A stretch of 25,911 nucleotides of DNA from a virus: IMG/VR virus record IMGVR_UViG_3300032315_000698, positions 1-25,911 of that record. One strand, 5' to 3'. A model generated the notes under the pieces. It saw only the letters and a list, made by a program, of their open reading frames with translations. It made no database searches and was not told the DNA's origin. The translations under genes were made by a program, and so were the position numbers. This document shows positions 1 through 25,911 of this stretch, piece by piece; the first letter of the stretch is position 1; each line of letters opens with the position of its first letter.

Positions 1-1
1 G

Positions 2-289
2 ACGACTACGGAAATGCAACGACTCCAAGCCGCTCTTGGAAATGTTAAGAGCCAGAATTTTGCGGACGATGTTCGAAACTTTTCAGCAATGGCTGCGGAA
101 GATTTGTACGGAACGATTCGTTCTTTCAAGGATCAGTATCGAATCCGTCCTGAGCAGGTTAGGTTGGCCAACGAGCTTGTCACCAAGTTCAAGCTTCCTC
201 TGACTCCGTTTGGTCAGCAGACGCAATCAGCTCCGGCTCCTTCATCTGGAGGAATCAAGATCATCTCAACTGAAATCATCGGACAATAA
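2..289 (+). CDS. 3' part of a phage gene, product unknown (partial at left edge)
   Basis: The reading frame is open from the left edge of the window, so the gene probably starts upstream; the first ATG inside the window is at 14. The visible part is mainly hydrophilic and probably helical (NELVTKFKLPLTPF), followed by a Ser/Pro/Gly-rich linker and a short C-terminal tail, KIISTEIIGQ. It ends 3 nt before the next rightward gene, so it probably belongs to the same late structural operon. I do not recognise the family. A virion-associated role is inferred only from its neighbour. Confidence 0.6.
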   Translation, partial: TTTEMQRLQAALGNVKSQNFADDVRNFSAMAAEDLYGTIRSFKDQYRIRPEQVRLANELVTKFKLPLTPFGQQTQSAPAPSSGGIKIISTEIIGQ

Positions 290-292
290 CAT

Positions 293-3097
293 ATGCCGCG
301 CTTTGCTGTAACAGTTGATGACAACGGAGTTCAGAAGCGGGTTGTTCTGGAGTCTGATACGCAGCCGACAGAAGCCGACGTTCTTTCAGCTTTGCGTGGT
401 TCGGCGCAGCCATCAGGTCCATCCACCATCGCTGAGATGCGTCGGCGAGAGGAAGCCAGCCAAGTCTCCGCGCTGACTCCTGCTCAGGTTCAAGAGCAGG
501 TTGGTTCTCCTCAGCAGCTCGAACAGGCGGTTCAGGATTCAGGTAAGGTTGGAATGATGGAGAGGTTTGGTAAGGCAATCGAAAATTTGCCATGGGAATA
601 TGGACAGCTTGCTGACCCTGTTGGAATGCTTGCGCCAATGGAAGGCGGTCGAATCGCTCCTTCTGGAGAGCTTACTCCATTGGCGCAAGCTGAGGCTCGC
701 GGAATGATGCGTGGAACAGCTATGGGCGCCAGGGCTATTCCCGCTTTGCTTGCTGCCCCCGCAAGCAGTGGAGCATCTATTCCTGCGATGATGGGTACTG
801 GCGCTCTTGCATCTGCAATAGGCGAGGCGGTCGGTCAAACAATCGAAAAGCTTTTTGGGATTAGGCAAGATGTTTCAGGGCGAGAAATTGCTGCATCTGC
901 TGTTACTGGTGCTGCTCCAATTATTCCAGGAGGAGGTTTTCTTAAGCCGTTGGCAAACATCGCCATGCAAGGAGCAGGCGGCGTTGCTGGAGAGGCTGTT
1001 AGAACTGGAGAATTCGAACCGGGAGCTAGTATTGTCCCTGCCGCGCTAACTGCCGGATTTCAAATTCCGGGAGCAATCGCTGGTCGAGCCGGTGCTGGAT
1101 TTGAACGTGCCGCAGAACGTGCTGCAACGGTCGAAAGAATTGGGGAGGGGGTTCAACCTACGTTCGGTCAAGCGATGCCTCGTTTTGCTGGTCTTGAATC
1201 AAGAATTGAGTCTCGCGCTGGGATGCCTCCAATCACCGAGCAACTCGCTCGTCAAGGTGAGCAGATTAAAACCGCAGTTCAAAAGTTAACCGGCGTCGCG
1301 GCTGAAGGAGCTGACACGTTGACTCAAAAACTTCTTGGCGCACTGAGTGCCAATGAAATTGACGACATCGCAAACGCTTCAAGAAATCTGAAAGATGCGG
1401 AAACCGTTTTGGAATCTGCTCGCGGACAAGCGCAGAAGCAGGCTCAGCAACGAGCAGTAGATCAGGCGCTTCAAGCATATCAGGACACGGTGAAAAACAC
1501 CTTGTTCAAAGGTCAGAATATTTCCGCATTTCGCGTTGTTCCTGCTGGCCAGCAAATCGAATCGCTCGCAGATCAGGCGAAGACGGCGATTAAAGCTGAA
1601 GCAAACAGAATCTACGGACCTGCCAACGCAGTTGAAAACGATCAGAAATTCAACCTTTTCAAGCCTGTTGGCGACGGCCCTTCTTTTGCGGCTCAAGCAA
1701 ATGAACTGTTGGCCCAGATTCCAAGCATTCACGCCTCTGGCTTGAAAGAGGCTAGGAAGATTTTGTCGAGAACAGAGACGGTGATGACTCCATCATCGAT
1801 GGACCCGACTCGGCCCGTGACAGTTTCAGTGCCTCAAAAAGCCAGTTTGAAGGAGCTGAAAGACCTTCGAGATGAGCTTTACGATTTCGCTGATTATGCC
1901 GGTGAAGCCATTGGAAGCGGTCAACAAAGACAGGTTAAAAATCTCGCAACCACTCTTTCCCAAACGATTGCCGATCAGGCTCCTGAAGCCATAGGTGCTG
2001 AAGCCGCTGCTGCAAGAGCTGCTGGTGATGAGTTTTATGCGGCGACACGACCGAAGCTGAATCTTTTCGGAGTTCGCAGAGCGTTTGCTCCAGAAACTAT
2101 GGAGCGTGGCCAGCTTGGCCAGGCAATGGTCAGCGGAGTCAAAGCTCAAGGCTTGCTTGCCCCTGAATTTGCGAACGTCGAATCACTTGTCAACACGCTG
2201 AAATCCCGTGGAGTTGCAAACGCTCCCGATCTTCAGGATGTGTACTCGTCTATCCGATCTGGAATTGTCAGCGACGCAACAGACAAAGCCACTGGAGCAA
2301 TCGACTACAAGAAGCTTGCCGGAACAATCAACAACCTAGAAACGCAGAGTCCCGGCGCACTTGAGAAGGTTGGTCTTGGATCAAAAGATCAGCTTTCGAA
2401 GTTCGTCAATTTCCTTGAAAGCACCGGCCAGAAAACTGGTCCTCAAGCGTTGCTAGACATTTTGCAGACCAAAACACCTGCCGGATTTGCTGTAGCATCT
2501 GAAGCGGTTCAGTTGCTTCCAAATGTGAAGGATGTTGGATCTGTTGTTCGGTATCTTGAACGCGAGGCGATTGCTGGAAATAAGCTGGCCAAAGAAGCGT
2601 TGATTTCGACTCGCGCTAGAGAGATTGAAGATATTCTTTTGGCCGAGACTGTTCTCGGTGGCAAAGGGCCGAATCTCAAAGGTGTTTTCAAAATAAATCG
2701 AGCTGAACAGATTCTTGGGCCGACTCTGTACAAGCAAATTGTTGACGACATCATTCCTGGCTACAAAACCATCTTAATGGCTGAACGTGCTGCTGGTGGA
2801 GGCGGTGCGCTTGTATCTGGTCAGGCTGCTGAAGAGTTGGTTGCTGGAATTCCTCAATCAGCTCTTAAGGTTGCCGCTGGAAAACCAGTTGAAGGAATCA
2901 TGGGTGTAATCGGAACTGCGGTAAATGCTGGGTTCTACAATGTCGCAGCAAAGGCGCTGGCTCGCGCATCTGGATCTGCTGGTTATCGTAGCGCCGCAGA
3001 TACGGCTCGAATTTTTGAGAAGTTCTCAAACATTCCTCGGGCGTCACTTTACGATGCGTTGAGCAAGTACGCTGACACCGGAGAACTTCCGAAATGA
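293..3097 (+). CDS. Large Ala/Gly-rich virion protein, possible internal/DNA-ejection protein
   Basis: A 934-residue protein starting at ATG 293 without a clear SD. Residues 1-40 form a short beta-rich module (PRFAVTVDDNGVQKRVVLES). A Gln/Glu-rich segment follows to about 90. Residues about 135-260 are strongly Ala/Gly-rich and hydrophobic (GARAIPALLAAPASSGASIP), and could insert into or cross a membrane. Residues about 300-420 look coiled-coil (ESARGQAQKQAQQRAVDQAL). A long helical region occupies the C-terminal half. This build, a large Ala-rich helical protein with membrane-active stretches in a late operon, is typical of podovirus-type ejection proteins, but I see no catalytic motif. The function is therefore an inference; a tail or minor structural protein is also possible. 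Its stop overlaps the next start (ATGA, 3094-3097). Confidence 0.75.
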   Translation: MPRFAVTVDDNGVQKRVVLESDTQPTEADVLSALRGSAQPSGPSTIAEMRRREEASQVSALTPAQVQEQVGSPQQLEQAVQDSGKVGMMERFGKAIENLPWEYGQLADPVGMLAPMEGGRIAPSGELTPLAQAEARGMMRGTAMGARAIPALLAAPASSGASIPAMMGTGALASAIGEAVGQTIEKLFGIRQDVSGREIAASAVTGAAPIIPGGGFLKPLANIAMQGAGGVAGEAVRTGEFEPGASIVPAALTAGFQIPGAIAGRAGAGFERAAERAATVERIGEGVQPTFGQAMPRFAGLESRIESRAGMPPITEQLARQGEQIKTAVQKLTGVAAEGADTLTQKLLGALSANEIDDIANASRNLKDAETVLESARGQAQKQAQQRAVDQALQAYQDTVKNTLFKGQNISAFRVVPAGQQIESLADQAKTAIKAEANRIYGPANAVENDQKFNLFKPVGDGPSFAAQANELLAQIPSIHASGLKEARKILSRTETVMTPSSMDPTRPVTVSVPQKASLKELKDLRDELYDFADYAGEAIGSGQQRQVKNLATTLSQTIADQAPEAIGAEAAAARAAGDEFYAATRPKLNLFGVRRAFAPETMERGQLGQAMVSGVKAQGLLAPEFANVESLVNTLKSRGVANAPDLQDVYSSIRSGIVSDATDKATGAIDYKKLAGTINNLETQSPGALEKVGLGSKDQLSKFVNFLESTGQKTGPQALLDILQTKTPAGFAVASEAVQLLPNVKDVGSVVRYLEREAIAGNKLAKEALISTRAREIEDILLAETVLGGKGPNLKGVFKINRAEQILGPTLYKQIVDDIIPGYKTILMAERAAGGGGALVSGQAAEELVAGIPQSALKVAAGKPVEGIMGVIGTAVNAGFYNVAAKALARASGSAGYRSAADTARIFEKFSNIPRASLYDALSKYADTGELPK

Positions 3098-3405
3098 AAA
3101 CCTCCCTCTCCAAAAAGGGTAATCCCTATCAGGGCAAGAAGGTGACGCTCAACAAGCCGTTCTACACGCCTGGCGAGCAGAAGAAGAGTGCTGTCTATGT
3201 TAAGAACGACAACGGCAACGTCGTCAAGGTTCGCTTTGGGGACGCCAACATGACGATCAAGAAGTCGAATCCTGAGCGTCGTAAGAACTTCCGCGCGCGG
3301 ATGAACTGTGCGGAGGCGAAGGACAAGACGACACCTAAATTTTGGAGCTGCGCCGCTTGGAGCTTGGTATTGATTTTGTCGGTTTTAACCTCAAACCCTA
3401 TTTGA
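3094..3405 (+). CDS. Small basic phage protein with the FRARxNC...WSC..W signature
   Basis: 103 residues, translationally coupled to the virion gene by an ATGA overlap. The core reads KKVTLNKPFYTPGEQKK, then VYVKNDNGNVVKVRFGD, then the signature KKSNPERRKNFRARMNC and FWSCAAW. I recognise this signature from many tailed phages as a small conserved protein found near structural genes; I know of no firm biochemical function. The Cys and Trp spacing suggests a small fold that may bind metal or nucleic acid. Oddly, the protein continues for 14 hydrophobic residues (SLVLILSVLTSNPI) after the usual terminal WSC..W block, where relatives I remember stop. Confidence 0.8.
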   Translation: MKTSLSKKGNPYQGKKVTLNKPFYTPGEQKKSAVYVKNDNGNVVKVRFGDANMTIKKSNPERRKNFRARMNCAEAKDKTTPKFWSCAAWSLVLILSVLTSNPI

Positions 3406-3409
3406 ATTT

Positions 3410-3598
3410 ATGGACAAGATGCGACTTGGTGGTGGCGGGCGTTACGAGAAGCTCATCAGCAGTCTTGAGAAGAAGGGTGTGAGAGAGCCTCGCGCTCTTG
3501 CGGCTTACATCGGACGCAAGAAGCTCGGCAAGGCGAAGTTTCAATCGCTCGCTGCGAAAGGCCGTCGCCGTGCCGAGCGTGAGAAGGCTAACGCTTAG
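3410..3598 (+). CDS. Small Lys/Arg-rich phage protein (GGGGRYEKL... family)
   Basis: 62 residues starting at ATG 3410, five nt after the previous stop. It begins MDKMRLGGGGRYEKL and continues KKGVREPRALAAYIGRKK and KFQSLAAKGRRRAERE. This is a pattern I recognise from many phage genomes as a short basic conserved protein of unknown role, usually placed by structural genes. The high Lys/Arg content suggests nucleic acid contact, which is inference. Its last 11 nt overlap the 3' end of the leftward primase-helicase gene, so the two converging operons run into each other with no terminator between them. Confidence 0.8.
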   Translation: MDKMRLGGGGRYEKLISSLEKKGVREPRALAAYIGRKKLGKAKFQSLAAKGRRRAEREKANA

Positions 3599-5420
3599 GT
3601 CGTCCCGTCCACGGCTTCTTCGCCGCTGCCTTATCCACGACAAACTTCTCAGGTTCTGCGTAGTTCCATGAGATGTCGCCGCCTGTGCCACGCTGGATCA
3701 TAATCGATCCGGTGACTTTTCCGTCCTTATCAGTCATGCCGGAACGGTCTGCCCGTTTGGCCATTCCAAGCATGAACTTGCGCGGGTTGTTGAAGCCAAC
3801 CTCCTTCATCACAATCACCTCTCTCGCCCAGTTCGTCAGATCCGACGATCCGAATCCTGAGTAGGCCAAATCTGCCACGCTCTCAGGCTTGTCATCCTTT
3901 CCCTTCGGCTTTGGGAAGTGATGGACAAGTACCAGGACAACGCCCGTCTCCATCATAATCGGCTGGAGCAGGTGTCGCGTGAAGTTCGCGCATACCTCGA
4001 TGTCCGCAGGATTGCCGCCCATGTAAGAGAGCAGCGGATCGATGTAAACAACGTCAGCCTTGGTCTTGCGAACGAGGCGACGGAGCATTGTGGCGAAGTC
4101 TGTTCCGGTGCGAACCGTTTCACGGAAGAAGAGCATGTCCACGCTCCGCAATCCTCGCTCCCAGTTCTCTTTGCCGCTGGTCATCTGGGCAGCGGCTTGG
4201 AGTGCGTCATGCTGATCGGCGATGTCGTTTTCCGCCTGGATGTAGGCCACCTTCAGTGCGCGAACAGGCTTTACGCCAAACCACGCTTCACCGGACGCCC
4301 ACTTCATCCCCTGATACGCGGCCATCGAGCTTTTGCCGCAACCACTTTGGCCGACGAAGAGAAGCGATGAACCGCGACGTAGCCATCTGTCACCGATCAG
4401 ATTGTCAGGATCGTTCTTCGGGTCGTACTCGATGATGCTATCAAGCGAGAACTCCTGAGGCATATCCTGCGACTCCAGATAGTCCGTGAACGCATCCCAG
4501 TTCACGACGCCCACATTGATGGCCAACAGCTTCTGCTCCTTGCCATCGCGCATCACACCGGCAAGACGGCTGAACCTACTCGCGTTCTTATTCTTCGGAT
4601 CGATTCCGAGAGCTTCTAACTGGCGATAGACAACATCACGACGCTCGCTCCATTCCTCCTTGTTCGCCGCATCCACACGCACCCAGCCGTGCAAGCTCTT
4701 GCCACCGGAATCGATGACGACAGACATAGGCAGCTTAGACTCCTTGAGAATCGTCCACTGCTCGTCTTTCGTCTTCTCGTCCATCTCGACCAAGACATGG
4801 CGGAATGCTGCCACGCCGGAATCAGAACCGCTCTCATCGAAGCACGGGTTGACGCGGACGTAAGCACCACGGCTGTCAGGACCGTTCCACATGGCGCTGA
4901 TGGGCGGCGTGAAATGGTTCTTAATCCATTCGTCGCGCTTGAGGAACGTACCTTTGGAGTTTGGCCGAGTCCGACCTTCATCGTCGCTTACGATGTCATT
5001 GCAGATGCAGACAACTTCATCCGGCTCGAAGCAGGCTTTTAAGAAATCTATGGTTGAAAATCGGAAATCCGATTGCGGAATTGCTTGGATCTTCTGGACG
5101 ATGAACTTGCCGGTGGGCGAGATGGGTGTGCCTCCCTGGCTGATGCCGGGATGCGATTCCAGAAGCCATCCGCGCGGCTTGTCGTGCGGAACCTTGGACG
5201 CCTGATTGAGCTTATGCGCCAATTCGTTCTGCTTCCACGGAGGGAGGCATTTCGCGTTGTACTCATGCAGGAGCGACTCCGCATCCCCCGCATTCAGCTC
5301 AAAACCGTGTATGAGCGCGGTTGCTACTGCGAAGGTTGCGTTATGACCGCCCTGACCAGCGACGGCTCCTGGCGTGTTTCTAAGCCATGCTCTTGCACGG
5401 TCGATCTTTGATTGGCTCAT
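3588..5420 (-). CDS. AEP-type primase fused to a RecA-fold (RepA/AAA_25-like) helicase
   Basis: 610 residues, the last gene of leftward operon A. Residues about 5-85 (NTPGAVAGQGGHNATF, EYNAKCLPPW) match the small helical domain often found at the N-terminus of phage primase proteins. Residues about 120-320 show archaeo-eukaryotic primase features: VEMDE at 211-215, SGGKSLHGW at 238-246 and SRFSRLAG at 281-288. From about 345 there is a RecA-like ATPase with Walker A GQSGCGKSS (357-365), Walker B ADVVYIDPL (455-463) and VLVHHFPK (497-504). The likely role is to make primers and unwind the replication fork of the phage genome. The start overlaps the stop of the upstream gene (ATGA, 5417-5420). 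The motifs are seen; the fused primase-helicase role is inferred from the families. Confidence 0.88.
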   Translation of the reverse strand: MSQSKIDRARAWLRNTPGAVAGQGGHNATFAVATALIHGFELNAGDAESLLHEYNAKCLPPWKQNELAHKLNQASKVPHDKPRGWLLESHPGISQGGTPISPTGKFIVQKIQAIPQSDFRFSTIDFLKACFEPDEVVCICNDIVSDDEGRTRPNSKGTFLKRDEWIKNHFTPPISAMWNGPDSRGAYVRVNPCFDESGSDSGVAAFRHVLVEMDEKTKDEQWTILKESKLPMSVVIDSGGKSLHGWVRVDAANKEEWSERRDVVYRQLEALGIDPKNKNASRFSRLAGVMRDGKEQKLLAINVGVVNWDAFTDYLESQDMPQEFSLDSIIEYDPKNDPDNLIGDRWLRRGSSLLFVGQSGCGKSSMAAYQGMKWASGEAWFGVKPVRALKVAYIQAENDIADQHDALQAAAQMTSGKENWERGLRSVDMLFFRETVRTGTDFATMLRRLVRKTKADVVYIDPLLSYMGGNPADIEVCANFTRHLLQPIMMETGVVLVLVHHFPKPKGKDDKPESVADLAYSGFGSSDLTNWAREVIVMKEVGFNNPRKFMLGMAKRADRSGMTDKDGKVTGSIMIQRGTGGDISWNYAEPEKFVVDKAAAKKPWTGRPKR

Positions 5421-5641
5421 TCGATTCCAAGTTGTTTTCTCGCGAGTTCTCCAGACTTGCCAAGGTCGGCCTTGGCGATTTCGGAGAGGACTGAATTTGA
5501 TTTCTCTAACTTACTGAAAAGGAGAGCAAGCTCTTTGGGAGTCATCAGGTACTTGCTCCAATGCTGGATGGCGATGGAGCGTGACTGAAACTTCGCAAAG
5601 AGCTGCTCTTGTGCGGTGATGTATAGTTTAGGGCTTCGCAT
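5417..5641 (-). CDS. Hypothetical 74-residue protein upstream of the primase-helicase
   Basis: Starts at ATG 5641 inside the end of the upstream gene (14-nt overlap) and is coupled to the primase-helicase through ATGA. It is predicted helical (KELALLFSKLEKSNSVLSEI) with no cysteines and no motif I recognise. Its tight coupling on both sides argues that it is a real gene expressed with the replication proteins. No function can be assigned. Confidence 0.6.
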   Translation of the reverse strand: MRSPKLYITAQEQLFAKFQSRSIAIQHWSKYLMTPKELALLFSKLEKSNSVLSEIAKADLGKSGELARKQLGIE

Positions 5642-5813
5642 CGATCAGAACGAACTTGGCCTTGAATTCGGCTTTGGTTCGAACGTAGACCTTGCTCTTG
5701 CCTTCGCGCATGTAGGCCACGCCAGCCCACTTGGTTTCTCCGATCCGTATCTCTACGTCGTCGGAAAGGAGTTCAACTTCCACTGAGCTGTTTCCTAAGT
5801 TCCTGTATTTCAT
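5628..5813 (-). CDS. Hypothetical beta-rich 61-residue phage protein
   Basis: I prefer the start at ATG 5813 (MKYRNLGNSSVEVELLSDDV), which limits the overlap with the upstream gene to 41 nt; an upstream ATG at 5864 would give 78 residues and a 92-nt overlap. The protein reads as alternating beta strands (VEIRIGETKWAGVAYMREGK, KVYVRTKAEFKAKFVLID) and resembles small single-domain phage proteins of unknown role. There are no catalytic residues. The family is not recognised with confidence. Confidence 0.6.
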   Translation of the reverse strand: MKYRNLGNSSVEVELLSDDVEIRIGETKWAGVAYMREGKSKVYVRTKAEFKAKFVLIDAKP

Positions 5814-5967
5814 CGTCTGAAGCATCGTCAAGATGTCCTGATTTGCTGCAATGCCATGCTTCATCGGCTTTTCGTTTTGGCTTACTTATCCAGCCACGGA
5901 GGATGGCATACTCAATCAATTGAGGTGCTTCCTTCAACAGTTGTTCTCGCGTGATTTCAGAGTTCAT
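5773..5967 (-). CDS. Hypothetical 64-residue helical protein
   Basis: ATG 5967 lies in an 11-nt overlap with the end of the upstream 66-residue gene, a spacing typical of translational coupling, so I prefer it to the longer frame from 6087. The product (MNSEITREQLLKEAPQLIEY, then AILRGWISKPKRKADEAWHC) is charged and helical, with a C-terminal acidic/helical tail ending in QELRKQLSGS. No family recognised. The upstream extension would be almost entirely antiparallel-free overlap with the neighbouring gene, which is why it was not adopted. Confidence 0.5.
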   Translation of the reverse strand: MNSEITREQLLKEAPQLIEYAILRGWISKPKRKADEAWHCSKSGHLDDASDDEIQELRKQLSGS

Positions 5968-6157
5968 CAGGTTCAATTCGGTTGTGTCGTCGTCCTTTTG
6001 GTCGTCGCATTCCAAGGACGTTTCCAAGTTCATCGGAGAATCCACGGCGGACAAGCCACTCCTTGTACTTTCGATCGATGTAATCAACGTCGATTCTTGA
6101 AGGCGATTCGTCTGCGTCCGCCATTCGGATTGATGATGGTTTGTTTAGGTTCGTCAT
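5957..6157 (-). CDS. Hypothetical 66-residue protein with an ESPSRID motif
   Basis: Starts at ATG 6157 in an ATGA overlap with the upstream gene. The central part reads ADADESPSRIDVDYIDRKY followed by KEWLVRRGFSDELGNVLGM and a basic tail. The segment ESPSRIDVDYI resembles ESPTRIDIYIA in the protein at 13065-13283, suggesting a shared short element or distant relation. Function unknown; size and charge fit a small regulator or adaptor, but this is only inference. Confidence 0.55.
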   Translation of the reverse strand: MTNLNKPSSIRMADADESPSRIDVDYIDRKYKEWLVRRGFSDELGNVLGMRRPKGRRHNRIEPDEL

Positions 6158-6348
6158 TTGTATATCTCGGTTATGTGTTTGTATTGTTTCTCGGCTTGGC
6201 CGCAGTGGTAGCAGAGGTCATGCCCCCCGTCACAACCGCAGCCGACAGTCTTGAAGAGAACTTTGGCCAACCATTGGTACTCTGCGATTGCCGCTCGAAG
6301 TGTCTCAATGTCGGTTTCTTCCGCTAACAGTTTTGTTGGTTCGCTCAT
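6154..6348 (-). CDS. Hypothetical 64-residue protein with a Cys/His cluster
   Basis: Starts at ATG 6348. It contains VGCGCDGGHDLCYHCGQAEK, so C-x-C and C-x-x-C pairs with two nearby histidines could hold one zinc ion. The N-terminal half is helical (DIETLRAAIAEYQWLAKVLF). The stop overlaps the next start (ATGA, 6154-6157). The zinc site is inferred from residue spacing alone. No family name is offered. Confidence 0.6.
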   Translation of the reverse strand: MSEPTKLLAEETDIETLRAAIAEYQWLAKVLFKTVGCGCDGGHDLCYHCGQAEKQYKHITEIYK

Positions 6349-6395
6349 TTTTGTTCTGGAATTTTTGGCTTGATGATGACGACTCTTGAAACGCC

Positions 6396-6635
6396 ATGAG
6401 GATCAAGGTCGTTGAAAAAAGGCTAGGCCGGATAAAGGCTTACGGTCAGGCTTTTCAAGGCGAGAACCTGATCGAGATAGATCCTCGTCAGACCGAAAAG
6501 GAACGGATTGATACGCTGATCCATGAGTTGCTTCACCTAGCGAAACCTGAGTACGAGGAGGAGGAGATAATCCGAATCTCGCGCATCGTTTCAGAGCATG
6601 TTTGGAAGTCTGGTTATCGGCGAATTTATCGGTGA
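6396..6635 (+). CDS. Small putative Zn metallopeptidase (HELLH; SprT/IrrE-like)
   Basis: 79 residues from ATG 6396, the only rightward gene inside the leftward operon. It carries IDTLIHELLHLAKPEYEEEE, an HExxH zinc-binding helix with acidic residues downstream that could provide the third ligand, then IIRISRIVSEHVWKSGYRRI. I recognise this short HEllH...LwklGYRR pattern from phage genomes as a minimal metallopeptidase-like family. It is far shorter than full SprT or ImmA/IrrE enzymes, so proteolytic activity is not assured. Its 3' end lies 1 nt from the end of the convergent RuvC-like gene, and its 5' end faces the divergent gene starting at 6348 across 47 nt. Confidence 0.78.
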   Translation: MRIKVVEKRLGRIKAYGQAFQGENLIEIDPRQTEKERIDTLIHELLHLAKPEYEEEEIIRISRIVSEHVWKSGYRRIYR

Positions 6636-6636
6636 A

Positions 6637-7098
6637 TCATCTGCCGCCGCCCATTGCATAGTGCAGGATCAGAAGCGCGTCGCAGTTGTTGAGCGTAACG
6701 TCGAGGTGCGGGTATAGCTCCTGAGCCTTAGACCTCAGCTTTCGCTTCCATTGAGGTCCGGTGTCGCAAGATTTGCGTCCGCCAAGCCCAAGCGGTTCTT
6801 GCCATATCTTCGGCTCAACGCGGTGCAGCGCGTAGCCTTGAGCGTAGGCCAATCCTTGGATGATGCCGTAATTCTCATGGAGTGTCGCCATGCTCGCGTG
6901 TGATGTGAGCTTGGACACGAACTTCGGCACCTTCTCAACCCAGAGTTGGCTATCTGCTAATTTGAACTCCATTAGTAGTTTGGCCATGTCGGGCAATGAC
7001 TCAGGCATTGAGAAAAGGAAGATGCCATGTGGCGAACTCACGGCGACGCCGCCGCCAACGCCTGGATCGACCGCAACAATTTTTTCGTTTGATTTCAT
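6637..7098 (-). CDS. RuvC-like Holliday junction resolvase / RNase H-fold nuclease
   Basis: 153 residues. The N-terminal strand KIVAVDPGVGGGVAV carries the first catalytic Asp (D11) of the RNase H fold, WVEKVPKFV gives the second acidic residue (E55), and NNCDALLILHYA the C-terminal Asp (D140). A basic segment (GPQWKRKLRSKAQELYP) lies before the last helix. The order and spacing match phage RuvC-like resolvases, which cut branched DNA before packaging or during recombination. It starts 2 nt downstream of the SSB stop and is part of the replication operon. Confidence 0.88.
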   Translation of the reverse strand: MKSNEKIVAVDPGVGGGVAVSSPHGIFLFSMPESLPDMAKLLMEFKLADSQLWVEKVPKFVSKLTSHASMATLHENYGIIQGLAYAQGYALHRVEPKIWQEPLGLGGRKSCDTGPQWKRKLRSKAQELYPHLDVTLNNCDALLILHYAMGGGR

Positions 7099-7099
7099 T

Positions 7100-7459
7100 T
7101 TAATAGCAAAGGACCGTTATTTGTTCCGCCGCGATACGCACGGCGCTCTTGGTTTCACCGCCATCGCTCCACTTCTCAACCTTCACACGGCCTTTGACAC
7201 GCACCAAAGCGCTGTTCTGAATCTCGATAATTTTCTCCGCAACTTGTCCCCATGAGGACAGTTCGAATTCATCGTAATCTTCGTAAAACCTACCATCCGC
7301 ATCCGTCCAGTGACGAGCGACAGATATGACGCGGCGCACCATAAGCGCACCCGTCTTGGTTTCAGTTTGGCGACTGATGCCCCGGAGTTCTCCGATCAGA
7401 TAAACCACGTTCTCTGTTGGCGTGGCTGTTTCGTTTGTTGTTGTAATTGATGCACTCAT
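7100..7459 (-). CDS. ssb: Single-stranded DNA-binding protein (OB fold)
   Basis: 119 residues from ATG 7459, chosen because it forms an ATGA overlap with the helicase stop (7456-7459); a further ATG at 7489 would extend it by 10 residues into the helicase. The core has the SSB pattern: NVVYLIGELRGISRQTETK, VRRVISVARHWTDADGRFYE, DYDEFELSSWGQVAEKI and ALVRVKGRVKVEKW. The acidic C-terminal tip ending in PF that bacterial SSBs use to recruit partners is absent; the protein stops at EQITVLCY. Such a tail is found instead on the protein at 11818-12249. Confidence 0.85.
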   Translation of the reverse strand: MSASITTTNETATPTENVVYLIGELRGISRQTETKTGALMVRRVISVARHWTDADGRFYEDYDEFELSSWGQVAEKIIEIQNSALVRVKGRVKVEKWSDGGETKSAVRIAAEQITVLCY

Positions 7460-9573
7460 TGGAAGACGCAACCGAGTTGACGGTAGCATTCCATTCGCTT
7501 TTTTGCGTGGTATGCTCCGATGGGGTGAAACTTGTCAGAAAAGTCCACGATTGTCGCGCAGTTCTTGGTTTCTGTTTTCCGCAGTGCGCGACTCGCTCGC
7601 TGGATAGTCTTCTGCGACGACCGACCGCCGCTGACCATAATCAGCAGCTCGACGTTGGGAAGATCCAACCCTTCGTCGGCCAATGATGTGGCAATCATGG
7701 TCCGCAGGTTGCCAACCTTGAACTCCTCCATCGCCGCCCTGCGCTGCTTCTTGCCGATCTTCGAATGGACGAGGAGTGAACCGGGAATGCGCTTTTCGTA
7801 GTCTTCACCCAACGTGATGCGAGGGATAAGGATGAGCGTCTGCATGTCGCCATACTCCACGGCGTAGTCGATGGCGTAATCATTGCGCCCACGGTTCTCG
7901 CAGATGCCGATGTTCACAAGCGATTCCCAGGCACACATGCGTTTTAATTCGTCGTCACTTATCCGCATATGCCGCCGTCTTGTTACAAACAGCCGGTCGA
8001 TGTTGTCATCGATCTTCTGCTTCAGATTCAGATCGGTTGCGTCGGAGAGTTGAAGGTAAGCGTCGGCCAATGAATCGCCGATGTCGCTTCGTTTGATTTC
8101 GTACTGACGATTGCGGAAGAGCGTTCGTGTTACGGCGTTGCGGTCTTCATCGTCGCACCAAGGAGTAGCATCGAAGCCATAACGCGGCCCGTTACAGGAC
8201 TCGATGATGCGACGCCATCCGGCAGCAGGACTATGCTTGCAGTTGTGGACTAAGATTCCGTTGGCGAAGTAGTTCTCATTTCCCTCAACCGAGAAATTGT
8301 AGACATAATCTTCTCCGCGCATTGCTGCGAACCAAGAAGGACTTCCTTGTTTGTGAACCTCAACACGCACCACCCTAACGAATTGAGTGTTTCGGTTTTC
8401 TTTTTGTCCGCAGCTTTTCTGCTGATTGAGTTGTGAGATGGTCCGTCCACCTCCACCGCCAGCTTCACTGATGGTTCTGCCAAGTCCACTTTGTAGCAAT
8501 TTGGAACCTTGGCCATTCCGCTCCCCGCTGTAAGTATCACATACTCCATCAGAAGGTTGCACATGTACGAAAGCTGGTGTTGAGCAAATGTGTAACCCGT
8601 TCCATTCCCGCCACGAATCTTGGGCTTGTGGCCAATCTTTTTCAGCGATTCCGAGACGCGCCTTCTGGTTTGATCTGAAACGACTCTTGCGCTCATCCAT
8701 TTCGAAATCTTGTCTCCCATCCTTTTGTTTGTGGCAGACATCGTTTCCGAACTCATTTTTGAAACCATCAAATCCCGACATTGAATCGAGCAGTAGGCTC
8801 GCCCCCTCCTCAGAGCATCCAAACTCTTGTGAGCCGGAGTTCTCCCCATGCATGTGACTGGCGTCTTGCACCATGCACATTGAGTTTCTACTCGCTTCCT
8901 TTTCTCGAAACGAAGAACGGTTTTGCATTGTTCGCAAACCGGCTTCCGAGTTGTTGAGAAATGACCGTTTCTTTCGGTCATCGAACCGCACTCTCTGCAT
9001 TCCATGTTCATGCGTTGGAATGATGGCCACCACATCGCTGGATGTCAAGTTGGCGGCTGCAACATACTCGAATCCGTTCCAGAATGGATGGCCTGAAGTG
9101 CAAGTGACTGGTCCGTTTTCAGTCCAAACTGTCACCATTGTGTCGGGAGCTGGAGTCTTGAAAACATCAAGAACACGGCGTTTTTCAATGGTTTTTGAAC
9201 TGTGGTCGTAAGAGTCAACCATGTCTCCCACCTTGATTTCGCTGATTGTCTTGCTTCCGATTTTTGTCCAAGCAGGAAAACACTCATCAACGATCAGCAT
9301 GTCCTTCTTACTGAAGTCCACAGACTCATGCGGACAGCGCACCTCAACTACCTCGTCAGGCACACCGGCAACCTTCAGCGATGTGCGCGCTTGCTGGCAT
9401 GTCTCGCGGGTTGGAGCGAGCCAGCCGAATCTAGCCCCACCCAAGCCATGTTGGAAGTGCTTGATGATGCTCGCAGCAATCCATGTCTTGCCACTGCCTG
9501 CGGGTGCGATGATCAGTCCATCGCTAGTTTTGGCCCACTCGACTGCTTTCTGTTGGTATTCTCTTAGATTCAT
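7456..9573 (-). CDS. SF2 DNA helicase (COG1061-like) interrupted by an intein
   Basis: 705 codons. The N-extein (residues 1-97) holds Walker A APAGSGKT (23-30), motif Ia (WLAPTRETCQQA) and the first half of the DExH box, LIVDE. The intein occupies residues 98-444. The C-extein (445-705) resumes with CKHSPAAGWRR, giving DECKHSPA after splicing, then motif III GFDATP, motif V MIATSLADEGLDLP and motif VI QRASRALRK. The mature helicase would be 358 residues, a normal size for compact phage SF2 helicases of this type. The motif assignment is clear. Its role, unwinding or branch processing, is inferred from its place between SSB/RuvC and the recombination genes. The stop overlaps the ssb start. Confidence 0.93.
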   Translation of the reverse strand: MNLREYQQKAVEWAKTSDGLIIAPAGSGKTWIAASIIKHFQHGLGGARFGWLAPTRETCQQARTSLKVAGVPDEVVEVRCPHESVDFSKKDMLIVDECFPAWTKIGSKTISEIKVGDMVDSYDHSSKTIEKRRVLDVFKTPAPDTMVTVWTENGPVTCTSGHPFWNGFEYVAAANLTSSDVVAIIPTHEHGMQRVRFDDRKKRSFLNNSEAGLRTMQNRSSFREKEASRNSMCMVQDASHMHGENSGSQEFGCSEEGASLLLDSMSGFDGFKNEFGNDVCHKQKDGRQDFEMDERKSRFRSNQKARLGIAEKDWPQAQDSWREWNGLHICSTPAFVHVQPSDGVCDTYSGERNGQGSKLLQSGLGRTISEAGGGGGRTISQLNQQKSCGQKENRNTQFVRVVRVEVHKQGSPSWFAAMRGEDYVYNFSVEGNENYFANGILVHNCKHSPAAGWRRIIESCNGPRYGFDATPWCDDEDRNAVTRTLFRNRQYEIKRSDIGDSLADAYLQLSDATDLNLKQKIDDNIDRLFVTRRRHMRISDDELKRMCAWESLVNIGICENRGRNDYAIDYAVEYGDMQTLILIPRITLGEDYEKRIPGSLLVHSKIGKKQRRAAMEEFKVGNLRTMIATSLADEGLDLPNVELLIMVSGGRSSQKTIQRASRALRKTETKNCATIVDFSDKFHPIGAYHAKKRMECYRQLGCVFQ
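8242..9282 (-). other. Intein inserted in the helicase DExH box
   Basis: 347 codons in the helicase frame. Block A begins at Cys1 (CFPAWTKIGSKTISEIKVGD). Block B is GPVTCTSGHPFWNGF, with the TxxH catalytic pair at intein residues 62 and 65. Block F is YVYNFSVEGNENYFANG and block G ends ILVHN, followed by Cys+1 of the extein. These are the residues needed for class 1 protein splicing. The N-terminal splicing domain covers about residues 1-90 and the C-terminal one about 299-347. The central ~208 codons are stop-free but look non-globular in this frame. No LAGLIDADG or HNH is present in frame; the endonuclease is in the +1 frame (see the CDS at 8250-9035). Confidence 0.93.
8250..9035 (-). CDS. 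EDxHD (Vsr/DUF559-like) homing endonuclease encoded in the +1 frame inside the intein
   Basis: 261 codons from ATG 9035; ATG 9011 or 9005 are equally plausible, and 9005 starts right at the first zinc knuckle. In order: CRECG...CEQC (C13, C16, C34, C37) and CAWC...CSIQC (C53, C56, C82, C86) zinc knuckles; a NUMOD3-like DNA-binding stretch RRRVSESLKKIGHKPKIRGG; then the nuclease core CYKVDLAEPSVKLAVEVDGP, followed by SH and KAADKKK, then GWCVLRFTNKEVL. E195, D197, H201 and D210 fit the EDxHD catalytic pattern. No good SD is seen at any start. The TAG stop (8252-8250) lies inside the Leu-Val codons of intein block G. It would make the DNA break that drives intein spread; specificity is unknown. 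Confidence 0.88.
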   Translation of the reverse strand: MWWPSFQRMNMECRECGSMTERNGHFSTTRKPVCEQCKTVLRFEKRKRVETQCAWCKTPVTCMGRTPAHKSLDALRRGRAYCSIQCRDLMVSKMSSETMSATNKRMGDKISKWMSARVVSDQTRRRVSESLKKIGHKPKIRGGNGTGYTFAQHQLSYMCNLLMEYVILTAGSGMAKVPNCYKVDLAEPSVKLAVEVDGPSHNSISRKAADKKKTETLNSLGWCVLRFTNKEVLLGSQQCAEKIMSTISRLREMRTTSPTES

Positions 9574-9630
9574 AGTTTTAGGAAATTTGTCCCCCCGACC
9601 GCCGCTTCATGACGGCCAGAGGGTATTGTC

Positions 9631-9646
9631 CGTACCACACGGTACG
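9631..9646. promoter_or_regulatory. 6-bp inverted repeat upstream of the helicase gene
   Basis: A perfect inverted repeat, CGTACC-acac-GGTACG, in the 82-nt gap between the RHH gene (stop at 9656) and the helicase start (9573). It has no T-run on the leftward strand, so it is more like an operator or a weak hairpin than a terminator. The neighbouring RHH protein is a natural candidate binder, but that is inference. Confidence 0.35.
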
Positions 9647-9655
9647 AATCGCTTA

Positions 9656-9841
9656 CTAATGGGTGATTGCCCTCAAGGATGTGCTTACTTGCGTCGTATT
9701 GCTCATCTTTGCCAGCATTTCTCTCACCGCTTTTTCAGCGAGAAATCCGATCTTGATTCCCTGCTTATTGCAAATAGCACGAAGCTCGGAATGAAGCGTT
9801 GAGTCGATTGTGATGACTGTGCTTTTCTTTTTAACCTTCAC
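9656..9841 (-). CDS. Ribbon-helix-helix (CopG-like) DNA-binding protein
   Basis: 61 residues from a GTG start at 9841 that overlaps the upstream stop (GTGA). The strand-helix-helix pattern is STVITIDSTLHSELRAICNK then QGIKIGFLAEKAVREMLAKM, the usual layout of RHH repressors. The upstream DNA supplies a GGAGG SD seven nt before the GTG. The protein probably binds an operator as a dimer. It resembles the 53-residue protein at 11607-11768 at the other end of the same mini-gene array. It is the last gene before the helicase, with an 82-nt gap containing an inverted repeat. Confidence 0.7.
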   Translation of the reverse strand: MKVKKKSTVITIDSTLHSELRAICNKQGIKIGFLAEKAVREMLAKMSNTTQVSTSLRAITH

Positions 9842-10014
9842 AACTTCTCCTCCTTCTCATTCCACAGCAGCAGATCGGCTCGCATGGCGTCGTTCTCCTG
9901 CTCTAGTTGGGCGATGCGATTGATCAAGTCTTCCAATTCATCGAATGCATCATCTGCTGAGATGTCGCGATGCCATACCTGACACAGCAGTTCATGAAGT
10001 TTGTCTTTGCTCAC
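9838..10014 (-). CDS. Hypothetical 58-residue coiled-coil protein (GTG start)
   Basis: GTG 10014 is chosen because it overlaps the preceding TGA (GTGA) and has GGAGG seven nt upstream; an ATG at 10041 would lie inside the previous gene. The product starts VSKDKLHELLCQVWHRDISA and ends in a heptad-like helix, LINRIAQLEQENDAMRADLL. Its Leu and Ile spacing suggests dimerisation. It ends EKEEKL, the SD-encoding tail shared by genes of this array. Function unknown. Confidence 0.65.
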   Translation of the reverse strand: MSKDKLHELLCQVWHRDISADDAFDELEDLINRIAQLEQENDAMRADLLLWNEKEEKL

Positions 10015-10352
10015 GGCTTGGCCTCCTTGGCTGCTGTCCAAAACTCCTGACCAACACGCTCAGACCACGGAAACATTTTATCAACCACATCCAAGATCCG
10101 ATTGATGCGCCTTTCAATCTCTTCATTGTATTTTAGCAAACCAGCTGCATCTGATCGGAGTTCGTTGAGTTCATCCTCCAATCGCTTGATGCGCTCTTCT
10201 GCGGATTGCCACTTGTCGCGATAATGCGTCGCACGTTCGCTTTCGATGTCACGCTCCATAGTCATGGCGTAGAGTTCGCGTTCGATGTCCTGAGCTACTT
10301 TTCGTAGCTCGTAGATACTATACGCCGCATCCGTCCTCGGTGTATCGCTCAC
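10011..10352 (-). CDS. MSDTPRTD-type phage protein, long coiled coil
   Basis: 113 residues from GTG 10352 (GTGA overlap, GGAGG seven nt upstream). The N-terminal octapeptide MSDTPRTD is a short motif I have seen at the start of many unrelated small phage proteins. Most of the rest is a predicted coiled coil: ELRKVAQDIERELYAMTMER, EERIKRLEDELNELRSDA and EEIERRINRILDVVDKM. The N-terminal motif and RIKRLEE/D are shared with the adjacent gene at 10349-10612, so the two look like diverged duplicates. The role is unknown. Confidence 0.7.
   Translation of the reverse strand: MSDTPRTDAAYSIYELRKVAQDIERELYAMTMERDIESERATHYRDKWQSAEERIKRLEDELNELRSDAAGLLKYNEEIERRINRILDVVDKMFPWSERVGQEFWTAAKEAKP
10328..10352 (-). 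repeat. 25-bp direct repeat, copy 2 (gene start cassette)
   Basis: Identical to 10588-10612; same orientation and the same position relative to the start codon of its gene. Downstream of the repeat the two genes differ in sequence apart from a short RIKRLEE/D segment. Confidence 0.9.
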
Positions 10353-10612
10353 AGCTTTACCTCCTTGGCTTTGCGCCCTTGATCTTTTGCCAACGCATCA
10401 CGAGCAACGTCACCTTCCGGTCCGTGACGATTGCAGTCTGAAACCGTGGATTCGTACCACGTCAGAGCCTCCTCCAACCGCTTGATGCGGTCGTTGGCCG
10501 TGTTGAATTGGCGTTCGAGTTGGCGGGAAAATGCAGGCCAGTTTTTAGGCTTGGCTGGCGACCATTCACTGTATTCTCCAATAAACTCATCCGTCCTCGG
10601 TGTATCGCTCAC
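10349..10612 (-). CDS. MSDTPRTD-type phage protein, second copy
   Basis: 87 residues from GTG 10612, with GGAGG seven nt upstream and a GTGA overlap. It begins MSDTPRTDEFIGEYSEW and has a helix, RQLERQFNTANDRIKRLEEA, related to the downstream neighbour. The first 25 nt of the two genes are identical. The C-terminus KAKEVKL is set by the embedded SD of the next gene. No enzymatic motif. It may be a product of tandem duplication in the array. Confidence 0.68.
   Translation of the reverse strand: MSDTPRTDEFIGEYSEWSPAKPKNWPAFSRQLERQFNTANDRIKRLEEALTWYESTVSDCNRHGPEGDVARDALAKDQGRKAKEVKL
10588..10612 (-). repeat. 25-bp direct repeat, copy 1 (gene start cassette)
   Basis: Identical to 10328-10352, 260 bp away. 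It covers the GTG start and the codons of MSDTPRTD. The similarity continues into the upstream SD region (GGAGGNNAAGCY), with only a few changes. This is consistent with gene duplication or recombination at junctions. Confidence 0.9.
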
Positions 10613-10800
10613 GGCTTGTCCTCCTTTGTCTGTTGTAATTCAGTTTTCCTTTTCACATAAAAAATCACCGGTACAAACGGCCATGCTGTAAGCAAAATTG
10701 CAGCTCCCAAAATCAGCAATGCCGCAAAGACTGGTGTTGTAAAAAAACCACCCAACGCGAACCAAACTGGCGTTAATGGATATTTGTTTTGTTCGCTCAC
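10609..10800 (-). CDS. Small membrane protein, 63 residues
   Basis: GTG 10800 overlaps the preceding TGA and has GGGAGG upstream. The product has a short polar N-terminus (VSEQNKYPLTP), then WFALGGFFTTPVFAALLILG and AAILLTAWPFVPVIFYVKRK, long enough for two membrane passes or a hairpin. It ends in a charged tail, KTELQQTKEDKP. It would sit in the host inner membrane. Candidates are superinfection-exclusion or lysis-timing proteins, but nothing in the sequence decides this. Confidence 0.65.
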   Translation of the reverse strand: MSEQNKYPLTPVWFALGGFFTTPVFAALLILGAAILLTAWPFVPVIFYVKRKTELQQTKEDKP

Positions 10801-11012
10801 AGCTTGGCCTCCCTCGCTTTGAGCATTGCGTCGGCTGCTTCGTATGACCATTTTGCGCGATAATCCGCCCAATGATCTTCTGGATCTACTTTCGCCATCA
10901 ATCCCTGCAAAGCAGCCGCCGCAAAGTAGTCGCGCAGTCTCATGCCGTGATGATGTCCATCTGATGTTTCGGTAGGAAATGCCGGTCCTCCGTCGTTGAT
11001 TGATGCGCTCAT
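10797..11012 (-). CDS. INDGGPAFP-type small phage protein
   Basis: 71 residues from ATG 11012 (ATGA overlap with the previous stop, GGAGG upstream); a longer frame from 11096 would run into the neighbour. It starts MSASINDGGPAFPTETSDG, then HHHGMRLRDYFAAAALQGLM and AKWSYEAADAMLKAREAKL. The GGPAFP...GMxLRDYFAAxAL pattern is common in phage and prophage genomes; I know of no proven function. Identification of the family pattern is confident, the role is not. Confidence 0.75.
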   Translation of the reverse strand: MSASINDGGPAFPTETSDGHHHGMRLRDYFAAAALQGLMAKVDPEDHWADYRAKWSYEAADAMLKAREAKL

Positions 11013-11410
11013 TTCGATTCCTCCATCACCCCGCACGGGAGCCATGTGATGCCATTGTCGATGGAGTGTTCGCAATTTTTGGATAGAAATTCCCAAGTAT
11101 GTAGTTTACACCAATTACCAATTCCTACCGGTACGGTAATTACACCAAGTGGTTGAATAGTAAGAGGCTTCCACTTGTGTCTATTGTCACCCTGACGGGT
11201 GCGAAGCCAACAATCAAGAGGCACCTCATCCGCAGTCCACGGGCGGAGGACAGTGGTGGGTTTGATGCGGTATTCGCAATCGCTCCAATTCCACTTGGGT
11301 GAGATTAGAGTGTCCCATATTTCAAGTCCCACATAACGGAATTGCACTTCCTTCCCATCCACAAATGCTTGCATGACGCGGATGGCTTCGATTGTTTGTT
11401 CTTTGTTCAT
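11009..11410 (-). CDS. Conserved phage protein with an EYRIKP/RPWTADEVP core
   Basis: 133 residues from ATG 11410 (ATGA overlap, GGAGG upstream). The N-terminal half (EQTIEAIRVMQAFVDGKEVQ, then WNWSDCEYRIKP) is a pattern I recognise from many phage hypothetical proteins; RPWTADEVPLDCWLRTRQGD follows. The C-terminal part is beta-rich with several Trp and Cys (GIGNWCKLHTWEFLSKNCEH). It looks like two linked small domains. Function unknown. The gene ends MEESK, again encoding an SD for the next start. Confidence 0.7.
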   Translation of the reverse strand: MNKEQTIEAIRVMQAFVDGKEVQFRYVGLEIWDTLISPKWNWSDCEYRIKPTTVLRPWTADEVPLDCWLRTRQGDNRHKWKPLTIQPLGVITVPVGIGNWCKLHTWEFLSKNCEHSIDNGITWLPCGVMEESK

Positions 11411-11610
11411 TTTGTTTCCTCCACTCGTTGCATCTCCACAAAGTCCAATCTGTTCTCTTCGTTAATTGCAATGCCCCGGCCATTGCGACGGCAATACAGT
11501 TCGATTGCGTTGTACACTTCTTTCATAACTGCCTCGGGCAGATAGATAGAAAGAATTCCTTTGAACGTGAGGCGGATTGTTTCTTCTGATTTAGTTTGTT
11601 TTTTGATCAT
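11407..11610 (-). CDS. Hypothetical 67-residue protein
   Basis: ATG 11610 overlaps the RHH gene stop (ATGA). The product has a basic N-terminus (MIKKQTKSEETIRLTFKG) and a central helix, LPEAVMKEVYNAIELYCRRN, followed by GRGIAINEENRLDFVEMQ. No family recognised. It is coupled on both sides, which supports it being a real gene. Confidence 0.6.
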   Translation of the reverse strand: MIKKQTKSEETIRLTFKGILSIYLPEAVMKEVYNAIELYCRRNGRGIAINEENRLDFVEMQRVEETK

Positions 11611-11768
11611 TTCGTTTCCTGTCTCTTTAGATATTCACTGACCGCTTCGTCTGCCACGTATTGTAGTTTGTAACCTTTCTTTTGTGCGTATTCTTTGAGT
11701 CGCTTGTGCGTGTCGTCGCTGACGACTAAAATCTTTGCGGTGGGTCGTTTTGGTTTGCGTTCTTTCAT
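11607..11768 (-). CDS. Short ribbon-helix-helix (CopG-like) protein, 53 residues
   Basis: A short gene from ATG 11768 to TGA 11607. It reads MKERKPKRPTAKILVVSDDT, HKRLKEYAQKKGYKLQYVAD, then EAVSEYLKRQETK: one beta strand and two helices, the RHH fold. It is related in layout to the protein at 9656-9841 (LAEKAVREML versus VADEAVSEYL). It is the first gene of the mini-gene array and could regulate it. A hairpin (11780-11802) lies just upstream. No SD is visible at this start, unlike the following genes. Confidence 0.68.
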   Translation of the reverse strand: MKERKPKRPTAKILVVSDDTHKRLKEYAQKKGYKLQYVADEAVSEYLKRQETK

Positions 11769-11779
11769 CAGTTTTATTT

Positions 11780-11802
11780 GTGCGTTGCCTAGGAATACGC
11801 AC
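11780..11802 (-). terminator. Weak hairpin between the DUF669-like gene and the RHH gene
   Basis: Perfect 6-bp arms (GTGCGT / ACGCAC) around an 11-nt loop, followed on the leftward strand by AAATAAAA rather than a T-run. It could be an attenuator, an RNA-processing site or an operator for the RHH protein encoded immediately downstream. As an intrinsic terminator it is weak. Confidence 0.3.
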
Positions 11803-11817
11803 CCCTCCTTGGCCCGC

Positions 11818-12249
11818 TTAGAACGGCTTTTCTTCGTCGGAGTCGGGAGCGGTTGGCGAAACTGCCTTCATGCTCTTTACGTCGAACGCTGTCTTAGTCT
11901 CGCCATTTTGCTCGTACTTTCTGCTTTTAACAGTGATGGCCAACTCAAGACCGATCATCGACTTCAAGAAGTTGGCGTAGCTGCCCTTAACACCAAGGAA
12001 GTCAACCTCGGTTCCATCCGGCACATTGTGGTTGGTGGCAGCAACCAACTGGTTCACGCGGAACCAGACGTTCGCCTGGTTGATGAAACGGTCGACGATG
12101 CTCGATTCGTCCTCGGTTGCGAATGTCACCTTGCAAACCTCGCGGCCCTTTGCATCGAGCGTTTCCTCGACCTTGGTGACGGTGACAATGTACTCGCCCT
12201 CGGCATTGATGTAGCTGCCCCCGGCGTCTTTTCGATTAACTTTGAACAT
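11818..12249 (-). CDS. DUF669/OB-like ssDNA-associated protein with an SSB-type acidic tail
   Basis: 143 residues from ATG 12249. It opens MFKVNRKDAGGSYINAEGEY, typical of phage DUF669-like proteins found beside recombination genes, and continues with beta-rich segments (VCKVTFATEDESSIVDRFI; GLELAITVKSRKYEQNGETK). It ends SPTAPDSDEEKPF. An acidic tip closing in Pro-Phe is the partner-binding peptide of bacterial SSBs. The gene sits directly downstream of RecE- and RecT-like genes. I infer a protein that coats or escorts ssDNA during recombination and recruits host SSB partners; the DUF669 assignment itself is moderate. Confidence 0.72.
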   Translation of the reverse strand: MFKVNRKDAGGSYINAEGEYIVTVTKVEETLDAKGREVCKVTFATEDESSIVDRFINQANVWFRVNQLVAATNHNVPDGTEVDFLGVKGSYANFLKSMIGLELAITVKSRKYEQNGETKTAFDVKSMKAVSPTAPDSDEEKPF

Positions 12250-12273
12250 ATTGTTAGGGATTTGGATTGTGGT

Positions 12274-13068
12274 CTAACTCTCGGATTTATTCAGCACCCA
12301 TTTTGGGCATGAAAGCGTTTGCGTTGCTGTCGGATAGGCTGGCCAACTGTCCAGTGCGCGGCACTCATGGAGCGTCGAGATGGCTTTACGCCGCAGGTTC
12401 TCACCGGCCTGAAGCCACTCGATGTCCAGCTTGTAGATGCCGACGGCGTACGGAGCTTTGCGTTCGACGGCTACGAAGATGAAGTTTTCCGCTCCGGTCA
12501 TCGCTAGATAGTGAGCGGCTTGAATGTGATAGCCGAACGTGGTGACGGTTCGCGAGAACGCTTCAGCCGAAGCATCGTCGGTGGTCTTAACGTCCACCAA
12601 TGTGCCGTTATCGACCCACAGATCGGGACGAGCTTTGAGAGGTAGGCCAGTCTCCTCATCTTGAGCGAAGACACTCGCCTCGATCTTGTGCGGCAGATGA
12701 ATGATGTCCCAGAACGGATGGCGGCGGACGCTGTTGGCGACGCCCTGGACATCAATGTCTTCAGCGTGAGTCAGGTGAATGCGTGACTTATGCTGCTCCT
12801 TCCATGCTTTTCCCTCCTTGGTCCGGCCGTCGATGTCCGGTGGAACGACGGCGACAACCTGAGAGTAGAGTTGCGGTTCGAGGACAGCGGTATGAATCGC
12901 CGTGCCAAGCTGCATAGCCTTCGTCGGCTCTTGATGCTCCTCCAGCGCGGCTTTGTAATGCGCCGGTGACTTGAGGATCTTGGTCATCATCGACTTTGAG
13001 AGGGCGTCAACGGCGTGATACTTCTCGGCTGGCATGTCGAAATTGATGTGGCGGTTTTGGATGCTCAT
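12274..13068 (-). CDS. RecE-like PD-(D/E)XK exonuclease
   Basis: 264 residues from ATG 13068 (ATGA overlap, GAGG upstream). VDALSKSMMTKILKSPAHYK (about 20-39) matches the N-terminal substrate-handling part of RecE C-domain/DUF3799 nucleases. GTAIHTAVLEP follows at 55-65. The catalytic core is KIEASV (E130), LKARPDLWVDNGTLVDVKTT (D149, D159, K161) and GYHIQAAHYLAM (179-190). It should be a 5'-3' dsDNA exonuclease that makes 3' tails for the RecT-like annealing protein encoded 215 nt upstream. All the main catalytic residues are present. Confidence 0.87.
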   Translation of the reverse strand: MSIQNRHINFDMPAEKYHAVDALSKSMMTKILKSPAHYKAALEEHQEPTKAMQLGTAIHTAVLEPQLYSQVVAVVPPDIDGRTKEGKAWKEQHKSRIHLTHAEDIDVQGVANSVRRHPFWDIIHLPHKIEASVFAQDEETGLPLKARPDLWVDNGTLVDVKTTDDASAEAFSRTVTTFGYHIQAAHYLAMTGAENFIFVAVERKAPYAVGIYKLDIEWLQAGENLRRKAISTLHECRALDSWPAYPTATQTLSCPKWVLNKSES

Positions 13069-13283
13069 TTGTCTGCCTCACATTGGCCTTTGTAATTTCT
13101 CATTCCATCTACCGCTACTGCCACGGCAACGATGCGTTCAATCACTTCCATGTCATCTTCTGTCGCCTCCTCATTCCATCTCAGATTTAAGTTGCCACGT
13201 TCAACAGCACCTTGAAGCAAGGCAGCGATGTAAATGTCGATTCGGGTTGGAGACTCTTCGTATGCAAGTAGTTTAGGGTTCAT
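13065..13283 (-). CDS. Hypothetical 72-residue acidic protein between recE- and recT-like genes
   Basis: Starts at ATG 13283 and is coupled by ATGA overlaps on both sides. It reads MNPKLLAYEESPTRIDIYIA, ALLQGAVERGNLNLRWNEEA, then a helical tail DDMEVIERIVAVAVAVDGMR. The ESPTRIDIYIA stretch recalls ESPSRIDVDYI in the gene at 5957-6157. Position between the exonuclease and annealing genes suggests an accessory or inhibitor role, but this is only inference. Confidence 0.6.
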   Translation of the reverse strand: MNPKLLAYEESPTRIDIYIAALLQGAVERGNLNLRWNEEATEDDMEVIERIVAVAVAVDGMRNYKGQCEADK

Positions 13284-14080
13284 TCGAGTGTAGGAGCTGA
13301 AAATGCCTTCGCCTTGATGATGAAGCTGTCAGAATCAGCGATGATCATGTTGGCCACCTTGGTGCTGACATCGCGGAAGTTCTGGCCTTCCTTGATCAGG
13401 TTCTTGCTGATGAGAAACGCATTGGCGATGTCGCTGTGCGGTTCGAGGATTTGCTCCAGCTTGTCTGTCAGCGAGAAGGTCGATTCCGGCGTCACATTGA
13501 CCGTCTGGCGCGTCGGAGTGGATGCGGTGGGTGCTGACGGCGTAACAGAGAAGTCGGCCACTTCCTCGGGCGTGTAGCGGCCTTGCGTGATACGCGGATC
13601 GAGCATGCGAGTCGCCTTGCTGATGACACGCGCACGGAGCATCTCAGCGGGGAACTTTGCCCAGCCGCTTCCTGGCTTTGCGGGGATTAGGCCAGCTTGC
13701 TTCGCATCATCTGCGGTGAATGAGACGCGAACCTTCTTCGCGCCTTTGGTGAAGTCGGCGATTGCGGCGACTGCGTCGAACTGAATCCAGTCGATGTCCC
13801 AGCCAGCATTCATCAGACCAGAAAGCATCGACTCGCTCTTCATGGTGATGTTGCCGTTGATCAAATGGTTCTCGCGCTTCCAGGAAAGCGGAGTCATCCG
13901 GCTGGCGATGCATTCCAGAGCAAGGACATATCCCTGCTCAGGCTTGACGCATCCGAACATGCCGGAATGCGCTATCCAATCACCCATCGTCTTCACCGCA
14001 TCCATCGGACTATCGATGCGGTCGTAGAAGTCAGGACTCAGGGGTTGCGTTACTGTCGTTGGAACTAGGTTGCTGCTCAT
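13280..14080 (-). CDS. RecT-like single-strand annealing protein
   Basis: 266 residues from ATG 14080; the start overlaps the HTH gene by 50 nt. The centre carries features of phage RecT-family annealing proteins: PLSWKRENHLINGNITMKSE with SMLSGLMNAGWDI, then KVRVSFTADDAKQAGLIP, and WAKFPAEMLRARVISKATRM followed by LDPRITQGRYTPEEVADF. The FPxxMLrxRaisk...Pdi..G.YtpEE pattern is diagnostic in my experience. A Thr/Pro-rich linker separates a C-terminal helical part. It anneals complementary ssDNA and pairs with the RecE-like exonuclease downstream. Confidence 0.83.
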   Translation of the reverse strand: MSSNLVPTTVTQPLSPDFYDRIDSPMDAVKTMGDWIAHSGMFGCVKPEQGYVLALECIASRMTPLSWKRENHLINGNITMKSESMLSGLMNAGWDIDWIQFDAVAAIADFTKGAKKVRVSFTADDAKQAGLIPAKPGSGWAKFPAEMLRARVISKATRMLDPRITQGRYTPEEVADFSVTPSAPTASTPTRQTVNVTPESTFSLTDKLEQILEPHSDIANAFLISKNLIKEGQNFRDVSTKVANMIIADSDSFIIKAKAFSAPTLE

Positions 14081-14303
14081 AGGTTGTATTCTCTGTCTGC
14101 TGTTTTGGTTTCTTGCTTGCGTACGGATTCACAGCTCCAACCATCGCTCGACTCTCAAGAATCGCCGCGATGTCGGACTCGGTGAAAAGGATTCGTCGGC
14201 CAACTCTCCTATGCTGGATGCCGTCATTGCGAACGATTCGCCTTAGCGTCTCGCAGCAGATTTGGAGCATCGCCGCCGTTTGTTTGGCCGTATAAACTTT
14301 CAT
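14031..14303 (-). CDS. Small helix-turn-helix (excisionase/MerR-like, HTH_17) DNA-binding protein
   Basis: 90 residues from ATG 14303. Residues 1-50 (MKVYTAKQTAAMLQICCETL, then RRIVRNDGIQHRRVGRRILF, TESDIAAIL) are a winged HTH of the excisionase/HTH_17 type. The C-terminal 40 residues are polar and disordered (KPKQQTENTTYEQQPSSNDS). It is immediately downstream of an 80-bp nest of inverted repeats (14314-14393), its probable binding site. It could be a regulator of operon A, an excisionase-like factor or an origin-binding protein; no integrase is seen here. Confidence 0.75.
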   Translation of the reverse strand: MKVYTAKQTAAMLQICCETLRRIVRNDGIQHRRVGRRILFTESDIAAILESRAMVGAVNPYASKKPKQQTENTTYEQQPSSNDSNATPES

Positions 14304-14313
14304 TAAAGGGGGG

Positions 14314-14393
14314 TGGCAACTGGGTGATAATCACGGGTGAAAATCCAAAACACCCTGTCGCGCCACCTCGGCGCGCTCTATGCCCAGTTGCCA
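14314..14393. promoter_or_regulatory. Nested inverted repeats upstream of the HTH gene (operator or origin candidate)
   Basis: An 11-bp perfect inverted repeat, TGGCAACTGGG (14314-14324) and CCCAGTTGCCA (14383-14393), encloses an 11-nt palindrome GTGATAATCAC (14324-14334) and a GC-rich hairpin CGCGCC-acctc-GGCGCG (14359-14375). The block lies 11 bp upstream of the HTH gene start within a 150-nt non-coding gap. An AT-rich run (AAAAAATT) follows the right arm. Such nesting fits an operator for the adjacent HTH protein or a replication origin. Confidence 0.6.
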
Positions 14394-14453
14394 AAAAATT
14401 GTCATCGTTGCGGACGTAGTGTTGCAGTTGTCTGGAATGGTGTCAAATGATTT

Positions 14454-14921
14454 TCAGCTCCATGCCTGTGCGATAAGTGATTCGGTCGTGTTTGTGGGCT
14501 GTTTGCGCTGATTTCTCGGGCGACTCTCCCACTTTTCTTGGTCTTGATCGCCATCTCGGTCGGCCAACTTTCGCTCCAGTTTTTCAATCTTCGACGTGGC
14601 TTTCTTCAGGTCTGAATCCATTGCAATCACGCGCCGCTGCAACTCGCGCAGTTCGCCAAGGATCATCTGCTCGCTGGCGTCTTTGTGCGAAGGTGTCCAA
14701 TCACACCCCTTCCAGACTCGATGCGTCTTGTCGAAAACCAGAACTCTCGACCTCGGGTTTCGCATGCTGTTGAAGGCAGCAACTGCCCTGCCGACATTCC
14801 AGCGGGTGTTCTCCATGATATGGGCGATGATCTGACTGCGGTTTGGATCGGCATCATGGTGCATGGGCGGCATCAGCCGGAACATGCTGCGGTGCGTGGC
14901 TCCATTTTCAAGATAACTCAT
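14454..14921 (-). CDS. Hypothetical protein with a helical head and a coiled coil, first gene of operon A
   Basis: 155 residues from ATG 14921, with no SD. Residues 1-75 (SYLENGATHRSMFRLMPPMH, VGRAVAAFNSMRNPRSRVLV) may form a small domain. Residues about 85-125 are a coiled coil (GELRELQRRVIAMDSDLKKA, SKIEKLERKLADRD), and the tail is polar and basic. A candidate promoter ends only 9 nt before the ATG, so the mRNA may be nearly leaderless. Being first in the replication operon it is probably early; function unknown. Confidence 0.62.
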   Translation of the reverse strand: MSYLENGATHRSMFRLMPPMHHDADPNRSQIIAHIMENTRWNVGRAVAAFNSMRNPRSRVLVFDKTHRVWKGCDWTPSHKDASEQMILGELRELQRRVIAMDSDLKKATSKIEKLERKLADRDGDQDQEKWESRPRNQRKQPTNTTESLIAQAWS

Positions 14922-14930
14922 GGTAAAAAC

Positions 14931-14959
14931 AATGTGGGACTCATTTCTGGCACTGTCAA
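14931..14959 (-). promoter_or_regulatory. Candidate promoter of leftward operon A, near-leaderless
   Basis: Reading leftward: TTGACA (14959-14954), a 17-nt spacer, CACATT (14936-14931), then 9 nt to ATG 14921. The -35 box is perfect and the -10 weak (3 of 6, with A2 and T6 kept). Transcription would begin within about 3 nt of the ATG. The -35 is part of TTGACAGTGCCA, nearly identical to TTGACAGTGTCA at 19781-19792. Confidence 0.5.
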
Positions 14960-15020
14960 CTAAATCTCTGATGCGACACTTTTCGACATCCGAAACTTAT
15001 CTTAGCGTTGTATCTATTTT

Positions 15021-15057
15021 ATCTAAAAATAAACAATACCCCCTCTTAAAAAGGGGG
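15021..15057 (-). terminator. Terminator-like hairpin at the end of leftward operon B
   Basis: On the leftward strand the arms CCCCCT and AGGGGG (15057-15052 and 15044-15039) close a 7-nt loop and are followed by a T-rich stretch (TATTGTTTATTTTT). It lies about 255 nt beyond the stop of the GNAT-like gene and before the operon A promoter. The position and shape fit an intrinsic terminator. Confidence 0.55.
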
Positions 15058-15312
15058 ATATATTCCGAAACCGCTCGCTTTCTCCCGCCTTAAACGGCGG
15101 TGTCGCGGCGTTTCGGAAGTGGGAAAAGCTGCGAACACCGCTCAATCGCTCGATGGATATGCTGTTTACTGGAGCGGAAACGCCCCGTAGAGCGTTCGGA
15201 AGGTGTTTTGCGGCTCTACGGACGGTTTCGCCCATGACCGCGCTAGAATCGAATCGATGAAATGGCATGGTTTTGGACGCTTGAAGTGGCCTACGGTTAG
15301 ACGGCGGAGAAG
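15058..15312. other. Structured 255-bp stretch without a convincing gene
   Basis: It holds an inverted repeat TTCCGAAAC (15063-15071) / GTTTCGGAA (15110-15118) that encloses CCGCC-TTAAAC-GGCGG, and a second, CCGTAGAGC (15185-15193) / GCTCTACGG (15213-15221). A leftward frame of 81 codons (15268-15023) crosses all of this and even the terminator-like hairpin. Its Arg/Ser-rich composition looks like an accident of the structured DNA. A non-coding RNA, a mobile repeat or a packaging/replication site are options. Confidence 0.45.
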
Positions 15313-15918
15313 TTAGCTGGAAGAAATCTTCTCTGATGCGATAATCATCGCTCGATAATCACGCATCGCTTTTCCTCGAACGAACTGGGTGACGATGCCG
15401 GTGTTCTTATTCCTACGCCAAACCGACGCATCGGTTTTCCCGCTGGCTGGCTGAACCGTCTTGTCGGTAGTCAACAGCTCCTCTTGAAGTGATTTCCTCC
15501 AAACATTGATTTTCCGCATTCTGCGAATGCCTCCGTCTTGAACTGCGATGCACTTGTATCCCATCTCAGACCAAAACCTGTTTGCGTCGAGGTCGAACCC
15601 GCACCGCAGGGTGACGGTAAAAGCTCCGGTTGCGTATTCCTCCATCGCAGCAACAAGTGCAGCCCCGTAGAGTTTGCGCCTTGCGTCGTATTCGATGCAT
15701 ACCTGATGACACTTCACATCGGAACCGGCAGCGCCAACGTAAAGGTAGCCGCACGGCTGACCGTTCAGCAATCCGAGGAAGATCCTGCCATTCTCAGATT
15801 CCCGCTCGAAAACGCACTTCGGATAGAAGCTCAAGGCTTCAGCATTCTTTTTTTGCAGCGCATCGACGTAAAGAATCAGGTCTGGATGGACCTTCACGAT
15901 TTGGAAATCAACATTCAT
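15313..15918 (-). CDS. GNAT-like acetyltransferase
   Basis: 201 residues from ATG 15918, chosen because it overlaps the upstream stop (ATGA); the frame is open 120 codons further upstream but that part only shadows two other genes. The core reads RIFLGLLNGQPCGYLYVGAA, QVCIEYDARRKLYGAALVAA (acetyl-CoA loop position), MEEYATGAFTVTLRCGFDLD and ANRFWSEMGYKCIAV, the order of strands in GNAT enzymes ending in the FW..MGY motif. The glycine-rich R/QxxGxG/A loop is degenerate. The C-terminal ~60 residues (SVWRRNKNTGIVTQFVRGKA) are an extension. Substrate unknown. Confidence 0.68.
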   Translation of the reverse strand: MNVDFQIVKVHPDLILYVDALQKKNAEALSFYPKCVFERESENGRIFLGLLNGQPCGYLYVGAAGSDVKCHQVCIEYDARRKLYGAALVAAMEEYATGAFTVTLRCGFDLDANRFWSEMGYKCIAVQDGGIRRMRKINVWRKSLQEELLTTDKTVQPASGKTDASVWRRNKNTGIVTQFVRGKAMRDYRAMIIASEKISSS

Positions 15919-16160
15919 GGTTTCGCCCGCTCCACCACCGGATAAACATCGTAATCCTCCGGCCATGTCGTCGGCACGACCCGAATCCGACCTTGACCGT
16001 ACTCGCCGGGGTTCAATTCCTTTGCCGCCGTCTCCGCTTCCTTGCGCGTATCGAATTCGACCATGCGATGGCTGATGACCCGTTCCTTCAAATCGGACCA
16101 TCCAATTGCACCGCACAATTGGACCTTGAACTTGGGTGGGGTGAATTGGTTGCGGATCAT
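15915..16160 (-). CDS. Hypothetical 81-residue protein
   Basis: ATG 16160 and TGA 15915 are both in ATGA overlaps. The sequence (MIRNQFTPPKFKVQLCGAIG, VISHRMVEFDTRKEAETAAK, GRIRVVPTTWPEDYDVYPVV) alternates strand and helix, a beta-alpha-beta plan common in small phage proteins of unknown role. No catalytic motif. Confidence 0.6.
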   Translation of the reverse strand: MIRNQFTPPKFKVQLCGAIGWSDLKERVISHRMVEFDTRKEAETAAKELNPGEYGQGRIRVVPTTWPEDYDVYPVVERAKP

Positions 16161-16390
16161 ACGGTTTCCGAGTCAGGAGTTCCAGGACACAACTTGTCGC
16201 CTTCCTCGCGTTCGATGATGAGTTCAAGGATTTGATGGCCGTCCTTGCCCGTGAGCGAGCAAATGTGCTTGTCGTCATCGTAAATTGAGAACGGAGTCGC
16301 GCCTTGCTCCTCCACCTCGCCGGTGACGATTGCGTTGAACAGGTCCACGATGGTTTGCGCGTTGGCTTTGGATTGAATGGTTAGTTTCAT
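16157..16390 (-). CDS. Hypothetical 77-residue protein
   Basis: Starts at ATG 16390, ending in an ATGA overlap. MKLTIQSKANAQTIVDLFNA, IVTGEVEEQGATPFSIYDDD and HICSLTGKDGHQILELIIER make a compact alpha/beta protein with an acidic character. No family recognised. Confidence 0.6.
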   Translation of the reverse strand: MKLTIQSKANAQTIVDLFNAIVTGEVEEQGATPFSIYDDDKHICSLTGKDGHQILELIIEREEGDKLCPGTPDSETV

Positions 16391-16429
16391 TGGTTTCTGT
16401 TGTTTTACCGTCCGTTGAAAATAGGTTTT

Positions 16430-16621
16430 TTACTGTCGAGTTTCATTCATACCTGCGAGTTGCATTTCCAGTTCGCGCATAATCCGTCGGCCATACGCGC
16501 GTGATGATGATCTTCTAAAGGCTTTTGGCCCACCTTGCCAGAGCCGAGCGAGACTTTCGTCGCTGAGATGGTTTCCGTTGGATTCAACCTGAATGAGAGC
16601 GGATAAGAGCAGTGGATGCAT
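16430..16621 (-). CDS. Lysozyme/transglycosylase-like mini-protein lacking the middle of the domain
   Basis: 63 residues from ATG 16621. It begins MHPLLLSALIQVESNGNHLS, which matches the catalytic-Glu helix of phage lysozyme-like proteins (ALCxVESSxNHL), and continues directly with DESLARLWQGGPKAFRRSSS and RAYGRRIMREL, which match their C-terminal LARIWNGGPxGW...YWxKV block. Relatives I remember have roughly 50-60 residues between these blocks. The reading frame is intact, so an in-frame internal deletion is likely. It has no signal peptide. It may be a decaying remnant or a repurposed small protein; bacteriolytic activity is doubtful. Confidence 0.5.
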   Translation of the reverse strand: MHPLLLSALIQVESNGNHLSDESLARLWQGGPKAFRRSSSRAYGRRIMRELEMQLAGMNETRQ

Positions 16622-16654
16622 GATTTGATGCGGTTTTAAGGTTTATTCGTGGGA

Positions 16655-16909
16655 TTACATAAGTTTCAACGCCTTCTCAAATGCCGATGAAAATTCGTCG
16701 CTTTCAAGCTCATGCCGCGAGGCAATCCGTTGAAGATTGCCACTTTTCAATGATTCCACGCACTTGGCAACCGCTTTGCAAACCCGCTGTTCCGCACTCC
16801 TCTCTTCCGCTCGATGCTCACAAAGTAAATAGTTGTCGAGACAGGTTAGGCATGTTCCCGCTTTCATGCCATGCACGGAGTCTGATTTAAGAATGTTTTT
16901 GGCCTTCAT
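16655..16909 (-). CDS. Hypothetical 84-residue protein with an N-terminal Cys cluster
   Basis: ATG 16909 overlaps the upstream stop (ATGA). The N-terminal part, GMKAGTCLTCLDNYLLCEHR, has a C-x-x-C pair and a further C-x-H that could bind zinc. A charged helical segment follows (EERSAEQRVCKAVAKCVESL), then ELESDEFSSAFEKALKLM. Function unknown. Confidence 0.58.
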   Translation of the reverse strand: MKAKNILKSDSVHGMKAGTCLTCLDNYLLCEHRAEERSAEQRVCKAVAKCVESLKSGNLQRIASRHELESDEFSSAFEKALKLM

Positions 16910-17175
16910 TGATGCCCTTTCGCCTTGGCGATGATGTCGCGAGCGTAGTCCAGATCATCGTCATCGGCCATTGGGTGCGCGAGGCGTTCGAGGGCGGATA
17001 ATAGCTCAGGCGCGGAGGCAATCAGGCGCGCATCCTCGGGCAGTATGTCTCCAGCAATGAATGCTGGAGTCCATTCGCCAGTCGTCGTGACAATGTCCAT
17101 TCGCAGGCTATCAGGGTTGCGTGAAATGGCTGTTGTTGGAATTGCAAACCAAGGGCCGGGGGTATGGGTTTTCAT
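16906..17175 (-). CDS. HTPGPW / DARLIASAPELL phage protein
   Basis: 89 residues from ATG 17175; the longer frame from 17262 would enter the upstream gene. The signature MKTHTPGPWFA at the start and ILPEDARLIASAPELLSALE near the end identify a very common small phage/prophage family of unknown function. The middle (NPDSLRMDIVTTTGEW) is beta-rich. Its presence supports phage origin. The start lies 4 nt beyond the upstream stop. Confidence 0.82.
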   Translation of the reverse strand: MKTHTPGPWFAIPTTAISRNPDSLRMDIVTTTGEWTPAFIAGDILPEDARLIASAPELLSALERLAHPMADDDDLDYARDIIAKAKGHQ

Positions 17176-17179
17176 TGGT

Positions 17180-17794
17180 TCAGGCGTTGACGCTGTACTC
17201 AGACGCGAAACGAATGCCTTCGGCGCGGCCCGATTCGGAGCCGCCCAGGACGATCGACTCACACGCGGAGTCGCCTAGCTGGCGCGAATAGGCGTTCCAA
17301 TGTTCGCGCGCGTCGCAATGCGGGATGCCGCAATCGCGGTGCAGGATATGCGCGAAGGAGGAGAAAAAGTCGTCGCGAACGGATTCGACCGCATCGTCCA
17401 TGTCAATGGCGCGGAGAAGATCCGCATCCATGCGGGATAATTCCATGCGCGGGAGAAGTATTTCGACCGCAAAGTCGGTAGCGTCCGCCCAGACGGAGCT
17501 GTAGGCGTTCGTTTTGAGCCATAGGGAGCCGTCGTCAAAAAGGTGGTACACGGAAGAATCGGGATTGCCGATGCCACCGCCGGGGCGAATGGATTCGGAT
17601 AGGTTGTCCGCGAACGGAGGGAGTTCCTCGATTAAGTCCTGTTCTCCAGGCGTAAGCCAAAGGAAGTTGTCGTTCAAATAATGCTGGCGTACATAGGCAA
17701 GCGCGGCCTGAGGTAGGTTGTTCGCGTCAAACGACGACAGAATTGAGTCGCGGGCGATGATGCGTTCGAGGATGGGGATGAGTTTTGGATTCAT
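17180..17794 (-). CDS. Hypothetical 204-residue acidic protein
   Basis: Starts at ATG 17794. It begins MNPKLIPILERIIARDSIL; later parts include NDNFLWLTPGEQDLIEELPP and DDGSLWLKTNAYSSVWADAT, with a helical C-terminal region ending in SGRAEGIRFASEYSVNA. The pattern of small aromatic clusters and many Asp/Glu residues resembles other small cytoplasmic phage accessory proteins, but I cannot name a family. It is the longest gene of operon B besides the GNAT frame. Confidence 0.65.
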   Translation of the reverse strand: MNPKLIPILERIIARDSILSSFDANNLPQAALAYVRQHYLNDNFLWLTPGEQDLIEELPPFADNLSESIRPGGGIGNPDSSVYHLFDDGSLWLKTNAYSSVWADATDFAVEILLPRMELSRMDADLLRAIDMDDAVESVRDDFFSSFAHILHRDCGIPHCDAREHWNAYSRQLGDSACESIVLGGSESGRAEGIRFASEYSVNA

Positions 17795-17876
17795 GGAATG
17801 GATTATTTGAGGAAGGACTTTATGGCCTACCCTTTCGCAGCACGCTTTTCGGCATGATGCGCGGAGGATAGGTCAA

Positions 17877-18080
17877 TCAGTCGAGACTTGACCAAAGGGC
17901 GGAGCCGCGAAGGCCGCTGTAGTGGACTTCGTAGCGCGGAGGATTGGCAACGCCTACCTCACGCCAAAGGTCAAGCTGTTGGCGCGCATAGGCGATAGCG
18001 TCGCTTTGGGACTTTGACCAGTGGTCAAGCAACGGCTTTGAGCCGATGGCCAGTGAGGTTTTCATGACATAATAATTCAT
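17877..18080 (-). CDS. Hypothetical 67-residue protein
   Basis: ATG 18080 (MNYYVMKTSLAIGSKPLLDH), with an internal ATG at 18065 as an alternative. WSKSQSDAIAYARQQLDLWR is an amphipathic helix and PPRYEVHYSGLRGSALW a beta-rich end, a layout of small phage proteins of unknown role. An 82-nt gap separates it from the next gene. Confidence 0.55.
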   Translation of the reverse strand: MNYYVMKTSLAIGSKPLLDHWSKSQSDAIAYARQQLDLWREVGVANPPRYEVHYSGLRGSALWSSLD

Positions 18081-18098
18081 GGATGCGCGGGGAATGGG

Positions 18099-18422
18099 TT
18101 AGAATTGTTGAATTACCAGTCCGCCGTCGAATTCGACGACTTGCGTTTGTTCGCGGAGCCATTCAAGTGACGCTTCCTCCCGAGTTAGGAACGTGTTTTT
18201 CCACAAAAAACCGTAATCCATCGCAGCCTCTTTCGCGGAGGGATATTCGGCCCATTCGCAGCAAATCCCGATTGGATCGAGTTCTAGTTCCACTCCGCAG
18301 TCTTCCTCGTAGGATTCGAGATAATCGAAAAGAGCGCGGCGTGCGTTGACGCTGAATTGAGTTTCGCGGCCGCATAAGCGGAATGAGTCGATGAATTGAT
18401 ATTCTGTGACGATGGTTTTCAT
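18099..18422 (-). CDS. Conserved phage/plasmid protein (FDYLESYEEDxGxExELDxIxxCCEW)
   Basis: 107 residues from ATG 18422. The core SVNARRALFDYLESYEEDCG, then VELELDPIGICCEWAEYPSA, is a pattern I have seen in many phage and plasmid hypothetical proteins. It ends QTQVVEFDGGLVIQQF, also typical of that family. The protein is very acidic, and an overall DNA-mimic or antirestriction-like role is conceivable but not demonstrated. No name is assigned. Confidence 0.7.
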   Translation of the reverse strand: MKTIVTEYQFIDSFRLCGRETQFSVNARRALFDYLESYEEDCGVELELDPIGICCEWAEYPSAKEAAMDYGFLWKNTFLTREEASLEWLREQTQVVEFDGGLVIQQF

Positions 18423-18496
18423 GGGATTTGATTTGGATTTGATCGGCTTTGATTCGCCGCTAGAAACTACCGTTGCCGATAGTCTCGCGCGGGGAA

Positions 18497-18841
18497 TCAG
18501 AACTTTTCGATTTGGTGCAATGCCGATTCGAGTTCTCGTTTCAAACCGGAACGAATGGATTCAGAGAACTTGCAAGCGATTTCCCGAATCTTTTCGGCCT
18601 CCTTGCGCGCATCGGAAATGATTCCGTCACTATCACGCATAGCATCGGCGCGCATCTCAGCGCAACGGCGCGCGCAATCCTGAATTGATGCGGATGCTAG
18701 AACTCCCGGCGCGAAGTCCGAGCGAATGTCTGATTCGATAAATGGGATTTGCTCGCGGAGCCAATCGCCGCAATAGCTGTCGGAGCCGAGACGGTCTGCG
18801 CATTCGGCAAGGATTTGGATTTCTTCGGATTTGGATAACAT
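18497..18841 (-). CDS. Hypothetical 114-residue protein
   Basis: ATG 18841 (MLSKSEEIQILAECADRLGS) is preferred; upstream codons to 18928 would overlap the previous gene. The segment RLGSDSYCGDWLREQIPFIE followed by SDIRSDF resembles a short motif found in small phage proteins. The C-terminal half is a charged helix, SDARKEAEKIREIACKFSES. The gene is rich in Ser, Ile, Arg and Glu codons giving GAATC/GATTC. Function unknown. Confidence 0.6.
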   Translation of the reverse strand: MLSKSEEIQILAECADRLGSDSYCGDWLREQIPFIESDIRSDFAPGVLASASIQDCARRCAEMRADAMRDSDGIISDARKEAEKIREIACKFSESIRSGLKRELESALHQIEKF

Positions 18842-18914
18842 AGGATTCGTGATTTGGATTCGGCATGATTGCCGATTGCTGCCCACCGATTGCCGATGGG
18901 CAGGGTATCGGGAA

Positions 18915-19286
18915 TCAAACGGTTTCAACGTATGAATAGCCGTTCAAATCGCTGCGGATTGAATCGGCGGCACCGGATTCGAACGCTTCCCATAGTTCGT
19001 TAGCGTCGTCGCTTTCGTTGAATTCATGGGCGACGAATTCGAATGGGGAGAACTGGCGGGAATTGATTTCGGCATCAAAGCAAATCAATTCGTGGTATTC
19101 GGCGATATTGTCGGATGTGACAACCTCGCCAAGTCCAACGTCGTCAACGGAAGGACAAATCGAATCGCCGATTGACGGGACATTGTTACAAGCGATACCG
19201 TGGCCGTGATTCCATCCCATTCGGTAGGCGCGCTCTAAGGTTGAATCGGCGGAATAGGCGGCAGGGATAGTTTCGGGATAGTTCAT
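18915..19286 (-). CDS. Conserved phage protein (WNHGHGIACxNVP / INSRQFSPFEFxAHEFN)
   Basis: 123 residues from ATG 19286. LERAYRMGWNHGHGIACNNV near the N-terminus and EINSRQFSPFEFVAHEFNES in the middle are recognisable conserved blocks of a phage family without known function. The C-terminus, ANELWEAFESGAADSIRSDL, is helical. Conserved His, Cys and aromatic residues suggest a structured fold that may be catalytic or metal binding, which is inference. Confidence 0.7.
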   Translation of the reverse strand: MNYPETIPAAYSADSTLERAYRMGWNHGHGIACNNVPSIGDSICPSVDDVGLGEVVTSDNIAEYHELICFDAEINSRQFSPFEFVAHEFNESDDANELWEAFESGAADSIRSDLNGYSYVETV

Positions 19287-19294
19287 GGGATTGC

Positions 19295-19402
19295 TTAGTG
19301 GTTGGGGGTGAAGTTAAGGGACGATTCTAGATAAGCTTGAATGAGGGTGAGAGCGACGACTGCCAGGGCGATTGCTAGGTGTTGGAGGGTTGAGTGTTTC
19401 AT
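19295..19402 (-). CDS. Single-pass membrane mini-protein, 35 residues
   Basis: From ATG 19402: MKHSTLQHLAIALAVVALTL, then IQAYLESSLNFTPNH. One membrane-spanning helix with a short basic N-terminus. The longer frame from 19513 overlaps the upstream gene. Such peptides in early phage regions sometimes alter host membrane functions; no family recognised. Confidence 0.42.
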   Translation of the reverse strand: MKHSTLQHLAIALAVVALTLIQAYLESSLNFTPNH

Positions 19403-19470
19403 GGTCTGATCGGTGAACCGTTCACCGTCCACAACCCGCCGCTTCCGACTGGCTGGGGACGATGACCGGA

Positions 19471-19677
19471 TCAGGACGATGCCGGATGATTCGTTACCCG
19501 TCGCAATTTCCATCCGTTGCGGTGAGCGTCTTCGATAGCCAACTTGTGAGCCGATTCGATCGTCGGTACGGTGTAGGTGTTGACGGTCGTTTCTCCGTTC
19601 GAATGACGGAAGAAGCCGTAGTATTTAATGTCACTACGGGTGATGGGATTGATGAGGGTAATGGATTGGTTTTTCAT
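19471..19677 (-). CDS. Hypothetical 68-residue protein, first gene of operon B
   Basis: Starts at ATG 19677 with no SD. The product MKNQSITLINPITRSDIKYY, GFFRHSNGETTVNTYTVPTI, ESAHKLAIEDAHRNGWKLRR is a small alpha/beta protein. A candidate promoter lies so close that the mRNA would be nearly leaderless, with the same geometry as at 14921. Function unknown. Confidence 0.6.
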   Translation of the reverse strand: MKNQSITLINPITRSDIKYYGFFRHSNGETTVNTYTVPTIESAHKLAIEDAHRNGWKLRRVTNHPASS

Positions 19678-19686
19678 GACGAGGAC

Positions 19687-19715
19687 AGACTAGAGTGGAC
19701 TGGTGATTAAGTCAA
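19687..19715 (-). promoter_or_regulatory. Candidate promoter of leftward operon B, near-leaderless
   Basis: Reading leftward: TTGACT (19715-19710), a 17-nt spacer, TAGTCT (19692-19687), then 9 nt to ATG 19677. Spacing is identical to that upstream of 14921. The -35 matches 5 of 6 and the -10 matches 3 of 6 (T1, A2, T6). An A/T-rich stretch (AAAAATATTTCAAAAAAAG) lies directly upstream, as in UP-type elements. Confidence 0.5.
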
Positions 19716-19780
19716 AACTTTTTTTGAAATATTTTTAGAGCGGGGCGAAAGGGGCGGATTTACTGGGGTTTTGCGTGGTT

Positions 19781-19840
19781 TTGACAGTGTCAAGATGCTG
19801 AAGCGGACAGTGTCAGGATGGGAAAACAGTCCAGTGTCCT
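19781..19840. promoter_or_regulatory. Three spaced operator-like repeats (TGACAGTGTCA type)
   Basis: TGACAGTGTCA (19782-19792), GGACAGTGTCA (19805-19815) and TCCAGTGTCCT (19830-19840), with centres 23 and 25 bp apart, about two helical turns. The first is an inverted repeat TGACA-g-TGTCA and the first two share ACAGTGTCA-x-GATG. They lie between the divergent operons and are a likely repressor-binding array. A related TTGACAGTGCCA forms the -35 region of operon A. Confidence 0.5.
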
Positions 19841-19868
19841 TACCCTCGGATGAAATCAAAATGCGAAA

Positions 19869-19880
19869 TTTAACGTTAAA
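19869..19880. promoter_or_regulatory. 12-bp palindrome TTTAACGTTAAA
   Basis: A perfect 12-bp palindrome in the divergent control region between the operator-like repeats and the parS-type site. It could be a second operator or part of the rightward promoter. Nothing further can be said from sequence. Confidence 0.4.
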
Positions 19881-19952
19881 GTGGCATACAAGATGTAGTG
19901 GTGTCGTGGTTGAGGGGACACAATAGGTTGTGGTGTCATCAGAGAAGCTAAT

Positions 19953-19968
19953 TGTTCCACGTGGAACA
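19953..19968. promoter_or_regulatory. parS-type site, perfect 16-bp palindrome
   Basis: TGTTCCACGTGGAACA matches the bacterial chromosomal parS consensus TGTTNCACGTGNAACA at every position and is fully palindromic (18 bp with flanking T/A). ParB-family proteins bind such sites, load as CTP-dependent clamps and spread. Here it lies 43 bp before the ATG of the probable small terminase gene, within the divergent control region. No parA or parB is in the window, so the binder would be the host ParB or a phage protein encoded elsewhere. A short frame through the site encodes FHVEQ, a known artefact of parS. Confidence 0.8.
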
Positions 19969-20011
19969 AATCGGATTGCGGAAGGCTACCTTGGATTGCA
20001 AGGTACTTGGT

Positions 20012-20455
20012 ATGAAAGGGAAGCAATGGGAAAAGGCCAAAGCACTTTATTTGGCTGGCAAGTCGTGGAAGGCGATTTCAGACGAAACGGGGATAGTTCA
20101 ATCCACTTTGCAATCCAAGGCATCACGGGACGACTGGACGAAATTTCGACGGGGAATGAGGGACATAGTTTCCACTAAAGAAACCCAATCCCTAGAAAGT
20201 CTATCGGCTTTAGTGCGTTCGAAACTGGCTGCCGATGCCGCGTCGACGCTCGAGCGAATCGACAGCTATGACCTGGACGGGATAAAGGATGAATCAACAC
20301 GGGAGCAGATCCTGGGGAGCGTCGCCAAGCGGTCGGCGCTGGTGTTCGGCTGGTCCGAACAAGGTGAGAGTGCCAGCGTGAGCATCAATCTGCTCGGTTC
20401 GATGCCGGACCGAATCACGGAGGTCAACGTCACGGGCGAATCCGATTCGAAGTGA
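20012..20455 (+). CDS. Probable terminase small subunit (HTH DNA-binding protein)
   Basis: 147 residues from ATG 20012; a TTG start at 19952 would read through the parS-type site and is unlikely. The N-terminus, KGKQWEKAKALYLAGKSWKA, then ISDETGIVQSTLQSKASRDD, is an HTH of the small-terminase kind (the AxxLYxxG...IA..tGis..Tv...w.rDdW plan). A helical middle (SLSALVRSKLAADAASTLER) and the RSALVFGWSEQGESASVSIN tail with a beta-rich end also fit. It would recognise the packaging site. It is the first rightward late gene, but the expected large subunit does not follow. A transcription regulator is the alternative. Confidence 0.62.
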   Translation: MKGKQWEKAKALYLAGKSWKAISDETGIVQSTLQSKASRDDWTKFRRGMRDIVSTKETQSLESLSALVRSKLAADAASTLERIDSYDLDGIKDESTREQILGSVAKRSALVFGWSEQGESASVSINLLGSMPDRITEVNVTGESDSK

Positions 20456-20540
20456 ACATAACACCCATTGGGCATTGCAGGGAAACTGATAGTCAGCATC
20501 AGTTTTGCTTATGACAGAAAAGGATTGTTTTTCCACGGAT

Positions 20541-20612
20541 TAGGTAGGAGGTTCGACACCTGGGGGTAGACCCCTTTTGGGGGTGGGCTTCGTTTACGAT
20601 ACCCCCCTCAAA
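20541..20612. other. G/C-tract hairpin cluster, candidate packaging (cos/pac) region
   Basis: The 177-nt gap 20456-20632 contains no convincing gene. It carries AGGT-tcgac-ACCT (20549-20561), GGGG-taga-CCCC (20563-20574) followed by TTTT, and GGGGGT (20579-20584) pairing with ACCCCC (20601-20606). A perfect SD-like TAGGAGGT (20545-20552) is not followed by an ATG in reach. Symmetric G/C tracts beside a small terminase gene are typical of cos or pac sites; a terminator or attenuator is the alternative. Confidence 0.35.
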
Positions 20613-20632
20613 AATTTTCCACCTTTTTGACC

Positions 20633-21163
20633 ATGATAAACAAAATTCAAATCGGTCAAAGTATTACTTTAACCTACTGCGAAAAGAAGTTGTCGCATTT
20701 TGTTGCTCGTCATCGAAACGGTAATAATCGCTATTTCAATATCACCAACCTAAAGATCAGCTCGGATTCGCCGCATGCCGTCGATCTTGAGGGTATTGCT
20801 GGCGAGATTGCTTTCTGTCGCTTGTTCAATGTGTATCCTGATTTGGACACCGACCGACCGCCCCCGCACCCGTTCTACGACGCGACGATTCATCCTGCTC
20901 CCGGTTATCGCGTCGATGTCAAAACCACCAAGTACGACAATGGAAAGCTATTGGTGGACGCTCGCAAAAACAGCGTGAAGACTGATGCTGTTGATTTCTA
21001 TGCTCTGATGACCGGATCATTCCCAGGACCGTACACTTACCGTGGAATGATAGCGCGAGAGACGATCATCGCGCCGCATAGGATTCAGACGATCAAGGGT
21101 TATCGCTCTTACGTCGCCACGCAGAATGAGCTTATTGCCAACCCTACGGATGCCACATTCTGA
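20633..21163 (+). CDS. PD-(D/E)XK nuclease-like phage protein
   Basis: 176 residues from ATG 20633 (a TTG at 20627 is possible). The core is DLEGIAGEIAFCRLFNVYPD (E58), then HPFYDATIHPAPGYRVDVKT with D83, D95 and K97, followed by TKYDNGKLLVDARKN. This matches the restriction-endonuclease fold: an acidic helix, then a D...D-x-K hairpin. The C-terminal part (YTYRGMIARETIIAPHRIQT) looks like the wedge domain seen in related phage enzymes. It probably cuts or processes DNA in replication or packaging; it is not a terminase nuclease by size. No SD is visible. Confidence 0.75.
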   Translation: MINKIQIGQSITLTYCEKKLSHFVARHRNGNNRYFNITNLKISSDSPHAVDLEGIAGEIAFCRLFNVYPDLDTDRPPPHPFYDATIHPAPGYRVDVKTTKYDNGKLLVDARKNSVKTDAVDFYALMTGSFPGPYTYRGMIARETIIAPHRIQTIKGYRSYVATQNELIANPTDATF

Positions 21164-21348
21164 TTGACAGATTGGCTATTTCTGTGCGTGAGTCGGCTTA
21201 TCGACCTTAAGCAATGCGGGGGCTTGGTCAGCCATCGCAAAACTGTCTAAGTGGAAGTGACGCTCCGCATGCGGTAATAGGTTGGATAATCATCCACTGT
21301 GTGGTGGGATAGTTGGCCAACCATAACGTCGGTTTAATTTTTCATCTC
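21164..21348 (+). promoter_or_regulatory. Leader region of the capsid gene
   Basis: 185 nt without a gene. TTGACA occurs at 21164-21169 but no good -10 follows at 16-18 nt. Closer to the gene are GGAT-aatc-ATCC and the palindrome TTGGCCAA (near 21312-21319). The last 25 nt before ATG 21349 are U-rich with no SD. It probably holds the late promoter, but I cannot place it firmly. Confidence 0.3.
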
Positions 21349-22587
21349 ATGTCTTGTCCTAATGTCTTTAATGCGTTCGCCGTTGCGACTGAGTCGCTCG
21401 CGCAGGACGTTTACAAACGCGCCTCGTACCGCTCGATGTGGCTCAACATGATTGAGCGCGGCGAGTATCCTCAGGGTACTGGTTTGACCCAGACCTCGTT
21501 CACCACCACTTCCATCGAGCCGACTGCGGCTGAGGAGTGGTCGGCCATCACGCTCGCCAGTGGCGAAAACGGTGGCGCTTGCGATGTCACCTACAATGAC
21601 GTTCCGGTCGGCTACAATGCTGTCACTTGGAGTCCTGAGCGTTTCGCTCTCAAAGGTCCGCTCCTGTGTAAGGACGATTTAACCTTCGATCATCGCGTCG
21701 AGGCGTTCCTCCGCGTGTACTTGGAGAAGCTCTCGATCCGTGCACAGCGTTCATGGGAAACCCGTTACCAGAACACCTTCGCCAAGTTCGCTATCAAGGC
21801 AGTGGCCGACTCGTCCTTCACTCAGGTCGAGACGATTCCGTCTGGCGTGAATGAGTTCCCCTGGATTCAGACCGGATCGGCTGGTCAGGCGCTCAATCAG
21901 TCCACTTCTGAGCTGACTCAGGAGATGCTCGATGTCGCGGCTGCTACACTGATCCGCAATGGTGCAACGAATCCTGATAGCTCTGGCTTCATCAGCTACT
22001 CCAGCGACGGCCCGATCTTCCCGTTGTACATCGGCCTGGAGGCTTCGCAGCGCATCGCTCAGAACAACCCGGCGTTCCGTGAGGATCTGCGTCAGGCTGA
22101 TATGGGCAGTGGCAGCGGTGCTGAGTTGCTTAAGCGCATCGGCGCGAATCGGGTCATCAAGAACTTCCGGCATGTGCCGAATCTGTTCCCGCCCCGGTTT
22201 ACCTATGCTGGCGGCAAGTACACGCTGGTTCAGCCGTTTACTAGCGCGAGCGGCACCAAGGGTACTGTGTTCAGCGTCAACTCAAGCTGGGTGACTGCTC
22301 CGTTCGAGGCTGCGTTCATTGTCACCCCGTACGTCTTCAAGTCGCACATTGTGCGTCCTGTGAACCGCGTTGGTGATTTGAGCTGGATGCCGACCAACTA
22401 CATGGGCGAGTGGCAGTGGGTGACGGGTGCCTACAAGCTCGATGTGGATTGCGCCGATCCGCTGGAGAAGAAGGGTCAGCATTACGCTGAGTTCGTTCAC
22501 GCATCTGAGCCAGTATTTACTAACCAGGGCATGACGATCATCTTCCGTCGTTGCACTGGCGCTTTGACGCAGATCATCTGCTCGTAA
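21349..22587 (+). CDS. Major capsid protein (probable HK97-fold)
   Basis: 412 residues from ATG 21349; a TTG at 21313 would add 12 residues. The N-terminus (SCPNVFNAFAVATESLAQDV, YKRASYRSMWLNMIERGEYP) and later MLDVAAATLIRNGATNP, PIFPLYIGLEASQRIAQN and KRIGANRVIKNFRHVPNLFP resemble large phage capsid proteins from metagenomic tailed phages, with alternating helix and beta segments and no catalytic motif. It is followed at once by two strong terminators, as expected for a very highly expressed gene. The U-rich leader lacks an SD. I am fairly sure of the capsid assignment from composition and context, less so of the fold. Confidence 0.72.
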   Translation: MSCPNVFNAFAVATESLAQDVYKRASYRSMWLNMIERGEYPQGTGLTQTSFTTTSIEPTAAEEWSAITLASGENGGACDVTYNDVPVGYNAVTWSPERFALKGPLLCKDDLTFDHRVEAFLRVYLEKLSIRAQRSWETRYQNTFAKFAIKAVADSSFTQVETIPSGVNEFPWIQTGSAGQALNQSTSELTQEMLDVAAATLIRNGATNPDSSGFISYSSDGPIFPLYIGLEASQRIAQNNPAFREDLRQADMGSGSGAELLKRIGANRVIKNFRHVPNLFPPRFTYAGGKYTLVQPFTSASGTKGTVFSVNSSWVTAPFEAAFIVTPYVFKSHIVRPVNRVGDLSWMPTNYMGEWQWVTGAYKLDVDCADPLEKKGQHYAEFVHASEPVFTNQGMTIIFRRCTGALTQIICS

Positions 22588-22612
22588 TCGATCAGAGGTT
22601 CATACGAAAGAT

Positions 22613-22645
22613 CCGCAGGTCGAAAGGCTTGCGGGTTTTTTGTTT
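22613..22645 (+). terminator. Intrinsic terminator 1 after the capsid gene
   Basis: CCGCA (22613-22617) pairs with TGCGG (22630-22634), followed by GTTTTTTGTTTTT. The loop contains TCGAAAGGCTT, which is repeated in the next terminator. Position 26 nt after the capsid stop. Confidence 0.85.
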
Positions 22646-22706
22646 TTGGCTATCTTTGCCGTCGGGTTGATTCATAGGTTGTGTGTCTAATGCCGCTACA
22701 CGCGGC

Positions 22707-22746
22707 AACCCCTCATCGGCTCGAAAGGCTTGGTGAGGGGTTTTTT
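22707..22746 (+). terminator. Intrinsic terminator 2 after the capsid gene
   Basis: ACCCCTCA (22708-22715) pairs perfectly with TGAGGGGT (22734-22741), followed by TTTTT. The loop again contains TCGAAAGGCTT. Together with terminator 1 it should stop most capsid transcripts. Confidence 0.9.
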
Positions 22747-22781
22747 ATTGACACAGTAGGCCACGAAGTGATGCTGCCCGT

Positions 22782-23069
22782 ATGCCGAGTTTTACCATCC
22801 CTGAAGGCGTTGAGATTCCTGAGAATTTGAAGGAAGGCGAGGCGTTCCAGACGATGGCGACTATCGTTCTTGGCAAGGGCGGCAAGGCTGAGGTTATTGA
22901 GATTGATGGCATGGTCATCCCAGGCTACGAGAAGAAGTCGAAGGGCAAGAAGATGGCCGAGCGTGGTGAGGAGGAGGGGTACGAGGAGGAAGAGGAGGTT
23001 GCTGGTGGCGGCGGCGGCGAAGGCTTCATCGCTGAGGTGATGCGCCGTGGTTCTGGTCCGATGGCCTAA
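22782..23069 (+). CDS. Small acidic phage protein with a poly-Glu and poly-Gly linker
   Basis: 95 residues from ATG 22782, first gene after the double terminator; TTGACA (22748-22753) with a weak GATGCT (22770-22775) may be its own promoter. The N-terminal domain is MPSFTIPEGVEIPENLKEGE, AFQTMATIVLGKGGKAEVIE, then a basic KKSKGKKMAERGEEEGYEEE and a Gly-rich stretch. Family not recognised; a scaffold, head-completion or decoration role is possible from context. Confidence 0.65.
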   Translation: MPSFTIPEGVEIPENLKEGEAFQTMATIVLGKGGKAEVIEIDGMVIPGYEKKSKGKKMAERGEEEGYEEEEEVAGGGGGEGFIAEVMRRGSGPMA

Positions 23070-23082
23070 ATTATAAAAGCGT

Positions 23083-23523
23083 ATGGCTGACATTACTTGT
23101 GCAGAAACGGCAACGCTACTGAGTGAGGTTAGCCCACTTGGATGTCGCGCACCGTGGGAGCGTGAGATGGCTAAGTTGGCACTTCTCAATCGTATTGCTG
23201 ATGGTTCTGGAACGGCGGCGGCTAATGCTGCGGGATTTGGAACTGTTCGATCTGTCACGGCAACCACGGCAATTGTTTCGAGTGATTTTGCGATTCTCGC
23301 CAACTCAACATCGGGTGCGATTACGGTTTCGCTTCCCCCGGCGGCGACGGCTAATGGGCGGATATTCTTCGTGAAGCGGGTGAATGCGGGGGCGAACAAC
23401 GTGACTGTTGACCCGTTTGGCGCTGAGACGATTGACGGAGCGGCGACTCTTGCTTTGACGACGCAGTGGGCCAAGGCTCAATTTATCAGCAACGGAACGG
23501 CTTGGTTCATCATCGCAACCTAA
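23083..23523 (+). CDS. Phage structural protein with a variable beta-sandwich-like C-domain
   Basis: 146 residues from ATG 23083. Residues 1-45 (CAETATLLSEVSPLGCRAPW, EREMAKLALLNRIADGSGTA) are a helical module shared with the next gene. Residues about 58-146 (ATTAIVSSDFAILANSTSGA, ITVSLPPAATANGRIFFVKR, VTVDPFGAETIDGAATLALT, WAKAQFISNGTAWFII) are a beta-rich repeat-like domain I recognise from phage tail fibres and head fibres. It is probably a virion surface or fibre-associated protein. Confidence 0.75.
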   Translation: MADITCAETATLLSEVSPLGCRAPWEREMAKLALLNRIADGSGTAAANAAGFGTVRSVTATTAIVSSDFAILANSTSGAITVSLPPAATANGRIFFVKRVNAGANNVTVDPFGAETIDGAATLALTTQWAKAQFISNGTAWFIIAT

Positions 23524-23527
23524 AGAT

Positions 23528-23752
23528 ATGGCCGACGCATCATCCATCACCTGCACGGAAGCTGCTGAGCTTATCTCCGAGGTTTCGGCGAGCGGATGTC
23601 GTTCTCCGTGGGAGATGGAGATGCTTGAGATTGCGCTTTTGAATCGCATTTACGATGTGACTGGTGCGCCTGTTGCGTTTCCGTTGACGGCGGATTTGAC
23701 CGTTGTTACGGCTGACGTGACATCGATAACGGCGGACGAGACTCAATTTTAA
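23528..23752 (+). CDS. Paralogue of the previous protein's N-terminal module
   Basis: 74 residues from ATG 23528. CTEAAELISEVSASGCRSPW, EMEMLEIALLNRIYDVTGAP aligns over the full helical module of the 23083 gene; the beta-rich C-domain is replaced by a short Thr/Val-rich tail (LTADLTVVTADVTSITADET). A truncated or exchanged duplicate. It is probably structural as well. Confidence 0.7.
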   Translation: MADASSITCTEAAELISEVSASGCRSPWEMEMLEIALLNRIYDVTGAPVAFPLTADLTVVTADVTSITADETQF

Positions 23753-23780
23753 TCTACGGTAAAACCCTTCAATACTTCAC

Positions 23781-24728
23781 ATGGCAAAGCAAACGATCAA
23801 TATCGGAACAGCTCCGAACGACGGAACGGGAACGCCGCTGCGGACCTCGTTCGATTACTGCAATCTGAATTTTACGGAGCTGTACACGGCAGTCGGCCCG
23901 AGCGGCAACAACATCGTCGTTCCTGGCACCGCCACCATCACCGGCGATCTGACGGTTGACACGAACACGCTGTTTGTCGATTCGACGAATGATGCCGTGC
24001 TGATCGGTTCAGTCACAAAAGCACTTTATGGCGGAAACAAATTGGAAGTTCGTGGTGCAAGCATTTCCGATGCAAATCTCGGTGTTACAAATACCGGAAA
24101 TCTTGCAATCTTGACGACTGATTCGCAGGCCATCGACACTGGCGGCGTGCTATCTTTGGGTGGTGGTTTCAACGGAACCACTCCTTACATGTTTGCAGGC
24201 ATTTCTGGCCGGAAAGAGACAGCATCAAACGGTATTGCTCAGGGTTATCTTCAGCTTTTTACCACCAATGTTTCAAACGCAATAACCGAGCGTTACCGGA
24301 TTACTGGTGATGGTATCCATACTTGGCGAAACGTCGGCGGAGTCGCTGGCACCGCCATGACCCTGAATTCCGCGGGGCTGGGCGTGGGGCTTACGCCGAG
24401 TAGTTTCGGTCGATTCTCGGTTCAAGGAACCGCTGGCGGGGCTGGTATTCTTGGCGTTGATACTAATGCAACGCAAGTTGACATTCAGTCGTACAACAAG
24501 CCGCTCGCCCTCAATCGCGCTGGTAACAACATTACCATGTGCGAAGGTGGCGGCAACGTCGGCGTGGGGGTTAGCACATTCGGAACCTCTGCCGCTAAGG
24601 TCATTGGTCTTGCAAACGCTACCGCTCCGACCACTTCTCCCGCTGGCATGGGCCAACTCTACGTCGAATCCGGCGCGTTAAAGTACCGTGGATCTTCTGG
24701 CACTATCACCACAATCGCAGCCGCCTAA
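23781..24728 (+). CDS. Tail fibre / receptor-binding-like protein
   Basis: 315 residues from ATG 23781. It starts with AKQTINIGTAPNDGTGTPLR, TSFDYCNLNFTELYTAVGPS, a well-known N-terminal module of phage fibre proteins (INIGtaPNdGtGd.lR.af.k.N.NFtELY). Next is VPGTATITGDLTVDTNTLFV, then Gly/Thr/Asn-rich beta repeats (VGVGVSTFGTSAAKVIGLAN), ending GQLYVESGALKYRGSSGTIT, a common fibre C-terminal end. It probably forms a trimeric beta-structured fibre or tail/head appendage. Confidence 0.82.
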   Translation: MAKQTINIGTAPNDGTGTPLRTSFDYCNLNFTELYTAVGPSGNNIVVPGTATITGDLTVDTNTLFVDSTNDAVLIGSVTKALYGGNKLEVRGASISDANLGVTNTGNLAILTTDSQAIDTGGVLSLGGGFNGTTPYMFAGISGRKETASNGIAQGYLQLFTTNVSNAITERYRITGDGIHTWRNVGGVAGTAMTLNSAGLGVGLTPSSFGRFSVQGTAGGAGILGVDTNATQVDIQSYNKPLALNRAGNNITMCEGGGNVGVGVSTFGTSAAKVIGLANATAPTTSPAGMGQLYVESGALKYRGSSGTITTIAAA

Positions 24729-24739
24729 TCCATACCACC

Positions 24740-25132
24740 ATGAACATCTCTTGGATCATCGAACGCCTTCTCGTTAAACCGACAGAAGGCACTCTCACCG
24801 ATGTCGTCATCACCGCCGACTGGCGTTGCAACGGCATTGAAACCATCGGCACCGGCGACGACGCAAAGACCTACAGCGGCACTTGCTACGGCTCCTGCTC
24901 GTTCGCTGCGCCGAGCGGTGACTTCACGCCTTACGAAGACCTCAAGCCTGAGCAAGTCCTCGGCTGGTGCTTCAGCAATGGCGTCGATCAAAAGGCCATC
25001 GAAGCGAACGTCTCGCTCCAAATCGAGAACCAGATCAACCCGCCGGTGATTGCTCCGCCGCTGCCGTGGGTGCCGAAGGTTTCGGTTTTGGTTGCGAAGA
25101 ATGATGCTGTCGCTAAGATTCCGACGGCATGA
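24740..25132 (+). CDS. DUF7936-like phage protein
   Basis: 130 residues from ATG 24740. NISWIIERLLVKPTEGTLTD, VVITADWRCNGIETIGTG, then YEDLKPEQVLGWCFSNGV and VSLQIENQINPPVIAPPLPW follow a pattern I know from small phage proteins next to tail fibre and lysis genes (w.I..l......G.vt.vhWr...; pyedLte..vl.W....; i...l..qI..q.nP......lPW). Function unknown. Its stop overlaps the next start (ATGA). Confidence 0.7.
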   Translation: MNISWIIERLLVKPTEGTLTDVVITADWRCNGIETIGTGDDAKTYSGTCYGSCSFAAPSGDFTPYEDLKPEQVLGWCFSNGVDQKAIEANVSLQIENQINPPVIAPPLPWVPKVSVLVAKNDAVAKIPTA

Positions 25133-25293
25133 TTAAAATTGAACTGACCATCGAACAAACAAACGCCCTGCTGCAACTCGTTGAAATCGGAATGAAGGCT
25201 GGGAATATCAACAATATCCGAGCCGGACTTCCTCTCTTCGAACTCATCCTAGAAGCTACCAAACAGCCGTTTCAGGAAGTTGCCGCTAACTAA
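25129..25293 (+). CDS. Hypothetical 54-residue protein
   Basis: A short gene from ATG 25129 (ATGA overlap) to TAA 25293. MIKIELTIEQTNALLQLVEI, GMKAGNINNIRAGLPLFELI, LEATKQPFQEVAAN is a helical, leucine-rich sequence similar in type to small proteins near phage lysis genes. No function can be given. Confidence 0.6.
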   Translation: MIKIELTIEQTNALLQLVEIGMKAGNINNIRAGLPLFELILEATKQPFQEVAAN

Positions 25294-25302
25294 CAACGCA
25301 CG

Positions 25303-25497
25303 ATGACGGACCACCACGCTTTTATTAGAGACATCTCAATCGGCGTCGGTGGTCCGGCCATCGGAATTCTTGGAAACGCAGTATTCTCCGATCCGAATCT
25401 CAAGACTGTCTCATTGGCACTTGGCGCGCTCGCCGCGCTTCTCACTTGCGCCGTGAAAGCAGTAGAACTCTACCGCAAATTCAAAAACTACAAATGA
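25303..25497 (+). CDS. Small membrane protein, holin candidate
   Basis: 64 residues from ATG 25303. A hydrophobic stretch SIGVGGPAIGILGNAVF and a second, VSLALGALAALLTCAVKAV, followed by a basic tail ELYRKFKNYK, fit a small two-helix membrane protein. Position before a Pam3-gp28-like holin and the spanin-like genes suggests it is one of a pair of lysis membrane proteins. The next start overlaps its stop (ATGA). Confidence 0.6.
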   Translation: MTDHHAFIRDISIGVGGPAIGILGNAVFSDPNLKTVSLALGALAALLTCAVKAVELYRKFKNYK

Positions 25498-25670
25498 ACC
25501 CTAACATCGCCTCCCTCATCCGCCATGTCCTGACCGCTGCCGGTGGATTCATCGTTGCCAAAGGATTGGCCAGCGCCGATCAGGTTACTGAAATCGTTGG
25601 CGCTATCGTCAGCATCTTCGGTGTCGCCTGGTCGATCATCAACAACAAGAAGAACGCCGACAAACAGTAA
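25494..25670 (+). CDS. Pam3-gp28-like putative holin
   Basis: 58 residues from ATG 25494. NPNIASLIRHVLTAAGGFIV, AKGLASADQVTEIVGAIVSI, FGVAWSIINNKKNADKQ follows the IRH.LTa.GG.lva.G......e.ivGa...l.gv.WSi.nkk pattern of Pam3-gp28 family putative holins. It has one or two membrane helices and a basic C-terminus. It would permeabilise the inner membrane at lysis. Coupled to both neighbours. Confidence 0.78.
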   Translation: MNPNIASLIRHVLTAAGGFIVAKGLASADQVTEIVGAIVSIFGVAWSIINNKKNADKQ

Positions 25671-25849
25671 TGAACTTCTTGGCCGACTTGGTGATGAAGC
25701 TGGTCATCTGGCTTCACGCGCTGACGAAGCAGGATGTCACAAGCGAAGATGCAAAGAAACAACCTGATCTTAAGCGCGGCCTTCTTGATCGTGTGCGCGA
25801 GCATGAGCGTGAGCTGCGCGAGCAGAGTGATTTACGTCCCCCACGGTGA
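25670..25849 (+). CDS. Small protein overlapping the o-spanin-like gene (i-spanin candidate)
   Basis: 59 residues from ATG 25670, overlapping the holin stop by one base (TAATG). NFLADLVMKLVIWLHALTKQ is a short amphipathic or membrane-associated helix; EDAKKQPDLKRGLLDRVREH, then ERELREQSDLRPPR is a charged helix. Size is well below typical Rz proteins, so the i-spanin role is uncertain. The lipoprotein-type gene starting at 25749 lies mostly within it in another frame, as Rz1 lies in Rz. Confidence 0.55.
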   Translation: MNFLADLVMKLVIWLHALTKQDVTSEDAKKQPDLKRGLLDRVREHERELREQSDLRPPR

Positions 25850-25911
25850 GCCTGTGCGCCTCGCTGAGAGCGTTAAGGCGAAGGTTTGGGTGGTTGACGC
25901 GAACGGCAAAA
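25749..25911 (+). CDS. o-spanin (Rz1)-like lipoprotein, partial at right edge
   Basis: From ATG 25749, open to the window end. MQRNNLILSAAFLIVCASMS is a signal sequence followed by VSC, a lipobox-type cysteine, then ASRVIYVPHGEPVRLAES and VKAKVWVVDANGK. The YVPxGEPVRL...VKAKVWV pattern is familiar from small phage outer-membrane lipoproteins in lysis cassettes. It would be lipid-anchored in the outer membrane, implying a Gram-negative-type host. The first 101 nt overlap the previous gene in the +1 frame. Confidence 0.7.
   Translation, partial: MQRNNLILSAAFLIVCASMSVSCASRVIYVPHGEPVRLAESVKAKVWVVDANGK

Follow-up and report, generated by a model that had tools for sequence, protein, structure and literature searches.

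Intein endonucleases are normally thought of as in-frame domains. Fractured genes (Dassa et al. 2009) are reported to consist of split inteins around a free-standing EDxHD endonuclease gene, and ShiLan-type insertions place an out-of-frame HNH nuclease in phage methylases without any splicing domain (PMC11855218). The ShiLan-type insertions are the only close precedent that we found for the locus examined here; the literature searched held no prior description of a dual-coded intein and none of an EDxHD-type enzyme overprinted on an intein. The locus lies in an IMG/VR virus record, and the whole 25.9-kb stretch of DNA analysed is referred to as the window. What appears to be new, as far as that literature shows, is the gene arrangement, an unbroken cis intein with a nuclease overprinted in the +1 frame, while the intein and the homing endonuclease are themselves of known kinds.

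An intein and a nuclease ORF on the same DNA

The intein interrupts a minus-strand ORF for an SF2/RadD-XPB-like helicase (7456-9573) of 705 residues, which would be reduced to 358 if the intein were spliced out (705-347). The N-extein coding part (9283-9573, minus strand) ends ...IVDE at helicase motif II. The class 1 intein itself (8242-9282, minus strand; 347 residues, C1 ... HN) occupies residues 98-444 of the helicase ORF, and the C-extein coding part (7456-8241, minus strand, stop included) starts CKHSPA, the rest of motif II. The insertion is in frame and is missing from 78 homologues (L004-L081), which read on DE-CKH; one of these, L004, aligns contiguously over the junction. Motif II is split in the window as DE/C…HN/CKH (slashes marking the junctions), and removal of the intein is therefore expected to be needed.

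The splicing signatures in the window are C1, TxxH (TSGH), YVYNFSVEGN, ILVHN and Cys+1. The first two lie in the N-terminal half of the HINT splicing domain (9013-9282, minus strand; intein residues 1-90), and VYNFSVEGN and ILVHN, followed by Cys+1, in its C-terminal half (8242-8391, minus strand; residues 298-347). In the AlphaFold model of the intein frame these halves together form a HINT domain (pLDDT about 96), for which the Foldseek matches are inteins and BIL domains. The linker of about 195 residues between them (residues 93-288; 8419-9006, minus strand) has no stop and is predicted to be unstructured, with pLDDT mostly <50. Profile matches in the helicase frame were to Intein_splicing (1.1e-11) and intein_Cterm (TIGR01443, in the C-terminal half; 1.8e-08), the former being found in 53/53 family members. 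Across these 53 sequences C1, T62, H65 and N347 are invariant and H346 is kept in ≥90%. The criteria for a class 1 intein HINT domain (C1, TxxH in block B, C-terminal HN and Cys, Ser or Thr at +1) are met; that this class 1 intein splices out is inferred, without direct evidence of splicing.

The helicase gene has replication and recombination genes for neighbours (3588-5420, 6637-7098 and 12274-14080, all minus strand), which encode a primase, a Holliday junction resolvase, an exonuclease VIII-like protein and a RecT-like annealing protein. Elsewhere in the window, a 934-residue ORF (293-3097, plus strand) had no PHROG match at 1e-5.

Nested entirely within the intein, and +1 relative to helicase and intein, is a 261-residue nuclease ORF (8250-9035, minus strand), which matched DUF559 at 1.1e-12 and was modelled by AlphaFold2 with a mean pLDDT of 91.3. 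Its first Zn-knuckle (8925-8999, minus strand; C13xxC16 ... C34xxC37) is seen in the sequence, and its second (8778-8879, minus strand; C53xxC56 ... C82xxxC86) is conserved family-wide. A putative helical NUMOD3-like DNA-binding part ending in RGGNG (8601-8786, minus strand) is seen in the AlphaFold model, and the catalytic domain (8280-8597, minus strand; E195-D197-H201-D210) has a DUF559/EDxHD (Vsr-like) fold. DUF559 was matched by 61/61 family nucleases; D184, D197, H201 and D210 are invariant across the family and E195 is kept in ≥90%. The EDxHD criterion, a Vsr/PD-(D/E)XK-like fold with conserved E, D, H and D, is met. Sequence-profile matching gave E 2e-11 for the DUF559 protein 3hrl and only a weak match to I-Bth0305I (3r3p; E 0.11-0.21). 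The predicted C-terminal domain aligned with 3hrl (Z 12.2, 86 aligned residues, 1.4 A), with I-Bth0305I (Z 10.8, 90 residues, 2.3 A) and with Vsr (1cw0; Z 9.4, 98 residues, 2.5 A). The best Foldseek matches in the PDB reached only E 7e-3 to 1e-2, values that are modest because the catalytic domain is small.

The first ATG of the 261-residue ORF is not conserved (ATA in L090, GTG in L091), and M9 and M11 (RMNMEC) are kept in 12/12 close relatives; hence, the nuclease is probably 251-253 residues long, starting at 9011 or 9005. We consider the 253-residue product from the ATG of MNMEC... (8250-9011, minus strand) the most likely, with the ATG at 9005 as the alternative. Across the family, an ATG is found ≤10 codons upstream of the first Zn-knuckle in 54/62 representatives, as against 26.6 expected from the intein peptide, and a nuclease-frame stop occurs ≤3 codons before the ATG in 18/60, leaving little room for frameshifting. 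Shine-Dalgarno pairing at nuclease ATGs exceeds that at control out-of-frame ATGs (p 9e-9) and that in an intein-synonymous null (p 8e-4); no Shine-Dalgarno sequence was found at the nuclease start in the window's copy or its clade. Just upstream of the start in the window is a promoter-like TTGACA-17-CATCAT (9020-9048, minus strand). The TTGACA is present in 13/13 close copies and the whole site is only partly conserved among close relatives; it is weak and not significant, since chance alone would place 0.9 such sites in this region. A near-leaderless nuclease transcript from this site is possible, but the site does not rise above chance level. We infer that the nuclease is translated from its own internal ATG, for which there is no direct evidence of translation.

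A preliminary description, made from the sequence alone, had placed the intein at 8242-9282 with its splicing blocks, and had given a spliced helicase of 358 residues and a nested +1 nuclease of up to 261 residues. All of this is upheld by the ORFs and by the profile searches of both frames that it had proposed (Intein_splicing and DUF559), except that the nuclease probably starts 8-10 codons later. Its label of NUMOD3-like is weakly supported, with Pfam detecting NUMOD3 in only 1/61 family members.

Recurrence of the layout and selection on both frames

In twelve further IMG/VR contigs the same intein occupies this site with no change in length (347 residues), both frames being open. A tblastn search of cultured phage genomes with the nuclease matched 41 records; 40 of these matches were in genes annotated as helicase, NTPase, hypothetical or coil-containing protein, and the remaining one was a Leptolyngbya phage homing endonuclease. 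Six cultured phages were inspected (Corynebacterium phage phi673; Vibrio phages CP-T1, 159E43-1b, 1.088.O and 1.194.O; and Pseudomonas phage MR14), and in all six the nuclease is +1 to the annotated helicase with complete intein blocks on both sides.

Loci were classified with purpose-made HMMs, one for each intein half (N and C) and one for the nuclease. In this survey both intein halves were found around 153 distinct nuclease sequences, which form 128 clusters at 70% identity and derive from contigs in IMG/VR, from genomes of bacteria and from cultured phages of Vibrio, Pseudomonas and Corynebacterium. All of them (153/153) combine an unbroken intein frame with a +1 nuclease; in-frame, +2 and split arrangements were each seen in 0/153. 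Bacterial assemblies with members are named Chloroflexi, Akkermansia, Elusimicrobia, Ktedonobacter, Polyangiaceae, Acetobacteraceae, WWE3 and Planctomycetota, and these members are presumably prophages. The same layout was present in 80/80 loci fetched with the intein as query, in a scan for which the profile was a 7-sequence subset, the full 53-sequence intein alignment being too divergent. No in-frame homologue was found in two nuclease-profile scans of viral contigs, one such scan of genomes, tblastn searches of phages and plasmids or the intein-first scan. A set of loci (L116-L179) that match only the generic DUF559 catalytic domain, and in which no intein was seen, was left out.

Three members (L107, L108 and L109) have the same layout in SNF2-like proteins, with HN/SSILK and Ser at +1. 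They fall in an SNF2-like helicase subgroup with L260-L269, characterized by Ser at +1 (HN/SSILK being read in L107-L109) and by a nuclease middle region that differs. L267 is apparently a stand-alone derivative with a broken intein frame; in L267, as in L114, the nuclease is found alone.

Selection was examined in 62 representatives below 70% nuclease identity (median pairwise identity, 41%). They contain 0 intein-frame stops, whereas synonymous recoding of the nuclease predicts between 528 (with their own codon usage) and 636 (with that of the exteins). For the window's copy alone, 0 stops compare with 14-15 expected, and 0/500 shuffles were stop-free. Where a pyrimidine-ending nuclease codon precedes AA, AG or GA, its third position is T in 0/968 cases in these representatives, compared to 53% elsewhere, and in 0/1910 cases in the 128 clusters; T-avoidance and the stop counts are one fact seen two ways and are not independent. 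As controls, free-standing nuclease relatives carry 7-36 stops in the corresponding frame, and overlapping members average 13.8 stops in the third frame, which they do not use.

In the close set, divergence at the three intein codon positions is 0.15/0.10/0.33 before the nuclease start and 0.26/0.08/0.08 inside the nuclease; this flip indicates that the constrained frame changes, at the nuclease start, from that of the intein to that of the nuclease. Among 13 close copies nuclease identity is 81-98%, with amino acid identity exceeding nucleotide identity in most. No selection on the linker peptide beyond openness was detected, its hydropathy (-0.93) being no lower than the null (-0.99). These results show that openness of the intein frame is under selection and that the nuclease frame is under purifying selection.

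The preliminary description had guessed that openness was selected, at a chance probability of about 5e-5, and this holds far more strongly (0 stops versus 528-636 expected). It had proposed a search of phage metagenomes for the two-frame arrangement and a frame-specific analysis of selection; the arrangement proves to be recurrent in many unrelated phages, and selection is clear in both frames. Two observations that it had named as fatal were not borne out: indels, as the layout is found in 153 distinct sequences including cultured phages, and in-frame homologues, of which there are none among the 153 or among the 80 intein-query loci. Its suggestion of a nested element, one stretch serving as a linker for cis splicing and as an independent nuclease gene, is supported, with splicing and nuclease translation inferred. 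Its remark that it knew of no described example needs one amendment: an out-of-frame nuclease in an in-frame insertion, without an intein, has a precedent in ShiLan (PMC11855218).

Mobility, proposed model and rival explanations

The exteins of the window are 92% identical to intein-less L004. Its intein DNA is 92.9% identical to the L002 intein, while the L002 exteins are only 66/71% identical. Empty sites, together with an intein identity (~93%) far above extein identity (66-71%), show that the element moves. Intein and nuclease distances co-vary (Mantel r 0.46, p 0.0005) and the correlation remains after control for the exteins (partial r 0.36); hence, intein and nuclease travel largely as a unit. 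Mobility of this unit is shown, whereas homing itself is inferred.

In four loci (L103, L225, L231 and L318) a nuclease gene, at about 3.4-4.6 kb per locus, lies directly upstream of an intein-less helicase, with the gene ends touching or overlapping. It is possible that these free-standing nucleases are homing genes targeting the same helicase without an intein. At 4940-4960 of L231, the helicase frame is off by one base exactly at the intein-site codon (GATGAA CGGA CACCACGCA), and a homing scar, a pseudogene or an assembly error are each possible. A lone nuclease relative in L250 (3965-4645) is immediately upstream of a phage terminase large subunit; L281 (3977-4618) is another cut of the L250 contig.

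We consider it very likely that the locus is a mobile dual-coded intein, with cis splicing of the helicase and translation of the nuclease from an ATG of its own. Both frames, their conservation and the empty sites are shown; splicing, nuclease translation, cleavage and homing are inferred. According to this model, the linker DNA of the intein doubles, in the +1 frame, as a homing endonuclease gene. Reading of the helicase frame would produce a precursor whose two HINT halves (residues 1-90 and 298-347) come together in one fold, with the ~195-residue disordered linker between them, and cis splicing of this precursor would restore motif II (DE-CKH). A second initiation, at the internal ATG of the same mRNA, would produce a separate nuclease of ~253 residues with two Zn-knuckles, a helical NUMOD3-like region and an EDxHD/DUF559 catalytic domain. 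This nuclease would most likely cut intein-less helicase alleles at the DE/C site, although cleavage is inferred and the target site is not known, and the break would be repaired by copying from the intein-bearing allele.

Other explanations have to be weighed against this model. The nuclease could be produced by programmed +1 frameshifting or transcriptional slippage, as a fusion of helicase N-terminus, intein N half and nuclease, rather than by internal initiation. The nuclease is indeed always +1 and never +2, and in some members its frame runs without a stop for tens of codons before the ATG. However, a constant phase follows equally from a single origin, and the excess of ATGs just before the first knuckle (54/62 versus 26.6), the enriched Shine-Dalgarno pairing and the close upstream stops in 18/60, which allow almost no room for a shift, make this route unlikely. 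The possibility that the helicase-frame insert is left unspliced and tolerated as a loop, as in ShiLan, with only the nuclease being of importance, draws on the out-of-frame HNH nuclease in an unspliced phage methylase insertion (PMC11855218) and on a linker under no detected selection beyond openness, with hydropathy near the null. We regard it as very unlikely because a full HINT domain is predicted (pLDDT about 96), the C1, TxxH and N residues are invariant with Cys or Ser at +1, and the insert splits a helicase motif from which its removal is expected to be needed.

It is similarly improbable that the nuclease frame is a remnant in decay whose expression has been lost. The lack of an obvious ribosome-binding site in the window's clade is in keeping with such decay, but divergence in the overlap is distributed as the nuclease frame predicts (0.26 at its third codon position versus 0.08 at the other two), the catalytic residues are invariant and the 13 close copies retain 81-98% nuclease identity, mostly with amino acid above nucleotide identity. 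An in-frame nuclease domain with an assembly or sequencing indel at either end is all but excluded: no supporting point was found, and the +1 layout is present in 153 distinct sequences, among them deposited genomes of isolates (phi673, CP-T1, MR14 and the Vibrio phages), with 0 stops in the 26,690 intein-frame codons of the survey set. The mobile dual-coded intein thus remains our preferred reading. A bolder version is that dual coding in a fixed +1 register is obligatory throughout a widespread intein family, and that this family is also the missing intermediate toward fractured genes and naturally split inteins; on balance, we lean slightly against accepting this combined claim. The ancestral role is proposed because a single stop in the intein frame would divide the intein into two halves flanking a nuclease gene that is autonomous already, and it stands as a possible hypothesis.

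Comparison with known systems

Overprinting of an endonuclease gene and an intein linker over about 200-260 codons in >100 divergent lineages makes a very clear case of a long overlap on the same strand, since the codons themselves reveal the constraint. This arrangement would explain how an intein can carry a multidomain Zn-finger nuclease without folding it inside the splicing precursor, and a separate nuclease would let the two products be made in different amounts. It also offers a route, open to testing, by which fractured genes and split inteins could arise. In dozens of cultured phage genomes, an endonuclease gene has gone unnoticed beneath the label "helicase" or "hypothetical protein".

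The window's intein resembles BIL domains in its N-terminal block, CF(P/V)AGT, and its best sequence match in the PDB is 2lwy, but it lies in a conserved helicase motif and has a +1 nucleophile, empty sites and an endonuclease, as in true inteins. The nuclease shares its catalytic-domain fold and active-site pattern with I-Bth0305I (3r3p) and the DUF559/Vsr endonucleases (3hrl, 1cw0), although the published description of I-Bth0305I places it with the homing endonucleases of group I introns. Large inteins of the ordinary kind, with LAGLIDADG or HNH enzymes in frame, likewise have a HINT domain, a nuclease between splicing blocks B and F and insertion at a conserved active-site motif; in the family described here, the nuclease is read out of frame and the intein polypeptide does not contain it, and an in-frame endonuclease was found in 0/153 members and in 0/80 loci of the intein-first scan. 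As in fractured genes, a separate EDxHD-fold nuclease ORF lies between the intein N and C halves in phage replication genes, but the intein frame runs unbroken through the nuclease gene, such that splicing would be in cis and the DNA is coded twice; no member has the intein or host gene broken into two ORFs (153/153 unbroken).

The closest likeness is to ShiLan, which has a homing-type nuclease in another frame of an insertion without a host-frame stop, a patchy distribution and a location in phage enzyme genes. Of the features that define the ShiLan type, a nuclease in another frame of a host-open insertion is met here, whereas an HNH enzyme without a splicing domain is not, a HINT domain and a DUF559/EDxHD enzyme being present. 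Where ShiLan combines an HNH nuclease with no splicing domain, this family combines a complete class 1 intein with a nuclease of EDxHD/DUF559 fold, and does so in many more members and with measured constraint on both frames.
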